This document shows, piece by piece, positions 1 to 64,000 of a stretch of 64,000 nt of DNA. The stretch comes from Opitutales bacterium (GTDB taxonomy: Bacteria; Verrucomicrobiota; Verrucomicrobiia; Opitutales; UBA953), in NCBI GenBank assembly GCA_017531845.1, contig JAFXKI010000011.1:124001-188000 (forward strand), written 5' to 3'. How positions within the stretch are numbered: the first letter of the stretch is position 1; the number at the start of each line of letters is the position of its first letter. The position numbers and the translations under genes are program-made. The notes beneath the pieces were generated by a model. The model had not been told where the DNA came from. It made no database searches and saw only the letters and a list, made by a program, of their open reading frames with translations.

Positions 1-27
1 CGCAACGACCTTTCTTCACTAAAAAGA

Positions 28-110
28 AACCGCGAATGAACGCGAAGTTTTTTAAATGAAACATCTTTGAAAATACATACTTCAAAAACAATCCGTGTTC
101 ATTCGCGGTT
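28..110. repeat. Intergenic inverted word repeat
   Basis: An arm at 28-44 (AACCGCGAATGAACGCG) is nearly the reverse complement of 94-110 (CGTGTTCATTCGCGGTT). The AT-rich centre between them has no plausible gene. Other intergenic spaces in this window hold repeats of the same style, built from short iterated words. It lies just upstream of the ABC ATPase, and the open frame reads into it, so the gene start was placed after the repeat. Confidence 0.7.
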
Positions 111-124
111 CCGACTTTTTTCCC

Positions 125-1534
125 ATGCTTTTGATTGAAAACCTTTCTTACCGTTATCCGTTCGCGAAAAAAGACGCGCTGACGGACATTTCCTTTTCGC
201 TCGTCGCGGGCGAAGTGTTGCTGATTTCCGGTCCGTCCGGTTGCGGAAAATCCACGCTGTTGCGCGTGCTCAACGGGCTGATTCCGTTTCATTTTCACGG
301 CGAGCTCTGCGGGAACGTCAAAATCGGCGGGAACGCGCCCGCTTCGCTCGAAGAAGTTTCCGGCATCGTCGGTTCCGTTTTTCAAAATCCGGATAGCCAG
401 TTTCTGTCGATGACCGTCGAAAGCGAAGTTGCCGGAAGCCTCGAATGGCGGCTTGATTCCCGCGAAGAAATTTTGCGCCGCACGGACGCAGCGATTGAGC
501 GCCTCGGGCTCAAGCATTTGCGTTCCCGCAGCCTTTTCGGGCTTTCGTCCGGCGAAAAGCAAAAAACCGTCATCGCTACGGCTATCGCGATGCGCCCGCG
601 CGTGCTTGTTTTTGATGAGCCGACGGCGAATCTTTCGCCCGAAGCGACGGAAGAGCTCGCCGCGCTCTGCCGCGAACTTAAGCGCGAAGGATTCACCATC
701 GTCATTGTCGATCACCGCATTTACTGGCTTCGTGGCGTGCCGGACAAAATTCTGATTTTGAACGAAGGAAAAATCGTGCGCCGTTTCGAGGCGTCCGGCG
801 GAAACGCACTCGACGAGCTTGAAAACAACGGCGATGTGCCCTTGGGTTTGCGCGATGTGCGCGTTTCCGCCAATCCTCCGCTCAAAGAAATTCCGGAAAG
901 CGTTCCCGCCGCGTTGGTTTGCAAAAATCTTTTTTTCAAATACCCGAACACGGAAAAAGCGATTTTTGACGGCACGCGGGATTTTCGGATTCCGCACGGC
1001 GCGATTACCGCCGTTGTCGGAAAAAACGGTGCAGGGAAAACGACTTTTGCAAAAATCATTACGGGGCTTCTGAAGCTTCCGCGCAAAAACGGCGGCACGA
1101 TTCTCCGAGACGGCGTTCCCGCGAAAGCCGCGAGCCTGCTCAACGACGGCGGCTTCGTTATGCAAAACACCGACATTCAGCTTTACATGCGCAACGTGCT
1201 TGAGGAGCTCGTTTCCGCTTCGCCGCTTCCGGAAAAGGAAGCCGAGCGCGAGGCTCTTGATTTGCTCCGCGAAATCGGGCTCGGCGACAAACGGGAACGC
1301 CACCCGCAATCGCTTTCCGGCGGAGAAAAACAACGCCTCGTCATCGCCTCTGTTCTGATGAAAAAACCGTCGCTGCTCGTGCTCGACGAACCGACCAGCG
1401 GACTCGACGGACGCAATATGCGCATCATCGCGCGCATGCTTCACACCTACGCCGAACGCGGGAACACGGTGCTGCTCATCACGCACGACCTCGAATTTTT
1501 GTCGTTACTTGCTACTTACAAAATTGAAATTTAA
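125..1534 (+). CDS. ECF-type ABC transporter ATPase with two fused ATPase domains
   Basis: This 469-residue protein contains two complete ABC ATPase domains. Domain 1 has Walker A GPSGCGKST (residues 36-44), signature LSSGEKQ, Walker B LVFDEPT and a switch histidine in DHR. Domain 2 has Walker A GKNGAGKTT near residue 298, signature LSGGEKQ, LLVLDEPTSGLD and ITHD. Tandem ATPases of this kind power energy-coupling-factor uptake of vitamins or cobalt at the inner membrane. The ATG at 125 is chosen because the longer frame begins inside a non-coding repeat. No transmembrane T or substrate-binding S component follows, so partners may lie left of the window. The substrate cannot be told. Confidence 0.88.
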   Translation: MLLIENLSYRYPFAKKDALTDISFSLVAGEVLLISGPSGCGKSTLLRVLNGLIPFHFHGELCGNVKIGGNAPASLEEVSGIVGSVFQNPDSQFLSMTVESEVAGSLEWRLDSREEILRRTDAAIERLGLKHLRSRSLFGLSSGEKQKTVIATAIAMRPRVLVFDEPTANLSPEATEELAALCRELKREGFTIVIVDHRIYWLRGVPDKILILNEGKIVRRFEASGGNALDELENNGDVPLGLRDVRVSANPPLKEIPESVPAALVCKNLFFKYPNTEKAIFDGTRDFRIPHGAITAVVGKNGAGKTTFAKIITGLLKLPRKNGGTILRDGVPAKAASLLNDGGFVMQNTDIQLYMRNVLEELVSASPLPEKEAEREALDLLREIGLGDKRERHPQSLSGGEKQRLVIASVLMKKPSLLVLDEPTSGLDGRNMRIIARMLHTYAERGNTVLLITHDLEFLSLLATYKIEI

Positions 1535-1540
1535 ACAGCC

Positions 1541-1601
1541 CCACGGAATGCACGGAAGCTCCGAACAAAAAATCTTTCCGTGAATTCCGTGTATTCCGTG
1601 G
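1541..1601. repeat. Intergenic inverted word repeat
   Basis: CCACGGAATGCACGGAA at the left is answered by an inverted series of TTCCGTG words ending in ATTCCGTGG at the right. The spacing and style match the other word-type intergenic repeats in the window. It separates the ABC ATPase gene from exbB. Confidence 0.7.
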
Positions 1602-1634
1602 TTCCATAAACCGATCTTCAATTTACAAAATCAA

Positions 1635-2261
1635 ATGATACAACACTACTGCGCCGAATATTACGAAAAGCTCGGTCCCGTGGGAATCCCGCTTGCCGCT
1701 GCGCTTTTGCTTGCCGTTTTTCTTTCGGTAAAAATTTATCTGCAACTTTGCCTCGTTGATTTTCAGTTTCGGCGATTTTTTAAAAACGTCGAAGACGGGA
1801 ACGCCGATTTGCTTTTTGACGAATCCGTTTTGCCGAACAATCCGCTCGTGTGCGTTGTGCGGGACATTGCAACGAAACACCGCCACCATTCCGACGATTT
1901 GCGCGCCGAATCCGCGTATCTTTTTCATCGATACTTTTACAAAACCAAACGGAGTTTCACAACCTTGCGCCTGATTACGGCGACGGCTCCGCTGCTCGGC
2001 TTGCTCGGAACGGTGCTCGGAATTATCCAAGTTTTCGAAGTGCTCGGCTCCGGCGGGAACGCCGCTACGGACAGCGCGAGCCTCGCGCTCGGTATCGGGC
2101 AAGCACTTTGGACGACCGTGCTCGGCATCGTTATCGCCGTGCCCACGCTCGCCGTTTTGTTTTACCTGCGCAACAAATTGTTCGGCTACATGATTGTCGC
2201 CGTCGAATTTTCTTACCGCGCCGCCGCCATCGCAAAAAATAAGAAAAATGATAAGGAATAA
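1635..2261 (+). CDS. exbB: ExbB/TolQ/MotA-family proton channel protein
   Basis: This 208-residue inner-membrane protein is the channel subunit of a TonB-type energiser, coupling proton flow to outer-membrane transport. It has an N-terminal membrane segment near residues 16-38, a cytoplasmic loop, and the typical paired C-terminal segments, including TAPLLGLLGTVLGII and ALWTTVLGIVIAVP. These Gly/Thr-rich helices are the family hallmark. An ExbD-like gene and a TonB-like gene follow in the same direction, giving a complete ExbB-ExbD-TonB set. TolQ is the alternative name; the TonB-like neighbour favours ExbB. Confidence 0.9.
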   Translation: MIQHYCAEYYEKLGPVGIPLAAALLLAVFLSVKIYLQLCLVDFQFRRFFKNVEDGNADLLFDESVLPNNPLVCVVRDIATKHRHHSDDLRAESAYLFHRYFYKTKRSFTTLRLITATAPLLGLLGTVLGIIQVFEVLGSGGNAATDSASLALGIGQALWTTVLGIVIAVPTLAVLFYLRNKLFGYMIVAVEFSYRAAAIAKNKKNDKE

Positions 2262-2410
2262 CGGATAGGTAAAAACTGATAACTGATAGCTGATAAGTAA
2301 TACCGAAAGCTCATCAAAATGATTACGACTTTTTACTTGCCGGTTATCAGCTTTCCCCTATCCGTTATCAGTTTTTACTTATCCGTTATCAACTATCCCC
2401 TATCACTTAT
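2262..2410. repeat. Intergenic inverted repeat of TATCAG/CCGTTATC words
   Basis: The exbB-exbD spacer is built from variants of a few words: AACGGATAGG, TAAAAACTGATAAC and GCTGATAAG on one arm, and their reverse complements TTATCAGCTTTC, CCTATCCGTTATCAG and TTTTTACTTATCCG, iterated, on the other. It could form a long imperfect hairpin inside the operon. No gene is seen in it. Confidence 0.75.
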
Positions 2411-2416
2411 AAAAAG

Positions 2417-2827
2417 ATGCATTGTCCCGAAATAAACGATTTTGAAATCGACGACGAAATCAGCATCGAGCTGACGCCGCTCATCGACGTCATTTTCATG
2501 CTTTTGATTTTTTTCATCGTCGCAACGACTTTCGCCAAGCCCGCATTCGACGTGTTTTTGCCCGACGCCGAAAGTGCCAAGCACGTTGACGAAAAAGAAA
2601 AAACGCCCGTTTGCACGATTACGATTGATGCCGCGGGAACGATTTTCTTCGACGGAGTCGAAACGCCGCACGCCGCCTTGGCAACTGCGCTTCGGGAAAA
2701 CACCGGGAAAATTTTTGAAGTTTTTTCCGATAAAACCGCGCCGTTCGGCTCTGTGATGAACCTGATGGACGAAGCTAAAAAACAGGGAAATGAAAATCTG
2801 CTTTTCATGGTTGAAAAAAACGACTGA
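2417..2827 (+). CDS. exbD: ExbD/TolR-family biopolymer transport protein
   Basis: This 136-residue protein has a short cytoplasmic N terminus, one membrane helix (residues about 20-40) and a periplasmic domain. The conserved Asp24 sits in LIDVIFMLLIFF, matching the proton-responsive aspartate of ExbD and TolR. It acts with the upstream ExbB in the inner membrane. Its 3' end overlaps the start of the TonB-like gene, which suggests translational coupling. Confidence 0.9.
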   Translation: MHCPEINDFEIDDEISIELTPLIDVIFMLLIFFIVATTFAKPAFDVFLPDAESAKHVDEKEKTPVCTITIDAAGTIFFDGVETPHAALATALRENTGKIFEVFSDKTAPFGSVMNLMDEAKKQGNENLLFMVEKND

Positions 2828-3629
2828 CGACGCGGAGCGCCTAAGTTCGCTGGGCGCCGTTGCCGTCTGCACGCTTTTGTTTGCGGGAACGCTCGTTTTG
2901 GTTGCCGAAAAAAGCGCGGAAGCGGAAAATGAAGCCGCAGAAACGGCGCAATACGTTCCCGCGCGCATCTCCGTGCGTTTTGAAAATTACGTTCCCGCGC
3001 CTGTTGCCGAAGAAATAGAAGCCGTACCGGAAGATCCTCCCGTCGAAACGGAATTTTCACCTGCGAAGCTCGAACCGGAAGTTTCGCAAAAAACGAAGCC
3101 GCCGGAAGCGGCATTTGAAAAAATTGACGAATCCGCCTTGCGCGAAACCTTTACGGAAGAAGCACCAAAACCGGAAACCCTGCCGGAAAAAGCGATAGAA
3201 GAACCGTCGCCCGAGCCGGAAAAACCGGAGGAAAAAATCCCGCCGCCGGCGCCGCAACCGCAAACAACGCGGGCTTGTGAGCCGCCGCCCGAAAGCGTTC
3301 CCGCAGTTGACGAAGCCGCACGTGCCGCCGCCGAGCAAACGCTTTACGGCGCGCTTGCCGAAGCCGTCTCCCGCAAAAAATTCTATCCGAAGGCGGCACG
3401 ACGCAACGGACGCACGGGAACGGTTTTTGTCCGCGTTTCAATCGGTATTTGCGGGAAAATCAAAAGTGTCGAGACTGAAAAATCCGGAGCGCACCGATCG
3501 CTTGTTTCCGGAGCGGAGGAAACGCTTCGCCGCGTTGCTGCCGATTTTTGCGTTCCCGCCGAACTGCGCACCGCGCTTCCCGCCGCCTTCGTCGTTCCCG
3601 TCGTCTACGAATTGAAGGAATCGCTATAA
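2790..3629 (+). CDS. tonB: TonB-like energy-transducing protein
   Basis: Up to 279 residues: a cytoplasmic tail, one membrane anchor near residues 20-40, a long periplasmic Pro/Glu/Lys-rich stretch (about 60-170) and a C-terminal TonB-like domain with [20 protein letters not shown]. This is the order expected for a protein that spans the periplasm and passes ExbB/ExbD energy to outer-membrane receptors. The ATG at 2790 overlaps exbD by 38 bases; a TTG at 2811 is an alternative start. No TonB-dependent receptor lies in the window. Confidence 0.85.
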
Positions 3630-3750
3630 ACGAAGAGGCACGCCTCTCGCCTCTGCGGGCAAAGCGAAGCGTTTTTCTCATTTTTCAAAAAAACGCTTGC
3701 CAAGCGGCAACGAAAACTGTTTTTTTGGCTATTCACATTTTTCAGCAACA

Positions 3751-4065
3751 ATGAAAGCGACAATCATCACGCAAGGACGCCAGTTCACCGTTAAGGAAGG
3801 CGATATTCTTTCCGTCAACCGCTATCCCGAAACACAAGCGGGAGACACCGTCACGATTGATCAGGTCATCTTCGCAGGCGAAGGCGAAAACGCCAAAGTC
3901 GGCACACCGACGATTCCGGGCGCAAGCGTTACGGCAAAAATTCTTGAAAACAAGCGCGGCAACAAGATTATCATCTTCAAAATGAAGCGCCGCAAAGGCT
4001 ACCGCCGCACGCGCGGTCATCGCCAGGAACTCTCGGTCATCAAGATTGAATCCATCAACGCGTAA
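3751..4065 (+). CDS. rplU: Large ribosomal subunit protein bL21
   Basis: This 104-residue protein matches bL21 in length and content: [12 protein letters not shown] at the start, then [11 protein letters not shown] and a basic C-terminal [16 protein letters not shown] segment that contacts 23S rRNA. The ATG at 3751 is chosen because it gives the family-length N terminus; the frame stays open further upstream. It is followed by rpmA after 30 bases, the usual bL21-bL27 pair. It contains no copy of the CGGGAACG octamer. Confidence 0.97.
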
Positions 4066-4095
4066 GCGATTTAAAATTTAACAGAAGGATAAAAA

Positions 4096-4347
4096 ATGGC
4101 ACATCATAAGGGCGGAGGAACTTCTTCCAACGGGCGCGACTCAAATGCACAGCGCCGCGGTGTTAAACTTTACGGCGGGCAGTTCGCTCGCGCCGGCAGC
4201 ATCCTGATCCGTCAATGCGGCACGAAAATGCACGCGGGTCAAAACGTCGGAATGGGTCGCGACTATACGCTGTTCGCACTCAAGGACGGTACGGTTGTTT
4301 GGGACAAGGCACATCGCAAAGTCTCGATTGCTCCGGTCGAAGCATAA
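4096..4347 (+). CDS. rpmA: Large ribosomal subunit protein bL27
   Basis: An 83-residue protein starting [16 protein letters not shown], the conserved bL27 N terminus that reaches the peptidyl transferase centre. [10 protein letters not shown] and [19 protein letters not shown] are family hallmarks. An AGAAGGA sequence just before the ATG is one of the few clear Shine-Dalgarno sites in the window. It is cotranscribed with rplU and ends at a strong intrinsic terminator. Confidence 0.98.
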
Positions 4348-4365
4348 TTGAGTTTTACTCACTGT

Positions 4366-4406
4366 AAAAAAAAGCGTTCCGAAATCTCGGAACGCTTTTT
4401 TTATTT
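4366..4406 (+). terminator. Intrinsic terminator after rplU-rpmA
   Basis: The stem AAAGCGTTCC / GGAACGCTTT closes over a short loop (GAAATCTC) and runs straight into a T-rich tract. It also sits at the 3' end of the convergent beta-propeller gene. Confidence 0.93.
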
Positions 4407-4415
4407 TTCTGCGCT

Positions 4416-5312
4416 TTAGTCGATGTAAACTTTTCGGTCAATCATCGCCGGGATCCAAATATCGCCATCTTCGATGAAAAAATCTGCGGGACCGTTGGCG
4501 GGAACGCGTGTCGCATTTTCTACCTCCCGGGTGCGCAGGTTTAATTTTTTGATGACACCCGGTTTCCCGTTTACCGCCCAATCAGAAAAGTACAAATAGG
4601 TGGTTTCGTTGTCGAAAAGATCCTCTTCTTCCCGGACGATGACCCCGTCATAAAGCCCGGGAACATTGTAAATAACAGAAACCGGGCGCGGACCGGCACC
4701 ATTGACAGGAATTGCTTTTATTTTTCCCGAAGGATTTCCCTGCGCGTCCGTCGCATATTCGGCGACATAGAGAATGCCGTCCTCAATATCAAGCCCGTTA
4801 GGTGCATTCAGCGGCTCGGCAGTCAGGATTTCTTCGTAAGCACCGTTGCGCAAATTAATGCGAAAAATCTTGTTTATGTCCGTAGCGGAAACGTAAAGAA
4901 ATCCGTTGCTTTCAACGATGTCGTTGAGATATTTCGTGCCTTCTTTAGAAAGATCGAAAATTTGGGTTACAATGCCGGCTTGGGGATTGATTCCGACAAT
5001 GCGGTCCACATCGGCAACGTAAAGCGTATCGTCTTCAGCAAGAATGCCTTTCGGCGCATCAAGCCGAATACCCGGGAACGCATTAGCGGAGATAATACGC
5101 CCGCGCGGGCTGACGGAGACAATGAAACCGTCCCCGTCTTTTTCCGTCGGCTTCATTTCCTGCCCGATACAGGTGATATAAAAGACATCGCCTTCTTCTG
5201 TAACGCTTTCCGGATGCCCGTTGACCGGAATTTCCGTTGCCGTACAAGCAGGCGTTGCCGCAAGGACAAGCGCGACGAAGAGACTGTTCAGGAGTGCTTT
5301 CTTATTTTTCAT
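4416..5312 (-). CDS. Secreted SMP-30/NHL-like beta-propeller protein
   Basis: A 298-residue protein with an N-terminal signal sequence (MKNKKALLNSLFVALVLAAT), then repeated blade-like segments such as APKGILAEDDTLYVAD, NDIVESNGFLYVSA and APNGLDIEDGILYVAE. These resemble SMP-30/gluconolactonase/NHL propellers, which bind ligands or hydrolyse lactones. Catalytic metal ligands could not be assigned, so an enzyme function is not claimed. The start at 5312 is chosen because it gives a clean signal peptide; 40 upstream codons are basic and unlike a leader. It is likely periplasmic or exported. Confidence 0.75.
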   Translation of the reverse strand: MKNKKALLNSLFVALVLAATPACTATEIPVNGHPESVTEEGDVFYITCIGQEMKPTEKDGDGFIVSVSPRGRIISANAFPGIRLDAPKGILAEDDTLYVADVDRIVGINPQAGIVTQIFDLSKEGTKYLNDIVESNGFLYVSATDINKIFRINLRNGAYEEILTAEPLNAPNGLDIEDGILYVAEYATDAQGNPSGKIKAIPVNGAGPRPVSVIYNVPGLYDGVIVREEEDLFDNETTYLYFSDWAVNGKPGVIKKLNLRTREVENATRVPANGPADFFIEDGDIWIPAMIDRKVYID

Positions 5313-5488
5313 CGTTTTTGTAGGGATTGATTTATTTCGAAAAAAAAATGAAATAATTTTAAAATTACGTCGATATAAAAAAAGCGGAGCAAGAACGCGT
5401 CTTTGTCGAAATTTCTCTTGCCGTTTTTTCAAAAAAGAATTTTGATATTCGGCAATCTCGCGTAGGTTATTCCTTGCAGAGAGGTTAA

Positions 5489-6547
<1,059 letters not shown>

Positions 6548-6569
6548 GCGGTAATTCATCCCGTTATAC

Positions 6570-6613
6570 AAAAAAGCGTTCCCGAGACGAAAGTCACGGG
6601 AACGCTTTTTTTT
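6570..6613 (+). terminator. Intrinsic terminator of gap, built from inverted CGGGAACG octamers
   Basis: The stem is AAAAAGCGTTCCCG / CGGGAACGCTTTTTT with a 12-base loop and a T tract. The core of each arm is one copy of the window-wide octamer, in opposite orientations. Confidence 0.95.
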
Positions 6614-6718
6614 CCGAAATCAAAAAGCTCGTTTTTATTCACAAGGCATTCAAAAAAGCATTTCGTGAATTTCTATTTTGCGTTTCGTAATAAAAAAGCG
6701 TTTGATTGAAAGATAATT

Positions 6719-7621
6719 ATGAGCATTGCAGACTCTTCCATTTATGCAGGTGCGTGGACGGCACTGATTACGCCGATGAAAAACGGCGAGGTCAATTATT
6801 CTGATTTAAAAAAACTGGTGGAATACCAAATTGCAGGCGGAATTGACGGAATCCTTTCTGTGGGAACCTCCGGAGAATCGCCGACATTGACGCATAACGA
6901 GCATCTCGAAGTGATTGCGAAAACAATCGAATTTTCCGCCGGACGCGTTCCCGTTATCGCGGGGACGGGGGCGAATTCTACCCATGAAGCGGTTTTGCTC
7001 ACAAAAGAAGCCGAAAAGCTCGGCGCTCAAGCATTTCTGCACGTTGCTCCGTATTACAACAAGCCGAATCAGGAAGGCGTTTATCGCCATTACGCCGAGA
7101 TTGCTTCCGCGACGGATAAACCGATCATGCTCTACTCTATTCCCGGTCGCTGCGGCATTGAAATCGCTGTCGAAACTGTAGTGCGGCTTCGAAATGTATT
7201 CCCGAACATTGTCGGAATCAAGGAGGCGGGCGGCTCCTGCGACAAAGTTTCAAAGCTCGTCCGTGCGCTTGACCCGGAATTTATCGTAACAAGCGGAGAT
7301 GACTCTCTGACACTTCCGTTTATCGCGCTTGGCGCGAAAGGCGTTATTTCCGTCGCTTCGAACTGGCTTCCGGCACAGGTAACGGAAATGGTTGCAAGAA
7401 TGCGGGCAGGAGATTTGGCGGGAGCGCAAAAGCTTCATAACGCAATGGCGGATTTGTTCAAAAAATTCTTTATCGAGCCCAACCCGGTTCCCGCAAAGTT
7501 CGCGCTTGCGCGTGCCGGCATCATCGAATCTCCCGAAGTACGTTTGCCGCTTGTTGAAATTTCTGCGGCAAACGGGGAAATCCTCGGTGCGGCAATGGAC
7601 GCATATTTGAAAAACGCATAG
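6719..7621 (+). CDS. dapA: 4-hydroxy-tetrahydrodipicolinate synthase
   Basis: A 300-residue TIM-barrel aldolase that condenses pyruvate with aspartate semialdehyde in the lysine/diaminopimelate pathway. Visible signatures are ALITPMK at the start, the GTSGESPTL phosphate/substrate loop, Tyr in MLYSIPGR and the Schiff-base lysine (about residue 168) in GIKEAGG. Length fits the family. It is followed by a terminator shared with the convergent tcdA. The distant hom gene in this window belongs to the same aspartate family pathway. Confidence 0.96.
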   Translation: MSIADSSIYAGAWTALITPMKNGEVNYSDLKKLVEYQIAGGIDGILSVGTSGESPTLTHNEHLEVIAKTIEFSAGRVPVIAGTGANSTHEAVLLTKEAEKLGAQAFLHVAPYYNKPNQEGVYRHYAEIASATDKPIMLYSIPGRCGIEIAVETVVRLRNVFPNIVGIKEAGGSCDKVSKLVRALDPEFIVTSGDDSLTLPFIALGAKGVISVASNWLPAQVTEMVARMRAGDLAGAQKLHNAMADLFKKFFIEPNPVPAKFALARAGIIESPEVRLPLVEISAANGEILGAAMDAYLKNA

Positions 7622-7642
7622 AAAGACTCTTTTTTTAAATGC

Positions 7643-7688
7643 CGGGCGATTTCGTTTTTTTTTTGCGAAATCGCCCGTTTTGTTTTTT
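7643..7688. terminator. Bidirectional terminator between dapA and tcdA
   Basis: The stem CGGGCGATTTCG / CGAAATCGCCCG has a T-rich loop and is followed by a T-rich tract. It lies between two convergent genes and ends at the tcdA stop codon. Confidence 0.9.
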
Positions 7689-8473
7689 CAGTTCCCGCTC
7701 CGGATTATTTGCTCGATTGCAAGTTGTGCAAGGGCAAGCCCGAATGCGCCTGTCGTAAACGCTACCGTTCCCGGACGCGGCTTTCCGCCTGCGGGTGAAA
7801 TCATTTGCGGGAACGCATCACTAAGCGTTTCCGGCAAACGCGAAATTTCCCGTGAAAAAACAACGGGAACCCCCATTTTTTTTCCGGAATTCCCTTTGGG
7901 AAATCCGTATCGGACACGCAATTCTTTTCGAACAAACTTTAAAAGCGAGTCGCCTTCAACGTCCGAAAGATCCCCGTATTCCACACGTGTGCCGTCGCGC
8001 TTGCCCGCACAACCACCGGAGGAGATAATCGGAATTTTCGCCGCTACGCAAGAGGCGATAAGAGCCGCCTTGTTCATCGCACCGTCGATTGCGTCGACAA
8101 CAAGATCAAAGCGCCCTTTATTTTCTTCAAAAAATAACGCCGCGCTTTCCCGAGTAACAAATATTTGGTGGACGGAAACGTTGCATTCCGGGTTAATGGA
8201 ACACACTCTTCCGGAAAGAATTTTTGCTTTTGGAAGCCCGTAATTTCCGCTTAGCGCGTGAAGCTGACGATTGGTATTTGTCACACAAACATCGTCCATA
8301 TCGACAAGCGTCAAATTACAAACCCCGCAACGGGCGAGCGCTTCACAAGTCCACGAACCGACTCCGCCAAGCCCGATAAGACAAATGCGCGAACGCACAA
8401 TTTTTTCAAAAGCTTCCGCTCCGTAAAGCCGGGCAACACCGGCAAAGCGGGAACAAAAATCCTCGGAAAACAT
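7688..8473 (-). CDS. tcdA: tRNA threonylcarbamoyladenosine dehydratase, TcdA/CsdL type
   Basis: A 261-residue ThiF/E1-like enzyme. LIGLGGVGSW is the ATP-binding loop, followed by LVDMDDVCVTNTNRQ and VVDAIDGAMNKAALI, the adenylation-site signatures of this branch. TcdA converts t6A37 in ANN-decoding tRNAs to cyclic ct6A using ATP. The central G-K-R-D/T region after SSGGCAGKRDGTRVE and the C-terminal GSFAFTTGAFG-like segment (here GTVAFTTGAFG) favour TcdA over MoeB/ThiF. It stands alone between two convergent or divergent units. Confidence 0.9.
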   Translation of the reverse strand: MFSEDFCSRFAGVARLYGAEAFEKIVRSRICLIGLGGVGSWTCEALARCGVCNLTLVDMDDVCVTNTNRQLHALSGNYGLPKAKILSGRVCSINPECNVSVHQIFVTRESAALFFEENKGRFDLVVDAIDGAMNKAALIASCVAAKIPIISSGGCAGKRDGTRVEYGDLSDVEGDSLLKFVRKELRVRYGFPKGNSGKKMGVPVVFSREISRLPETLSDAFPQMISPAGGKPRPGTVAFTTGAFGLALAQLAIEQIIRSGN

Positions 8474-8524
8474 AGGCTGAGAGACTAAAGAGAAACGAAA
8501 CCCGGCGAAACAAAATTAATACAC

Positions 8525-8560
8525 AAAAAACCGCGCTCCGTGCGGGAACGCGGTTTTTTG
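8525..8560 (-). terminator. Intrinsic terminator after rplM-rpsI
   Basis: AAAAAACCGCG pairs with CGCGGTTTTTT across a 13-base loop that carries one CGGGAACG octamer. The A tract on the plus strand is the T tract of the rplM-rpsI transcript. Confidence 0.85.
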
Positions 8561-8579
8561 ATAAGAGCGCGAAACGCGA

Positions 8580-8978
8580 TTAACGTTTCGAGAACTGGAA
8601 GCGCTTGCGCGCACCCGGCTGACCGCTTTTTTTACGTTCTTTGGAACGACCGTCGCGTGTGAGCAACCCGGCTTTTTTCAAAACCGTGCGGAGCTCCGGA
8701 TTATATTTTTCGATCGCGCGGGCAACACCGTGGGAGATCGCACCCGCCTGGCTGTTGCAACCGCCGCCGTTCACGCGGACTTCAATATCGAGAGAGCCTT
8801 CGAGCCCGGCAACCGAAACCGGGAGCGTCGCCGTTTTGGCAAGCGCTTCCGTGAAGCAGTATTCTTCAACCGGCTTGTCGTTAACCAGAATCTTGCCGGA
8901 GCCGCTGGCAACGCGAACGCGTGCGGTGGAAGTTTTACGGCGCCCGACGGCGACAAAAACAGGAACGTCTTTATTCAT
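8580..8978 (-). CDS. rpsI: Small ribosomal subunit protein uS9
   Basis: A 132-residue protein with the conserved GRRKTSTARVRV start, GGGCNSQAGAISHGVARAI and the C-terminal KKSGQPGARKRFQFSKR tail, which ends in the lysine-arginine that reaches the ribosomal P site. It lies 18 bases after rplM, the usual L13-S9 operon order. No CGGGAACG octamer occurs in it. Confidence 0.97.
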   Translation of the reverse strand: MNKDVPVFVAVGRRKTSTARVRVASGSGKILVNDKPVEEYCFTEALAKTATLPVSVAGLEGSLDIEVRVNGGGCNSQAGAISHGVARAIEKYNPELRTVLKKAGLLTRDGRSKERKKSGQPGARKRFQFSKR

Positions 8979-8996
8979 ATTCTGAAAAAACTGAGA

Positions 8997-9428
8997 TTAG
9001 ATTTTATACTCAACCGGATTTTGCGCGGCGTGTGGGTGTTCGGCACCGGCATAAACTTTGAGTTTCTTCATCATCGCGTTAGCGAGGCGGTTTTTCGGGA
9101 GCATACCTTTGACCGCGTGTTCAATAATAAACGCCGGTTTGTGCCCGCGCATAAATTCAGCCGTGCGGCGATAAGCGGTTCCGACCCATCCCGTGTAGAA
9201 CATGTAGGTTTTGTCGGTTTCTTTGTTGCCCGTGAATTTCGCTTTGTCGGCGTTGATGACGACGACGAAATCGCCCGTGTCGACGTGGGGCGTGTAAGTC
9301 GGCTTATGACGTCCGCGCAGGATCGTTGCGATTTTGACGGCAAGGCGACCGACCGGCTGGTCGGTTGCGTCCACTACGAACCAAGTCTTATCGGCGGCGT
9401 TGGATGTCTTCGCTAAAGTTGTTTTCAT
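8997..9428 (-). CDS. rplM: Large ribosomal subunit protein uL13
   Basis: A 143-residue protein with KTWFVVDATDQPVGRLA, GDFVVVINADK and GMLPKNRLANAMMKKLKVYAG, all typical uL13 segments. It is first in the two-gene rplM-rpsI unit. No CGGGAACG octamer occurs in it. Confidence 0.97.
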   Translation of the reverse strand: MKTTLAKTSNAADKTWFVVDATDQPVGRLAVKIATILRGRHKPTYTPHVDTGDFVVVINADKAKFTGNKETDKTYMFYTGWVGTAYRRTAEFMRGHKPAFIIEHAVKGMLPKNRLANAMMKKLKVYAGAEHPHAAQNPVEYKI

Positions 9429-9511
9429 TTCCGAATTAATTTAAAGAGTGTCCAATAAAAATTTTTATTGCGTCGAGCGCAAGCGTTTTTTTATTCGCAA
9501 TATTTTTTTTT

Positions 9512-10291
9512 GTGCATGTAATGGATTTTATGTCGTTAAATTCGCTTGAAACCGGCGTTCCCGCCAAAGGTCTCGTTCATTCCGTGGAAACCTGCGGAAC
9601 GGTGGACGGACCCGGGATTCGCTACATCGTTTTTCTCTCCGGCTGCAGTTTGCGTTGCAAATATTGCCACAATCCGGACACCTCGTTTGTGCGGCGCGGC
9701 AAGGAGATGACGGCGGAGGAAGTGCTTGCCGACATTGAGCGTTATGCCGGATTTTTAAAAGGAAGCGGAGGCGGCGTTACCCTTTCGGGCGGAGATCCGC
9801 TTTTTCAAATCGAATTTTCGAGAGAGATTTTGAACGGCTGTAAAAAACTCGGTTTGCACACGGCGCTTGATACCTCCGGTGCACTGGGCGCGGAGGCGGA
9901 CGAGGCGTATTTGTCCCTCGTAGACCTGGTTTTGCTCGACATTAAAGCCGGCGTTCCCGCGTCGTATCGCGCAACGACGGGCGGAGACCTTGAGCCGACC
10001 TTAGAATTTGCGCGGCGGCTCGGAAAAATGGATAAAAAAGTTTGGCTACGTTATGTACTCGTTCCCGCGCTGACAGACAACGAGGAAAACGTGAAGCGCG
10101 TTGCGGAATTTGCGTCCGCTCTCGGAAATATCGAGCGAGTGGATGTTCTTCCATTTCATAAAATCGGTGCATACAAGTGGAAGGAACTCGGCTTAAAAGA
10201 TCCTTTGGCGGAAACGCCGGAGCCGACATCCGAAGCGGTCGCTCGCGCAAAAGCAATTTTTTCCGCCGCCGGATTTTCCTGCGTTAAATAG
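9512..10291 (+). CDS. pflA: Pyruvate formate-lyase activating enzyme-like radical SAM protein
   Basis: A 259-residue radical SAM activase. Cys45, Cys49 and Cys52 form the CxxxCxxC iron-sulfur motif in SGCSLRCKYC, after VDGPGIRYIVFLSGC, and GGGVTLSGGDPLFQ is the SAM-contacting segment. It would install the glycyl radical on pyruvate formate-lyase or a relative, which implies anaerobic growth. The formate-lyase gene itself is not in the window, so the exact partner is inferred. The longest reading starts at GTG 9512; ATG 9521 or 9530 are equally possible. Confidence 0.88.
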   Translation: MHVMDFMSLNSLETGVPAKGLVHSVETCGTVDGPGIRYIVFLSGCSLRCKYCHNPDTSFVRRGKEMTAEEVLADIERYAGFLKGSGGGVTLSGGDPLFQIEFSREILNGCKKLGLHTALDTSGALGAEADEAYLSLVDLVLLDIKAGVPASYRATTGGDLEPTLEFARRLGKMDKKVWLRYVLVPALTDNEENVKRVAEFASALGNIERVDVLPFHKIGAYKWKELGLKDPLAETPEPTSEAVARAKAIFSAAGFSCVK

Positions 10292-10345
10292 AGATTTCGC
10301 GAACGAACCTCCCGTTCCCGGAAGGTTGCGCGCTCGAAGAAATTT

Positions 10346-11251
10346 TCAAGCCTTTTTCGGCTCAATGTGAATTGTCGCATCAATGCCGAGTTCTTCAAAA
10401 ACGGCTTTTTCAATGCGCGTGCCGCAACGATGCGCCTCAAACAACGTAGTTTCCGGCGCAAGGCGAATATGAAATGTAACTTCCCTGTGCGCTCCGTAGA
10501 CGTGCAAATGAATGTGATGCAGGCACAAATCATCGTTCCCGCTAACCCGGCGGGCGATTTCGCGAATTTGCGCCTTCATTTCCGCGGGAGCCGCTTCGCC
10601 GAGCAATTTATTTCCCGCATCGCGAAGCACAGTCCATGCAATGTGCAGCAGCATAAGCCCGACAAGGGCTCCGAGAGCACCGTCCATCCACCAAAAAGCG
10701 GATTCTCCGAAAATATCCGTCAAAATCATTCCGGCAAGAATAACGACGGAGCTGAGCGCGTCGCTTCGGTGATGATAGCCGTCGGCCCGCAGGGAAATCA
10801 TTCCGGTTTTTCTTGCCGTATAAAACGCGTATTGCGCCATGGCTTCCTTGACAACAATAGTGAGTATCATTGCCGAGTAACCGAGCCAGCCGAATGCCGC
10901 AGGTTGGTGATCGATGATTTTTTCAATCCCGCTGCGCGTAAACTCAACGCCGACACCGGCGAGCATCATCCCGATGACAACGGAAGTGATGAGCTCCGCC
11001 CTGCCGTACCCGAAAGGATGTTCCGCATCCGCCGGTTTTTCCGAAATCTTCAGCCCGATAATCATGATCACGGACGAAAGGCTGTCGGAAAGCGTGTGCC
11101 AAGCGTCGGCAATCACGGCGAGCGATCCCGTGAAAAAACCGACGGCAAATTTGAACGCGGCAAGAACGACGTTGCCCCAAATGGCAACGTGCCCCTCGCT
11201 CTTCGCCAAGCGCATATCGGCTTGCCGGACGCTGATTTTTTCGGATTCCAT
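10346..11251 (-). CDS. Cation diffusion facilitator family metal exporter
   Basis: A 301-residue inner-membrane protein with about six helices and a C-terminal cytoplasmic domain. The paired metal-site motifs are DAWHTLSD in helix 2 and HHRSD in helix 5, an HD-HD arrangement. In characterised relatives HD-HD is associated with zinc, while DD-HD (FieF) also handles iron; that makes zinc the better guess. The start at 11251 (MESEKISV) is preferred because upstream codons are not conserved-looking and overlap the divergent gene's leader. Confidence 0.88.
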   Translation of the reverse strand: MESEKISVRQADMRLAKSEGHVAIWGNVVLAAFKFAVGFFTGSLAVIADAWHTLSDSLSSVIMIIGLKISEKPADAEHPFGYGRAELITSVVIGMMLAGVGVEFTRSGIEKIIDHQPAAFGWLGYSAMILTIVVKEAMAQYAFYTARKTGMISLRADGYHHRSDALSSVVILAGMILTDIFGESAFWWMDGALGALVGLMLLHIAWTVLRDAGNKLLGEAAPAEMKAQIREIARRVSGNDDLCLHHIHLHVYGAHREVTFHIRLAPETTLFEAHRCGTRIEKAVFEELGIDATIHIEPKKA

Positions 11252-11361
11252 ACGCGACGCACAAAATGAGCGTTCCCGCACTTTCCCGCAATGAGAAAAA
11301 CCCGGGAATCTGCCGCAACATACGATTGACGTTTTCGGCAACGAATCGCATTTTTTCGGCT

Positions 11362-12798
11362 ATGCGGAAATTCACGGAGGCAACGGCAATATTAAAAAAA
11401 GAACTTGGAGACAACGCAGTGCGCACGGACACCGAAGCCTGCTTCGCCGCCTCGTTCGACAACACAAAGCTTTCCTTTTTGCCGGAAGCCGTGATTTTCC
11501 CGAAAGATGAATCGGACCTCGCATCCGCCCTTCGTCTCGCCAACAAAAATGGCGTTCCCGTAACCGTGCGCGGTGCGGGAACGGGAACGACCGGGGCGTC
11601 CGCACCCGTTTGCGGCGGCTGGGTAATTTCCCTCGCCCATTGGACCGAACTTAAAATCGATGCCGATGCCGGAATCGCCATTGTTCAGCCGGGGGTGATT
11701 ACTCAAAAAATTAACGACGAAGCGGCAAAATACGGGCTTTTTTATCCGCCGGACCCCGCAAGCGTCAAACACTGTACAATCGGAGGCAACATCGCAACGA
11801 ACGCAGGCGGCTTGCACGCGGCAAAATACGGCGTTACACGCGATTATGTGCTCGCGCTCGAAGGATTTTTGCCGACCGGGGAAAAAGTGCGATGGGGCGC
11901 CCCCGTAAAAAAGTATGTAAGCGGCTACAACCTGCGCGATTTGTGGATCGGATCGGAAGGCATGCTCGGCGTAATCACACGGGCAACACTCCGCCTCATC
12001 CCGAAGCCCGAAGCGAAACATACGTTTTTGTGCGCATTTTCCGACGACGAGACAGCACTGCTCGCGGCGCAAGATCTGATAAAGTCGCGCATCGTTCCCT
12101 CCGTATGTGAATTTTTGGATACACTTTCCGTTTCGTGCGCGCAACGCTACAGCGAAAAATGTTTTTTCAAAAAAAAATCGGCGGTCCTGCTGGTCGAAGT
12201 CGACGGCGACGCGCTCAGCGTTCCCGCGCAGGCAGAGCGTGTGCGAAGCTGGGCATCTTCCCGCGCAACCGATTTCCGGGAAACGGCAGAGGCGGAAGAA
12301 GCAGAATGCCTATGGGAAGTGCGGCGCATTTGTTCGCAATCCATGTTCCTGATTGCGGATTCAAAATTGAACGAAGACATCGCTGTTCCCGCCCAAAATT
12401 TTGTGCCGCTTTTAAAAACGCTACGGAAAATCACTGAAGAAACCGGCTTGGCGACACCGGTTTTCGGTCACGCCGCAGACGGGAATTTGCATGTTCACGT
12501 AATGTTTAACCGCAATGAGACGCGGGAACGCGAAGCCGCACAAACGGCAATACGGCGCGTGATGGAAAGCGTCGTCGCGCTCGACGGCGTTATTACCGGC
12601 GAGCACGGAATCGGGCTGGCAAAATCTCCGTTTCTCGAAATACAGCATTCCTCCGACGAGATTTTCGCGATGCTCGCCGTAAAAAAAGCACTCGACCCGA
12701 ACAATATTCTCGGCCGCGGAAAAATGTTTTCCCCCTTTAACGTCTGGGATTACGTTCCCGTAAACGTGAAACTTCCTTGGGATAAGAAAAAAGCTTAA
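11362..12798 (+). CDS. FAD-linked oxidase, GlcD/D-lactate dehydrogenase family
   Basis: A 478-residue flavoprotein. The FAD-binding domain shows VTVRGAGTGTTGAS and the CTIGGNIATNAGGLHAAKYG segment; the C-terminal substrate domain shows FGHAADGNLHVHVMFN and GEHGIGLAKS. These mark the GlcD/Dld branch that oxidises 2-hydroxy acids such as glycolate or D-lactate. Companion glcE/glcF or lutAB genes are not adjacent, so the substrate is open. The start at 11362 (MRKFTEATAIL) is chosen because 32 codons upstream are unlike the family and face the divergent CDF gene. Confidence 0.88.
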   Translation: MRKFTEATAILKKELGDNAVRTDTEACFAASFDNTKLSFLPEAVIFPKDESDLASALRLANKNGVPVTVRGAGTGTTGASAPVCGGWVISLAHWTELKIDADAGIAIVQPGVITQKINDEAAKYGLFYPPDPASVKHCTIGGNIATNAGGLHAAKYGVTRDYVLALEGFLPTGEKVRWGAPVKKYVSGYNLRDLWIGSEGMLGVITRATLRLIPKPEAKHTFLCAFSDDETALLAAQDLIKSRIVPSVCEFLDTLSVSCAQRYSEKCFFKKKSAVLLVEVDGDALSVPAQAERVRSWASSRATDFRETAEAEEAECLWEVRRICSQSMFLIADSKLNEDIAVPAQNFVPLLKTLRKITEETGLATPVFGHAADGNLHVHVMFNRNETREREAAQTAIRRVMESVVALDGVITGEHGIGLAKSPFLEIQHSSDEIFAMLAVKKALDPNNILGRGKMFSPFNVWDYVPVNVKLPWDKKKA

Positions 12799-12871
12799 GG
12801 TAAGTCCTATAACAGAGTTTCCGCTTCGAGGTGAGGCGGGAACTCGGAATCGGGAGCGCCTTTATCTCTCA

Positions 12872-12911
12872 AAAAAAACGGCTCCGAAAACGTTCCCGGA
12901 GCCGTTTTTAT
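12872..12911. terminator. Bidirectional terminator between the FAD oxidase and ppdK
   Basis: ACGGCTCCG pairs with CGGAGCCGT, flanked by an A tract on the left and Ts on the right, so it can serve both convergent genes. The loop contains a CGTTCCCG octamer. Confidence 0.9.
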
Positions 12912-12924
12912 TCAGCGCAAAAAA

Positions 12925-13290
12925 CTATTTTTTCTTTGCGCAGGATTTTTTGCAACAAGCCTTTTTCGCCGGAGCCGCTTTCGCGGGAGCTTTCTTTACA
13001 GCCACTGCTTTTTTAGCCGGAGCTTTTTTCGCAGGTGCCGCTTTCTTCGCTACCGGCTTTTTAGCGGGAGCCGATTTCTTGGCAGGAGCTGCTTTGGCTA
13101 CCGGTTTTTTTGCCGGAGCTTTCTTCGCCGGAGCCGCTTTGGCAACCGGTTTTTTGGCAGGCGCCGCCTTCTTAGCCGGAGCCGCTTTCTTCGCTACCGG
13201 TTTCTTGGCGGGAGCCGCCTTCTTAGCCGGAGCTTTTTTCGCCGGAGCCGCTTTGGCAACCGGTTTTTTCGGGGTTTTTGCTGTAGCCAT
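12925..13290 (-). CDS. Possible separately translated H1-like DNA-binding protein (tail of ppdK)
   Basis: From the internal ATG at 13290 the frame encodes a 121-residue protein, [16 protein letters not shown] and onward, made almost wholly of Lys, Ala and Pro in AKKAPAKKP-like repeats, with a cysteine-bearing end. Such proteins bind DNA and compact nucleoids in chlamydiae and other bacteria. No stop codon separates it from ppdK and no clear ribosome site precedes the ATG, but few genes here have one. Whether it is made alone, as a fusion or both cannot be told from sequence. Confidence 0.5.
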
Positions 13291-16050
13291 AGTATTTGGT
13301 TGGGATTGGGTTAACGAAATTTCCTCCTCAATCGCCGCCTGAGCCGCCGCAAGGCGAGCCGTCGGCACACGATAAGGAGAGCAACTGACATAGGTTAAAC
13401 CGATGCGATGGCAGAACTTCACGGATTCGGGATCGCCGCCGTGTTCGCCGCAAATACCAAGCTTGATGTCCGGGCGCGCTTGGCGACCGAGAGAAACGCC
13501 GAGCTTCATCATCGCTCCGACGCCTTCCTGATCGATAGACGCAAACGGATTGCGCTTCACGATTTCCAAACGCGTGTAATCACCGAGGAACGAGCCGGAG
13601 TCGTCGCGGCTCATACCGAGCGAAGTTTGCGTCAGGTCGTTCGTTCCGAAGGAGAAAAATTCCGCATCTTCAGCAATCTTGTCCGCCGTCGCGCAAGCGC
13701 GAGGAATTTCAATCATCGTGCCGACCTTGTAAGAAATTTTCACCTTCTTTTCCGCCATGACTTCGGCGGCAACGCGGTGAACGACCGCCGCCTGATTTTT
13801 AAATTCCGCCGCAAAACCGACGAGCGGGATCATCACTTCCGGAGCAACACGGATTTTTTCCTTAATACAATTTGCCGCCGCTTCAAAAATCGCGCGCGCC
13901 TGCATTTCCGTAATTTCAGGATAGGAGATTCCGAGGCGGCAGCCGCGATGCCCGAGCATCGGATTGAACTCGTGGAGCTCGGCAACGCGACGCTGAATGT
14001 GTTCGACGGGAACGCCGAGTTTTTTCGCAAGGTCAAGCTGCTGTTCTTTCGTTTGCGGAAGAAATTCGTGCAACGGCGGGTCGAGCAGTCGAATCGTTGC
14101 CGGCAAGCCTTTCAGCTCGCGGAAAATGCCTTCAAAGTCGCCGCGCTGATATGGAAGCAACTTGTTGACGGCGGTGCGGCGCCCTTCCAAATCCGTCGCA
14201 AGAATCATTTCGCGCACGGAGTCGATACGATCGCCTTCGAAGAACATGTGTTCCGTGCGGGTAAGCCCGATACCCTGCGCGCCGAAAGCAACCGCGACAG
14301 CCGTTTGCGACGGTGCGTCCGCGTTCGTGCGCACGCCGAGGCGCGTTACTTTTTTACACCACGCCATCAACTGAGCGAAATTTTTGTAAGTGGCGGATTT
14401 TTTCGCCTCTTCGTTCCCGCGAACGACACCGAGAATAACGTCGCTCGGAGCCGTGGCGATTTGCCCGAGATAAACATCTCCGGTCGTGCCGTCGATACTC
14501 ATCCATTCGCCTTCCTTGACGGAAACGTCGCCGACGGAAAGCGCGCGGTTCGCGTAGTCGATATCGATTGCAGACGCGCCGCTGACGCAAACTTTACCCA
14601 TTTGGCGGGCAACAAGTGCCGCGTGCGAGGAAACCCCTCCGCGCGCCGTCAAAATCCCTTCTGCCGCAATCATGCCGCGCAAATCTTCCGGCGAGGTTTC
14701 GAGGCGAACGAGCAAAACTTTTTCGCCGTTGGCGGCAGCCGCTTCCGCGCGCTCCGCATTGAAATAAACTTTTCCGGAGGCAGCGCCCGGTCCTGCGGGA
14801 AGCCCGTGCGCGATAGACGTTGCGCCCTTGAGCGCCTTGCGGTCAAACACGGGTGCCAAAACCTGGTCGAGCTGATCGGCGGGAACGCGGCGCACCGCCG
14901 TTTTCCAGTCGATGAGCTTTTCGCGAACCATTTCGCAGGCAATACGAATCGCCGCCACGCCCGTGCGCTTGCCGTTGCGGGTTTGAAGCATGAAAACCTT
15001 GGAATCTTCAATCGTAAATTCAAAGTCCTGCATATCGCGGAAGTGATTTTCCAGCGTTTTGCAAATGTCGAGCAACTGCTTGTGCGCGGAAGGCATAACG
15101 CTCGCAAGATGCGCGACGGGATCGGGCGTGCGCACGCCCGCAACCACGTCTTCGCCTTGCGCATTCATCAAAAATTCGCCGTAGAAAACTTTTTCTCCGC
15201 TCGCCGGGTCGCGCGTGAACGCCACGCCGGAGCCGGACTTGTCGCCCGTGTTCCCGAAAACCATGGACTGAACATTGACCGCCGTGCCCCAGCTGGACGG
15301 AATGTGATATTTCTGGCGGTAAATAATCGCACGCTCATTCATCCACGAGCCGAAAACCGCACCGATTGCGCCTTCAAGCTGCTTCCACGGATCCGTCGGG
15401 AAATCGCTTCCCGTGCGGTCTTTGATTAATTTTTTGAAGCGGAAAACGAGTTCGCGGAGTTCGACAACGCCGAGTTCCGTATCGCTCGCGTTCGGGTTTT
15501 CGAGCATTTCCGTTTTAACGGCACCAATAACGCTTTCAAACGGTTCGTGATCTTCGTTCGGAAGTTTTTGCACACCGAGAACGACGTCGCCATACATCTG
15601 GACGAAGCGTCGGTAGCAGTCCCAAGCAAAACGCTCGTTGTTCGTAACGCGGGCAAGAGCTTCGACGGTTTCGTCGTTCAACCCGAGGTTCAAAATCGTG
15701 TCCATCATGCCCGGCATCGACTCGCGGGCACCGGAACGCACGGCAACAAGAAGCGGGAACCCGGTAGCATCACCGAATTTTTTGCCGAGCTGCTTTTCAA
15801 TGTTGGCAACGGCATCGCGCACGTCCGCCATGAGCGTTTTCGGATAAGTCTTTTTGTTTTCGTAATAATACGTGCAGACTTCCGTGCTGATTGTGAAACC
15901 CGGAGGCACCGGCAAGCCGATGCGCGCCATTTCAGCGAGGTTGGCGCCTTTCCCGCCAAGTAAATTGCGCATTTGCGCGTTCCCGTCAGTCTTTTTGCCG
16001 AATTCGTAAACGAATTTCGTGCTTTTTTCGGCCGGAGCTTTTTTTGCCAT
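12925..16050 (-). CDS. ppdK: Pyruvate phosphate dikinase with an in-frame histone H1-like Lys/Ala/Pro tail
   Basis: The frame encodes 1041 residues. Residues 1 to about 910 are a complete pyruvate phosphate dikinase: [24 protein letters not shown] at the N terminus (nucleotide domain), phosphohistidine region [17 protein letters not shown] near residue 470, and GTNDLTQ and [10 protein letters not shown] in the C-terminal pyruvate/PEP barrel. It interconverts pyruvate and PEP with ATP and phosphate. After [19 protein letters not shown], where dikinases normally end, the frame continues through SLTQSQPNT into about 121 residues of [12 protein letters not shown]-type repeats ending [10 protein letters not shown], like histone H1-type DNA-binding proteins. 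An ATG at residue 921 (base 13290) could start the tail independently. Confidence 0.93.
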
Positions 16051-16360
16051 ATATTTTGGTAAATCGATTGAAATAGAAAATTTTCACCGTCGGAGCAATG
16101 CGCATCCTCGGGCTACCGCATTGATTAAAACGTAAAACGAAGAGAAGGCAAGAGACTTTATGCGGGAACGCATTTTTTTGAAAAAAAAATCAGCCGCGAG
16201 AACGTGTATATAAAAATAAATTACATTTCGGACAAAAAAGTTTCGAGACTTAGCGGCTACAAGCGATGCCCATTCCTCCCCCCGAAACAATTTTCCGTGC
16301 GTTTCGGTGCTTTCCGTGATTCTTTTTTCGCGCAAAAACGCAAAGCCGCGAAGTTAATTT

Positions 16361-16540
16361 TTGACTCCTCCGCCACGCCTTACCAAGGGGAGGAGCTTTT
16401 TTTATTAATTCCTAATTTTTAATTAAATCACTATAAAAGCTCTCCCTCTTAGTAAGAGAGAGGGGACCGCAAGCGTAGCGCAGCGGTGAGGGCGTTCTTT
16501 AGCCGCGACGGGAACTCGGATTTCTTAACGCAAAGCACAA
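16361..16540. repeat. Double-palindrome intergenic repeat, copy a
   Basis: It begins TTGACTCCTCCGCCACGCC, then has a left palindrome truncated to TTACCAAGGGGAGGAGC, a second palindrome CTCCCTCTTAGTAAGAGAG, then GCGTAGCGCAGCGGTGAGGG, CGTTCTTTAGC and a tail shared with copy c (CGGATTTCTTAACGCAAA). Copies b and c are fuller. It encodes no protein. Confidence 0.85.
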
Positions 16541-16573
16541 AAAAAGCGCTCCCGTCAAACAGACGGGAACGCC
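16540..16573 (-). terminator. Hairpin, probable terminator of the PEP-CTERM gene
   Basis: GCGCTCCCGTC pairs imperfectly with GACGGGAACGC, with an A tract on its left that would be a T tract for leftward transcripts. One arm carries the CGGGAACG octamer. Confidence 0.5.
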
Positions 16574-16635
16574 ACAACTAACTTCATTAATCTATGTATC
16601 CGAAGCAAGGCTAAGCCCCGCTTCGAAAAGTCTTT

Positions 16636-16796
16636 TTGACTCCTCCACCACGCCTTCGGCGCGGTCCCCCTCCCCTTACCAAGGGGAGGAGCTTCTGATT
16701 TCCTTTTTTTAGATTTTTAAAAAGCTCTCCCTCTTACTAAGAGGGAGGGGACTGCAAGCGTAGCGCAGCGGTGAGGGCGTTCTTTAGCGACGGGAG
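16636..16796. repeat. Double-palindrome intergenic repeat, copy b
   Basis: It runs from TTGACTCCTCCACCACGCC through CTCCCCTTACCAAGGGGAG and CTCCCTCTTACTAAGAGGG to GGTGAGGGCGTTCTTTAGCG. The stop codon of the PEP-CTERM gene (16784-16786) lies inside the final CTTTAGC, so the repeat abuts the coding end. It is in the same orientation as copy c on the other side of the gene. Confidence 0.9.
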
Positions 16797-19429
16797 CGCC
16801 GACGACGCGACGCCACCAGCACCAACGCACCTACTCCCGCCAACAATCCGAACGCCGACGGCTCAGGAATCGTAAGCGTGAGAGAAAGCGTCCCGTCGCT
16901 ATACGACCATTCCTTATTTACATATTTGGAAAATGCTCCGGAGCTGTCCGTAACCGACAAATAACTCAATTGCTCTGTGGTCAGCGTGTCCGATGCCGCT
17001 GAGACATCGCCAAAGGTCAGGGTCGTTCCCGTCAGAATCGTCAGCATTTCATTGTCTGCACCAAGCGCATCTGCAAAATCAGCCAAGTCGACAACAAGCT
17101 TTGCGCCGGAAGCCAAATTGATTGTTCCCGCATCAACGTTTTCAACCGAAATCTGCAACTTAGCACCATCCGCCACAGAAACGTTTCCGCTACCAAGCGC
17201 ACTTGTGCTTGCCGCAACCAGCGTTCCCGCTTCAACAACCGTTGCACGCGTATATGTATTTTCTCCGGACAAAACCAATGTCCCGTTGCCAGTCTTTTTC
17301 AAGCCGGAAGAACCTTCGGCGTGATTTACAATCGCGCTGGAGATTTTCAATTCATCACCTCGGTTAGCAACCTTCACTTCGAAGTCTGTATTTCTTAACT
17401 GAATCACAATAGATGAAATTTCATTGTTTGTTCCGGTTGCAATAAACCGACCGCCCAAGGTATTCAACTTTGAACCTTCGGCTCGATCTGTCGTAACGCG
17501 CGCATTCCCGTTCAGCTCAATATCAGAAGTGAACGTAAGACTTTCCGTATCGTTGAGCATGAGCGTCGCTGTCTTCGCTTCAGAACCAGTCAAGCTAGCA
17601 ATCACATTATCTCGTCGGTCCCAACCCATGAGGTCATGCCCGGAAAATTTGGCAGTACCGCCTGCCAGAACATTAATCGTTCCGATTACGGCATCCCCAC
17701 CGGACAGGCTAGTGTTATCATTAACCGTCAAAGTGCCACCGTCTCCGACATTCAATGTTCCGCCGGAGATATTCACAACTTTGACACTTGCTGTTCCGGC
17801 AATCTCTGCCGTTCCACCAGTAACCTTAAGGGTTCCACCGGAAAGTGTTGATCCTGAATAGGTATAATCCGCAGCAAACTCCAACGTTCCGTTATTCGTG
17901 AAACCACCGGTAATATTCAGGGAGCCGCCAGACACTTTCAACGTCGCATCGTTCGCAATCGTCAGCCCTTTTCCTCCATCGGAGATGACACCTTCTGCGA
18001 CATCCAAAACGCCGTTTGAAAGTGTATTGTTCGCAAATAATACCGTTCCTGAACCGACTTTTGTCAGTGTGAAACCTCCGAGGCTTGCAGTCGTTACTCC
18101 ATGACCACTCCCGACAATACCAAACTCGTTTTCACCGCCAATCGTCGAATCAGCCGTCAAAACAAGCGTATGCAATTGCCTTTTCCCGATGTCAACATCG
18201 TTTCCCGTATTTGTCAAAAATCCTCCGTCAAGAACAACAGATCCTCCTGCGTACGAAAATCCGTCAGAGAAACCATTCAAGTCAAACGTTCCTCCGGTTT
18301 TCACAACAATCGTTCCGGAAACAACTTCTTCACTACCAAGCTTTAATGTAGCACCGTCTTCGATAAAAATAGAATATTGAGTCGTTACTTTACCGCCAGA
18401 CAACGTTACCGTACCGCCAAACACGCCGACACAAGTAGTAGATACACCTGCGGAATCTACCACAACATTTGCATCTTTATCAAAGACAACGTTCCCGCCA
18501 TTAGCAAAAACCTTAGATTCCCCTCCTTCGGATTCTGTCCAATTAGCATCCGTCGTATTCCATGTAGATCCATCTACACCGTTCCAAATCAAAGCGAGTA
18601 CCGGATCGCCTGCTGTATACCCCACGGAATAGCCAGAGGTGTCTTTTAGTAGAAACCATCCTTCTTCGACTTTCATTCCGTAGGTTCCATCGTCGTTTTT
18701 AGAAATTCCGTCTTCAAAAATCTCCGAGAAATTCCTCACCGTAATATCTGCGCCATCGGCATTTGTGAAAGAAAATGTTGTTACGGTGTTGTCAAACGAC
18801 ATCCCTGAGCCAAGCGTAATCAAATTACGATAATTCGAAAGAACAACTCCCCCTTTAGTTTCAGTTTCTTCTGTTGTCCCCAACACCGCAGAAAGGCTCT
18901 TAATCTTCGCCGTGTGCAAACCACTCACAGACGTAAGGTTCATAACCCCCGTCTCTCCAAGATCTGCAACAAATCCTTCTCCCCCTTGGGGTTTGTTGTA
19001 AGCTAGGTTAAAAATACCTTTGTTATCTAAGGTAATTGAACCGCCGTCACTTCCTCCACTAAAATTGCTGATTGTAAGGACGGAGGCCGCATCCAAACTA
19101 ACGGAACAGGAGCCGCCTTGGAATTTTTTCAACGAACCAACCGTAAGCTCACTCCCGACAAGAGAAAGTCGAAGATTCCAGCCCTCCAACTCGCTAATTG
19201 CACCCGTGGAGTTAGAAATGCTAATCGGTTCCCACATGTTAGAGTTTGGTGTTCCCGGACCGTTCCCTGATTCGTTCCAAGTAGAGCTATCAGTCAAAGA
19301 CCAACTATCTTGAGTTTGCCAGAACTCCTGCGTGATTTCGCCTCCATTCCATACATATCCCGCATAGGCGGTGGCGGTCATTGCGGAGGCTGCAATGAGG
19401 GTAGAAAAGAAGAATTTTGAGGTCTTCAT
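16784..19429 (-). CDS. PEP-CTERM protein with autotransporter-type beta-strand repeats
   Basis: An 881-residue exported protein: signal peptide (MKTSKFFFSTLIAASAMTAT, cleavage probably after AYA), then a long Gly/Thr/Ser/Asp-rich region of repeated short strands such as LSGGTLKVTGGTAEIAG and KTGNGTLVLSGENTYTRATV, predicting a beta-helix. The C terminus is a PEP-CTERM sorting signal: IPEPS, a hydrophobic helix GLLAGVGALVLVAS and the basic end RRRRSRR, recognised by exosortase. It is therefore probably surface-anchored or part of an extracellular matrix. Codon use is more AT-rich than its neighbours and the octamer is rarer (three copies in 2.6 kb). It is bracketed by direct repeat copies b and c, suggesting mobility or later arrival. 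Confidence 0.9.
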   Translation of the reverse strand: MKTSKFFFSTLIAASAMTATAYAGYVWNGGEITQEFWQTQDSWSLTDSSTWNESGNGPGTPNSNMWEPISISNSTGAISELEGWNLRLSLVGSELTVGSLKKFQGGSCSVSLDAASVLTISNFSGGSDGGSITLDNKGIFNLAYNKPQGGEGFVADLGETGVMNLTSVSGLHTAKIKSLSAVLGTTEETETKGGVVLSNYRNLITLGSGMSFDNTVTTFSFTNADGADITVRNFSEIFEDGISKNDDGTYGMKVEEGWFLLKDTSGYSVGYTAGDPVLALIWNGVDGSTWNTTDANWTESEGGESKVFANGGNVVFDKDANVVVDSAGVSTTCVGVFGGTVTLSGGKVTTQYSIFIEDGATLKLGSEEVVSGTIVVKTGGTFDLNGFSDGFSYAGGSVVLDGGFLTNTGNDVDIGKRQLHTLVLTADSTIGGENEFGIVGSGHGVTTASLGGFTLTKVGSGTVLFANNTLSNGVLDVAEGVISDGGKGLTIANDATLKVSGGSLNITGGFTNNGTLEFAADYTYSGSTLSGGTLKVTGGTAEIAGTASVKVVNISGGTLNVGDGGTLTVNDNTSLSGGDAVIGTINVLAGGTAKFSGHDLMGWDRRDNVIASLTGSEAKTATLMLNDTESLTFTSDIELNGNARVTTDRAEGSKLNTLGGRFIATGTNNEISSIVIQLRNTDFEVKVANRGDELKISSAIVNHAEGSSGLKKTGNGTLVLSGENTYTRATVVEAGTLVAASTSALGSGNVSVADGAKLQISVENVDAGTINLASGAKLVVDLADFADALGADNEMLTILTGTTLTFGDVSAASDTLTTEQLSYLSVTDSSGAFSKYVNKEWSYSDGTLSLTLTIPEPSAFGLLAGVGALVLVASRRRRSRR

Positions 19430-19471
19430 AGCTTGTAATGATTAAGTGGTGTGTAGTATTGTTAAATTGGG

Positions 19472-19505
19472 AAAAGGGACGGCAAAATTGTCCCTTTTAT
19501 TTTTC
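19472..19505 (+). terminator. Terminator-like hairpin upstream of the PEP-CTERM gene
   Basis: AAAAGGGAC pairs perfectly with GTCCCTTTT around a nine-base loop and is followed by ATTTTT on the plus strand. It lies about 45 bases upstream of the leftward PEP-CTERM gene, so it may be a leader hairpin or a block to rightward transcription. Confidence 0.55.
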
Positions 19506-19566
19506 GGATTTTATGAAAAAAAAAAACGGACGCAAGGGAATTTTGCGGCGGGAACGTGTTTTTTTT

Positions 19567-19722
19567 GGAGAAGTTCGCGCAAAGACGCCGTGTCGCGAAG
19601 TTTTTTTAAGAAGTTCTCACGGAGACACAGAGCCACAGAGTTTTTATTAAAAAATCTTTCAAACGCTTGGCGGCTTGGCGCGAGATTTCAAAAAAACATT
19701 TCACGCAAGGTCGCGAAGTTTT
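19567..19722. repeat. Word-type intergenic repeat (GCGAAG, CACAGAG words)
   Basis: Iterates words such as GTCGCGAAGTTTTTTT (twice), ACGGAGACACAGAGCCACAG and CGCTTGGCGGCTTGGCGCG. Similar wording occurs at 24207-24346 and 45288-45482. Confidence 0.7.
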
Positions 19723-19723
19723 T

Positions 19724-19901
19724 TTGACTCCTCCGCCACGCCTGCGGCGCCCCCTCCCCTTACCAAGGGGAGGAGCTTCTGATTTCCTTTTTTTAGATTT
19801 TTAAAAAGCTCTCCCTCTTACTAAGAGGGAGGGGACCGTGCGAAGCATGGTGAGGGCGTTCTTTAGCGACGGGAACGCGGATTTCTTAACGCAAAAACAC
19901 A
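19724..19901. repeat. Double-palindrome intergenic repeat, copy c
   Basis: It carries TTGACTCCTCCGCCACGCC, the palindromes CTCCCCTTACCAAGGGGAG and CTCCCTCTTACTAAGAGGG with the same spacer as copy b, GGTGAGGGCGTTCTTTAGCG, then the CGGATTTCTTAACGCAAA tail found in copy a. Within the last part a CGGGAACG octamer is present where copy a has GGGAACTC. Confidence 0.9.
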
Positions 19902-19940
19902 AAAAAAGAAACAGCCGGGAAATGACTGTTTCTTTTTTTG
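19901..19940 (-). terminator. Intrinsic terminator of hom
   Basis: AAAAAGAAACAG pairs with CTGTTTCTTTTT across an 11-base loop; the plus-strand A tract is the T tract of the leftward hom transcript, which ends at 19963. Confidence 0.88.
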
Positions 19941-19962
19941 GAAAAAATGTTTCGCGTTTGTC

Positions 19963-21294
19963 TTACTCGCGGGTCGGCTCGTAGATGCGGAGCAGAAGCG
20001 GCGCGGTGAGAATTTGCGGGAGCGTTTTAAGCTCGTCGACAACGCGTTCCATGACGGCTTCCGAGGTCGGATACGTCGCGAGCGTAATCGTGCCGCGGCG
20101 TTCGCCCGGATGTTCGTAAGTAACGACGCGGGCGACGGAAACGCCGTGTTTGGCGAGCACGGAATAGAAGCCGACGAGCGTTCCCGGCTCGTCCAAAATC
20201 GAAATGCGCAGGTAAAACTTCGAGCGGATTTCGTCCATCGTTGCCATGCGCGCGGTTTCGCCGAGGCGGTAGCAGGCGTCGATGTCGCTGGGCGTGAGGA
20301 ATTTGTGCGCGTCGTCGCGAATGCCGATCATCGCGTCGACGATGTCGCTGATGACGGCGGAGGAAGTGGCGTCCTGCCCGGCGCCGCGCCCGATGAGAAT
20401 TGTCGTTCCCGCGACGTCGCCGGAAAGCTTAATCGCGTTGTAAACGCCGTCGACGCGTGCGAGTGTTTTGTCGAGCGGAATGAGCGCGGGATAAACGCCG
20501 AGCGAGAGCGCGCCGGTTTTAAAATTGCGGCGAATCATGCCGAGCAGCTTGATGCGATAGCCGAAATCGCGCGCGCGGTGCATGTCTTCGAGCGTAACGT
20601 TGCGAATGCCTTCGACGAGGGCGTCGCGCTCGGAAACCCATTTCCCGTGAGCGAGGAACGCGAGAATAACGGCTTTGTGAAACGCGTCCCAGCCGTCGAG
20701 GTCAAGACGGTCGTCCGCTTCGACGTAGCCGAGTTTTTTCGCGTCCTGCAAAATTTCCTCGTAGGATTTCCCCTCCGCTTCCATGCGGGAAAGAATGTAA
20801 TTGCAGGTGCCGTTGATAATGCCCGCGATGGATTCAAAGCGGTTGGCAACCAAGCCTTCGCGCAGGGTTTTGATAATCGGAATCCCGCCGGCGACGGACG
20901 CTTCAAAGTAGTAATGTCCGCCGTGCGCCTTGACTGCGTCGAAAACTTCGCGCCCGAATTCGTAAATAAGCGCTTTGTTCGCGGAAACGACGACTTTGCC
21001 GAGCTTGAGCGCGGCGAGCGTGTAATCTTTCGCCTTCGTCGTGCCGCCCATGAGTTCGCAAACGATGTTCACATCCGGGTGGTTGACGACTTCCGTCGGA
21101 TCAAGCGTCAAAACTTCCGCGGGAACGCTCACGCCGCGTTCGCGCTTGAGATCGCGCACGGCGATTTTCGGGAACGCGATCGAAACGCCAAGGCGTTCTT
21201 CGAGTTCTTCGCGTTGTGATTGCAGGTGCTTCCAAACGCCCTGCCCGACCGTGCCGAAGCCGATAAATCCGATACCGATTTTTGTTTTATTCAT
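19963..21294 (-). CDS. hom: Homoserine dehydrogenase
   Basis: A 443-residue enzyme reducing aspartate semialdehyde to homoserine for threonine and methionine synthesis. GFIGFGTVGQGVW is the NAD(P) loop, VSANKALI and GIINGTCNYILSRM are active-site segments, and EADDRLDLDGWDAFHKAVIL carries the catalytic Asp/Lys region. A C-terminal ACT domain (about 360-443, YLRISILDEPGTLVGFYSVL) implies feedback control by an amino acid, probably threonine. Length fits the single-function ACT-bearing form. Confidence 0.96.
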   Translation of the reverse strand: MNKTKIGIGFIGFGTVGQGVWKHLQSQREELEERLGVSIAFPKIAVRDLKRERGVSVPAEVLTLDPTEVVNHPDVNIVCELMGGTTKAKDYTLAALKLGKVVVSANKALIYEFGREVFDAVKAHGGHYYFEASVAGGIPIIKTLREGLVANRFESIAGIINGTCNYILSRMEAEGKSYEEILQDAKKLGYVEADDRLDLDGWDAFHKAVILAFLAHGKWVSERDALVEGIRNVTLEDMHRARDFGYRIKLLGMIRRNFKTGALSLGVYPALIPLDKTLARVDGVYNAIKLSGDVAGTTILIGRGAGQDATSSAVISDIVDAMIGIRDDAHKFLTPSDIDACYRLGETARMATMDEIRSKFYLRISILDEPGTLVGFYSVLAKHGVSVARVVTYEHPGERRGTITLATYPTSEAVMERVVDELKTLPQILTAPLLLRIYEPTRE

Positions 21295-21298
21295 TTTT

Positions 21299-21394
21299 TG
21301 TTTTTTGGCTTTTAGCTGTTAGCGATTGGCTCTTGGTCTTTTAACCGGGTCCCGCCAAACGCCCTCTTTAATCTTTAAACTTTAATCTTTAATC
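21299..21394. repeat. Word-type intergenic repeat (CTTTAATCTTTAA)
   Basis: The hom-plsY spacer contains GGCTTTTAGCTGTTAGCGAT and then CTTTAATC words repeated several times. The reverse complement, ATTAAAGATTAAAG, is repeated at 39893-39940. No gene is seen. Confidence 0.6.
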
Positions 21395-22057
21395 CTATTT
21401 CTTAAACGAATTTTCTTCGCCGCGCATCAAGCGAACAATATTTGAACGATGCATGATGATGATGAAAATCGCAATCACGAGGCAGAAGCCGACATGAATC
21501 GTCGTATAGCCGAGCGAGGGGAAAAATTTCGCCAAAATCATCGATGTCAGCGGCAGAGAAAGCCCGAAAACCATCGAAGCGATGGCGACGATGCGCGTCG
21601 GGAAATAAACCGCGAGCCAAACGACAATGCCGACGAGCACGGCAATCGGCATTGCGCCGAGAAGCCCGCCGATAGTCGTCGAAACGCCCTTCCCGCCTTT
21701 AAATTTCAGGAAAATCGAGAAGCAATGCCCGAGAAGCGCTCCCGCGAAACCGCAGAGCTGCGCGACGGCGATCGCGTGCGGCCAGTTTTGCGCGGCGGCG
21801 GGATCGGTCGGCTCCAGCGCGCCCATCAGCAACCACGGCCAAAACGCCGCGACAAAGCCTTTGAGCATATCGAGAATGAAAACGAGATTGCCGGCAAATT
21901 TCCCGCAAGTGCGCTTCACGTTGGTCGCGCCGGGATTACCGCTTCCCGCCGTTAAAATATTTACGCCGTAACGTTTTGCGACGATGACCGCAAACGGGAT
22001 CGCGCCGAGAAAATATCCGATAATCAGAGCTGCCGCCGAAAAGAAAACTTCTGTCAT
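21395..22057 (-). CDS. plsY: Glycerol-3-phosphate acyltransferase PlsY
   Basis: A 220-residue inner-membrane enzyme that transfers acyl from acyl-phosphate to glycerol 3-phosphate, the first step of phospholipid synthesis. GYFLGAIPFAVIVAK, GSGNPGATNVKR and KFKGGKGVSTTIGGLLG are the three PlsY signature loops. Five or more membrane helices are apparent. It is downstream of nothing obvious on its strand and shares direction with hom. Confidence 0.95.
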   Translation of the reverse strand: MTEVFFSAAALIIGYFLGAIPFAVIVAKRYGVNILTAGSGNPGATNVKRTCGKFAGNLVFILDMLKGFVAAFWPWLLMGALEPTDPAAAQNWPHAIAVAQLCGFAGALLGHCFSIFLKFKGGKGVSTTIGGLLGAMPIAVLVGIVVWLAVYFPTRIVAIASMVFGLSLPLTSMILAKFFPSLGYTTIHVGFCLVIAIFIIIMHRSNIVRLMRGEENSFKK

Positions 22058-22093
22058 AACGGGAAAATTCTACGCGAGCCGCCCGCGTTTCCG

Positions 22094-22298
22094 CAAATTG
22101 AAATTTGCCGAAGCACGCTTCGGCAAATGTTTAAGAGCTGAGAAGCTGAAATGTTTAATCGACGGAGCCGAGGGTTTTACTTTTATAAAATAAAAAAAGG
22201 ATTCTTTTCCTTGTTTCCTTTGCGAAACAACTAAACTTCTAAGCTCTTAAGCTTTTCAGCATTTGTTGCTCGTTCCGAGCAACAAATTTCAATTTGCC
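22094..22298. repeat. REPIN-like element: inverted ends with variable hairpins, copy 1
   Basis: The outer ends are CAAATTGAAATTTG (left) and AAATTTCAATTTG (right). Just inside each sits a perfect hairpin: GCCGAAGCACGCTTCGGC on the left and GTTGCTCGTTCCGAGCAAC on the right, each followed or preceded by CAAATG/GCATTTG. Further in, TTAAGAGCTGAGAAGCTGAA is mirrored by CTAAGCTCTTAAGCTTTTCAG. The centre is AT-rich filler. It lies between divergent plsY and queC. Confidence 0.85.
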
Positions 22299-22331
22299 GA
22301 AGCGGCGTGTAAAAAATAAATTGATACAATT

Positions 22332-23003
22332 ATGAGTTTGGAAAATCCGCAAAGCAGCATCGTTCTTTTGTCCGGAGGCTTGGACTCGACGGTGCTTTTA
22401 GCAAAACTCGTTGCAGAAAAGCGCCGCGTGCTCGCCTTGGGCATTCACTACGGGCAGCGACACGCTCGGGAAATTGATGCGGCACGCGCCGTTTGCTCCC
22501 ACTACGGCGTAGAATACCGCCTCGCCGATTTGCGCGCCGTTTCCGCATTTTTCGGAAAAAACAGCCTCACCGACAGCGACATTCCCGTTTACGAAGGCGC
22601 TTACAACGAAGACGGCATGAAAAACACCGTCGTTCCCGCCCGCAATCTTTTGCTCATCTCGCTCGCCACGTCTTGGGCTATTGCCGAAAAATGCGACACT
22701 ATCGCCTACGCCGCGCACGGCGGCGACCACGCCATTTATCCGGACTGCCGTGAGGAATTTGCGGAAAAACTCGATGCCGTCGTCCGCATTTCGGATTGGC
22801 ATCCCGTGCGCCTTGAACGCCCGTTTGTCGGCATGAGCAAGGGCGAAATCGTAGCCCTCGGCGCAAAGCTCGGCGCGCCGCTTCACCTCACATGGTCCTG
22901 CTACAACGGCGGGAACGCTCATTGCGGAAAATGCGCAACCTGCATTGAGCGCGCCGCCGCATTTCGCGAAGCCGGGCTTCCCGACCCGACCGTCTACGCA
23001 TAA
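22332..23003 (+). CDS. queC: 7-cyano-7-deazaguanine synthase
   Basis: A 223-residue ATP-dependent enzyme that makes preQ0, the precursor of queuosine. SGGLDST (residues 14-20) is the PP-loop, GIHYGQRHAREI and VPARNLLLISLA are family segments, and a C-terminal cysteine set (WSCYNGG, HCGKCATC) binds zinc. Other queuosine genes are not next to it. The following gene starts 21 bases later on the same strand. Confidence 0.96.
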   Translation: MSLENPQSSIVLLSGGLDSTVLLAKLVAEKRRVLALGIHYGQRHAREIDAARAVCSHYGVEYRLADLRAVSAFFGKNSLTDSDIPVYEGAYNEDGMKNTVVPARNLLLISLATSWAIAEKCDTIAYAAHGGDHAIYPDCREEFAEKLDAVVRISDWHPVRLERPFVGMSKGEIVALGAKLGAPLHLTWSCYNGGNAHCGKCATCIERAAAFREAGLPDPTVYA

Positions 23004-23024
23004 TCCGGCAAAAATTCCCGAATT

Positions 23025-24209
23025 ATGGAAAAATTTTGGCTAAAAAAAGCACGCGAAGCATGGAGCGTTCCCGCCGGCACTCCGGACGGAGTGTTGCTCG
23101 AAAAAGTGCGTTCCGGCGTCGAAACCTTGAGCGATCTTTTTACCACGGAACGCCCGGGCAACGGAAAATTCCGCGATTATATGAGCGACCCGAAACTGCT
23201 TGCCGCCTACGGGCTTTTCTTTTTTCCGCAAAGTTTCGCGCGCGCCAGTTTCTCCGTCCGCCGGCTTCTTGATGTCTATGCCTGGAATCCGCTTGGAAGC
23301 GACGAAACACCGCTCCGCATTCTCGACCTCGGAAGCGGAGCCTCTCCTTGCGGCTTTGCCGCCGCCGAAATTTTTCGGGAAAAATTTCCCGAAAGAAAAA
23401 CCGTCATTACCGCTTTTGACCGTTCCCGCGCCGCCGTGCAAGCTGCCCGGGAAATCGCGCAAAACACCGGGAGCGAGAAAAACCCGCAAGTTTCCGTCGA
23501 AACACTTGTCGGGGACCTGAAAAAACTCGTTCCCGCAAAGCTCGGGCTTCCGCCCCAGGATTTAATTTTACTCGGCTGGAGCTTGAACGAAGCCGTTCCC
23601 GCAAACGAAGACGCGTTTCCGTTTTTAAAAAACCTCGCTCCGCTTCTCTCGAAAAACGGCGCGATTGTCGTTCTCGAGCCAGCGCTGAAGCTCACCGCAG
23701 AACGCCTTCGCCGGGCGAGTGATTCCGTCGCGCAAAATCCCGGAAATCCGTTTTTTCGCCTTGCTCCGGAGCTCGGAAATCACACTTGCCCGCTCCTTCG
23801 CGAAGGCATTTTTTGGGAACACGAAGTGCGAAAATGGACGCCGCCGGAATCGCTGGAATTTCTCAACCGCACGCTTTTCCGCGATATTTCCTGCCTGAAA
23901 TTTGCATGGAGCGCATTCGGGAAAAAACCGGGAAAACACTTTGACGTTCCCGCCGGAGCCGCAGAGCTCTTGCGATTGGTTTCTCCTTTGGAAGCAACCA
24001 AAACCTGTCTGCGCTTTACAGGAATAAATCCCGCCGGAGAAAAAAAATCCGTCGAAATCCCGACACGCGGGCTTTCCAAAAGCGAAGTCAAAAAAATCGC
24101 CGCAGAATGGGAGCGCGGAGACCTCGCCGCGCTCGCGGGAACGCTTTCGCCGCTCGGGAACGCAGGTCATTTCCGCCTCGACGGAAAACTCTTGCCTCCG
24201 GAGCTTTAA
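23025..24209 (+). CDS. Rsm22-like SAM-dependent methyltransferase
   Basis: A 394-residue protein. RILDLGSGASPCGFAAAEIF (about 97-117) is a SAM-binding motif I, AFDRSRAAVQAAREIA is motif II and DLILLGWSLNEA lies near the catalytic face. The upstream segment DYMSDPKLLAAYGLFFFPQS and the cysteine-containing NHTCPLLREGIFWEHEVRKW resemble the Rsm22 family, which methylates or assembles small-subunit rRNA. Membership is a judgement from motif order, not a search. It sits close behind queC, so the two may be cotranscribed. Confidence 0.65.
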   Translation: MEKFWLKKAREAWSVPAGTPDGVLLEKVRSGVETLSDLFTTERPGNGKFRDYMSDPKLLAAYGLFFFPQSFARASFSVRRLLDVYAWNPLGSDETPLRILDLGSGASPCGFAAAEIFREKFPERKTVITAFDRSRAAVQAAREIAQNTGSEKNPQVSVETLVGDLKKLVPAKLGLPPQDLILLGWSLNEAVPANEDAFPFLKNLAPLLSKNGAIVVLEPALKLTAERLRRASDSVAQNPGNPFFRLAPELGNHTCPLLREGIFWEHEVRKWTPPESLEFLNRTLFRDISCLKFAWSAFGKKPGKHFDVPAGAAELLRLVSPLEATKTCLRFTGINPAGEKKSVEIPTRGLSKSEVKKIAAEWERGDLAALAGTLSPLGNAGHFRLDGKLLPPEL

Positions 24210-24346
24210 GACTCGCGCTCACGGAGCCGCAGAGCTACGGAGTTTTTTATCTGTGAATATTTTTTAACGCAGGCGAAACAGAACTTCACAGATTTTTTGT
24301 TTAAAAATCTCTTTTCAAACGCATCGCGGCTTAGCGACCTTGAGCG
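24207..24346. repeat. Word-type intergenic repeat
   Basis: Contains CTCACGGAGCCGCAGAGCTA, CGGAGTTTTTT, paired TCTGTGAA / TTCACAGA words and GCATCGCGGCTTAGCGACC. It resembles the repeats at 19567 and 45288 in vocabulary. Confidence 0.6.
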
Positions 24347-24347
24347 T

Positions 24348-24386
24348 AAAAAAAAAGAACAACCATACACGGTTGTTCTTTTTTTG
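24348..24386. terminator. Bidirectional intrinsic terminator
   Basis: AAAGAACAACC pairs with GGTTGTTCTTT around a six-base loop, with A and T tracts on either side. It lies between the rightward Rsm22-like gene and the leftward membrane-protein gene. Confidence 0.92.
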
Positions 24387-24439
24387 ATAATTTGCGGAGC
24401 TTTACACCGCGTTGCGGTTTTCAAAAGCCGCACCCGCCT

Positions 24440-25849
24440 TTAGCGGATTTTCTTAATCGGACGAACTCCGCCGACTTTTTTAACGCCGGCAACGCCGACC
24501 GGACGCGGAGCCGCGACGCGTTGCGGTTGCGTTCCCGTCGGAACAGCCCGATGCTGTTGCTGGTATCCGGCCTGTTGTTGGGCATAAGCCTGTGCATACG
24601 TCTGTTGTTGGTTCGGAGCATACTGCTGTTGCTGGGCGGCGTAAGCCTGCTGGTAAGCTTGCTGTTGCTGCTGATACGCAGCGTAGGCCTGTTGCTGGGC
24701 ATAGTATTGCGCCTGCTGTTGCTGATACGCTGCCATCGCCGCCGCGTCGGGAGTCTGTGCGGTCTGGGCGGTCTGTTGCGGCTGAGTTTCCGGCGAAGCC
24801 GGCACTTGCTGCGGAACGGCAGGTTGAGCTTGAGCCTGTTGCGCCGCCTGCTGTTGCGCATAGTATTGCGCATAAGCCTGCTGTTGCGCGTAAAGTTGCT
24901 GAGCATAAGCCTGTGCATACGCCTGCTGCTGGTCGAGCATGTTCGGATTGCTTTCGGCAGGCGGCTCTTCGCCCTTTTTGGATTTCTTTTCCTTCTTCGG
25001 TTTTTCCGGTTTCGGCGGTTTTACGGGTTTCGGGAAGTTTGCGGGAACGCCGAGAATCGACATCGTTGCGCAAAGAAGGAAGAACATCGACATCAAATCG
25101 CCGCAGTTAAAAAGCAGAACGGCGCGGTCAAGCCCAAGTTCATTCGAAGCGACGAGGAACGTTCCCGCGCTGTAAATCACTGCCGGAAGTGCCACCGCAA
25201 GGAGTGCCATTAAGCCCGTGCGATCCTGCAAATTGTCTTCCGAACGCTTCTGAACTTTTTTCGCTTGGGAAATAACGTAAGTAACGATCAGCCCGATCGC
25301 GCAAACCACGGCGGGAATACCCAACATGAGCGCGGACCCCATCGCCAAAACCTTTTGCCCGACGTTAAACGCTGCCGCCTCTTCAATCATATCGGCGGGA
25401 ACGTTAAGCGTCATCGCTGCGGAAGTCATCGCCTCTCCCGCCGAAGCAAGCCCGAAGCAAAGGAACGACAAAATGATCAGCGGAATCAGCGCAAGCTTTT
25501 GCATTCGCTTGTATTTAAAGCCGGGCAAAAACGCAAGCCCGACAAAAATCAGCGTCGCCCACCACGCCCAAAGCCCGGTGCGTGCCGCCACCGCGTTTGC
25601 CGCAATTTCCCGATGCTGATACAAAAACTGATTAAATTCCCATTGCGAATACATCGCCGCAAGCCCGACACCGAAAGCGGCGACCGCACCGAGAATGTGC
25701 GGAAGTTTTTCCTGTACGCGGGAACGCGCAATCATCACGCCGCCGACGGCGAACCCGGCAACGGCTGTGGCGTAGTGAGAGTAAAGAGCGATTTTTTGCG
25801 CAGAATTGGCAAGCTCCGGTGCGGAACAAATGAGGGTCGGTTCGGACAT
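24440..25849 (-). CDS. Membrane protein with a Gln/Ala/Tyr-rich prion-like tail
   Basis: A 469-residue protein of unknown function. Residues about 1-275 hold roughly seven hydrophobic segments (for example YATAVAGFAVGGVMI and VLAMGSALMLGIPAVVCAIG). A charged linker KPVKPPKPEKPKKEKKSKKG follows, then about 130 residues almost entirely Gln, Ala and Tyr (QQAYAQAYAQQ-type repeats), and a basic end VGGVRPIKKIR. The tail composition matches prion-like, phase-separating domains. It stands alone between two terminated or divergent units. Neighbours give no functional hint. Confidence 0.85.
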   Translation of the reverse strand: MSEPTLICSAPELANSAQKIALYSHYATAVAGFAVGGVMIARSRVQEKLPHILGAVAAFGVGLAAMYSQWEFNQFLYQHREIAANAVAARTGLWAWWATLIFVGLAFLPGFKYKRMQKLALIPLIILSFLCFGLASAGEAMTSAAMTLNVPADMIEEAAAFNVGQKVLAMGSALMLGIPAVVCAIGLIVTYVISQAKKVQKRSEDNLQDRTGLMALLAVALPAVIYSAGTFLVASNELGLDRAVLLFNCGDLMSMFFLLCATMSILGVPANFPKPVKPPKPEKPKKEKKSKKGEEPPAESNPNMLDQQQAYAQAYAQQLYAQQQAYAQYYAQQQAAQQAQAQPAVPQQVPASPETQPQQTAQTAQTPDAAAMAAYQQQQAQYYAQQQAYAAYQQQQQAYQQAYAAQQQQYAPNQQQTYAQAYAQQQAGYQQQHRAVPTGTQPQRVAAPRPVGVAGVKKVGGVRPIKKIR

Positions 25850-25917
25850 AAGTTAAATGCAACTGAGTGATAGAAAATAGCTTTTGCTGAAGCGGGAACA
25901 GTTTTATTTCAAGCTTC

Positions 25918-26034
25918 GAGCAGTTTCAACATTAAAGAAGAATTAGGGAGAAATTAGAAATTGGAAATAATCCTTCCGCACTCCCAATTTCTCATTTCTC
26001 GTTCCTAACTCTTAAATCCTAATTTTTTCAAAAA
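25918..26034. repeat. Intergenic inverted repeat
   Basis: GGAGAAATTAGAAATTGG is answered by CCAATTTCTCATTTCTC after a 19-base centre, with outer AAGAATTAGG / CCTAATTTTT arms. It lies between glyQS and the upstream membrane-protein gene. Confidence 0.7.
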
Positions 26035-26036
26035 AA

Positions 26037-27548
26037 CTATCCGTCGATTTTTTCGGAAAGATAGGCGACGAGCTCGTCTTCCGTGAGGCGAATCTGCTGA
26101 AGCGTGTCGCGGTCGCGGAGCGTAACCTTGCCGTCTTTTTCAATCGTATCGAAGTCAATCGTGATGCCGAACGGCGTGCCGATTTCGTCCTGACGGCGAT
26201 AGCGGCGCCCGATTGCTCCCGCCGCGTCGTAGAAGACGTTCCAGCGGCGTTTGAGGCGCTTGTAAATAGCGTCGGCGCGTTCGACGAGTTCCGGTTTGTT
26301 TTTCACGAGCGGGAACACGGCGGCTTTATACGGCGCGAGGCGCGGGTGCAGCTTGAGCACGAGGCGTTTTTCGCCGTCCACTTCCTCTTCGCAATACGCT
26401 GCGGAAAGCACGGCGAGGAAAATGCGGTCCACGCCGACGGACGGTTCGATAACGTGCGGCACGTATTTGCGCTTCGCCGCTTCGTCAAAATATTCCATCG
26501 ACTTGCCGGAAACCGTCTGGTGCTGCGTCAGGTCGTAATCGCCGCGCGCGGCAACGCCCTGCAATTCCTGCACGCCGAACGGGAACTCAAACATAATATC
26601 CGTCGTGCCCTTCGAGTAGTGCGCGAGTTTTTCTTTCGGGTGGTCGTAAAGCGAAAGACGCGATTTCGGGATGCCGATCCCGTCGAACCAATCCATGCAG
26701 TATTCGATCCAGCCTTTGTGAAGCGACTGCCAATCCGCGTCGGGCGAAATGAAATATTCGATTTCCATTTGTTCGAACTCGCGGGAACGGAAAATGAAGT
26801 TGCGCGGGTTGATTTCGTTGCGGAAAGCCTTACCCGTTTGCGCGATCCCGAACGGCACTTTGACGCGCCCGGTATCGACGATATTTTTGAAATTGATGAA
26901 AATGCCCTGTGCGGTTTCCGGGCGCAGATAGGCGACCGCCGTTTCGTCGCGCAACGCGCCGACGTAGGTTTGGAACATCATGTTAAACGCGCGCGGCGGC
27001 GTGAGCGAGCCGGGCTTGCCCGTCGCCGGAGACGGAATCAACGCGTATTCTTCAGGCTTCGCTTCCGTGTAATCTTTCAACACGATCGGCGCCATTTCGC
27101 CCTGCTTCGCGAGCTTGCGCTTCATGTCGTTCGCCATTTCCTCCGCCTGCGCCTGCATGCCTTCGTCTTCCAAAACGGAAACGTAGCCGATAGTTTCGCC
27201 GGCGACGATGACGGGTGCGAAAAACAGCTGGTCGGCGCGGTAACGCATTTTCGACTCTTTGCAATCGACGAGCGGGTCCGTAAAATTATCAACGTGCCCG
27301 GACGCCTTCCACGTCGTCGGGTGGTGAATAATCGTCGAATCAAGCCCGACAATGTCGTCGCGGCGGTGCACCATATCTTTCCACCACGCCTGCTTGATAT
27401 TGTTTTTCAACTCGACGCCAAGAGGACCGTAATCGAAAAATCCGTTGTATCCGCCGTAAATATCGGACGACTGGAAGATAAAGCCGCGGCGTTTGCACAG
27501 GTTGATGATGTCGTTCATCAGGTTGGAGGAAGATTTCTTTTCGCTCAT
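26037..27548 (-). CDS. glyQS: Glycyl-tRNA synthetase, single-chain dimeric type
   Basis: A 503-residue class II synthetase charging tRNA-Gly. Class II motifs are visible: [20 protein letters not shown] (motif 1 region), [14 protein letters not shown] and [20 protein letters not shown] (motif 2) and [18 protein letters not shown] (motif 3), with a C-terminal anticodon domain ending [20 protein letters not shown]. This is the homodimeric type, not the alpha2-beta2 enzyme of many bacteria. It is monocistronic here. Confidence 0.97.
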
Positions 27549-27635
27549 CGTTTTTTATAAAAAGGTTTCGGGAGAAAATAAACGCGTTCCCGCTAAAAGA
27601 CAAGCGCGGGAACAGCTATCGATTTTCAATTCCGC

Positions 27636-27671
27636 AAAAAAAAAAACGCACCTGAAAAACAGATGCGTTTC
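27636..27671 (-). terminator. Probable terminator of tRNA-Met
   Basis: AACGCACCTG pairs with CAGATGCGTT (one mismatch) around AAAAA, and an 11-base A tract on the left is the T tract for leftward transcription from tRNA-Met. Confidence 0.72.
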
Positions 27672-27677
27672 GGAAAG

Positions 27678-27753
27678 TGGTGCCAAGGGGCGGATTCGAA
27701 CCGCCGACCTTAGGCTTATGAGTCCCGCGCTCTACCGGCTGAGCTACCCTGGC
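27678..27753 (-). tRNA. tRNA-Met (CAT), elongator type
   Basis: Read on the minus strand, the acceptor GCCAGGG pairs with CCTTGGC (one G-T pair), the D arm is GCTCAGCCGGTAGAGC, the anticodon loop CTCATAA holds CAT, and the T arm is GGCGGTTCGAATCCGCC. The CCA end is encoded. The intact first acceptor pair and the anticodon loop context fit an elongator Met tRNA; an Ile tRNA with modified C34 is less likely. It lies 12 bases after the mutY stop, so mutY read-through may add to its transcription. Confidence 0.93.
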
Positions 27754-27765
27754 ACAAAAGAGACG

Positions 27766-28854
27766 TCAATGATGCGCGTTCCCCGCGTTGCGGTCAAGCG
27801 GATTTTTCAAAAGAAGCGGCAACCATTTTCTGTGCGGTCCGGAAAGCGTCAATTTTTCCGATTCCGAGATTTTCACACGAAATATTTCGGATTGTATGCC
27901 GGAAAACGATTTTTCCAGGCGAGCGACGGATTTTTCGGGGACGTGCAAAAAACGCTCCGTGATAGCTTCGTTGGCAATCCCGCGCCTACCTTCGAAAATT
28001 TGCGTCCATTTGGCGGAGGCTTTCGGGAACGGCGAAAAATCCTCCGCGCGCGGAAATTCGCAAAGATTTTTCAAACGCCGCGTTCCCGCCGTGTTACGCA
28101 CGAGTAAAATTTCATCTCCGATCCGGCACCATAAGCGCACGACTTCGACTTTTTTCGTTGTTTTCGGCAAAAACCGCGGAAGCAGAGTTTCAATTCCGCG
28201 TTCCCGAGCCCGGCAAAAACGCGCCGCCGGACAAATTTCGCACTTCGGGGAGTGCTTCGTGCAAATCAATGCCCCGAGCTCCATCATCGCCTCGTTGTGA
28301 TCGCCGGGATTCTCGCTGTCGAGCAAAGCATCTGCAAGCCCGGCAAACGCCGTTGCCGCCGATGCACTGTCGCGAAAAACATTTTCATTCCCGCTTAACC
28401 GCGCGAGAATACGCACGACATTCCCGTCGACGACGGCGGCGGGAATGCCCTGCGAAATACTCGCGATCGCCGCCGCCGTATACGCGCCGATTCCCTTAAA
28501 ATCACGCCATTCTTCCACGCTTTGAGGGATGTGCTTTTCTGCAACAATCCGCTTTGCAACGCCGAGCAGATTTTTCGCACGGGAATAATATCCGAGCCCT
28601 TCCCACGCGCGGAGCACCTCTGATTCGTCCGCCTGCGCCAGAGCGTCAAACCCGCTCCACTTTTGTATCCAATTTTCAAAATACGGAATTACGGTATCGA
28701 CTTGCGTTTGCTGGAGCATGAACTCTGAAACGACCGTGCGGTAAACGGAGCGTTCCCGCCGCCACGGCATTTGGCGGCGTTCCCGCAAAAACCATTCACG
28801 GAGAGCGGCACGAAATTCGTCGGCACGCGCGGCAAGCAGCAATGTCATCGGCAT
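27766..28854 (-). CDS. mutY: A/G-specific adenine DNA glycosylase
   Basis: A 362-residue repair enzyme removing adenine mispaired with 8-oxoguanine. FMLQQTQVDTVIPYF contains the catalytic region, GIGAYTAAAI is the helix-hairpin-helix, VDGNVVRIL holds the catalytic aspartate, and CTKHSPKCEICPAARFC is the iron-sulfur C-x6-C-x2-C-x5-C loop. A C-terminal MutT-like domain (about 235-345) reads 8-oxoG. It may be cotranscribed with the upstream CNNM gene. Confidence 0.95.
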   Translation of the reverse strand: MPMTLLLAARADEFRAALREWFLRERRQMPWRRERSVYRTVVSEFMLQQTQVDTVIPYFENWIQKWSGFDALAQADESEVLRAWEGLGYYSRAKNLLGVAKRIVAEKHIPQSVEEWRDFKGIGAYTAAAIASISQGIPAAVVDGNVVRILARLSGNENVFRDSASAATAFAGLADALLDSENPGDHNEAMMELGALICTKHSPKCEICPAARFCRARERGIETLLPRFLPKTTKKVEVVRLWCRIGDEILLVRNTAGTRRLKNLCEFPRAEDFSPFPKASAKWTQIFEGRRGIANEAITERFLHVPEKSVARLEKSFSGIQSEIFRVKISESEKLTLSGPHRKWLPLLLKNPLDRNAGNAHH

Positions 28855-28870
28855 TTTTCTGCTGGGGAAA

Positions 28871-30238
28871 CTATTCTTCGCCTTCCGCTTCTTCCTGCGT
28901 TTGCTCTACCGGATGTTCCGTTTCCCATTTACGCGTGATCAGCAAGCGTTTCAGCGATCCTGCCGGTGTTTCCAGCGGAATGATTTCGTAATCGGCGATG
29001 CGCAGTTTTTCACCGCGCTTCGGCAAGCGGAATCCGTGCTCGAACTTGATCCATTCCGCGACGGTGCGCGTGCTGTTTCCCTCCCATTCGAGAGTCCAGC
29101 CGGTTTCCGCTTCAAGCTCGTGCATTGAAAGCGTTCCCGCAACCACGATGCTATCGGGCGTTTGCTCAAAAATTTCCTTTTGGTCAGTATCAAATTCATC
29201 ACGAATATCGCCGACAATTTCTTCGAGAACGTCTTCAAAACTGATTAAACCGAGGGTCCTTCCCTCGTCGTTGACGACGAGCGCGAGGTGATTTTGCGAA
29301 AGGCGCAAACGTTCCAGCACATCGGCGATGGGCATTTCCGGCGGGAACGTCAGCATTTCGCGCAAGAGCGGTTTTATCGGCGTATCTTTGCCGAGAGCCT
29401 GAATCTGCCAAAGCCATTCCCGCATCATCAAAATACCGACAGGCTTGTCCAAATCGCCGTCAAAAACCGGATAGCGCGAATGCCCGGTGCTTTGCGCAAT
29501 GCGCAAGTTTTCCTGCGGAGCGGCGTTGCTCCAAAGCGCGTTTATTTCGTCGCGCGGAAGCATAATTTCCGAAACGCGCGTATCGCGTAAGCGCAGGGAG
29601 CGCAGCATCAGGCGGTTCACAAGAATATCCGCCGAGTGAGTGTGGCGGGAATGCGACAGCACGTATTCCATTTCCTCCGGAGAAAACCCGTGTGCGCCCT
29701 CGCCTGCCGGGTGAATCCCGATTTTGCGCAGGAAAAAATTTGCCGTTCCGTTGAGTGCCCAAATAAACGGAAACAGCAATTTGTGAAAAATCATCAACGG
29801 GAGCGCGACCGAGAGGGAGGTTTTTTTCGGATACTGAATTGCGAGCGATTTCGGAGCCAATTCGCCGAAGACAATGTGCAAAAACGTGATTAATGCAAAC
29901 GCTACGGCAAACGAGATTCCGGTGATTTCCGACGGATCTGTAATGCCGATTTTTTCCAAAACCGGAGCCAAGCGGTGCGCGACAAAGGGCTCGCCGACCC
30001 AGCCCAACCCGAGCGATGCGAGCGTGATTCCGAGTTGCGTTGCCGAAAGCATCGAGTCTAAATGCTCCGTCGCGCGAATCGCCGAGCGCACGCGCACGCC
30101 GCCCTCTTTTTCCAAGGGATAAAGCTGGCTCGACCGCACTTTTACGAGTGCAAATTCCGCCGCGACAAAAAAACCGTTGGCGAAAACAAGCAGAAGCACC
30201 ACCAATGCTTCCACGATAATCTCTAAAAATTCCGGCAT
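28871..30238 (-). CDS. CNNM/CorC (HlyC) family membrane protein with CBS pair
   Basis: A 455-residue protein: N-terminal DUF21/CNNM membrane domain (ALVVLLLVFANGFFVAAEFALVK), two CBS domains (from about 205, RVSEIMLPRDEINAL and LTFPPEMPIADVLERLRLSQ) and the C-terminal CorC_HlyC domain (about 375-440). Relatives are linked to magnesium or cobalt export and salt tolerance; older names call them haemolysins. The start at 30238 (MPEFLEIIVEAL) puts the first helix at the N terminus; 35 upstream codons are basic and atypical. Confidence 0.9.
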   Translation of the reverse strand: MPEFLEIIVEALVVLLLVFANGFFVAAEFALVKVRSSQLYPLEKEGGVRVRSAIRATEHLDSMLSATQLGITLASLGLGWVGEPFVAHRLAPVLEKIGITDPSEITGISFAVAFALITFLHIVFGELAPKSLAIQYPKKTSLSVALPLMIFHKLLFPFIWALNGTANFFLRKIGIHPAGEGAHGFSPEEMEYVLSHSRHTHSADILVNRLMLRSLRLRDTRVSEIMLPRDEINALWSNAAPQENLRIAQSTGHSRYPVFDGDLDKPVGILMMREWLWQIQALGKDTPIKPLLREMLTFPPEMPIADVLERLRLSQNHLALVVNDEGRTLGLISFEDVLEEIVGDIRDEFDTDQKEIFEQTPDSIVVAGTLSMHELEAETGWTLEWEGNSTRTVAEWIKFEHGFRLPKRGEKLRIADYEIIPLETPAGSLKRLLITRKWETEHPVEQTQEEAEGEE

Positions 30239-30375
30239 AAACTGATGTAAAAAAGATGACGTTCCCGCGCTAAACGTCAAGTGCGCTTTCTCGAAAGGGA
30301 GCGCCGGTTTTTCACGTTTACGGGGCAATCTCCGGTTTGCCAAATTTTGCGAAGCCGTGTAGAGTTTTCCCCTGC

Positions 30376-31266
30376 ATGCAAGCCGAATCCTCTAATGTTT
30401 TTTTTCAAAAAATCGCCTGCGCGCGCGGGAACGTCATCGCAACGCCCTGTCGGTTTTCACCCTCCCAATGGAAAAACGGGAATCTGATTTTTATCACGCC
30501 GGAAAACCTGTCGCTTGAAAAAACGGTTTTTGAAAATCTTTCAATGCCGTTGGCGATGGCGGGAACGCCGTGGGAAATTGCGAGGGAACGCATTTTCGCC
30601 GAGTTGCGTTTCTGGTTCGGGGAAAAAGACGCGGAAACGTTCTCCCCGATTCGTGCAAATGAGCTTTCGCTTGAAGAACGTTCCCGCCTGCTGTTTGCGT
30701 GCGCCTGCGCGGCGAACCTTCACGCGCACGCAGTCGCCGTCTCCGAGTCCGTTTCGCTTTCCGACAAACTTTTCAAAATGCTGAAATCCCGCGCAGAGCA
30801 CGACGCATTTTCTCTCGTCCTCGAAAATCCGCCGGCGGATTATTTTCTCCAAGCAGACGAAATTTTCATCTCCGGTGCAGGCATTCCCAACTTATTCATC
30901 GGGAAAATCCTCGGAACCGGCGCAGGAGAATTTTTCGCGGAAACACCTTCGGGAACACAAATTCACGGAAAACTTTGCGGAACGCTTCCGGAAGAAATCC
31001 CCGAAGGTGCCGACGTGAATATTTTCCTTCCTCCGGAAATTCTCCGCATCGACGCGTTCCCGCCGGAAGAAAATTTTTTCGAGCTCGGAGAAGGCGGCGA
31101 AATCTTCTTCGACGGACATTTGCATTTTCGTGAATTCAAGCTTCGCGGGAACGCTGCCGTTTTGCGCGCCGCCGCCACGCAGCGACAGTCGCTCGAAACG
31201 GCAGACACCGGCACGCCTTACGCATGGTTTTTCCCCGAAGACGCGCTTGGATTTTTTAATTGGTAG
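30376..31266 (+). CDS. Degenerate ABC-ATPase/TOBE-like protein lacking the P-loop
   Basis: A 296-residue protein not confidently assigned. Its layout resembles a sugar-type ABC ATPase: LIFITPENLSLEKTVFENLS recalls the Q-loop region, ELSLEERSRLLFACACAANL the signature helix, AVAVSES the Walker B strand, HDAFSLVLENPPADYFLQAD the switch region, and the final 110 residues (GKLCGTLPEEIPEGADVNIF) a TOBE-like fold. But there is no GxxGxGKS/T, no LSGGQ and no catalytic glutamate. It may be a decayed ATPase or a regulatory relative. The ATG at 30376 is chosen as the first in frame after the promoter-like spacer. Confidence 0.6.
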   Translation: MQAESSNVFFQKIACARGNVIATPCRFSPSQWKNGNLIFITPENLSLEKTVFENLSMPLAMAGTPWEIARERIFAELRFWFGEKDAETFSPIRANELSLEERSRLLFACACAANLHAHAVAVSESVSLSDKLFKMLKSRAEHDAFSLVLENPPADYFLQADEIFISGAGIPNLFIGKILGTGAGEFFAETPSGTQIHGKLCGTLPEEIPEGADVNIFLPPEILRIDAFPPEENFFELGEGGEIFFDGHLHFREFKLRGNAAVLRAAATQRQSLETADTGTPYAWFFPEDALGFFNW

Positions 31267-31406
31267 CCGGTGACCGGGAACCGGGAGCTCGTATTCTTTA
31301 ATCTCTAATTTCCGAGCGAACTCTCGAAAAATCTTCAAAGAACGAATTTACGGGAGAAAACCATTAAAGATTCGACTTTACGCACAATTCACGGTGTTTT
31401 ATACGC

Positions 31407-32126
31407 ATGTCAAATCAGATGAAAAATCGTTTTTCTCAAAAAAAACCGGCGGGCGACGACCGCAACCTCGTACTCGTTGACGACGACTTTCAGGATGCGG
31501 ATTTCGAAGATCGCGTTTGGCTTTTTTGGCAACGCCACGGCAAACGCACCGTTGCAGCCGGCGTTACGCTGTTTCTTGCCATCATAGCGGCGATCGTTTA
31601 CGTGCAAGTCGGGAAAATGCGTGTCGCCGCCATGGAAGCGGAATACGCGAAGACGGAAACCGCCGAACAAAAGCTCGCTTTCGCTAAAGCGCACGAATCC
31701 GACCCGATTGCGGGAACAGCTTATTTCGCTGTCGGCACTGAATTTTCTGAAGCCGGAAAATTCGCCGAAGCCGCCGAAGCCTTTGTAAATGCCGCTCGCG
31801 TGTTCTCCGGCAAAGAAGAATTTAACACGATGCAAAGCCGCGCGAACGTCGCTTTCGCCGCTGCCCTTGCACGCACGGGAACGCCGGAAAACATCGCTTC
31901 GGCAAAAGACGAGCTGAAAAAACTCGCAAACGCGACCACCGCAGATCCGCTCTATCGCGGACAGGCAATGTATGAACTCGCCGTCGCCGCTCTTGCGGAA
32001 AACAATTTCGACGAAGCTCGGCTTTGGATTAACGAAATGGATCGCTCTCTCGAACCGACCAACTTCTGGCAGGAACGCAAACGCGCACTCCTCACTCTCG
32101 AACCGCAACTCGTTTTGAAAAATTAA
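31407..32126 (+). CDS. YfgM-like membrane-anchored tetratricopeptide protein
   Basis: A 239-residue protein: a charged N terminus, one membrane helix (about 49-69, TVAAGVTLFLAIIAAIVYVQ), then a periplasmic helical-repeat domain with TPR-like segments such as FSEAGKFAEAAEAFVNAARV and LAENNFDEARLWINEM. The order matches YfgM/ancillary SecYEG proteins, which help secreted proteins. M5 at 31419 is an alternative start. A hairpin follows before the ABC operon. Confidence 0.75.
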   Translation: MSNQMKNRFSQKKPAGDDRNLVLVDDDFQDADFEDRVWLFWQRHGKRTVAAGVTLFLAIIAAIVYVQVGKMRVAAMEAEYAKTETAEQKLAFAKAHESDPIAGTAYFAVGTEFSEAGKFAEAAEAFVNAARVFSGKEEFNTMQSRANVAFAAALARTGTPENIASAKDELKKLANATTADPLYRGQAMYELAVAALAENNFDEARLWINEMDRSLEPTNFWQERKRALLTLEPQLVLKN

Positions 32127-32141
32127 CAAAAAACGCTTTCG

Positions 32142-32172
32142 GCGGGAACGCCTCTCTCCCGTTCCCGCCGTG
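32142..32172 (+). terminator. Hairpin of inverted octamers after the YfgM-like gene
   Basis: GGCGGGAACG pairs perfectly with CGTTCCCGCC around a nine-base loop, followed by GTGAAAAAA and no T tract. It may be a stem-only or attenuating terminator. Both arms are copies of the window-wide octamer in opposite orientation. Confidence 0.6.
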
Positions 32173-32186
32173 AAAAAATCCCCGCT

Positions 32187-33173
32187 ATGCCCTCCGCCTC
32201 TGACACGCCCGTCGTTCCCGCCATTGAAGTTTGCCGCCTCAATAAAACATTCGGGAGCTATCGCGCCGTTTCCGACGTCTCGTTTACCGTGATGCCGGGC
32301 GAAATTGTCGGCTTCCTCGGCCCGAACGGTGCCGGGAAATCGACAACGATGCGCATTCTTGCCGGCTTAACGCAAGCCGACAGCGGAAACGCAAGCCTCT
32401 GCGGCGTTCCCGTCGCAACAGAATCGCTCGAAGCTAAACGGCACCTGGGCTACATGCCGGAAAACAATCCGCTCCCGGAAGAACTGCGCGTCATCGAATA
32501 TTTGCGCTGGCGAGCAAAACTTAAAAACGTGCCGCGCAAGGAAATCGCCTCCCGAGTAGAAGCCGTTATGCGAGCCTGCGACCTTGCACGCAAGGCGCGG
32601 CGCAAGCTCATCGGAACGCTTTCCAAAGGCTTTCGCCAACGCGTCGGCATCGCGGATGCGCTTTTGTCCGAGCCGGACGTCATCATTTTGGACGAGCCCA
32701 CCATCGGGCTCGACCCACATCAGATTCTCGGAATCCGCGCCCTCATCCGCTCCTTGCGGGAACGCAAGGCAGTGCTTATTTCCAGCCATATTTTGCCGGA
32801 AATAGAAAACGTGTGCGACCGCGTCATCATTATCAACGGCGGGCGCATCGTCGCCTCGGGAACGCCGGAAGAACTGCGTAAGGAATTTATCCTTTCCCGC
32901 TCATTCATCACGGAAACCGACGCGCCGCGCGAAAAAATTTCCGAAGTCCTCGGCACGGAAAAGCTCACGCAAACAGATACGGAAACACCGAATGTCTCCG
33001 AAATGACAACATGGGAAGCCACCATTCCCGCAGAACGGGAATTTTCCGCAGAGACAGCAATCGCCGCTCTCATTGCCGACGGATTCAAAGTCCGCGAATT
33101 TCAGGAAAAAAAACCGAGCTTGGAAGACATCTTTATCGCCGCCACCAAGCGCAGCTACGACATTAAGGGATGA
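32187..33173 (+). CDS. ABC transporter ATP-binding protein, GldA-like
   Basis: A 328-residue ATPase: Walker A LGPNGAGKST, signature LSKGFRQRVG, Walker B VIILDEPTIGLDP and switch histidine in SSHIL. The C-terminal extension (about 230-328) ends with LEDIFIAATK, typical of ATPases for ABC-2 permeases. The following three genes, a permease, a GldG-like protein and a DUF4340 protein, form the cluster also known from gliding bacteria but widespread elsewhere. Its stop overlaps the permease start by 4 bases. What the complex moves is unknown. Confidence 0.9.
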   Translation: MPSASDTPVVPAIEVCRLNKTFGSYRAVSDVSFTVMPGEIVGFLGPNGAGKSTTMRILAGLTQADSGNASLCGVPVATESLEAKRHLGYMPENNPLPEELRVIEYLRWRAKLKNVPRKEIASRVEAVMRACDLARKARRKLIGTLSKGFRQRVGIADALLSEPDVIILDEPTIGLDPHQILGIRALIRSLRERKAVLISSHILPEIENVCDRVIIINGGRIVASGTPEELRKEFILSRSFITETDAPREKISEVLGTEKLTQTDTETPNVSEMTTWEATIPAEREFSAETAIAALIADGFKVREFQEKKPSLEDIFIAATKRSYDIKG

Positions 33174-33937
33174 AACACTTTCTGACTATTTTCAAATACG
33201 AACTGCGCATGCTGTTCATCTCCCCGGCGACCTACGTCGCGGGAACGATTTTCCTCGCCCTAATGGGCGGGCTCTACTGGCTGGCGTTGCAACGCTCCGC
33301 CGTCGGCTCGCTCGGCGATGCGCTTCCCGTAGAAGTTTATTTTCAACTTTTCTTTGTGCCGCTGCTGATTCTCGTTCCGCTGATTACGATGCGCTCTTTT
33401 GCGGAAGAACGCCGGACGGGAACGCTCGGCGCGCTGATGACGACGCCTACCGGGTCGCTCGCCATCGTGCTCGGAAAATTCTTTGCCGCTTACGCGCTTT
33501 ACATCTTTCTTTGGGGATTGGCGTTGGCGTTCCCGGTTTCCGCGTGGATTATGCTGAAGGATTTGTATCCGGATCCGCGCCTGCTCGCGGCAGGCTCTCT
33601 ACTCGGCGGTGCGGTTTTTGTCGCGCTCAGCGGTTTGCTCTATATTTCCGTCGGAATTTTGGCGAGCTCTCTCACGCGCTCAATGCTCGTCGCCGGATTG
33701 CTGACAAGCTGCATTCTCTTCATTCTCGTCGTTTCCGGGGGCGTGCTTCAGCTTTTACCGTTAGAAAATTACGAATCGCTTTCCGGTTTGCGAGATTTGG
33801 TGGACTACCTCTCCACTTTCCGCCATTTGGAAAACTTTTCGCGAGGACTGATCGACACAAGACCCTTTTTCCTGTTTGCAAGCGGCACCCTGCTTGCGCT
33901 CGGGCTCACCGCAATTAACATCGAATCCAAGGCGTAG
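33170..33937 (+). CDS. ABC-2 type permease, GldF-like
   Basis: A 255-residue protein with six hydrophobic segments, including LALMGGLYWLALQ, FFVPLLILVPLITMRSFAEE and LLTSCILFILVVSGGVLQL. The RSFAEERRTGTLGALMTTP motif is the ABC-2 coupling region. It overlaps the ATPase gene by 4 bases, so the two are translationally coupled and likely form one transporter. Confidence 0.88.
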   Translation: MKHFLTIFKYELRMLFISPATYVAGTIFLALMGGLYWLALQRSAVGSLGDALPVEVYFQLFFVPLLILVPLITMRSFAEERRTGTLGALMTTPTGSLAIVLGKFFAAYALYIFLWGLALAFPVSAWIMLKDLYPDPRLLAAGSLLGGAVFVALSGLLYISVGILASSLTRSMLVAGLLTSCILFILVVSGGVLQLLPLENYESLSGLRDLVDYLSTFRHLENFSRGLIDTRPFFLFASGTLLALGLTAINIESKA

Positions 33938-33946
33938 GAAAACATC

Positions 33947-35548
33947 ATGAGCAAAAAACCGTCTTTGTTTTCGCTGAAAGATTTCCGTGGCGTGCGTTTC
34001 CTCGGAAGGCTCAACCGCCTCGCCCAAGCCCTTCTCGCGCTCGCACTCCTTTTCGGGCTGAACTATCTCGCTTCCTTGCCAACGTATTACAAACGCTGGG
34101 ATTTGGATTTTGAAAATCGCCACGGTATTTGGCCGGAAACACGTGCTCAATTAAACGAATTGGCAAAAAAAGCGCCGGAAAGCACTTCCGCGGAAAATCC
34201 CTGGGTGCGCCTCATCGTGACGCTTCAGCCGCCGACGGCGGGAACGCCGCCGGAGCAGGCTTCCGCCGTCGCGTTGTTGCACAAACAAATTTCCCGCCTT
34301 GTCGACGATTTTAAATACGAGGCATTGCAAACGCGCCGCCCGGACTGGATTCGATTCGAAACGGCAGATTTGGTCAAAAACACGCGCCTGAATCGCGAAC
34401 TCGAAAAATTCGGCACGCTCCCGACCAATACCGCCATCATCGTTCTTTGCGACAACAACTGCCGCACCATTTCTTCCGACGAACTTCTGAAACTCCGCCC
34501 CGGCGAACGAGGAAGCGAACCGATGATCGACGGTTTTCGCGGAGAAGAAGCCATCATGTCGGCAATTCTCAGCGTAACCGACGGCGTTTCCCCTATCGCC
34601 TACTTCCTCACCGGGAACGGGGAGCTCAGTATCGATAGCAGCAACCGCGGCTACGGACTATCGTCTTTTGCTCAGGCTCTCCGCACCCGGCACATTCGCA
34701 CGCAAACGCTGGAGCTTTCGTTGCTTCCGGACGTTCCCGCCGATGCCTCTCTCGTAATCATCGCCGATCCCCGCATCCCGATTTCCTCTCAAACGGAAGA
34801 AAAACTCTCCCGCTACTTGCGGGAACGCAACGGGCGCATTCTCGCCATGATCGGACCGGGAACGGAAGGCGGGTTGGAAAATCTGTTTTTCGACTGGGGA
34901 CTTACGCTTCAAGACGTTTTCGTTGTCGAAAATTCTCCGCAATGCCTTCTTTCCGACGGTAACTACGCCGTGCGCAACTTCCCCGGGAAAATACACAAAA
35001 CGGCGGAAATTCTCGCTGCGCTGAACTTGCCGATTATCGCGTCTCAATTCCGCTCCGTCGAAGAAGATTTGGGAGCCAAAGAAGATCGCACCCGCACGGT
35101 AACACCGCTGTTTTTCTCCTCTTACTCGCAGGGCGGCGGGCTTCCGACAAGTTGGGGCGAACGCGACTACCGCACACCTCCCTACAAATTCGATGTCATT
35201 CGCGGAGACATCGACGGTCCCGTCCCGCTCGGTGTCGCTTCCGAACGCACGGCGGGAACGCGCCTCGGCGTAAGCATTCCCGGCGGGCGCCTCGTCGTTA
35301 TCGGCTCGGGAGATATTGCTACAAACGCGCTGTTTGAAGACGGAGGAAATAAGCCCTTCCTGCTCAACACCGTCAATTGGCTGATCGACCGAGATGTCAT
35401 GATGAACATTCCGCCGCGACCTATTTCGGAATTCCGGCTGAAAGCAACACCGCCGGATCTTGCTCACGTCGGCTGGAATTTTGTATTTTTCCCTGCCGGG
35501 CTCGCACTTTTCGGGCTTCTCGTTTCCTATTGGAGAAAACGAATCTAA
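33947..35548 (+). CDS. GldG-like ABC-associated membrane protein
   Basis: A 533-residue protein with an N-terminal membrane helix (about 23-44), a long periplasmic region and a C-terminal helix (about 508-528, FVFFPAGLALFGLLVSY). PIAYFLTGNGELSID and LVIIADPRIPISSQTEEKLS are typical of the GldG/uncharacterised ABC transport family with a GATase-like fold. It follows the permease by 9 bases. Confidence 0.85.
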   Translation: MSKKPSLFSLKDFRGVRFLGRLNRLAQALLALALLFGLNYLASLPTYYKRWDLDFENRHGIWPETRAQLNELAKKAPESTSAENPWVRLIVTLQPPTAGTPPEQASAVALLHKQISRLVDDFKYEALQTRRPDWIRFETADLVKNTRLNRELEKFGTLPTNTAIIVLCDNNCRTISSDELLKLRPGERGSEPMIDGFRGEEAIMSAILSVTDGVSPIAYFLTGNGELSIDSSNRGYGLSSFAQALRTRHIRTQTLELSLLPDVPADASLVIIADPRIPISSQTEEKLSRYLRERNGRILAMIGPGTEGGLENLFFDWGLTLQDVFVVENSPQCLLSDGNYAVRNFPGKIHKTAEILAALNLPIIASQFRSVEEDLGAKEDRTRTVTPLFFSSYSQGGGLPTSWGERDYRTPPYKFDVIRGDIDGPVPLGVASERTAGTRLGVSIPGGRLVVIGSGDIATNALFEDGGNKPFLLNTVNWLIDRDVMMNIPPRPISEFRLKATPPDLAHVGWNFVFFPAGLALFGLLVSYWRKRI

Positions 35549-35572
35549 ATCCCTTACTTTTTTAAAAACACC

Positions 35573-37696
35573 ATGCGTTTTAAGCTCACACTTTTTCTCG
35601 TTGTTGCGAATTTGATTACGTTTGCCCTCATTTGGCAAAATTCCGGCGGAGACGCCGAAACGGAAATTTCCGCTCAATCACTTTTCTCCGCCGACATCAC
35701 CGAAATCAACGTCTCGGCTTCCGATGCCAATGCCTCGTTCGCCCTCGAACGGCGGGAACGCGGCTGGTTTTTGAAAAAACCTTTTAGCTGGCGCGCCGAC
35801 GCCTTTGCCGTCAATCGCCTGCTTTCCGAGCTGCGTTTTCTCGACAACAGCCTCGGATTCTCCGTGGAAGAAGTTGCCGGCACCGGAAACACCCTTTCCA
35901 GCTACGGGTTGGAAAATCCCGCCGCTTCCGTTTCCGTAAAAGACTTGGTCGGCACTCACGAGCTTAAAATCGGAAAAACCACGCCGGACGGACGTAGCGT
36001 TTACGTGCTCTCTCCCGACGGGAAACACATCATCCCCGCACCCATTTCTCTCCTTAACGCTATCGCGCAACAACCGAACGAATTCCGCGCGCGGGAAGTT
36101 TTCGGGCTTCGCCCGTATGAAGTTCGTGCCGTAACCGTGCGGACCGCGTTTTCCGGCGGGAACGAACAACGCGTCGGCATCGTCCGCACGCGCGGGAATC
36201 AGCCTACGGAAACCGCAACGTGGCGCTTCGAAACCCCCGTCGCCGCCGATGCCAACGCACAACTCGTTGAAAAGCAGCTCGGCGACCTCACGGCTCTTTC
36301 CTACGTTCGCTTTGTTTCCAACGATGCGACACCGGACGAAAAATTCGGACTCAAAATTCCCGTTTTGCGCTTCACACTTGAATCCGCAAACCGTAGCCGC
36401 ACGCTTCTCATCGGCAATCCCGATCCCGACGACAGCACCGGAAAAACGCTCTTTGCCAAACTCGAAGACAATCCGGCGATTTTCACCGTTCCCGCCGAAA
36501 CCGTCAACGTGTGGAAAACTGCCGCACGCGATTTGCGCGATCCGTATTTCCTGCGCTTCAACCCCGCAAATCTTTCCTCCATTAAAATTCACGACGGGAA
36601 CAAAACCCTCGTGCTTCACCGCCTGAACATTTCCCGCATGGACGCTCCCGCTTCGGAACAACCCGAAAGCCCGGTCGGGGCAATCGTCGAGCCGCGTCCG
36701 GACATTCTGAACGCGGAAACCGGAGCGGCAAGCAATCCGCTCTACAACGCATGGCAAATGCCGGTCGCTCCGGGATCGCTGGTCACGGAAACCGCCAAAG
36801 CCGAACCGCAGGTTGTTGCCAAGTTGGTCGAAGGGCTTCGTGACTTGCGGGCGACACGGGCACCCGGAGCGGAGAACTTTAACCTTTCCGCCGCCCAACG
36901 GCGTCTTTGCGAAGCTTTTGTCGCAGATACAACCACTCCGGAAGACATCGCAGGAATGAAATTTAACACCCCTTTGCGCGTCGTCGATCTTGAATTCATT
37001 CTTCCGAACGGGAAAACGCAAACGCAAACCCTGACAATTGCCCCTGCCGTAGAGAAAGACACGCCCGTTCACGCGCAAGTCGGGACCGCCATTTATTCAA
37101 TCACGCCGGAAATTCTCAACGTTCTCGACGTGCAACCGACGTTTTTCCGGGATCGCAACGTTTACGCGCTACCGGCCGGCGGGAAAATCGTTGCTTTCAA
37201 AATTTTCGAACTTAACAACGGTAAAGAAAATCTTCTCGTCGAAGAAAAATGCCCGGAAAACGAAACGGATTGGTCCGATTTCTTGGAAAAAAATCCCGAG
37301 CCGTATGCCCAAACCTTGGCAAAACTCTTGCGTTCCACGGAAAATGTCGTCGCCGAATCCTACCTGCCGGTACCCTTCTCGCTCGATTTCAAAGATACCT
37401 CCTACCTCGGAATGAACGTTCCCGAGCCTTGGTTTTACAAACTTGAAGTCGACGTCCTTCTTGATGACGGCACCAAAACTACGCCCGGGAAAACCGAAAC
37501 GCTCACATATTACCTCACGCGGCGCCTCGGCGGAACTACGCAAATCGCAGGCGCTCCCGCGCAAAATTGCATTTTCCGCATTCGACAGGATTTTATCGAC
37601 GCGATTCACGCGCTGACGTTTAACCGCTCCGGAATCATTCCGAACATCAGCGCGCCTCCCGCCGCGCCGACACAATTAATTACCCCCGCAAAATAA
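35573..37696 (+). CDS. DUF4340 family protein of the GldG-like cluster
   Basis: A 707-residue protein with an N-terminal anchor (LTLFLVVANLITFALIW), then beta-rich domains. The first, SLFSADITEINVSASDANAS through LKIGKTTPDGRSVYVLS, matches DUF4340, which accompanies GldG-like ABC systems. A second similar module (about 145-330) and a longer divergent C-terminal half follow. It starts 24 bases after the GldG-like gene and closes the operon. Function is unknown. Confidence 0.82.
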   Translation: MRFKLTLFLVVANLITFALIWQNSGGDAETEISAQSLFSADITEINVSASDANASFALERRERGWFLKKPFSWRADAFAVNRLLSELRFLDNSLGFSVEEVAGTGNTLSSYGLENPAASVSVKDLVGTHELKIGKTTPDGRSVYVLSPDGKHIIPAPISLLNAIAQQPNEFRAREVFGLRPYEVRAVTVRTAFSGGNEQRVGIVRTRGNQPTETATWRFETPVAADANAQLVEKQLGDLTALSYVRFVSNDATPDEKFGLKIPVLRFTLESANRSRTLLIGNPDPDDSTGKTLFAKLEDNPAIFTVPAETVNVWKTAARDLRDPYFLRFNPANLSSIKIHDGNKTLVLHRLNISRMDAPASEQPESPVGAIVEPRPDILNAETGAASNPLYNAWQMPVAPGSLVTETAKAEPQVVAKLVEGLRDLRATRAPGAENFNLSAAQRRLCEAFVADTTTPEDIAGMKFNTPLRVVDLEFILPNGKTQTQTLTIAPAVEKDTPVHAQVGTAIYSITPEILNVLDVQPTFFRDRNVYALPAGGKIVAFKIFELNNGKENLLVEEKCPENETDWSDFLEKNPEPYAQTLAKLLRSTENVVAESYLPVPFSLDFKDTSYLGMNVPEPWFYKLEVDVLLDDGTKTTPGKTETLTYYLTRRLGGTTQIAGAPAQNCIFRIRQDFIDAIHALTFNRSGIIPNISAPPAAPTQLITPAK

Positions 37697-37747
37697 AAAA
37701 ATCTGCCGCAGAGCAGGAATTTGCGTTCCCGCCCTGCGGCAGTTTCT
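37693..37747 (+). terminator. Probable terminator of the ABC/DUF4340 operon
   Basis: CTGCCGCAG pairs with CTGCGGCAG around a 22-base loop that carries a CGTTCCCG octamer, followed by a short T-rich stretch. Confidence 0.6.
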
Positions 37748-37778
37748 AAGACATCTGTTTACCTATTTTCACAAAAAC

Positions 37779-38291
37779 ATGAATACCCAAAACACAAACA
37801 CTTCCTATTCCGTCGCAACCGGCGGAGACGCTTTTTTGGTCCTCATTCAAGGACGCGCCACCTACACCACTTGCCGGGCTTTCGGCGAATTTCTTGAAGC
37901 CGCTCCGCAAAGCGGACGCCGCGTCCTCATCATCGACCTGAAAAACTGCGCAAGCATCGACAGCACCGTACTCGGGCTCATCGCCGGGGCGGCAACCGAC
38001 TTCCGGAAAATCAGTGGTGAAATTTACCTTCAAAATGCCTCCGGTCGCATCCGTGATGTTATCACCAATCTCGGCTTACCGGAACTTCTCACCCTCCTTC
38101 CGGAGGGTGAAAGCCACCCGGCAGCCACTGCTCTTCTCAATTTAAAAATGGAAGAAAAATCCGCGGCACCGGCTTGCAACGGCACAATTCTTCAAGCGCA
38201 CGAAACACTCATGGCAGCAAATCCGGAAAACATCGCTCGCTTCAAAGACGTTGTCGCTTTCATGAGAGAAGACCTTGGGAAAAACCTCTAA
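37779..38291 (+). CDS. STAS-domain protein (anti-anti-sigma-like)
   Basis: A 170-residue cytoplasmic protein. Residues about 15-115 form a STAS domain: LVLIQGRATYTTCRAFGEF, VLIIDLKNCASIDSTVLGLI and LPELLTLLPEG. The serine in the IDST loop is at the position phosphorylated in SpoIIAA-like antagonists. The C-terminal 50 residues (ILQAHETLMAANPENIARFK) are helical and of unknown role. No kinase or sigma factor lies nearby. Confidence 0.82.
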   Translation: MNTQNTNTSYSVATGGDAFLVLIQGRATYTTCRAFGEFLEAAPQSGRRVLIIDLKNCASIDSTVLGLIAGAATDFRKISGEIYLQNASGRIRDVITNLGLPELLTLLPEGESHPAATALLNLKMEEKSAAPACNGTILQAHETLMAANPENIARFKDVVAFMREDLGKNL

Positions 38292-38456
38292 CCCGGGAAA
38301 AACTGTCGCCGCGACTGTTTCCTACGGGGGAAACGGCTTCGCTTGCTTGTCAATTCCGTTTGGCGAGAGTTAGCGAGTCCGTGCGCCACAAAGTGCTCGC
38401 ACCGATCCCGCCCTGAAAGAAGCGGGAAAAATCTGCGTTCCCGCGATCGAAAAAAA

Positions 38457-39890
38457 TCAAACCAAGCGTTTGCGCCAGTCGAGGATCTGCTTTTTCACTT
38501 GCTTCGGACCGGGCATGCCGACGCGTTCCCGCGACGCCATCGCCGTTTTTAAATCAAAAACCTTCACCCAATCTTCTCCCAGTTTCGGGTGCACTTTTTT
38601 CACTTTTTCAAACGGGAGCGCATTCAGCGGAACGCCTTCCTTTTCGGCAAGCGCAACCAAATGCCCGACAACGTGATGCGCCTCGCGGAACGGCACGCCC
38701 GCACGCACGAGATAATCCGCCACGTCCGTCGCGAGCAAAAGCGGATCGGCGACCGCCGCCGCGCAACGCTCCGCGCGCATCGACGCTCCCGCGAGCGTTT
38801 CGCGCAGCACATTGAGCGAAATCATCACCGTATCGAAAGAATCAAATACGGGCGGTTTGTCTTCCTGTAAATCGCGATTGTAAGTCAGCGGCAAGCCTTT
38901 AACCATCGTAACGAGCGCGACCAAATTGCCGTGCAAGCGCGCGGATTTCCCGCGAAGCAGTTCGAGCGAGTCCGGGTTTTTCTTCTGCGGCATCAGCGAC
39001 GAACCCGTCGTAAACGTGTCGGGAAGCGAGACGAAGCCGAACTCCGAGGAATTCCACAAAATCAAATCTTCCGCGATGCGCGAAAAATGCACGCCGCAAA
39101 GCGCACACGCCGACGCAAATTCGATAAACGTGTCGCGGTCGGAAACGGCATCCATGCTGTTGCGCGTTACGCGCGCGTTCCCGCGGTCGTCGACAAAATC
39201 CATGGCAACGGCGGAAAATTCGCGATCGATCGGAAGCGTCGTTCCCGCGATCGCGCCCGAGCCGAGCGGCGACCAGTTCGCGTGGTCAAACACGGCAGCG
39301 AAACGCTCGCGGTCGCGCGAAAACATTTCGACATAGGCGAGCAAATGATGCGCGACGGAAACCGGCTGGGCGCGTTGCAGGTGCGTGAACCCGGGAATGT
39401 AAACGTCCTGATTACGCGCGGCGACATCGAGAAGCGTGTTCATCAGCGCACCGATTTTTTCAAAAATTTTCGCGCTCGCGTCTTTGAAAAACAGACGCAT
39501 ATCGGTCGCGACCTGATCGTTGCGGGAACGCGCCGTGTGCAGTTTTGCGGCGGCGGGAACGCGCTTCGTCAGTGCCTGCTCGATGTTCATGTGCACGTCT
39601 TCAAGTGCGATGTTCCACTCGAATTTTCCGGCTTCGATTTCTTTCAAAATCGCGTCGAGCCCGCGCACGATGTCGTTGCATTCTTTCTTGGAAATAATCC
39701 CGACGTGGGCGAGCATTTTCGCCTGAGCCTTGCTTCCCGCGACGTCAAACGGTGCGAGCCGCGCATCAAACGAAACGCTTTCGCTGAACTTGAGCATCAG
39801 CTCTGCGGGACCTTGCGAAAAGCGTCCACCCCAAGTTGCCTGCTCTTTGCGAGCCGCCGTTTTTTTCGTCGTCGAAGTTTTCTTTGCCAT
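38457..39890 (-). CDS. argH: Argininosuccinate lyase
   Basis: A 477-residue enzyme releasing arginine and fumarate. [20 protein letters not shown] at the start, [15 protein letters not shown], and the signature [16 protein letters not shown] with its catalytic serine loop are diagnostic. The first 17 residues ([17 protein letters not shown]) are an extra Lys/Thr-rich leader. Other arginine genes are not adjacent. Confidence 0.97.
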
Positions 39891-39892
39891 GC

Positions 39893-39940
39893 CGGAAAAG
39901 ATTAAAGATTAAAGCTCAATCCTTAAAGATTAAAGAAGGC
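39893..39940. repeat. Word-type intergenic repeat (ATTAAAGATTAAAG)
   Basis: AGATTAAAGATTAAAGC and CTTAAAGATTAAAGAAGG are iterated in the argH upstream spacer. They are the reverse complement of the words at 21299-21394. Confidence 0.6.
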
Positions 39941-39948
39941 GTGCGAAA

Positions 39949-40941
39949 TTATGCCTTAAATAAAACTTTGCCGTTGCGCCCGCCTTCAAGGGCGCGTGCG
40001 ATTGCGGATTTGTATTCATCGAGTGAATACACGGCATCGACCGCCATGTTGAGTTTTCCGTCACGCATCATAGCAAAAATTTTGTCTGCCATTTCCGCTT
40101 TTGCTTCAGTCGAAGCCGCGCGATTCCAGCGATCCATCCAAAATCCGCGCAGGCGCAAGTCGTTGAAAATAAATTCGCGCGTGGGGAAGCGAATCAGGTC
40201 GCCGGTCATACCGCCGAACGTAACGATCGTTCCCGCGAAGCCGACCATGCGCGTGAGGCGCGCCGCGCTTTCGCCGCCGATGGAATTGAGCGCGAGCTTC
40301 GGAAGATTCGCCTTCCCGCCGACGATTTCCGCGATTTTTTTAATCGAATCTTTTTCTTCCGGCAAAACGGCATCGGCGCCGAGATTTTTCAAAACCGGTT
40401 CCCATTTTTCAACATTGCGCACCATCGAAACGGTTTTCAAACCGAGCGCGTGCGCCATTTGAACGAGGCATTGTCCGAGCGCGGAACTTCCCGCGTTTTG
40501 CAAAACCCAATCTCCGGGCTTGAGTTCAACGAAATCGTGAAGAATGCGCCAAACCGTCATCGGATTAATAAACGCCATCGCCGCAAGCTCGGCGGGAACG
40601 TCCGCCGGCACTTTTTCGACTTCAGCGGCGGGAACGGTAATCGCTTCACGCCAAACGCCGGCGTCCTCCGGCATGCGCACGCGGTCGCCCACGGCGAGGT
40701 TTTTAACATTTTCGCCGACAGCGGAAACGCGCCCTACGCCCTCGCGCCCGGCAACGGCGGGAAGTTCACGCAAGCGTCCGTAGGTTCCGCCGATCATTCC
40801 CATGTCGGACGGGTGAACGACAGCCATTTCGAGCGCGATTGTAACTTCGTCGGCACGCGGCGCGGGAACGTCAATTTCCTGCAGGGTCAAAACTTCGAGC
40901 GGTTTTCCGGTTTCGTTATAAACAAGGGCTTTTGCTTTCAT
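39949..40941 (-). CDS. MDR-family zinc-free reductase, enoyl-CoA/enoyl-ACP reductase-like
   Basis: A 330-residue NADPH-dependent reductase. The N-terminal GroES-like part has VVHPSDMGMIGGTYGR and GREGVGRVSAVGENVKNL; the nucleotide domain has NAGSSALGQCLVQMAHALGL followed by KTVSMVRN. These match the MECR/Etr1 branch, trans-2-enoyl thioester reductases, better than quinone reductases; no structural zinc cysteines are present. The start at 40941 (MKAKALVYNETG) avoids 23 upstream codons that read into the adjacent repeat element. Confidence 0.82.
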   Translation of the reverse strand: MKAKALVYNETGKPLEVLTLQEIDVPAPRADEVTIALEMAVVHPSDMGMIGGTYGRLRELPAVAGREGVGRVSAVGENVKNLAVGDRVRMPEDAGVWREAITVPAAEVEKVPADVPAELAAMAFINPMTVWRILHDFVELKPGDWVLQNAGSSALGQCLVQMAHALGLKTVSMVRNVEKWEPVLKNLGADAVLPEEKDSIKKIAEIVGGKANLPKLALNSIGGESAARLTRMVGFAGTIVTFGGMTGDLIRFPTREFIFNDLRLRGFWMDRWNRAASTEAKAEMADKIFAMMRDGKLNMAVDAVYSLDEYKSAIARALEGGRNGKVLFKA

Positions 40942-40976
40942 ACGAAACCAATGAAACAGCGTTCCCGCCGTTCCCG

Positions 40977-41107
40977 CAAATTGAAATTTGTTGCCCGTTC
41001 CGGGCAACAAATGCTGAGAAGCTTCTCGGAGAATCCGATTAGACTTTTCAGCTTCTCAGCTTTTAAACATTTAGCGAACGTGTCGCGTTCGCTAAATTTC
41101 AATTTGA
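40977..41107. repeat. REPIN-like element: inverted ends with variable hairpins, copy 2
   Basis: Ends are CAAATTGAAATTTG and AAATTTCAATTTG as in copy 1. The hairpins differ: GTTGCCCGTTCCGGGCAAC on the left and AGCGAACG with CGTTCGCT around TGTCG on the right, each keeping perfect pairing. The inner arms are GCTGAGAAGCTTCTCGGAGA and TTTTCAGCTTCTCAGCTTTT. The filler seen in copy 1 is missing. It lies between the reductase gene and tRNA-Arg. Confidence 0.88.
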
Positions 41108-41132
41108 CGATTGGGTTATGAATCCGTTTCAT
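41104..41132 (+). promoter_or_regulatory. Candidate promoter of tRNA-Arg
   Basis: TTGACG (41104-41109), a 17-base spacer and TTTCAT (41127-41132) end 15 bases before the tRNA. The -35 overlaps the right end of the REPIN-like element, so the element may supply part of the promoter. Confidence 0.45.
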
Positions 41133-41147
41133 GGAAGCCTCTTTCAC

Positions 41148-41222
41148 GTTCCCGTATTTCAATGGATAGAATTCTGGCCTCCGAAGCCGGCGATCCGGGT
41201 TCGAATCCCGGCGGGAGCGCCA
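41148..41222 (+). tRNA. tRNA-Arg (CCG)
   Basis: Acceptor GTTCCCG pairs with CGGGAGC (one T-G pair), the anticodon stem CTGGC/GCCGG encloses loop CTCCGAA with anticodon CCG, and the T arm is CCGGGTTCGAATCCCGG. CCA is encoded at 41220-41222. Its 5' acceptor, with the preceding C, coincides with one copy of the CGTTCCCG octamer. Confidence 0.93.
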
Positions 41223-41242
41223 TTTTCCGCTTTTTTTGTTTC

Positions 41243-41857
41243 ATGAAACTGAAAGAACTTCTCCCGCGCAAACTTCTTAAATTTATCGCGTATACTTACA
41301 TCGCGGGAACGCTCGGTTTTTTTCTTCTTTTCGGGATTATCGCCTACACGCCTATCGGCTACATGCTCGAAGCCCCGCAAATCGAATCAACGCCGTTTGA
41401 CGAGCTTTGGGACGATGCGGAGGCTGTCGTCATTCTCGGCGGGGACGCCCAACGCGCTGCCGACGCTGTAAAAGTCTTCAACGCAGGAAAAGCCCGCCGC
41501 ATCGTTGTCAGTGCAGACGAACGCGCCATGCTCGATGTTCTTTACGGCGCAAAAATTCCGCCGGAAAAGATTTTCGTTGATGAAAAACCGCTTCGCACGA
41601 TTGACCACCCGCGCACGATTCAAGACTGCGGCATCACACCCGAAACGAAAATCATCATTACCAGCACGCGCATGCAGGAACGGCGCGCGGCACGGCTTTT
41701 TCGCGAAGCCGGCTACACGCAATTTCAAATTTATTCCCAAACCCACGAAATTCGTGCCCCCGAACGAATTAAAAAAGGTATTCGCCTCGGCGTTGCCGGT
41801 GCCGTTGATGTTTTTTACTCCTACCTCGCGTGGCTGAAATACTGGATTGCGGACTGA
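41243..41857 (+). CDS. DUF218 (YdcF/ElyC/SanA-like) membrane protein
   Basis: A 204-residue protein with an N-terminal anchor (about 16-38, YTYIAGTLGFFLLFGIIAY) and one DUF218 domain: AEAVVILGGDAQRAADAV, KARRIVVSAD, PPEKIFVDEKPLRTIDH and ETKIIITSTRMQERRAARLF. Family members act in envelope polysaccharide metabolism; the exact role is unknown. The ATG at 41243 is chosen because the longer frame runs through tRNA-Arg. Confidence 0.85.
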   Translation: MKLKELLPRKLLKFIAYTYIAGTLGFFLLFGIIAYTPIGYMLEAPQIESTPFDELWDDAEAVVILGGDAQRAADAVKVFNAGKARRIVVSADERAMLDVLYGAKIPPEKIFVDEKPLRTIDHPRTIQDCGITPETKIIITSTRMQERRAARLFREAGYTQFQIYSQTHEIRAPERIKKGIRLGVAGAVDVFYSYLAWLKYWIAD

Positions 41858-41961
41858 TTCTGCGGCGCATGCCCTTTTTGTCGCGGCGCGTATGAAAATT
41901 TGCCCGTTTTGCGAAATTGCCAATTTTGTGCGGCATGTTTACGATAGGCGCAAAGGTTATT

Positions 41962-42981
41962 ATGTCCGACAACAATTCAGCCAACACCGCTACGCAAAAA
42001 CAAGTCGTGCTCACGGGAGCGCAACCGACAGGTCGCCTCCACCTCGGCAACTACCTCGGCGCCGCGCTCAACTGGAAAAAAATGCAGGATGACTACACCT
42101 GCTTTTTCATGATTGCTAATCAGCACGCAATTACGGTGCCGACCGTTGCCGCCGAACTTCGCAAAAACACGTATTCCTGCCTCGCTCAATACATGGCTTG
42201 CGGGCTTGATCCGGCAAAGAGTTCGCTTTTCGCGCAAAGCCAAGTTATCGGGCACACCGAGCTCGCTTGGATTCTCGGGTGCCTCTGCCCGCTCGGGCAA
42301 CTGGAACGCATGACGCAATTTAAGGACAAAGCAAAAAAGCAAATTTCCGTCGGTGCGGGCTTGCTCTACTACCCGGCACTGATGGCGGCAGATATTTTGC
42401 TCTACAATGCGCACGTCGTTCCCGTCGGAGAAGACCAAAAACAGCACTTAGAAATTACGCGCGACCTCGCAGACAAATTTAACGCAACGTATTCCCCCAC
42501 GTTTAACGTTCCCGCGCCCTTTATCGGCAAGGCGGGCGCACGCGTAATGTCGCTCCAAAACCCGACCTCCAAAATGTCCAAATCCGATCCGAATCAGGCG
42601 GGAACGGTTTATATTGTCGACACGGACGACGTGATTCGCAAAAAAATCATGTCCGCCGTAACGGACTCTGAAGGCTCCATCCGCGCGGACGCGGAAAATA
42701 AACCCGGCGTGACGAATCTCATCTCAATTTATTCGGCGGTTACCGGAATGCCGACCTCCGACATCGAGGCGGAATTTGCCGGCAAGGGGTACGGAGATTT
42801 CAAAAAAGCCGTCGCCGATGCCGTCGTCGCAATGCTTTCTCCGATTCGCACACGCTACGAAGAGCTTGTTTCACAAAAAGATTATCTGGATTCTGTGCTC
42901 AAAGCCGGAGCGGAAGCCGCCCAGCGTGCCGCAAACCGCACACTCTCAAAGGTTTACCGCAAAGTCGGCTTCCTTCAGTAA
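41962..42981 (+). CDS. trpS: Tryptophanyl-tRNA synthetase
   Basis: A 339-residue class I synthetase. PTGRLHLGNYLGA is the HIGH-type motif, and SKMSKSDPN is the KMSKS loop; VPVGEDQKQHLEITRDLA binds the tryptophanyl-adenylate site. Length fits the family. The start at 41962 (MSDNNSANTATQ) is preferred: it follows an AAAGG sequence and the upstream 15 codons are unlike TrpRS. Confidence 0.96.
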   Translation: MSDNNSANTATQKQVVLTGAQPTGRLHLGNYLGAALNWKKMQDDYTCFFMIANQHAITVPTVAAELRKNTYSCLAQYMACGLDPAKSSLFAQSQVIGHTELAWILGCLCPLGQLERMTQFKDKAKKQISVGAGLLYYPALMAADILLYNAHVVPVGEDQKQHLEITRDLADKFNATYSPTFNVPAPFIGKAGARVMSLQNPTSKMSKSDPNQAGTVYIVDTDDVIRKKIMSAVTDSEGSIRADAENKPGVTNLISIYSAVTGMPTSDIEAEFAGKGYGDFKKAVADAVVAMLSPIRTRYEELVSQKDYLDSVLKAGAEAAQRAANRTLSKVYRKVGFLQ

Positions 42982-43068
42982 CCTGCATCCGGGAACGTCC
43001 GACAAACGAAATCTCTACGTAGTGACGCGTTTCCCGTTTTGAAAAAAATTCACCTCTCGTTTCCTCTT

Positions 43069-44094
43069 ATGCAGAAAATCGCCACGCCCGTCATTTTTAT
43101 CTCCGCCGTTGCCGCCACGCTTTTTTACGTCAGCCAAGAAGAGCACGGCACGGGAACGCTGGCGTTGCTCGCCGCAGTTTTACTCGTCGGGCAAATTTGC
43201 GCTACACTTCCGTTTATTCTTGAAGCGAAGCGCCCGAGGGCGGGAACGTCCGCGCCCGCAAACGCCGACGGGAACGTGCAAAAAATCGTCGCCAACCAGC
43301 AAATCATCCACGAGGATCTGCGCTCTCTCGGCGAAACGCTCATTAAACGGCTCAACGCCATTTCCGAGCATCAAAATACCATGGAAAAAAAACTGCTCGC
43401 CGCTCTCAGCAAAAACGCGCCGACTTTGTCCGACGATTTTGACGCTTTTCGGGAAAAAATCTCCAAAGAGCTCGAAGACCGTTTTGAGGATTTGGACAAA
43501 ACGCTCGGAGAAATCGCTGCCGAAAACGCTCCGAACACAGAAGAAATCGAAAAAAAATTGAACGAAATCGCCTGCCGGATCGACGGTTTTTCCGAAATTC
43601 TAGAATCCGTCTCTTCCGAAAAAAACACATGCACCGCCGAGGACGACGAAGACGCGTTTCCCAATTTTGATGAATTTGACAACGACGAAGACGACTTTCC
43701 CGAGAACAACGCCTCCGTAGAAGATTTTCCCGAGGACGAAGCGGAATACGCTCCGGCAAAAACAAGCACCGAAGAACCGCCCGCGACCACTCAGGGCGAA
43801 TTTGAGCTCGGCGATTTACCCCGCGCCCGCGGCGCAACACTCGTCCTCGAAGCCATGCTCGGCATCGAAAACAAACCCTTTCTGCGCGGGAACGCACCCG
43901 GGCTCTCGGAAAATGCGGGAACGCCGATGACTTTTGTAGAAATCGGAAAATGGAGCCACGATTTTAGCGCGCTCACGAAGGAAATTTCCGTGCGCATTTT
44001 GCGCAACGACGACGAAAACGATCCGCTCGGAGAAACCATTACGCTCGCTCCCGGACAAAAACTCGAACTCGCCTACGTTCCCGACCGCGCGTGA
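43069..44094 (+). CDS. Hypothetical membrane protein with acidic coiled-coil region
   Basis: A 341-residue protein of unknown function. Two hydrophobic segments lie at the N terminus (ATPVIFISAVAATLFYV and TLALLAAVLLVGQICATLPF). Residues about 75-190 are charged and likely coiled coil, followed by a very acidic stretch (ENNASVEDFPEDEAEYAP). The last 100 residues contain GDLPRARGATLVLEAMLGIE. The ATG at 43069 is chosen; a TTG at 43039 would add ten residues. Its stop overlaps the next gene's GTG start by 4 bases, so the two form a unit. Confidence 0.7.
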   Translation: MQKIATPVIFISAVAATLFYVSQEEHGTGTLALLAAVLLVGQICATLPFILEAKRPRAGTSAPANADGNVQKIVANQQIIHEDLRSLGETLIKRLNAISEHQNTMEKKLLAALSKNAPTLSDDFDAFREKISKELEDRFEDLDKTLGEIAAENAPNTEEIEKKLNEIACRIDGFSEILESVSSEKNTCTAEDDEDAFPNFDEFDNDEDDFPENNASVEDFPEDEAEYAPAKTSTEEPPATTQGEFELGDLPRARGATLVLEAMLGIENKPFLRGNAPGLSENAGTPMTFVEIGKWSHDFSALTKEISVRILRNDDENDPLGETITLAPGQKLELAYVPDRA

Positions 44095-45257
44095 TTCTTC
44101 CCACGAAAAAAGTTCTCGGACCCTGCGCCTGCCTCTGCGTTTGCGCAACATCCCTCTTCGGCGAAGCCAACTCCGCCGCTCCCGAGCCGGGAATCCCCGA
44201 TTCCGCGACAATCGAAACCGAGCGGTTTTCCACCGCGCGAACGGATTTTTTTGAAATTTCCGCCGAAGACGCACAGATCGCCACGCGCGCCGCAGAGCTC
44301 GCCGGCGAAGTCGAAAATTATTTTCTCAAACACCCGCGCCTTTGGAAAAACCTGCTCCCGCCGCTCGGCTTCCGCGTTCACGTCGAGCTGTTTCGCCGAC
44401 CCGGAATTTTCGCTTTGTCCAAAACCGAAAACGGACGTGCACGCATTTTTCTCAGCGAAAATCTTTCAACACCTGCCGCCCGCGAAAACACGCGCCGACA
44501 TCTCGCGCACGCGATGATTTTCCATCTTACCCCCGTAAAAAATCCGGCAGACGTTCCCGCTTGGCTCGTTTACGCCGCTGCGGAGGAAAGCCGCATCGGA
44601 AGCGTTCCCGGCCGCCGCATTTTCCTGCAAAAAAAATCAAAATTTGCTCCGCCGATTTCGCCGGAAAAAATACTTTCCGCAACGGCAAGTGAGTTTGACT
44701 CCAACGAAAATCTCCGCCTCAACGCGCTTTGGTTCTCGCGAGCAATTTCCGAGCTCGCGCCGTTTTTCAGCAAAGAAAAATCCGCAGAAGAACAGCTTCT
44801 CACCGCATTCCCGCAAGCTTTTGATGAACAGAAATTCGATTCCGCCGCCGCAAATAAATTTTGGGCAACACGCTTTCAAAGCCTCATTGCCGATGCGCCG
44901 TCCGGCATCGATTTACCCGAAGAATCGCAACGCGTTTTTGACGATGCACTCCTCGTGCTCGTTCAAAAAGGCGGAAACGAAACAAGACTCCTCGCCGGAG
45001 ATCTCGTTCCGTTCCGGCTCCAACCGGAAATTCGTGAAGCCCTCGCAGAACAGCTCGCCGCACTTTCCGCTCATTTCCGAAAAGTAAATCCCGTCTGGCA
45101 CAACGCCTTCGCCGAATACGGACTTTTTCTCGAAATGTTCGGCAACCCCGATGTGGACACGGGAACGCTCGATGCGCAATGGCACAAAGCCGTTCTCGCC
45201 CGCGCCGAAGCCCTCGCACTCCAACGCGATATACGCGCCGCTCTGGAAAACAGATAG
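44091..45257 (+). CDS. Hypothetical exported protein with a decayed peptidase-like segment
   Basis: A 388-residue protein of unknown function starting at GTG in a GTGA overlap with the previous gene. The N terminus (VLGPCACLCVCATSLFGEAN) looks like a signal sequence, with cysteines that could allow lipidation. The segment RRHLAHAMIFHL followed by VPAWLVYAAAEES recalls gluzincin peptidases, where HExxH is followed by a glutamate, but the HExxH is not intact. Similar decayed peptidase proteins exist, so this is only a suggestion. The two coupled genes probably act together at the envelope. Confidence 0.6.
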   Translation: MILPTKKVLGPCACLCVCATSLFGEANSAAPEPGIPDSATIETERFSTARTDFFEISAEDAQIATRAAELAGEVENYFLKHPRLWKNLLPPLGFRVHVELFRRPGIFALSKTENGRARIFLSENLSTPAARENTRRHLAHAMIFHLTPVKNPADVPAWLVYAAAEESRIGSVPGRRIFLQKKSKFAPPISPEKILSATASEFDSNENLRLNALWFSRAISELAPFFSKEKSAEEQLLTAFPQAFDEQKFDSAAANKFWATRFQSLIADAPSGIDLPEESQRVFDDALLVLVQKGGNETRLLAGDLVPFRLQPEIREALAEQLAALSAHFRKVNPVWHNAFAEYGLFLEMFGNPDVDTGTLDAQWHKAVLARAEALALQRDIRAALENR

Positions 45258-45287
45258 CTCCGCACGGGAAAAACGTTCCCGCCAAGC

Positions 45288-45482
45288 ACATTAAAGAATC
45301 TCGCGTAAAGACGCGAAGTCGCAAAGTTTTTTTGCGGTTTATTTTTCCCGCAGATAAAACAGATATTCGCAGATGTCCTGATTTATTCTTTGCGTTAAAA
45401 TCATTCGTGAAAATTCGTGTTTATTCGTGGTTTCTTTTTTTACCCTTTTAAAAACTTTGCGCCTTAGCGTCTTTGCGCGAAA
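45288..45482. repeat. Word-type intergenic inverted repeat
   Basis: The left arm is CTCGCGTAAAGACGCGAAG and CGCAAAGTTTTTTT; the right arm is AAAAACTTTGCGCCTTAGCG and TCTTTGCGCG. Between them lie paired GCAGATAAAACAGATA words and ATTCGTGAAAATTCGTG words. It fills most of the 320-base spacer before the aminotransferase gene, which otherwise holds no gene. Confidence 0.72.
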
Positions 45483-45577
45483 AAAACGGGAACGCGTTTT
45501 CTCCGAAATCTTTCAAAATTTCAATTTGTGCGAGGTATATTTCCTATTATAATGCCGGGCAGATTTTTGAAAAACCT

Positions 45578-46648
45578 ATGGCTACCAAATTATTTATTCC
45601 CGGTCCGACGGAAGTCGCTCCCGAAGTGCTCGCCGCGATGTCGCTCCCGATGATGGGGCACCGCTCGAAAGTCGCTTCCGAACTGCAACGCCGCATTTCC
45701 GACAATCTGCGCCGCATCCTGCTCACGAAAAACGAAATCCTGCTCTCGACTTCCTCGGGAACGGGATTTATGGAAGGCGCCGTGCGCTCCTGCACCGCCA
45801 AGCGCGCCGCGATGTTCTCCGTCGGAGCCTTCGGAAAAAAATGGTATAAAATCGCCAAAATGAACGGCATTCCCGCGGACTTTTTTGAAAGCGAACCGGG
45901 CGAACCGACCACGCCGGAAATGGTTGACGCCACCCTTTCCACGGGAAAATACGACACGGTTTGCATCACGCACAACGAAACTTCCACCGGGATTCAAAAC
46001 CCGTTTGAAGAAATCGCCGAAGTGATGAAAAAATATCCGGACGTCGTTTGGTGCGCAGACGCGGTTTCCTCCGCCGCCGGAGCAAAAATCGAAACCGACA
46101 AGCTCGGCGTGGACGTGCTCGTTACCTCGACGCAAAAAGCACTCGCGCTCCCGCCCGGCATGGCGATTTGTGCGCTTTCGCAAAAAGCCTACGAACGCAC
46201 GGCGAAAGTTGAAAACCGCGGGTGCTACTTCGATTTGCGCGACATTTACGACGTCATTCAGAAGAAAGATTATCAATACACGAACACGCCCTGCGTTTCG
46301 ATTATGTATGCGATGGATTTACAGCTTCAGCGCATCATGCAGGAAGGCGTTGAAAACCGCTTCAAGCGCCACGAAGAAATGGCGGTGTTCGTGCGTGCGT
46401 GGGCGGACGAATATTTCGGCATTTTCTCCAACCGCAAATATTTGTCAAAAACGCTGACCGTCATCAAAAACACGCGCGGCATCAGCGTTGCCGACCTGAA
46501 CAAAGAACTCATCAAACGCGGGATGCAGCTCGGGAACGGCTACGGAGACTTTAAGGAAAAGACGTTCCGCATCGCACACATGGGCGAGCTTCAGATGTCC
46601 GACATGCGCGCCATTACGGAAAACATCGTCGATATTCTCGGCTTGTAA
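45578..46648 (+). CDS. Class V aminotransferase, serine/alanine-glyoxylate or phosphoserine type
   Basis: A 356-residue PLP enzyme. FIPGPTEVAPEVLAAMSLPM and GHRSKVASELQRRI are typical of the alanine/serine-glyoxylate aminotransferase fold, STSSGTGFMEGAVRSC binds the PLP phosphate, CADAVSSAAG holds the ring aspartate and STQKALALPPG the Schiff-base lysine. Some relatives serve as phosphoserine aminotransferase, so the substrate is left open. The start at 45578 (MATKLFIPGP) matches the family; 35 upstream codons lie in the spacer. Confidence 0.87.
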   Translation: MATKLFIPGPTEVAPEVLAAMSLPMMGHRSKVASELQRRISDNLRRILLTKNEILLSTSSGTGFMEGAVRSCTAKRAAMFSVGAFGKKWYKIAKMNGIPADFFESEPGEPTTPEMVDATLSTGKYDTVCITHNETSTGIQNPFEEIAEVMKKYPDVVWCADAVSSAAGAKIETDKLGVDVLVTSTQKALALPPGMAICALSQKAYERTAKVENRGCYFDLRDIYDVIQKKDYQYTNTPCVSIMYAMDLQLQRIMQEGVENRFKRHEEMAVFVRAWADEYFGIFSNRKYLSKTLTVIKNTRGISVADLNKELIKRGMQLGNGYGDFKEKTFRIAHMGELQMSDMRAITENIVDILGL

Positions 46649-46662
46649 AAACCTCCGCACAG

Positions 46663-46705
46663 AAAAAACCTCCGCGAAGCCGGGAAAACTTCGCGGAGTT
46701 TTTTG
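46663..46705. terminator. Bidirectional terminator
   Basis: AACCTCCGCGAAG pairs with CTTCGCGGAGTT around a nine-base loop, with A and T tracts outside. It lies between the convergent aminotransferase and thiD genes. Confidence 0.92.
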
Positions 46706-46718
46706 TATATAAATATTT

Positions 46719-47582
46719 TTATACTAAGAGATGAGCAATGAATCGATCGCCGGCAACAGAAAGCGGCTTGGAAATTCCGGAAGAAACGTAATCCACAGCA
46801 CGAGAAACGGCATCGGCGAGATTTTCTTTCACGGCAAAGGAAGATGACACTCCCGCCAGATTCGCGGCAATAGCGGCAGAAAGTGTACAACCGCTCCCAT
46901 GTGTATTGGTTTTTTCGATACGCGGATGTTTCATAAAGACGTTGGTTCCGCCATGAGATTTCGGGAACGCAAGCGTGTCGTAAATTTCTTCACCGTTCCC
47001 GTGTCCGCCTTTAAGCAAAGCGGGAACGCCGAGAGCGTCGGCAAGCTTTTCCGCAGATTCCGAAACGTTCCTAAGATCCGTTCCGGTGTTCCCTCGCCAG
47101 GGAAATTTTTCGCCAAGTAAGACTTCGGCTTCGTCGAGATTCGGTGTAACAAGCGAGGCAAGCGGTATCAGGCGTTCCCGCAAAACGGAAACGGCTTCGT
47201 CGTCAATAAGCTTTGCTCCGCTTGTAGCAATCATTACGGGATCGAGAACGAGCCTAATTTCTCGGTGTGCCTCAAAAAAATCCGCCACGGCACAAATGAT
47301 TTCCGCATTGGCAAGCATCCCCGTTTTTGCCGCGCCGATTTTAAAAAAACGAGCCACCTGCTCCGCCTGCTCGCGGACAAATGCGGCGGGAACGGGATGC
47401 ACGGCGGAAACGCCGGCAGGATTTTGCGCGGTGAGTGCGGTAATCGCCGTTGTTCCGAAAACGCCGTGTGCGGCAAAAGTCAGCAAATCCGCCTGAATGC
47501 CTGCGCCGCCGCCGGAATCCGACCCGGCAATCGTCAACGCCACAGGCAAATCATTTTTCTTAGCTTCTCTCATTTCCCGCAA
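46719..47582 (-). CDS. thiD: Hydroxymethylpyrimidine/phosphomethylpyrimidine kinase
   Basis: A 287-residue ribokinase-fold enzyme of thiamine synthesis, phosphorylating HMP twice. TIAGSDSGGGAGIQADL at the N terminus, VLDPVMIATSG, TPNLDEAEVLLG and the anion-hole motif NTHGSGCTLSAAIAANLA are diagnostic. No other thiamine gene and no TPP riboswitch were seen next to it, so it may serve salvage. M4 (47573) is an alternative start. Confidence 0.95.
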   Translation of the reverse strand: MREMREAKKNDLPVALTIAGSDSGGGAGIQADLLTFAAHGVFGTTAITALTAQNPAGVSAVHPVPAAFVREQAEQVARFFKIGAAKTGMLANAEIICAVADFFEAHREIRLVLDPVMIATSGAKLIDDEAVSVLRERLIPLASLVTPNLDEAEVLLGEKFPWRGNTGTDLRNVSESAEKLADALGVPALLKGGHGNGEEIYDTLAFPKSHGGTNVFMKHPRIEKTNTHGSGCTLSAAIAANLAGVSSSFAVKENLADAVSRAVDYVSSGISKPLSVAGDRFIAHLLV

Positions 47583-47653
47583 ATTCTAAAGACGCCTGAA
47601 AAAAAATGAAACCACGAATGAGCGGAAATTGAATTCCGAACCACGCCCGGAGT

Positions 47654-49003
47654 TCAATTCAAGTCGCGTCCCTCAACACGCGTACGACCGTCGGAAAATT
47701 CGAGTTCAACGAGTTGCCCGAAACCGATACCGCGCGAACTATCGATGATTTTTCCCGTTGCGGAATCGCGTGCGACGGCAAAGCCCCGTCTCAGCGTCGA
47801 CTCCAGACCGGAAGCGCGAAGACGCGTTTGCAGTTGCTCCAAATGCAAACGAGCCAGGCGTACACGATGTTCCGGATTTTGTTTTCCCAAAGAAAAACCG
47901 ACTCTCGCCAATTTCTCACGGGAACGAGAAATGCAATTTGTAATTGCAGAGCCGATACGAAACTTTATTCGGGACAAGCGTTCCCGCTCCACGCGTAAAT
48001 GCGCCAAGGGCGAATGTTGAGCCAGCTTCGATTCGAGAAGATCGAGAGTCTGGGAAAAGTCCTGCATCGCTCTTTCTGCCAAATCCTCAAGCGACACGGA
48101 GGCTCCTTCAAAGCGTTCAACCATTTCCAGACGGGCGCTGGAAATAAACTCGGCAGCGGCGGAAGGCGTTTCCGCCCGCAAGTCCGAGGCGAAGTCGCTC
48201 AGCGTAAAATCAATTTCATGCCCCACCGCAGAAATCACGGGAACGCGGGACGCACGCACGGCTCGCGCCACGATCTCTTCGTTGAAGCACCAAAGGTCTT
48301 CGAGGCTTCCGCCGCCCCGTCCGACCACAAGCAGCTCCAAATCACGAATGCGGTTTGCCGCCGCGATCCCTGCTACAATTTCTTCCGCAGCACCCAAACC
48401 CTGCACTTTCGCCGGAATCACAATCAACCGCCCGAACCAATCGCGGCGACGCAGAATGCTGATAAAATCCCGAATCGCCGCGCCCGTAGGCGAAGTAACA
48501 AACGCAATCGTGCGCGGGAACGTCGGCAGCGGTCGTTTTTTGCTCTTATCAAAAAGCCCTTCCGCTTCAAGCTTCCGGCGCAGTTTTTCAAACGCTTCCT
48601 GAAGGCGCCCTATTCCCTCTTCCTGAAAGGTGCGAACGATGATTTGATAGTTTCCGCGCGGCTCATAAATGCTGATTTGCCCGAAAACGACAAGTTGCAT
48701 TCCTTCCCGCAAGCGCGTTCCCACGCGAGCAAGTGTTCCGCGAAACGCCACCGCCGAGAGCTGCGCACCCGCATCCTTCAGTGTAAAATACGCGTGACCG
48801 CTCGATTGTATCCGCAAATTCGATACTTCCCCGCGAACCCAAACACCGGAAAACGCGTTTTCCACAAGCGCTTTTATACGGCGCGTAAATTCCGTGACGG
48901 TAAACGGAGTATCGTCCTGCGACGTTCCCGCGGCGGCTTCGCTTTCTTTAAAAAAATCCATGAATTGCGAAAGGCTTCCAGAGGTATTGGCGGACAAAAA
49001 CAC
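47654..49003 (-). CDS. xseA: Exodeoxyribonuclease VII large subunit
   Basis: A 449-residue protein. The N-terminal OB-fold (about 33-125) has VWVRGEVSNLRIQSSGHAYF and YQIIVRTFQEEGIGRLQEAF; the catalytic domain has VTSPTGAAIRDFISILRRR, VVGRGGGSLEDLWCFNEEIV and SAVGHEIDFTLSDFASDLRA. A long helical region precedes the end RGFAVARDSATGKIID. It degrades single-stranded DNA with XseB, which is not in the window. It begins 5 bases after the HIT gene on the same strand. Confidence 0.96.
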   Translation of the reverse strand: MFLSANTSGSLSQFMDFFKESEAAAGTSQDDTPFTVTEFTRRIKALVENAFSGVWVRGEVSNLRIQSSGHAYFTLKDAGAQLSAVAFRGTLARVGTRLREGMQLVVFGQISIYEPRGNYQIIVRTFQEEGIGRLQEAFEKLRRKLEAEGLFDKSKKRPLPTFPRTIAFVTSPTGAAIRDFISILRRRDWFGRLIVIPAKVQGLGAAEEIVAGIAAANRIRDLELLVVGRGGGSLEDLWCFNEEIVARAVRASRVPVISAVGHEIDFTLSDFASDLRAETPSAAAEFISSARLEMVERFEGASVSLEDLAERAMQDFSQTLDLLESKLAQHSPLAHLRVERERLSRIKFRIGSAITNCISRSREKLARVGFSLGKQNPEHRVRLARLHLEQLQTRLRASGLESTLRRGFAVARDSATGKIIDSSRGIGFGQLVELEFSDGRTRVEGRDLN

Positions 49004-49008
49004 CCGTC

Positions 49009-49518
49009 TCAGCTTTCGCCGAAATGCTTAGGCGTAAATTTTTTCAGGCGTTCCCACATCATATCGAGAGAAGCCGGAAGCGTACGCGTGTCAGCGATCA
49101 CCGGCATAAAATTGCTGTCGCCTTCCCAGCGGGGAACGATGTGGCAATGCAGATGCTTGGGAATGCCCGCGCCTGCGGAAGAGCCAAAATTAAAACCTAC
49201 GTTGAAGCCGTGCGGCTTAAGTGCGTCCGACAAAATTTGTTGCCCGAGCACGATTAAATCCATCAGGTCGGCTCGCTCTTCAGCCGTGAGATCCGAAAGC
49301 ACAGGAACGGCTCGATACGGAATTGCGAGCAGATGCCCGGCGTTATACGGGAACGTATTGAGCACAAGGTAACCGGTTTTTCCGCGATAAAGCAGATGAA
49401 CGGATTTTTCGTCCGCTTCCTTAGGAATTTCAGCAAACGGATCATCGCATTTCGGTCCTGTGTCCTGTTTAGGCGCTTCGATATACGCCATTCTCCAATA
49501 CGCGTGCAAGTGGTTCAT
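49009..49518 (-). CDS. HIT-family hydrolase/phosphorylase
   Basis: A 169-residue nucleotide-binding protein. The histidine triad is HLHCHIVPRW, and NTFPYNAGHLLAIPYR and NVGFNFGSSAGAGIPKHLH are typical of the Ap4A phosphorylase-like branch of HIT proteins. It likely cleaves dinucleoside polyphosphates or nucleoside phosphoramidates. It precedes xseA with a 5-base gap. Confidence 0.9.
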   Translation of the reverse strand: MNHLHAYWRMAYIEAPKQDTGPKCDDPFAEIPKEADEKSVHLLYRGKTGYLVLNTFPYNAGHLLAIPYRAVPVLSDLTAEERADLMDLIVLGQQILSDALKPHGFNVGFNFGSSAGAGIPKHLHCHIVPRWEGDSNFMPVIADTRTLPASLDMMWERLKKFTPKHFGES

Positions 49519-49591
49519 GAAAAGAGTTTCCCCTCATGTCGTTTTTTTTTCAAATGAAAAACCTTTTCCGCTCCACGAAAAAAAAAAACAC

Positions 49592-49620
49592 TTGCAACCG
49601 CGCTCGAAAACAAGCATTCT
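49592..49620 (+). promoter_or_regulatory. Candidate promoter of tRNA-Tyr
   Basis: TTGCAA (49592-49597), a 17-base spacer and CATTCT (49615-49620), ending 18 bases before the tRNA. It resembles a sigma-70 promoter. Confidence 0.5.
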
Positions 49621-49638
49621 CGAGTCTCCTTTTTCATC

Positions 49639-49724
49639 GGTGAGATATCCAAGTGGCTAAAGGGCGTGGACTGTAAATCCATTCGGTTTTCCGTTCGGGG
49701 GTTCGAATCCCTCTCTCACCACCA
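49639..49724 (+). tRNA. tRNA-Tyr (GTA), integration site
   Basis: Acceptor GGTGAGA pairs with TCTCACC, the anticodon loop CTGTAAA holds GTA, a long variable arm (class II tRNA) follows, and the T arm is GGGGGTTCGAATCCCTC. CCA is encoded at 49722-49724. The last 11 bases belong to a 30-base direct repeat found again at 57806, marking the 3' end as the attachment site of the downstream element. Confidence 0.95.
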
Positions 49725-49743
49725 CTTCAAAAAGCCCGCGAAT
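49714..49743. repeat. attL of the integrative element
   Basis: These 30 bases, from the tRNA-Tyr acceptor through the first arm of its terminator, are identical at 57806-57835. Weaker similarity extends on both sides (GGGGGTTCGAAT before, GGGCTTTTTCGTG after). Confidence 0.9.
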
Positions 49744-49775
49744 GCTAATAAATACAAGCTTTCCGGGCTTTTTCG
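49729..49775 (+). terminator. Terminator of tRNA-Tyr
   Basis: AAAAAGCCCG pairs with CGGGCTTTTT around a 26-base loop. The left arm belongs to attL, so integration replaces the right part of the hairpin while keeping it able to fold. Confidence 0.8.
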
Positions 49776-49970
49776 TGAATTTTTACAAACACTCAAAACC
49801 GCCAAAATGCGACTGAATGCGCCCTATTTTTGCAGAAGTTTACACACTTTTAACACACAAGCCCAAAACCGCCGGGAACGCAGATAAATAAACGAACGGA
49901 AAAGAATATTCCCTTAAAAATCCGAAAACGCAAAAACGGCGTTTTTACGGTGTGTTTTTTGTGTGTCGAA

Positions 49971-50265
49971 TTTCCGGAAACGCCGGAAAATATATTTTTG
50001 CCCTATAGCTTCCCCCTTTTCACCTCTCAACCTCTCAAAAATGCGCTAAAAACCGCATAAATAAAGGCTTTGAGCCGTGAGAGGTTGAATGAGAGGTAAA
50101 CCCTTTTACCTCTCAAAAAATGCCTTACCTCTCAAAAACGGGGCGGCTTATCTATCGCGCCGGGCTTCGCGGGCGGCTTTTAGGGGCATTCTCGCGCCGC
50201 TTTTTTTCCGGAAACGGCGCAAAAAACCGGGAAACCGAGCTTTTGCCGGATAGTTTGAGAAATAA
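49971..50265. repeat. 295-base element repeat module, copy 1
   Basis: It differs from copy 2 (53864-54158) at about 9 of 295 positions by eye. It has an AT-rich start, two inverted, two direct and two inverted TGAGAGGT words, CCGCATAAATAAAGGCTTTG, then a GC-rich part with GGCGCGAG-type hairpins. It lies downstream of the primase gene as that gene is read. Confidence 0.92.
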
Positions 50266-50275
50266 CAAAACAAGC

Positions 50276-50310
50276 GCGCCCCCGGAAACGCTTTCGCGAA
50301 CCCGGGGGCG
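50276..50310 (-). terminator. Probable terminator of the primase operon
   Basis: GCGCCCCCGG pairs with CCGGGGGCG across a 15-base loop, about 25 bases after the primase stop in the direction of reading. It lacks a strong T tract. Confidence 0.6.
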
Positions 50311-50335
50311 GTTAGTTATGAACAACAATAGAAAT

Positions 50336-52696
50336 TTAAAAACTTAATCCCTCAAACGGAGAATGATTCTTTAAAATATCCTCGTTTAAGGTTGTTTCGC
50401 TTTCCGCTCTAATAGGCTCTCTAAGAATTTTATACGCAGGGTGTTTTTGCGAGCCATTATAAACAAACCTTTCCGGCTCGCGTTTGCATAAATCCCGCAA
50501 AGCTTTCCCAAGAGCAGAAAGCGACAGTATTTTAAAATGCGGCTGCAGCTTTGCCGAAATTTCAGCCGCTGAAAAATCCTTGTCGAAAATTTCTAACGGA
50601 TACTTTTCAGCAATAAAAAGGAGCTGTTCGCGTAGTGTCGCGGCGGGCGATACTTCAAACAATGCGCGGGCGGCTTCCGGGGAACAATATCCGGAAACGC
50701 CGAAGCGTTTATCTTTCCAATCTTCCGGGTAGTCAAAGTATATTTCCAACCAATACAAAAACGCGGGCAATTCCCGGCGCATTGTCTTTCTATTCTCGTT
50801 TGCCTTTTCGCCCGGAAATAACGCTTTAACCTTTTCAGCATTTCCAAGGGAAAGAGCAACAAACTTATCTTTAAAATCTTCATCTATTGCCGGGCAAGCA
50901 CTCGCGCAATTTCCGCCGTCATCAATATTCGCCAAAAGCGTTATAAAGTGTTGCCCGCTAAACGTAAATCCGTCTTTCCCCTTGCTTTCTGCATTGTATC
51001 CGCTTCCGCCTAAAACTTGCTTAATCGTCGCTTTAAATTTATCGCGTTCCTTGCCGTTCAATTTTGGCATCTCGGAAGCTAAGACGCATTCCGCGCCGAT
51101 AATCGCCCCTAACCATTGTTTTTCTTGCGGGAACGTATCCGCGCCCGCGTGTTGTCGGTCTCCTAATGCCGGGCGAATTATAGTTTGAAATAGCAGGTCT
51201 TTCCCCGCGCCCGCAGTTCCTAACAGCATAAGCAGGGGAACGGGCGTCGTTTGCGCGCCGTTGCTTTCTAATGCTCTTAAAAACGACTTTCGGGCGTGTT
51301 GTATCCACGCGAGAAAACGGCGCAACTGTATGTAGTCCTTTTGGAAAATAGTCTCTAATGCTTCCTTAATAAGCGGAAAATCACCTTCTTCCGATTCTAT
51401 AACATTCGGAGAACGGAGAATTAAAACCTTTCTTTCTGCAAGTGTATGAATCCCTTTTTTGCGGCAAGTAAGCGACGGGAACACGTCTTGAACCGTCTGC
51501 GTTTCGCGCGTTGCGTAAAGCAGTTTTTGAGCGGCTTTCCGGCTTAATCCGTGCCGGATTGTAAATTCTTCCGCCGCGTCGCTTTTGCTTAGTTCTTTGT
51601 AGAATTTTCCGGCGTCGTAAAAGTAATTGTCTTTCCCCTTAAAACCGAAACGATTTACTGTTTCGGCAAAGATTACGGAAAGGCTTTCCGGCGGCATTTC
51701 GTCAAAATCATTAGGAAGTTCCGGAATCGTTCCAAGAGGCGCGGGATTTAAAAATGTATCTGCGTCATACGATACAAGAAAATGTTTCCGCGCCTCGCTG
51801 TTTTCGTCAATGTTTCCGCCAAGCGGCGCAAGAATCTTTTTTGCGGCTTCTAATGCGCCGGAATCACTCGCGCCGTTAGGAATACGAATTAAGACTTTTA
51901 GCCCGTTCCCGCTTGGAGAAGTAAACGCCGCAAGAACAAACGGCAATCGCGAAAGCCTTTGTTTTAACGCCGAAAAATCGATTCCGGGATTGTCCTTTCC
52001 GTCGTAGTCCAAGACAAGAAAGCCGCTTCGAGATATGAGATTTTCATCTTTCCGGCGCGTATGATATACGCCGAAAGCGCAAATTTGCGGAAGCATCGAC
52101 TTTTCCCGCGTTCCTGCTCTGACTGCCTCTACTTCGTTTTTCCACTTTCCCGCCTTAATTTCGGCGAGCGCGTCAAGAAGTTTGCACGGTTTCACCGTTT
52201 CCGGGTTTCTCGCACTCGAACAAACAGAGCATTCGCCAAGCTTTACGGGCGGCAATCCAACGGCGGCGGGCGCGTATCCTTGCACTCCTTTAGGCGCAGA
52301 ATCGCCCCGGGATTGCTTGCCCTTGTATTGTCCCTGCTTCGCCTTTCTTGCGCTCAAAACGGGCGATTTATGCGGGAACGCGCTTTTTGCGTATTTCTCA
52401 AACCTCTTTTTCTGAAATTCCGAATTGTTAAACCCGTGTTTGGAAGCAATAAAAATAAGCGTCGCAACCGTCGACTCAAACGAGCCTCGGAAAGAGCGAA
52501 TCACCGTTTCCGTTTTCTTTTCGCCGTAATCCGGCGACCAATCCAAGAGAACGCGCAAGCCGTCTGCCTCGCCAATCTCTGAACACACGGAAGCGCATAT
52601 TTTAACCCAAGTTTCATTGTCCGGCGCGGGCGGAATATGCCGCAAAATTTCCGCTATTTCGTCCGGCGTATGTTTCGGCAAAGATTCAAGCGACAT
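50336..52696 (-). CDS. Primase-helicase replication protein (PriCT-2, BT4734-like and DUF5906-type ATPase)
   Basis: A 786-residue protein from the ATG at 52696. Residues about 1-75 resemble PriCT-2 (HIPPAPDNETWVKICASVCS). Residues about 175-310 match the BT4734/VirE N-terminal primase-like domain (AGKWKNEVEAVRAGTREKSM, FLVLDYDGKDNPGIDF and AAFTSPSGNGLKVLIRIPNG). The C-terminal part is a DUF5906/SF3-like ATPase with the P-loop-like GTAGAGKD. It would prime and unwind element DNA. A longer start at 52756 is possible. The small frame upstream ends within its start codon region, indicating coupling. Confidence 0.85.
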   Translation of the reverse strand: MSLESLPKHTPDEIAEILRHIPPAPDNETWVKICASVCSEIGEADGLRVLLDWSPDYGEKKTETVIRSFRGSFESTVATLIFIASKHGFNNSEFQKKRFEKYAKSAFPHKSPVLSARKAKQGQYKGKQSRGDSAPKGVQGYAPAAVGLPPVKLGECSVCSSARNPETVKPCKLLDALAEIKAGKWKNEVEAVRAGTREKSMLPQICAFGVYHTRRKDENLISRSGFLVLDYDGKDNPGIDFSALKQRLSRLPFVLAAFTSPSGNGLKVLIRIPNGASDSGALEAAKKILAPLGGNIDENSEARKHFLVSYDADTFLNPAPLGTIPELPNDFDEMPPESLSVIFAETVNRFGFKGKDNYFYDAGKFYKELSKSDAAEEFTIRHGLSRKAAQKLLYATRETQTVQDVFPSLTCRKKGIHTLAERKVLILRSPNVIESEEGDFPLIKEALETIFQKDYIQLRRFLAWIQHARKSFLRALESNGAQTTPVPLLMLLGTAGAGKDLLFQTIIRPALGDRQHAGADTFPQEKQWLGAIIGAECVLASEMPKLNGKERDKFKATIKQVLGGSGYNAESKGKDGFTFSGQHFITLLANIDDGGNCASACPAIDEDFKDKFVALSLGNAEKVKALFPGEKANENRKTMRRELPAFLYWLEIYFDYPEDWKDKRFGVSGYCSPEAARALFEVSPAATLREQLLFIAEKYPLEIFDKDFSAAEISAKLQPHFKILSLSALGKALRDLCKREPERFVYNGSQKHPAYKILREPIRAESETTLNEDILKNHSPFEGLSF

Positions 52697-52892
52697 AACG
52701 GAAACGCCCTTTCTTTTGCATTGTTTTTCCGCGTGTCTTTCCCGGCGCAATATCAAACGGAAAACGCGGCGAAGATTGCTTGCCCTTGTATTGCCCCGGC
52801 TTCGCCTTTTCTGCGTTCAAAACGGGCGGCTTGTGCGGGAACGCGTTTCCGGCGTTCCCGCTTCGTAGTAGATATTCTTCCGATTTAAACAT
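52686..52892 (-). CDS. Small hypothetical protein sharing a peptide with the primase
   Basis: A 68-residue frame starting MFKSEEYLLRSGNAG. Its middle, FPHKPPVLNAEKAKPGQYKG, nearly repeats FPHKSPVLSARKAKQGQYKG of the following primase, and the DNA (about 52764-52850 versus 52300-52385) is a direct repeat. It overlaps the primase start by 11 bases. It may be a real coupled gene or a by-product of partial duplication. Confidence 0.45.
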   Translation of the reverse strand: MFKSEEYLLRSGNAGNAFPHKPPVLNAEKAKPGQYKGKQSSPRFPFDIAPGKTRGKTMQKKGRFRYVA

Positions 52893-52902
52893 AAAATTTT
52901 CT

Positions 52903-53091
52903 CTATCGCTTTTGAACCTCGCGGCGAGCTTCAAGCCACTTTTCGACGGCTGACGGTTTGAAGCGGCGATTTATTCCCGTTGCTCCAATAACCAAATGCG
53001 GAAGCCCCAACCCGCACCACCGTTCGACGGTTCTTTTTGAGACGGAAAACAATTCCGCAACTTCGGCTTTCGTTATGTATTTTTCGCTCAT
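52903..53091 (-). CDS. AlpA/excisionase-like helix-turn-helix protein
   Basis: A 62-residue protein, YITKAEVAELFSVSKRTVER followed by WCGLGLP and RRFKPSAVEKWLEAR. This is the MerR-type HTH of AlpA/excisionase proteins, which direct excision or activate integrase and replication genes. It is first in a leftward unit with the small frame and the primase. Confidence 0.88.
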   Translation of the reverse strand: MSEKYITKAEVAELFSVSKRTVERWCGLGLPHLVIGATGINRRFKPSAVEKWLEARREVQKR

Positions 53092-53525
53092 TGTTTTTCT
53101 TTGTTTTGTTTCGGCTACGTCGCACCGTGCGACTTTGCTTCACCAATACCGCCAAACCGCGAAAAAGCTTTACATCTACCGCCCTCAAAAAAACCGCCAA
53201 CTCTTTTATTTATGCGGCTTTAACTTTTTTTACGGAGCTTTACGTCTACCGCCTTTCTGCGGGCGCGGGAACGTTGCGACGGAGCTTCCGGGCAACCTTT
53301 GCAAAGTTGCGCGTTGTATCGGCAACAAGGTTTTCGGGAATCCCCGGTGGCTTGTTTGCGATAGACGCAAGAGCGGCAAGCGCAAAAAGTCCACGGGGGA
53401 ACGAATGAAACAAAATTTAAAGGATAATCGTTAGACATATGAACCCCGTATGTTTAAACTTCGGGATTCGCATGTCAAACAATTTTTATCTTTTGAATTT
53501 CATTCGTTTTAAGTAAATTCCCCGT
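53092..53525. other. Divergent control region between AlpA-like and RHH genes
   Basis: No gene is supported. It contains the direct repeat AGCTTTACRTCTACCGCC (near 53165 and 53233), two CCCCGTATG words (near 53443 and 53520), the CTTTTATTTATGCGGCTTT word found in the element modules, and a TTGACA on the minus strand (53478-53473). These look like operators for the flanking DNA-binding proteins. Confidence 0.5.
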
Positions 53526-53810
53526 ATGAAAAATGAATCTTCTTTTCAAATTTCAATTCGTTTTCCCAAAGGGATTTTTGAGGCTTTAAAAAAGTTTATT
53601 CCGAACACCTCGCGCCGTGATTTCATCCGGAAAGCCGTATCCGAAAAACTAAGCCGGGATTTTGGAGCGAATATCCCCCCGGAGCTTTCGCGATGCGGAC
53701 AAGGCAAGCGCACGGATTTAGACACGCCGGAAAAACGGGCGGCAAAGCTTCCGGCATTGCGGGAACAGGCACGCAAGGCGCGGGAAAGCAAGCAAGGCGG
53801 CAAAGAATAA
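53526..53810 (+). CDS. Ribbon-helix-helix DNA-binding protein
   Basis: A 94-residue protein. Residues about 6-44 (FQISIRFPKGIFEALKKFIP and NTSRRDFIRKAVSEKL) have the strand-helix-helix pattern of Arc/CopG proteins. The tail is basic and charged. It is the only rightward gene of the element and faces the AlpA-primase unit, so it may be the element's repressor or a copy-control protein. It ends at a clear terminator. Confidence 0.75.
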   Translation: MKNESSFQISIRFPKGIFEALKKFIPNTSRRDFIRKAVSEKLSRDFGANIPPELSRCGQGKRTDLDTPEKRAAKLPALREQARKARESKQGGKE

Positions 53811-53827
53811 ATTTCGGACTTTATCCG

Positions 53828-53866
53828 GGCGGGAACGTTAAAAGCGCGTTCCCGCTCTTTTTGTTT
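53828..53866 (+). terminator. Terminator of the RHH gene, built from inverted octamers
   Basis: GCGGGAACG pairs with CGTTCCCGC around nine bases, followed by TCTTTTTG. Both arms are copies of the window-wide octamer. Confidence 0.85.
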
Positions 53867-54158
53867 CCGGAAACGCCGGAAAATATATTTTTGCCCTGTA
53901 GCTTCCCCTCTTTTACCTCTCAACCTCTCAAAAACGCGTTGAAAACCGCATAAATAAAGGCTTTGAGCCGTGAGAGGTTGAATGAGAGGTAAACCCTTTT
54001 ACCTCTCAAAAAATGCCTTACCTCTCAAAAACGGGGCGGCTTATCTATCGCGCCGGGCTTCGCGGGCAGCTTTTAGGGGCATTCTCACGCCGCTTTTTTT
54101 CCGGAAACGGCGCAAAAAACCGGGAAACCGAGCTTTTGCCGGATAGTTTGAGAAATAA
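53864..54158. repeat. 295-base element repeat module, copy 2
   Basis: Same length as copy 1 and about 97% identical by eye, including the six TGAGAGGT words. It continues into the GTTCAGCAAGGG-type tail at 54184-54241. Confidence 0.92.
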
Positions 54159-54183
54159 GCGTTCCCGGTGGTCTTACCGGGAA

Positions 54184-54241
54184 AACATTCAGCAAGGGAA
54201 CACGATTTCCGGATTTCCGGGCGCGGGAACGCTTATGCGCT
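54184..54241. repeat. Gene-end repeat tail, copy 1
   Basis: ACATTCAGCAAGGGAACACG, GATTTCCGGATTTCCGGGCG, then CGGGAACGCTTATGCGCT. The same sequence with few changes occurs at 54981-55041 and 56143-56201, where it contains gene stop codons. Confidence 0.85.
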
Positions 54242-54536
54242 CGCGGCACGCTTCACGGGCGGCGCGTCTCTTTATCCTTTCGGGAACGCCGCACCCCAAA
54301 AAAGCGGCAAGGCAAACGCTTACAGCGTGAGAAAACGGAATTTCCATTTCGACGGAAAGCCGTTTGCACTTCCGGAATATATTTGCAGGTAAGCAAACAG
54401 ATACCCGGCGCGTGCGCGATTGCAGCGGGATTGTTTTTCCGGCGCGGTTTTTGTTGCCCTTTAATGCAACCGATATGCGTTCCCGCGTGCCTTGCGAACG
54501 CTTTCCCCGGGGCTTGTTATTTCCTTTCTCTTTCAT
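54189..54536 (-). CDS. Possible ribbon-helix-helix protein
   Basis: A 115-residue frame starting MKEKGNNKPRGKRSQG. Residues about 42-82 (RRVSVCLPANIFRKCKRLSV and EMEIPFSHAVSVCLAAFLG) fit a CopG-like fold. The C terminus runs through the repeat tail in a different frame from the two sister genes that stop there (TAA at 54233-54235 is one base out of frame), so the end may be frameshifted. The call rests on fold pattern only. Confidence 0.42.
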   Translation of the reverse strand: MKEKGNNKPRGKRSQGTRERISVALKGNKNRAGKTIPLQSRTRRVSVCLPANIFRKCKRLSVEMEIPFSHAVSVCLAAFLGCGVPERIKRRAAREACRERISVPAPGNPEIVFPC

Positions 54537-55032
54537 GCTTAAAATTAAACTGTTTTTGTGCGAAAGAATCAATTTTCGCCTACAAAATCGGGAATCCTTT
54601 ATTTATGCGCGTTCCCGTGAGAGGTTGTTTGAGAGGTTGAGAGGTAAGCCGCTTTGCCTCTCGCCTATCCTCTCACGACGCAAAGCCTTTATTTATGCGG
54701 CTTTGAGGTCTTTTTGAGAGGTTGAGAGGTAGAATTTATAGTTTAGTAGAAAAAATAAAGTGAAAGATAAAGGAATTTAAACCCTGCCAAACCCTTTTGC
54801 AGGATAAAAAACCCTTTCGCAGTTTTCTTTCGGTATGTTCATACACCCCGCTTTTTGAGCGAAATTCCCCGTTAAATTTGCGCCGGAATCATTTGCGCGG
54901 CTCTTTTCTTCGTCTTTCTTCCTACGGGGCGAAATTTCCACGGTTTTTCGCGTTTTAGAGTTTTCCGGGTTTTCCCGAGTAAAACATTCGGCAAGGGAAA
55001 CACGATTTCCGGATTAACGGGCGCGGGAACGC
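54537..55032. other. Gene-free region with TGAGAGGT iterons
   Basis: No gene is supported. At 54608-54732 it holds a cluster of TGAGAGGT words in direct and inverted orientation around GCAAAGCCTTTATTTATGCG. The rest is AT-rich with CCCCGTTAAATT and CACCCCGC words like those upstream of the RHH gene. Confidence 0.55.
54608..54732. repeat. TGAGAGGT iteron cluster
   Basis: GTGAGAGGTTG, TTTGAGAGGTTGAGAGGTAA, inverted GCCTCTCGCC and TCCTCTCACG, then TTGAGAGGTTGAGAGGTAG. Spacing of 8 to 12 bases and mixed orientation resemble replication iterons or operator arrays. Confidence 0.65.
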
Positions 55033-55041
55033 TTACGCGCT
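54981..55041. repeat. Gene-end repeat tail, copy 2
   Basis: ACATTCGGCAAGGGAAACAC, GATTTCCGGATTAACGGGCG, CGGGAACGCTTACGCGCT. The stop codon of the HTH protein at 55033 lies inside. Confidence 0.85.
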
Positions 55042-55809
55042 CACGGGATATTCTATTTCATCATTGTAAGCCTCAAAAGACACGCGCCCGGGGTTTCTTA
55101 CCCGCTTCGTTTTTCCCAAAAAATATTCTTCATTCTCATGCGGTTTTTCGCGTCTCTTTTTAATGTCGTAAACTGTTTGCCGGGAAACACCGTTTGCAAA
55201 GGCGATTTTCGTAGTAGAAATGCCTCTTCCTATTTCTCCTGAAAGTTCGCTCCGTTCTCTAAGAGACAGACGATTTCCGGATTTTTTGCCTCCGCCGCGC
55301 TTTAGCACCGGGAAAAGCGATGAATAATAAAGCGGCTCACCGTCTTTTTTTGCTACTTTTTCGGCGGCTTCAAAAATGCAATCAATATCAAAACCACTTA
55401 GAGCCAACGCAAGAATTCCCCCGTTCCCGTATTCGTGTTCTATTAACCAATTTTCAAGAGAGAAAAATTCCGGGGCGGCTTTCTTTTTTAGGTTTGAAAA
55501 GGAAATAACACTAAAGCCCGATTCTTTAAAAAAACTTTCTCCTTTAAACTTCATTTGAAAACGAAAGCCCCCCGAACCGTAGATTTCCGGGTAAGAATCC
55601 GGATTGATTAAAAGCTCTCTATCTCCATTGCTAAAAACAAGTTCGATTATCTCCCCGCAAAGAGCGTGCGAAAGCTCTTGCGCTGTCATTTTCCGGAAGC
55701 GGTCAAACGAAACGCGCTTAATGCCGTAATTTAAAACCTCATCCAAATAATTACCTGCAAGCCGTTTCAGCTTGTCCGGAATGCCGCTCAAATCCCCCTT
55801 GCGTCTCAT
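55033..55809 (-). CDS. Element protein of unknown function with C-terminal helix-turn-helix
   Basis: A 258-residue protein not recognised. The N-terminal 170 residues (GIKRVSFDRFRKMTAQELSH, LCGEIIELVFSNGDRELLI, GFDIDCIFEAAEKVAKKDGE) show no known motif. Residues about 178-218 (LSLRERSELSGEIGRGISTT and KIAFANGVSRQTVYDIKKRR) are a resolvase-type HTH. It lies between the integrase and the iteron region in the same direction. It may be a regulator or initiator accessory. Confidence 0.72.
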   Translation of the reverse strand: MRRKGDLSGIPDKLKRLAGNYLDEVLNYGIKRVSFDRFRKMTAQELSHALCGEIIELVFSNGDRELLINPDSYPEIYGSGGFRFQMKFKGESFFKESGFSVISFSNLKKKAAPEFFSLENWLIEHEYGNGGILALALSGFDIDCIFEAAEKVAKKDGEPLYYSSLFPVLKRGGGKKSGNRLSLRERSELSGEIGRGISTTKIAFANGVSRQTVYDIKKRREKPHENEEYFLGKTKRVRNPGRVSFEAYNDEIEYPVSA

Positions 55810-56192
55810 GCCTCTATTCTGAACACACGGAGCGACAAATCAAGACTGTAAGCACCCGGAAGCCTCGACAAGATAGCTTTTAAAAAAATAGAAAAAAAAT
55901 AAAACCTTGCCGAAAGATAGAAAGAGAGCCGGATTCTTAAAAGGAAAAGGGGGAACGGGGGAAAGGGAAAGACGCGAACATTCCACAAAAACGGGGCGGC
56001 TTATCTACCGCGCCGGGCAACGCGAGCGGTCTTTAGGGGCATTCTCGCACCTCTTTTTTCGGGGAATGGTGCTAAAATCCGGAAAGCCGGGCGTTTGCCG
56101 GATAGTTTGAGAAGTAAGCTTTTTCGGCGGTTTTACCGGGGGAAACGTTCAGCAAGGGGAACGCGGCGGCGGATTGCCGGGCGCGGGAACGC
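55810..56192. other. Gene-free spacer before the unknown HTH gene
   Basis: No gene is supported. The right part is repeat module copy 3 and gene-end tail copy 3; the left part (55810-55980) is AT-rich then purine-rich and should hold the promoter of the leftward HTH gene. Confidence 0.55.
55985..56118. repeat. Element repeat module, diverged partial copy 3
   Basis: Shares AACGGGGCGGCTTATCTA, GGGGCATTCTCGC and TTTGCCGGATAGTTTGAGAA with copies 1 and 2 but has many substitutions and lacks the TGAGAGGT part. Confidence 0.8.
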
Positions 56193-56201
56193 TTACGCGC
56201 T
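56143..56201. repeat. Gene-end repeat tail, copy 3
   Basis: GAAACGTTCAGCAAGGGGAA, then GGATTGCCGGGCG and CGGGAACGCTTACGCGCT. The integrase stop codon (56193-56195) lies inside, at the same place as in copy 2. Confidence 0.85.
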
Positions 56202-57701
56202 TTCGGCGGGGGAATCGGCGGCGGGAACGCTTTGCGCGGCTTCGCGTTCGCCTTGCTCCTCGCTCGCGCGTTTTGCCGTGCTTTTGGCGCGGGAACGGGA
56301 AAACGCTATCGCCTTGCCGTCTTTAACAGGCGGCATTATCCCGAAATAGTCTTGCGCGTCGGTTTTGCTGATTAAACCGCGATAGTTCACGCCCTGCGTT
56401 CTTATGCTATGCCCGCAATAATCAGCGGCGAAATTTTGCCCGTGAATCACCGCAAGGCAAGAAACGGCGGTATGCCGAAAGGCGTTTTTCGGCTTTTTGA
56501 AGCCTGTTCGTTTTTCGGCGGCAAGAATTGCGCGAGCGTAAGCCATAGAACGGGCGTGATAGTTTGCCTCAATACGAGCGGCGCGGGCGGATTCCGAAAG
56601 CGTCTCAAGCTCTCTTGCGGGCGTATCGTTAAACGGGAATAGAAGCTCGTTAGGAGCGGGGACGCTTCCACGCGCAACGGCGAAAGCGTCAAGCCACGCT
56701 TTGAGATTTTCCGAAACGGGAACGGCGCGGGCGATTTTCGTTTTTGTGATTGAACAAGAAAGATGAAATTCTCCGTCTTTTAAGTCTTTCCACCGCAAAC
56801 GCAACATTTCGGCATTTCGAACGCCGCAAAACATTTGCACGGCAACGGCGGGCAACAAAGGCAAATCATTCTCCCAAATATCGGCAAGAATTGCGCGGGC
56901 TTCGTCTATCGTCAAGATTTCGGGTTCTTTTGTTTTTGAGATTTTCGGCGCGGTCAAAATTTCAAGCGGGTTTGTCAGTTTTTCACTTGCGCGGCGAGTT
57001 GCATTCTCGCGGGTGTAAAACCAGTTGAAAAGCTCTTTTATCGCTTCAATCCAATGTTTTTGCGTTTTCGGCGCGGGCGGCTTTCCGTCCTTGCCTTGCG
57101 CGAGCCTTAAAATCGCGTCTTTTACCTGCGTTTCGTTTACTTCGCCGATTCTTGCGCCTTTAAAATGGCGTCCGATTGCCTCAAGCCTGTTCTTTATCCT
57201 CGCACGGTAAGCGGGCGAAATTCCGCCTGTTGCGTCTTTTGCTTCGATGAAATTAAAAATCACGTCCGAAAGCAAAGGCGTTTCATCTTTAGAGCGTTCC
57301 CGCTCAATCGCTTCTCTTACCACTTCCGCAAAACTACGCGCGGGCGTGCCTTTCATTTGCGAAGCCATAACATATTCACGCCAAAGCTTTAAGGCGGTTT
57401 CTTCCTCTTTCCGGATTGTGCCAAATCCTGCCCCGGCTTGTTTGCCTATCCGGTTTGCATTTCGGGCGGCTTCGTTTGCGGCTTCATATTTTTCTACCGG
57501 GAAATGTTGCCGTTTAAGTTTTTCCCTGTTGCTCCCGGGATATTTCTCACCTGTTTTAATGCTTAAGTAAAGCCCCTTCCTTTTTTTATCGAAACATACG
57601 GTTGCCGCTTCCCCTTTCTCCAAACCTAACCACCCGCGCCCGGCTTTAACGGCGGGAACGTGTTCAAAGTCTTTACCGATTTTTACGCGCTTTTCAGACA
57701 T
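56193..57701 (-). CDS. int: Tyrosine recombinase (integrase)
   Basis: A 502-residue site-specific recombinase. An N-terminal arm-binding region precedes a SAM-like core-binding domain (about 140-250) and the catalytic domain: arginine in GVRNAEMLRLRW, lysine in SITKTKIARAV, NAFRHTA as the HxxR box with Asn for His, CGHS, and tyrosine in VNYRGLI or QDYFGIM. The last 40 residues are Ala/Ser-rich. It sits about 100 bases from attR and is read inward, as in many tRNA-targeting elements. It should recombine the tRNA-Tyr 3' end with the element. Confidence 0.92.
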   Translation of the reverse strand: MSEKRVKIGKDFEHVPAVKAGRGWLGLEKGEAATVCFDKKRKGLYLSIKTGEKYPGSNREKLKRQHFPVEKYEAANEAARNANRIGKQAGAGFGTIRKEEETALKLWREYVMASQMKGTPARSFAEVVREAIERERSKDETPLLSDVIFNFIEAKDATGGISPAYRARIKNRLEAIGRHFKGARIGEVNETQVKDAILRLAQGKDGKPPAPKTQKHWIEAIKELFNWFYTRENATRRASEKLTNPLEILTAPKISKTKEPEILTIDEARAILADIWENDLPLLPAVAVQMFCGVRNAEMLRLRWKDLKDGEFHLSCSITKTKIARAVPVSENLKAWLDAFAVARGSVPAPNELLFPFNDTPARELETLSESARAARIEANYHARSMAYARAILAAEKRTGFKKPKNAFRHTAVSCLAVIHGQNFAADYCGHSIRTQGVNYRGLISKTDAQDYFGIMPPVKDGKAIAFSRSRAKSTAKRASEEQGEREAAQSVPAADSPAESA

Positions 57702-57805
57702 ACTGCGACGCTATGCGCCCCCGTGAATCCTTGCAAGACTTTTCACACTTTCGACACACTCGAAAAAAGTTTCCTTTGTTTAAAAGGATTTTCGGGGGTT
57801 CGAAT

Positions 57806-57835
57806 TCTCACCACCACTTCAAAAAGCCCGCGAAT
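57806..57835. repeat. attR of the integrative element
   Basis: Identical to 49714-49743 over 30 bases. The preceding GGGGGTTCGAAT matches the tRNA T arm, but six bases between it and the repeat are missing, so the copy cannot restore a full tRNA T stem. Confidence 0.9.
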
Positions 57836-57867
57836 CCGCTTAAATACGAGCCTCGCGGGCTTTTTCG
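57821..57867. terminator. Terminator at attR
   Basis: AAAAAGCCCGCGA pairs with TCGCGGGCTTTTT. This better-paired hairpin is probably the original tRNA-Tyr terminator displaced by integration. Confidence 0.8.
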
Positions 57868-58081
57868 TGCTCGAACAACCTCCTGCATCCTCCAATATAG
57901 AATGGCGGAAAGCGCTTTCGATGCCTACCGGATTCTTGTCATTTTCTACGGTCACGTATCCGCACACGCTCCTACTGTTTGCCACACATAAGAAAAATTA
58001 TCGCATTCCCGGTCCCACACGAAAAAGATGAAAGAACGCCTACGCGGGAAATTTTTACAAGCCATCCCGACATCGCAACCG

Positions 58082-58134
58082 AAAAAAAGCGTTCCCGCGT
58101 GAATCGGATTTCTCCGCCGGCGGGAACGCTTTTC
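58082..58134 (-). terminator. Terminator of the pilus operon, built from inverted octamers
   Basis: AAAAGCGTTCCCG pairs with CGGGAACGCTTTT around a 24-base loop; the left A tract is the T tract of the leftward pilC transcript. Each arm is a copy of the octamer. Confidence 0.88.
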
Positions 58135-58163
58135 TTTAACCGTAAAACTCTGACACTTTTTTA

Positions 58164-59375
58164 TCAGGTCATTTTCTGGATGATAGAAACAATCGGCATA
58201 AACATCGCGACAACAATGGTCCCGACGACGACGGCGAGGAAAAGAATCATCACCGGTTCAATGACGGAAGTAAGTGCACCGACGGCGTTGTCAACCTCTT
58301 CATCGTAGTTATCCGCCACGCGGTTGAGCATTTCCGGAAGCTGTCCGGTTTCTTCGCCGACCTGCACCATGGAGCAAACCATCGGCGGAAAAACTTTTGC
58401 CTGCTCAAGCGGCTGAGCGAGTGTGTCCCCGTCGCGCACGCGGTCGTGAACGCGTTCAAGCGCGTCGCGCAAAACGACGTTATCGAGCGTATCGCGTGTA
58501 ATTTTCATTGCCTGCAGAATCGGCACCCCGGAAGACATCAGCGTTCCGAACGTACGGGCGAAGCGCGAAACGGTAACGACTTGGACGAAAGTGCCGATTT
58601 TCGGGAGCTTGAAAACAAGGCGGTCGATCATCGCTTTGGTTTTTGCGTTTTTGAAAAGGAAGCGAACAAGGAAAAGTCCGCCGAAAACGACGATGACAGT
58701 TAGAAGCCAGTGTTCGCTCAATGCGTTCCCGAGATCCATGACGAATTTTGTCAGCGGCGGCATCGTTCCGCCCTGAGCGGAAATCATTTTTTCAAACGAG
58801 GGAACGACAAAAACCAAAAGCACCCACACGATGATGAATGCGACGGAAAGCACGACGCAGGGATAAACCATCGCGGATTTTACTTTTTTCTTAATCTTTC
58901 CGGCTTTTTCCTGGAAGGAAGCCAGACGATCAAGCACGGTATCGAGCACGCCACCGGCTTCCCCGGCTCGAATCATATTGACGTAAAGGCGGTCAAACAT
59001 ACGCGGATATTGCGCGAGCGCATCGGAGAGAGTGTTCCCGCCCTGAATATTTTCGGAAATCGTTTCAAGTGCTGTTTTGAAAACGGGATCCTTTTCCTGA
59101 TCGGAGAGGATTTGCATAGCTCGGAGCAAGGGCAAACCCGCTTGGAGTAGCGTGGCAAGCTGGCGCGTAAAAATCGTCAACTGCTCCCCGTTAATTTTTT
59201 TATTAAAGCCTGCGTTTTTCTTGCCTTTTTTGCCGAAACCTTCGGCAGAGATGGAAGAAACCATGAGGCGTTGTGCGGAGAGTTTTGCACGTGCCTGCTC
59301 CTCGTTCGGGGCGTCTATTTTTCCGTTCACGGGTTTTCCGTTCCCGTCGATAGCGGAATATTTGAATGTTGCCAT
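58164..59375 (-). CDS. pilC: Type IV pilus/type II secretion inner-membrane protein PilC/GspF
   Basis: A 403-residue platform protein. Two similar GspF domains are present: FTRQLATLLQAGLPLLRAMQ and FARTFGTLMSSGVPILQAMK, each followed by a helical bundle, with three membrane helices including YPCVVLSVAFIIVWVLLVFV and PVMILFLAVVVGTIVVAMFM. It anchors the assembly ATPases. It is last in the leftward four-gene operon, 29 bases after the GspE-like gene. Confidence 0.95.
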   Translation of the reverse strand: MATFKYSAIDGNGKPVNGKIDAPNEEQARAKLSAQRLMVSSISAEGFGKKGKKNAGFNKKINGEQLTIFTRQLATLLQAGLPLLRAMQILSDQEKDPVFKTALETISENIQGGNTLSDALAQYPRMFDRLYVNMIRAGEAGGVLDTVLDRLASFQEKAGKIKKKVKSAMVYPCVVLSVAFIIVWVLLVFVVPSFEKMISAQGGTMPPLTKFVMDLGNALSEHWLLTVIVVFGGLFLVRFLFKNAKTKAMIDRLVFKLPKIGTFVQVVTVSRFARTFGTLMSSGVPILQAMKITRDTLDNVVLRDALERVHDRVRDGDTLAQPLEQAKVFPPMVCSMVQVGEETGQLPEMLNRVADNYDEEVDNAVGALTSVIEPVMILFLAVVVGTIVVAMFMPIVSIIQKMT

Positions 59376-59404
59376 AATTTTTTAAGGGGCTGGGGTTAAA
59401 AGAA

Positions 59405-61066
59405 TTAGGTGTATTTTAAAACTTCCTCGATGGTGGTCAACCCATCAAAAATGCAGCGCAGACCGTCGTCTCGAAGTGTGCGCATACCATTTTCTATTGC
59501 CTTTTGCTTGAGCACGAGAGTCGGCGCCTTTTTGGTAATAAGTTCGCGAACCGAATCGTTGATAACCATCAGTTCGAAAAGCCCTTGGCGCCCTTTGTAG
59601 CCAGTGCGGTTACATTCGGAGCAACCTTTACCGTAGAAGAATTGTTTTTCCGCGATTTCGAGCGGATCGACCTGAAGCATGGAGATCACGTTTTGATCCG
59701 GCTCGTAAGCAGTACGACAATGGCGGCAGATACGGCGAAGCAGGCGTTGCCCGAGCACGCCTTCAAGTGAAGCCGAGATGAGGAACGGTTCCAACCCCAT
59801 ATCGACGAGACGCGTTACCGCGCCGGGAGCGTCATTCGTGTGAAGCGTGGCGAGCACGACGTGCCCGGTGAGCGATGCCTGCACCGCGATTTGCCCTGTT
59901 TCCAAGTCACGAATTTCCCCGACCATGATCGTATCCGGGTCCTGACGCAAAAAGGATCGCAACGCCGAGGCGAACGTGAGCCCGACCTGATGGTTAATCT
60001 GCACCTGCATGATGCCTTCGATTTCGTATTCGACCGGATCTTCGGCGGTGAGGATTTTTACGTCCACGGTGTTAACTTCGCGGAGCGCGGAATAAAGCGT
60101 TGTTGTTTTCCCGGAACCAGTCGGCCCCGTGACGATGAAAATACCGTTCGGGCGATTCACGAGTTCGCGAATACCGTTCATGATTTCCGGCTCCATCGAA
60201 AGGTTTTCGAGGTCGAGATTGACAACGCCTTTGTCGAGAATACGGAGCACGACGGATTCTCCGAACTGCGTCGGGAGCGTGGAAACACGAAGGTCAATCG
60301 GACGCCCGCCGATAGTCGTCTTGATACGTCCGTCTTGCGGAATACGTTTTTCGGCAATATTCAAGCCGGACATGACTTTGACGCGCGCGGTAACGGCGTT
60401 CGCGAGGCTTTTCGGCGGCGGAGCCATTTCGTAAAGCGCGCCGTCAATGCGGTAGCGAATGCGGAATTGGTCTTCAAACGGCTCAAAGTGAATATCGGAG
60501 GCTTTTGCCTTCACGGCTTCCTGTAAAACAACATCGACGAAGCGGATAATCGGAGCCTGATTGGCGGAGTCATCCGCGTCCAAATTATCCATATCGATTT
60601 CGGAAAGAATATCGTCGATGGAAGAATGCTGCTCCCCGTAAAATTTTATAATCGCGCCGTCAATCTGCGCGGGATCGCAAACGGAAAGCTCGACGTCGCG
60701 GCGAAGCGAGAACGACAAGTCGTCCACCACGCTGAAATTCAGCGGATCCTTGGCAAGGAACCAAACTTTATTCGGGTCCGCGCGATAAGGCAAAATTCCG
60801 TATTTGTGTGCCTGGTCCGGCTTGATGATTCGGAGAAAATCCGGTTCGATCTGTTCGGGGATTTCGGGAACGTAATCAACGTTCAGATTGCGGGCGATCA
60901 GCTCTAAAATCGTGTTGCGATCAAGGTCGCCGGCATCTTCGAGAACATCGGTAAACGCCTTCCCCGTGTCGACATGCTCTTCCCAAGCCTCATCAAGCCG
61001 CTCAGGCGAAACCAAGCCGGATTCTTCAAAAATATTTTTTAATGTTTCGCTGTGTTCGTTAAACAT
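59405..61066 (-). CDS. PilB/GspE-family assembly ATPase, paralogue 2
   Basis: A 553-residue ATPase. An N-terminal GspE-N domain (about 1-130) precedes the catalytic core: Walker [16 protein letters not shown], Asp box [20 protein letters not shown], Walker [20 protein letters not shown] and His box [15 protein letters not shown] zinc-type tetracysteine ([11 protein letters not shown] and CSECNRTGY) follows. It powers pilin polymerisation or secretion. It is separated from the PilT gene by 21 bases. Confidence 0.94.
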
Positions 61067-61087
61067 AACGGGAACGCGGGTTGAGAA

Positions 61088-62176
61088 TTAAATGAGGGAA
61101 AGCGCACGCAATTTATCGCGCATTTCATTGGGAGCCTGTGCAAATTTCGTCGCTTCGGACGGGTCGATGTATCCTTCCTGAGCAAGCGAGAGCAAGTGGC
61201 TGTCGAGCGTACGCATGCCGAGATTCCCTCCGGTTTGAATGTCGGAAGTAATACGGTAGGTTTTATTGTCTCGAATGAGTGCCGCTGTGGAATCCGTATT
61301 GATCATGATTTCATAGGCAGCAATGCGTCCGCCGTCGCGACGGCGGCAAAGCACCTGCGAAATCACGGCGACGAGCGAAGAGGCGAGCTGCGTCCGGATT
61401 TGGTCTTTCGTATCTGCCGGGAACGCATCGACGATACGGTCGACGGTGCGCGCCGCGCCGGTAGTGTGCAAAGTTGCAAAGACGAGGTGCCCGGTTTCGG
61501 CGGCGGAAACGGCGGCAGTAATTGTTTCGAGGTCTCGCATTTCCCCAACGAGGATGATGTCCGGGTCTTGGCGAAGCGCTCCGCGAATCGCCTCGGCGAA
61601 CGACGGAACGTCGCGCCCGATTTCGCGTTGCGTTACTACCGAGCGTTGGTGATCGTGGAAATATTCAATCGGGTCTTCAATCGTGATAATGTGTTTTTCT
61701 TCGTTGCGATTAACCCAATTGAGCATAGACGCGAGCGTCGTCGTTTTCCCGGAACCGGTCGGTCCCGTAACGAGAATCAAACCGCGTTGGCGTTGCAAAA
61801 GAGCTTTCACTTTGTCGGAAAGCCCGAGCTGCTCAAGCTCGAACATCTTATTCGGGATCTGTCGCAGAACGATCCCGTAGCCGTTCGTATCGCCATGCCC
61901 GTGGCGTGCCTTAAATACGCTCACACGGAAACGCGCCTGCCCTTCGTAGGAAAAACCGAAGTCGCATCCGCCGCGCTCTTCCAAGCGTTTCCAATGGTGT
62001 TCGGCGGTAATTTCACGCGCCATTGCTTCAGTTTCCTCCGCTGTCAGCACGGGACCGTCCACCGGCATCATCGCACCGGAAATACGCAGAACGGGAGCTT
62101 GGTCGATGTGAATATGCAAGTCGCTCGCTCCTTCGCTCACCATCAAATCGAGCAATTGTTTCAACGTGTAATTCAT
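61088..62176 (-). CDS. pilT: Twitching motility retraction ATPase PilT
   Basis: A 362-residue hexameric ATPase that depolymerises pili. Walker [36 protein letters not shown], the [20 protein letters not shown] Walker B region and [20 protein letters not shown] His box match PilT; there is no tetracysteine. Retraction of this kind drives twitching and DNA uptake. It lies between the two PilB/GspE paralogues. Confidence 0.95.
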
Positions 62177-62225
62177 GCTTAAAAACCCTCTTCGTTATTA
62201 TTTTTTTGTGATGCGTTCCCGCGGC

Positions 62226-63947
62226 TTATTCAACCTCAACCGTTGTTGAAAGCACTTCCTCAACAGACGTGATTCCCGCCGCGATTTTTCGGATTCCGTC
62301 TTCACGCATCGTGCGCATTCCGAGCTCACGCACCTTGCGTCGCAAATCAACGAGCGAAACATTCCGATAGATCATTTCCTGAATCTCTTCGTTGACCATG
62401 AAAATTTCAAATACGCCGCGGCGCCCGCGATAGCCGGTGTTGTGGCATTTCGAACAGCCGCGTCCCTTTTGGAAATTCGAGTTTGAAAGATCGCCGACCG
62501 TCATGCCGATTGAAATGAGTTCCTTTTCCGTCGGGTTGTAGGATTCCGTGCAATCCGGGCAAATGCGGCGAACAAGGCGTTGCGCGAGAACGCCGCGCAA
62601 CGACGCCGAAACCAGGAACGGTTTTACACCGATGTCGACAAGACGCGATACAGCGGACGGAGCGTCATTCGTGTGAAGCGTGGAAAACACCATGTGCCCC
62701 GTAAGCGACGCATTGACCGCGATTTCCGCCGTTTCCAAGTCACGAATTTCCCCGATCATGATGATGTTCGGTGCCTGGCGGAGCATGGAACGAAGCGCGG
62801 CGGAAAACGTCATCCCGACTTCACGGCGCACCTGTACCTGATTGATGCCGGGCATTTGGTATTCGACCGGGTCTTCGACCGTGATGATTTTACGGTCCGG
62901 CTGGTTGATGTAATTAAGAGCCGAATACAGCGTCGTGGATTTCCCGGAACCGGTAGGCCCCGTAACAAGGAAAATGCCGTCCGCGCCGGTGATGATTTTC
63001 TGGAAAGTTGCCTGGTCGTCGGAGAAAAATCCGAGCTCCGGCAAGCCGAGTCGCAGACCTTCTTTGTCCAAAATACGCATGACGATGGACTCGCCGTAAA
63101 CCGTAGGAAGCACGGAAACACGCAAGTCCACGTCTTTCCCCGAAACCTGAATTTGGATACGTCCGTCCTGCGGAATGCGTTTTTCGGCGAGAGAAACTTC
63201 CGCCATCAGTTTTAAACGCGCGATAATGGACGCTTGCAGGCGTTTCGGCGGGTTTTCCACTTCCTGCAAAACACCGTCGATGCGATAGCGCACGCGGAAA
63301 CGTTTTTCGAGCGGCTCCATGTGAATATCGGACGCACGGCGGCGAATTGCCTCCGTAATCAGCAGATTCACGTATTTGATAATCGGCGCATCTTCGGATT
63401 CGGACGCGTTCCCGCCGAGTGTTCCGGGAACGTTAACGCCGGTTCCGTTTTCGCCGAAAAGAGCCTTCATCGCGTCGCTCTGCGGCAAGCCGTCATCACC
63501 GTAAGCAGATTTAATCGCCGCGCGAATATCATCCGGCGGAGCCAGACGGAAAGAAACCGACATTCCGAGCAGGCGCGCGAGCTCGTCCATCATATCCGTG
63601 TCGAGAGGATCGGCGGTAACGGCAAGCATTTGCCCGCCTTCAAGCTGCAACGGCAAAACGTTGTAACGCTCCGCAAGTTCGCGCCCCATTTTTTCGAGAG
63701 CTTCGGGCGTCGGGCGCACGTCTTCCATTTCCGCGACTTCCATGTCGAACTGCTGCGCGAGCACGGCAGTAATCGCTGCCCAGGTCGTGTAGCCTTTATC
63801 CACCAAAAGCGTCAGCGTCTCGGTGTCAACCTTGTCCTCCGGCACACCTTGCGAGCGCACATATTCCTTGGCGGCTTCGACGGTTTCCGGCGGCACAAGC
63901 TGCTCGTTTTGAATTAAATCAATGACATAATCGTCAGCGGAAATCAC
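62226..63947 (-). CDS. PilB/GspE-family assembly ATPase, paralogue 1
   Basis: A 573-residue ATPase, first of the operon within the window. An N-terminal GspE-N-like region (about 1-160, [20 protein letters not shown]) precedes Walker [56 protein letters not shown] and [14 protein letters not shown], with tetracysteine CPDCTES and CSKCHNTGY. In the Walker B segment Gln-Ala-Pro-Asn replaces the usual Gln-Asp-Pro-Asp. It is clearly related to paralogue 2 but distinct, so the two may serve different pilin sets. Confidence 0.94.
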
Positions 63948-64000
63948 GATATCGGGTCTCCTGTAAGATGAGTAAAAAGGGGCAAAAAAACGGGAAAAAT

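Follow-up and report, generated by a model that had tools for sequence, protein, structure and literature searches.

The PEP-CTERM locus and its bracketing repeats

The 64,000-nt stretch of DNA analysed here (the window) comes from a gut bacterium, an Opitutales bacterium whose genome we term G000. At 16784–19429 on the minus strand it carries a 2.6-kb gene encoding an 881-aa protein with a signal peptide, then a passenger containing an autotransporter-type repeat, and finally a PEP-CTERM tail, which scores 17.4 bits with TIGR02595 (cut-off 16); PF07589 gives 19.6 bits, slightly below its cut-off of 20.7. The left neighbour encodes pyruvate phosphate dikinase (PPDK; 12925–16050, minus strand) and the right neighbour is hom, the homoserine dehydrogenase gene (19963–21294, minus strand). 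As a preliminary description of this DNA had noted, the PEP-CTERM gene is more AT-rich than its neighbours (GC 0.478 vs. 0.558 and 0.585; 0.523 for the window), and its supposed poverty in the octamer CGGGAACG/CGTTCCCG amounts to a weak deficit (3 occurrences vs. 7.3 expected from the window average). An Rfam search of the window matched three tRNAs and nothing else.

Two repeats of about 165 nt stand in direct orientation on either side of the gene, copy b (16637–16802, plus strand) and copy c (19721–19885, plus strand), the latter between the 3′ end of hom and the 5′ region of the PEP-CTERM gene. They have an identical 87-nt core (16666–16752 and 19750–19836) and 89.5% identity over 172 aligned columns, and copy b overlaps the last 18 nt of the gene, stop codon included; the arrangement first described thus stands. 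Each repeat consists of two hairpin units (…GGGGACC-stem-GGTGAGGG) set as an inverted doublet, a REPIN-like build with unit ends GGTGAGGG/GGTGGAGG, units of about 58–65 nt and doublets of about 145–165 nt. Left and right units lie at 16637–16694 (reversed) and 16719–16783 in copy b, and at 19725–19777 and 19803–19862 in copy c. A third, truncated doublet, copy a (16369–16513, plus strand), is found between PPDK and copy b, 120 nt beyond the latter; the orthologous place in the sister species G003 holds the right unit (64 nt) only. On the gene strand, copies b and c fold with z values of −5.2 and −5.7, equalled by 0/200 shuffles. Each also contains a stem and T run on the minus strand, at 16727–16747 downstream of the PEP-CTERM gene and at 19811–19831 downstream of hom, which by consensus match qualify as intrinsic terminators; such terminator-like sites number 14 in the region vs. 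5.6 in shuffles, likewise by consensus match only.

Repeat sites elsewhere in the genome

In total, 15 repeat sites are dispersed over G000, mainly extragenic, with partial copies inside mechanically called ORFs at C8:6766 and near C1:81901. The copies whose context was read mostly adjoin gene 3′ ends. At six of the 15 sites the repeat adjoins a PEP-CTERM gene at its 3′ end (taking 36 such genes among an assumed 1,400–1,700, p is about 1e-6). The other nine sites are placed otherwise, which bears out one half of what the preliminary description had named as refuting its own proposal, a repeat-free gene in relatives together with a repeat common beside any gene.

A bracket of the b/c type also surrounds a paralogous gene at a second locus of G000, on contig C3, and a 3.3-kb block including both repeats is common, at its ends, to the two loci. 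Its 3′ part (16541–17230; downstream hairpin, copy b and gene tail) shows 93.0% DNA identity and its 5′ part (19360–19895; signal-peptide codons, upstream region and copy c) 92.0%. Homology extends to the right-hand limit of copy c and no further. We rejected the idea that repeats a and c form the exact limits of the duplicated block, because it fails on the left: the block begins at a CGTTCCCG hairpin, C3 has no repeat at this limit, and in G003 the copy-a relic lies about 380 nt away from the block, across other sequence.

Genes kept, gained and replaced

The preliminary description proposed that copies b and c serve as recombination arms through which the whole PEP-CTERM gene is deleted, duplicated or swapped, which our comparisons support only in part. 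Repeat-bounded gain or loss does occur, since G003 carries a HigB-type toxin pair between two direct doublets where the same site of G000 has one doublet. The C3 block includes both repeats, and synteny breaks are found at repeat-bearing PEP-CTERM gene ends, although in the genus assemblies, all of them fragmented, such breaks could partly be artefacts, as could the absence of the nuclease gene discussed below. Against the proposal, the comparison with G003 finds the window gene at the same place, with 93% protein identity and flanks of 97.6–98%; it was inherited intact and not exchanged. This is an orthologue at the same site and not the mobilised gene with an empty site that a composite transposon would leave. 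Among the eight genomes of the Candidatus Spyradosoma group that we compared (G000–G007), hom is present in all and PPDK in six, but the two genes are neighbours in G000 and G003 alone, so that the search for an empty site between PPDK and hom found none. A PEP-CTERM insertion in G003 C7, absent at G000 C5, was likewise dropped as a repeat-bounded case, with limits about 150 nt from the unit. We regard the proposed deletion, duplication or swapping of the whole gene through b and c as unlikely, and the replacement of gene middles described next also counts against it.

We compared 36 PEP-CTERM genes of G000 with G003, of which 4 lacked a partner in the set of G003 loci retrieved and another 8 were set aside without a class for having one flank only, a truncation or a doubtful start (C8:93013, C5:219394, C11:483473, C5:57844, C11:394090, C11:156633, C9:84718 and C9:223239); for C9:77194, the shared panC side led us to choose G003 C12:113723 by hand in place of the automatic partner. 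At nine loci other than that of the window, gene ends and flanks are kept and the middle is replaced. Five of the nine loci have no repeat and show replacement equally clearly, and in all three repeat-bearing loci mapped the limits are intragenic and away from the repeats, the replaced segment beginning after about 20–24 codons and stopping about 27–30 codons before the stop. That repeat-adjacent genes are the variable ones is a trend only and was not retained (4/6 vs. 5/18 others; Fisher p = 0.15).

An alternative without any exchange, in which selection makes the middles diverge fast and constrains nothing but the signal peptide and tail, agrees with the conserved ends being functional sorting signals. 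We consider it fairly improbable: the flanking DNA is mostly 93–98% identical whereas the middles reach 53–59% in global alignment (one 64%), the level of unrelated DNA, with lengths often unequal, and the passenger of G003 C15:71 matches the non-syntenic G000 C7:29910 (72% over 170 aa) better than its syntenic partner (41%). Recombination between the conserved gene ends may instead have brought in the new middles. A flank match shorter than 20 nt (AAAAAAAACGTTCCCG) was seen around a PEP-CTERM insertion in G003 C2.

Copy number and DUF559 in the genus

Exact matches to the pattern GGGGACCN{4,30}GGTGAGGG were counted in the eight genomes, giving 138 places in G007, 18 in G003 and 9 in G000, and none in G001, G002, G004, G005 and G006; the reversed control gave none in any of the eight, although a single short and weak match to the window repeat is present in both G005 and G006. 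Copy number departs from the order of kinship, as the four closer relatives G001, G005, G006 and G002 (hom identity to the window 97–92%) have no exact copy and the more distant G007 (83%) has the most. It does track the state of a gene for a DUF559 protein, of which G007 has two intact loci, G003 one that is frameshifted and split over two frames, and the fragmented assembly of G000 none that we found. The units bracket this gene in both G003 and G007. The repeat-bracketed gene L128 scores 108.4 bits with DUF559 (PF04480; cut-off 20.6), and the protein matches PDB 3hrl, annotated as ‘Endonuclease-Like Protein’ (phmmer E 1e-20). In G003 a DUF559 segment of about 1.4 kb lies among repeat units, at a place where G000 has one unit, a further sign that the repeats recombine.

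The closest known systems are the REPINs and REP sequences served by RAYT (Y1_Tnp) transposases, likewise short palindromic units that occur as singlets or as inverted doublets in one hairpin, mostly extragenic and clustered at the linked enzyme gene (PMC3116915). The window repeat shares the palindromic unit in inverted hairpin doublets and the dispersed, mainly extragenic copies; it differs in unit sequence, in doublets of about 145–165 nt, and in being linked to DUF559 and not to a RAYT. That it is nonetheless a classical element mobilised by RAYTs would fit the REPIN-like doublets and the Y1_Tnp genes with REP-like flanks in six of the eight genomes. However, the repeats beside those genes differ from the GGGGACC...GGTGAGGG units, and we found no RAYT flanked by the window unit in the genus. 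On these sequence comparisons a RAYT appears unlikely to be the mover, because G007 gave no match to Y1_Tnp despite its 138 copies, and the strong Y1_Tnp matches of G002, G005 and G006 stand beside other repeats, in genomes that lack any exact copy of the window repeat; as a whole, we hold the RAYT explanation to be very improbable.

DUF559 and palindromes across the phylum and beyond

In Verrucomicrobiota, a repeat common to both flanks (above 15 shuffles) was found at 16/21 full-domain DUF559 loci vs. 0/8 partial or fused ones, the class limit (E < 1e-25) having been picked after the data were seen. The flank test excluded 30 nt, and two of the five full-domain loci without a shared flank have a palindrome on both sides, partly within those 30 nt. 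The phylum pattern CCCTCACCCN{1,6}CCTCTCCC, also picked after the data were seen, is present in 15/21 full-DUF559 genomes vs. 29/267 others (p = 1.6e-9), and with at least five copies in 8/21 vs. 5/267 (p = 2e-7). It also occurs without full DUF559 (31 copies in G258, 25 in G325, 9 in G301), and the control genome G249 has 26 matches to the reversed pattern, indicating that composition can inflate such patterns. A shared flank by itself does not single out DUF559, since all eight Y1_Tnp loci have flanking repeats. Among DUF559 loci of other phyla in a plasmid collection, 8/14 pass the flank test and 6/14 do not.

These distributions bear on a further alternative, in which nothing but 3′-end duplication spreads the repeats, as ordinary terminators working in both directions, and the link to DUF559 is incidental. 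The stem and T run downstream of the PEP-CTERM and hom genes and the position of most G000 copies next to gene 3′ ends agree with it. We think it improbable, given 138 copies alongside intact DUF559 in G007 and none in closer relatives, units bracketing DUF559 in several phyla, and doublets that are inverted pairs in REPIN fashion.

Origin and spread of the repeats

We favour, with a probability of roughly 0.6, the explanation that the repeats are non-autonomous REP-like hairpins spreading with a standalone DUF559 gene, with one kind fused to PEP-CTERM tails that are shared by recombination. The family of inverted doublets would spread alongside a Vsr-like, PD-(D/E)XK-type nuclease gene bracketed by its own units; in place of a RAYT transposase, DUF559 would serve the repeat and, we infer, move it, possibly by nicking or cutting units and so driving their copying. 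Genome comparison caught no unit movement and allowed no target site to be defined. The G000 copies appear to be relics persisting as 3′-end hairpins, many of which read as terminators. One repeat kind would have fused to the conserved PEP-CTERM 3′ end, supplying the last codons and stop, and its presence in several PEP-CTERM genes would most simply be explained if the tail that these genes share had undergone homologous recombination. On this reading the bracket around the window gene comes from copy b belonging to that gene as its 3′ module, together with copy c placed where hom ends.

The families of GTAG- and CGTC-tagged REPs and TIRtrons are also palindromic, and the window unit differs from the tagged REPs by its ends, GGTGAGGG/GGTGGAGG; the paper describing them notes that no transposase is dedicated to CGTC REPs and that other inverted repeats flank some tyrosine transposases, and a search of its text found neither DUF559, Vsr nor a terminator mentioned (PMC3733652). 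VsrA of Caulobacter, a Vsr-like DUF559 protein proposed to act in mismatch repair tied to cytosine methylation, belongs, like PDB 3hrl, to the same Pfam family as the repeat-linked DUF559, and its accessible description does not mention a repeat association (PMC12907096). Such a role needs no repeat and counts against our model. At recombination hotspots of Legionella, repeated DUF559 segments join intragenomic recombination; the segment comes with a transposase, and small hairpin repeats are not described in the available text (PMC12308824). The open papers on which our literature search drew, most subscription papers lying outside reach, gave no description of DUF559 with such repeats.

More tentatively, and with slightly less than even odds, standalone DUF559 might be the engine of a second class of mobile REP-like hairpins, independent of RAYTs and present in several phyla, whose copies would settle at gene ends, act as terminators and provide recombination arms by which cargo such as toxin pairs is gained or lost, here welded to the ends of PEP-CTERM sorting tails with passengers shuffled between conserved ends. 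For many families of palindromic repeats no mover is known; a repeat with a copy number that tracks the nuclease gene it brackets would offer a candidate for one of them and a role for a domain of ‘unknown function’. The PEP-CTERM loci in synteny whose middles were replaced between kept ends provide a ready test system for surface-protein diversification. The linkage of repeats and bracketed nuclease gene spans from Verrucomicrobiota to Sphingobium, where the DUF559 flank GGGGACCATGCGAAGCATGGTGGAGGGG has a nearly identical core to GGGGACCATGCGAAGCATGGTGAGGG at C3, C8 and C9:101k of G000.

Structure and distribution of the repeat

The PEP-CTERM gene of the window (16784-19429, minus strand; 881 aa) lies between the genes for pyruvate phosphate dikinase (PPDK) and homoserine dehydrogenase (hom), both also on the minus strand, and is flanked by two hairpin doublets, copy b (16637-16802) and copy c (19721-19885). 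Each doublet is one unit, paired inverted, and the two copies share an identical core of 87 nt and are 89.5% alike overall (172 aligned columns). The unit consists of AGCTC, a stem CTCCC..GGGAG, GGGGACC, a second stem, and GGTGAGGG or GGTGGAGG. A doublet folds into a single long hairpin (z of -5.2 and -5.7 for copies b and c), with a terminator-like site, a stem followed by AGCTTTTTAA, in the unit closer to the upstream gene. Copy b overlaps the gene end by 18 nt and thereby supplies its stop codon, as the preliminary description had claimed.

Used as a query, the repeat was found at about 15 sites of the genome (G000; 11 contigs, 1.69 Mb) as doublets and half copies, the latter at C9:101k, C1:53k and C5 (C denotes contigs). 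The window itself covers C9:124001-188000. Six of the 15 are located at 3′ ends of PEP-CTERM genes, five of them covering the stop with 9-18 nt of overlap and the sixth at a distance of 113 nt; this number greatly exceeds chance expectation (p about 1e-6, given 36 PEP-CTERM genes and assuming 1,400-1,700 genes). A PEP-CTERM gene on C3 is bracketed alike. Sites other than these six are found close to unrelated genes, on the upstream side of PEP-CTERM genes, or, for partial copies, inside mechanically called ORFs. A second intergenic repeat, which contains GGTAAAAACAAGCC...CGGGGCG, occurs on both sides of a PEP-CTERM gene in the sister species G003 (contig C14, locus L083), near 5300 in locus L092, and near several of these repeat sites. 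The octamer CGGGAACG/CGTTCCCG, possibly an uptake-type signal, occurs 176 times in the 64-kb window, frequently inside terminator-like hairpins.

Stability of the window gene, and the paralogous block on C3

With homoserine dehydrogenase as the marker, the relatives are MAGs labelled Opitutales or Opitutia bacterium, Verrucomicrobia bacterium (SIG76, the G003 contig) and Candidatus Spyradosoma merdigallinarum. In G003 the orthologue of the window gene occupies the corresponding position, its protein 93% and its flanks 97.6-98% identical, giving no sign of the exchange once proposed for this gene. The repeats around it are altered more than the gene itself: in G003 only half of copy c is present, the array at copy b is longer, and a relic of 64 nt represents copy a, the truncated third copy (16369-16513). 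The six remaining genomes of the genus do not have hom and PPDK side by side. The PPDK gene (12925-16050, minus strand) continues in frame into a lysine/alanine/proline tail of about 130 aa resembling histone HC2; matches over almost all of its 1041 aa in G003, G005 and G006, and to 1036 in G001, indicate that the tailed PPDK is conserved in the genus.

Contig C3 repeats the arrangement of doublet, PEP-CTERM gene (859 aa) and doublet, with 92-93% DNA identity to the window in the outer parts of the block (16541-17230, 19360-19895), an identity that does not extend to the gene middle. In the 5′ segment, orthologous loci across species are 97.2 and 96.7% identical versus 94.1 and 93.0% for the two loci within a genome; the short tail segment gives a mixed result (92.2 and 97.7% versus 96.7 and 93.1%). 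Overall, the block ends of orthologous loci thus resemble each other more than those within one genome do, so that the duplication most likely preceded the divergence of the two species.

Replacement of PEP-CTERM gene middles

We compared all 36 PEP-CTERM matches of G000 with the 66 of G003, pairing loci via flanking DNA; 32 of the 36 have a partner and four are unpaired. The middle is kept in 15 pairs, including the window gene and C8:75441, and eight pairs were assigned neither to the kept nor to the replaced class. In nine pairs (C1:46854, C11:367797, C3, C9:204851, C5:194949, C9:77194, C9:101552, C4:66849 and C4:78188) the first 60 nt are 83-100% and the last 81 nt 85-98% identical, while the middle aligns at only 53-64%, as would DNA with little or no relationship. 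At C3, C9:101 and C9:77 the alignments break 20-24 codons after the start and 27-30 codons before the stop. One replaced passenger, G003 C15:71317, best matches the non-syntenic G000 C7:29910 (72% over 170 aa), versus 41% for its syntenic partner. Middles were replaced in 4/6 repeat-adjacent genes versus 5/18 repeat-free ones (p = 0.15), and from these alignments we take the process to be replacement between conserved gene ends, independent of the repeat.

Apparent recombination at the repeats

Apparent recombination was also seen at the repeats themselves, for which misjoins are a possible source because the assemblies are metagenome-derived. At three G000 PEP-CTERM loci (C9:77k on the panC side, C9:84k and C8:75k) the downstream flanks are exchanged in the G003 counterparts, with the gene tail plus repeat as the breakpoint. 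On C10 of G003, a HigB-type toxin gene and a presumed antitoxin gene, the latter with no Pfam match, are bracketed by two direct doublets (L120:6058-7166); a single G000 doublet at C1:81k (L089 5294-5444) matches both of these (L120 7166-7021 and 6161-6058), and the flanking sequence on either side is in register. In place of the single unit at C9:101k of G000, G003 carries four copies of the repeat together with DUF559.

Linkage to DUF559 and a proposed mechanism

DUF559 proteins are described in PMC12907096 as Vsr-like PD-(D/E)XK nucleases, and the G007 protein matches PDB 3hrl. A PF04480 search of the eight genus genomes found full-length DUF559 only in G007, at two loci. It also detected a version split over two frames in G003 and, in G002, a match of 41 residues barely above the cut-off. 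The G003 gene is flanked by copies of the window's repeat, and the G007 gene lies between inverted units, two to one side and three to the other. The core GGGGACCN{4,30}GGTGAGGG occurs at 138 places in G007, 18 in G003 and nine in G000, and is absent from the remaining five genomes; a reversed control pattern had no match in the eight genomes. G006 and G005 each hold one weak short match to the window repeat. One G007 element (L128:210-932, plus strand) also lies directly downstream of a PEP-CTERM gene.

Across the phylum, 21 of 288 genomes hold a full DUF559 (E < 1e-25), and in 16 of these 21 loci the flanks share a repeat above 15 shuffles, as against 0/8 partial or fused loci. The flank-derived pattern is present in 15/21 DUF559 genomes, a count partly circular where copies adjoin DUF559 itself, versus 29/267 others; at least five copies occur in 8/21 versus 5/267. 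Beyond the phylum, 8/14 DUF559 loci of a plasmid collection passed the flank test, and the left flank in Sphingobium RAC03 carries a GGGGACCATGCGAAGCATGGTGGAGGGG unit near-identical to the core at G000 C3, C8 and C9:101k.

We propose that the unit would be recognised by the DUF559 nuclease, and that repair of a break or nick there may use another copy as template or follow the pairing of strands, whereby units and intervening DNA would be copied or lost. Without the nuclease, copies would decay in place, as in G000, and at gene ends they would do no harm because of their resemblance to terminators. Fusion to PEP-CTERM tails may, as the alignments suggest, start at the common GCGACGG and then spread via tail recombination. 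The open-access literature searched held no publication tying DUF559 to such repeats; in Legionella, DUF559 segments are among recombination hotspots according to PMC12308824.

The closest known kind are REPINs (PMC3116915). Their defining link to RAYT was tested and not found for the window repeat, which is thus regarded as working like a REPIN and not classed as one. RAYT-like Y1_Tnp genes (L162-L169) are present in 6/8 genus genomes with palindromic repeats of their own; the flank test recovered repeats in 8/8, with sequences unlike the window repeat's, which serves as a positive control and indicates that the Y1_Tnp and DUF559 systems are separate.
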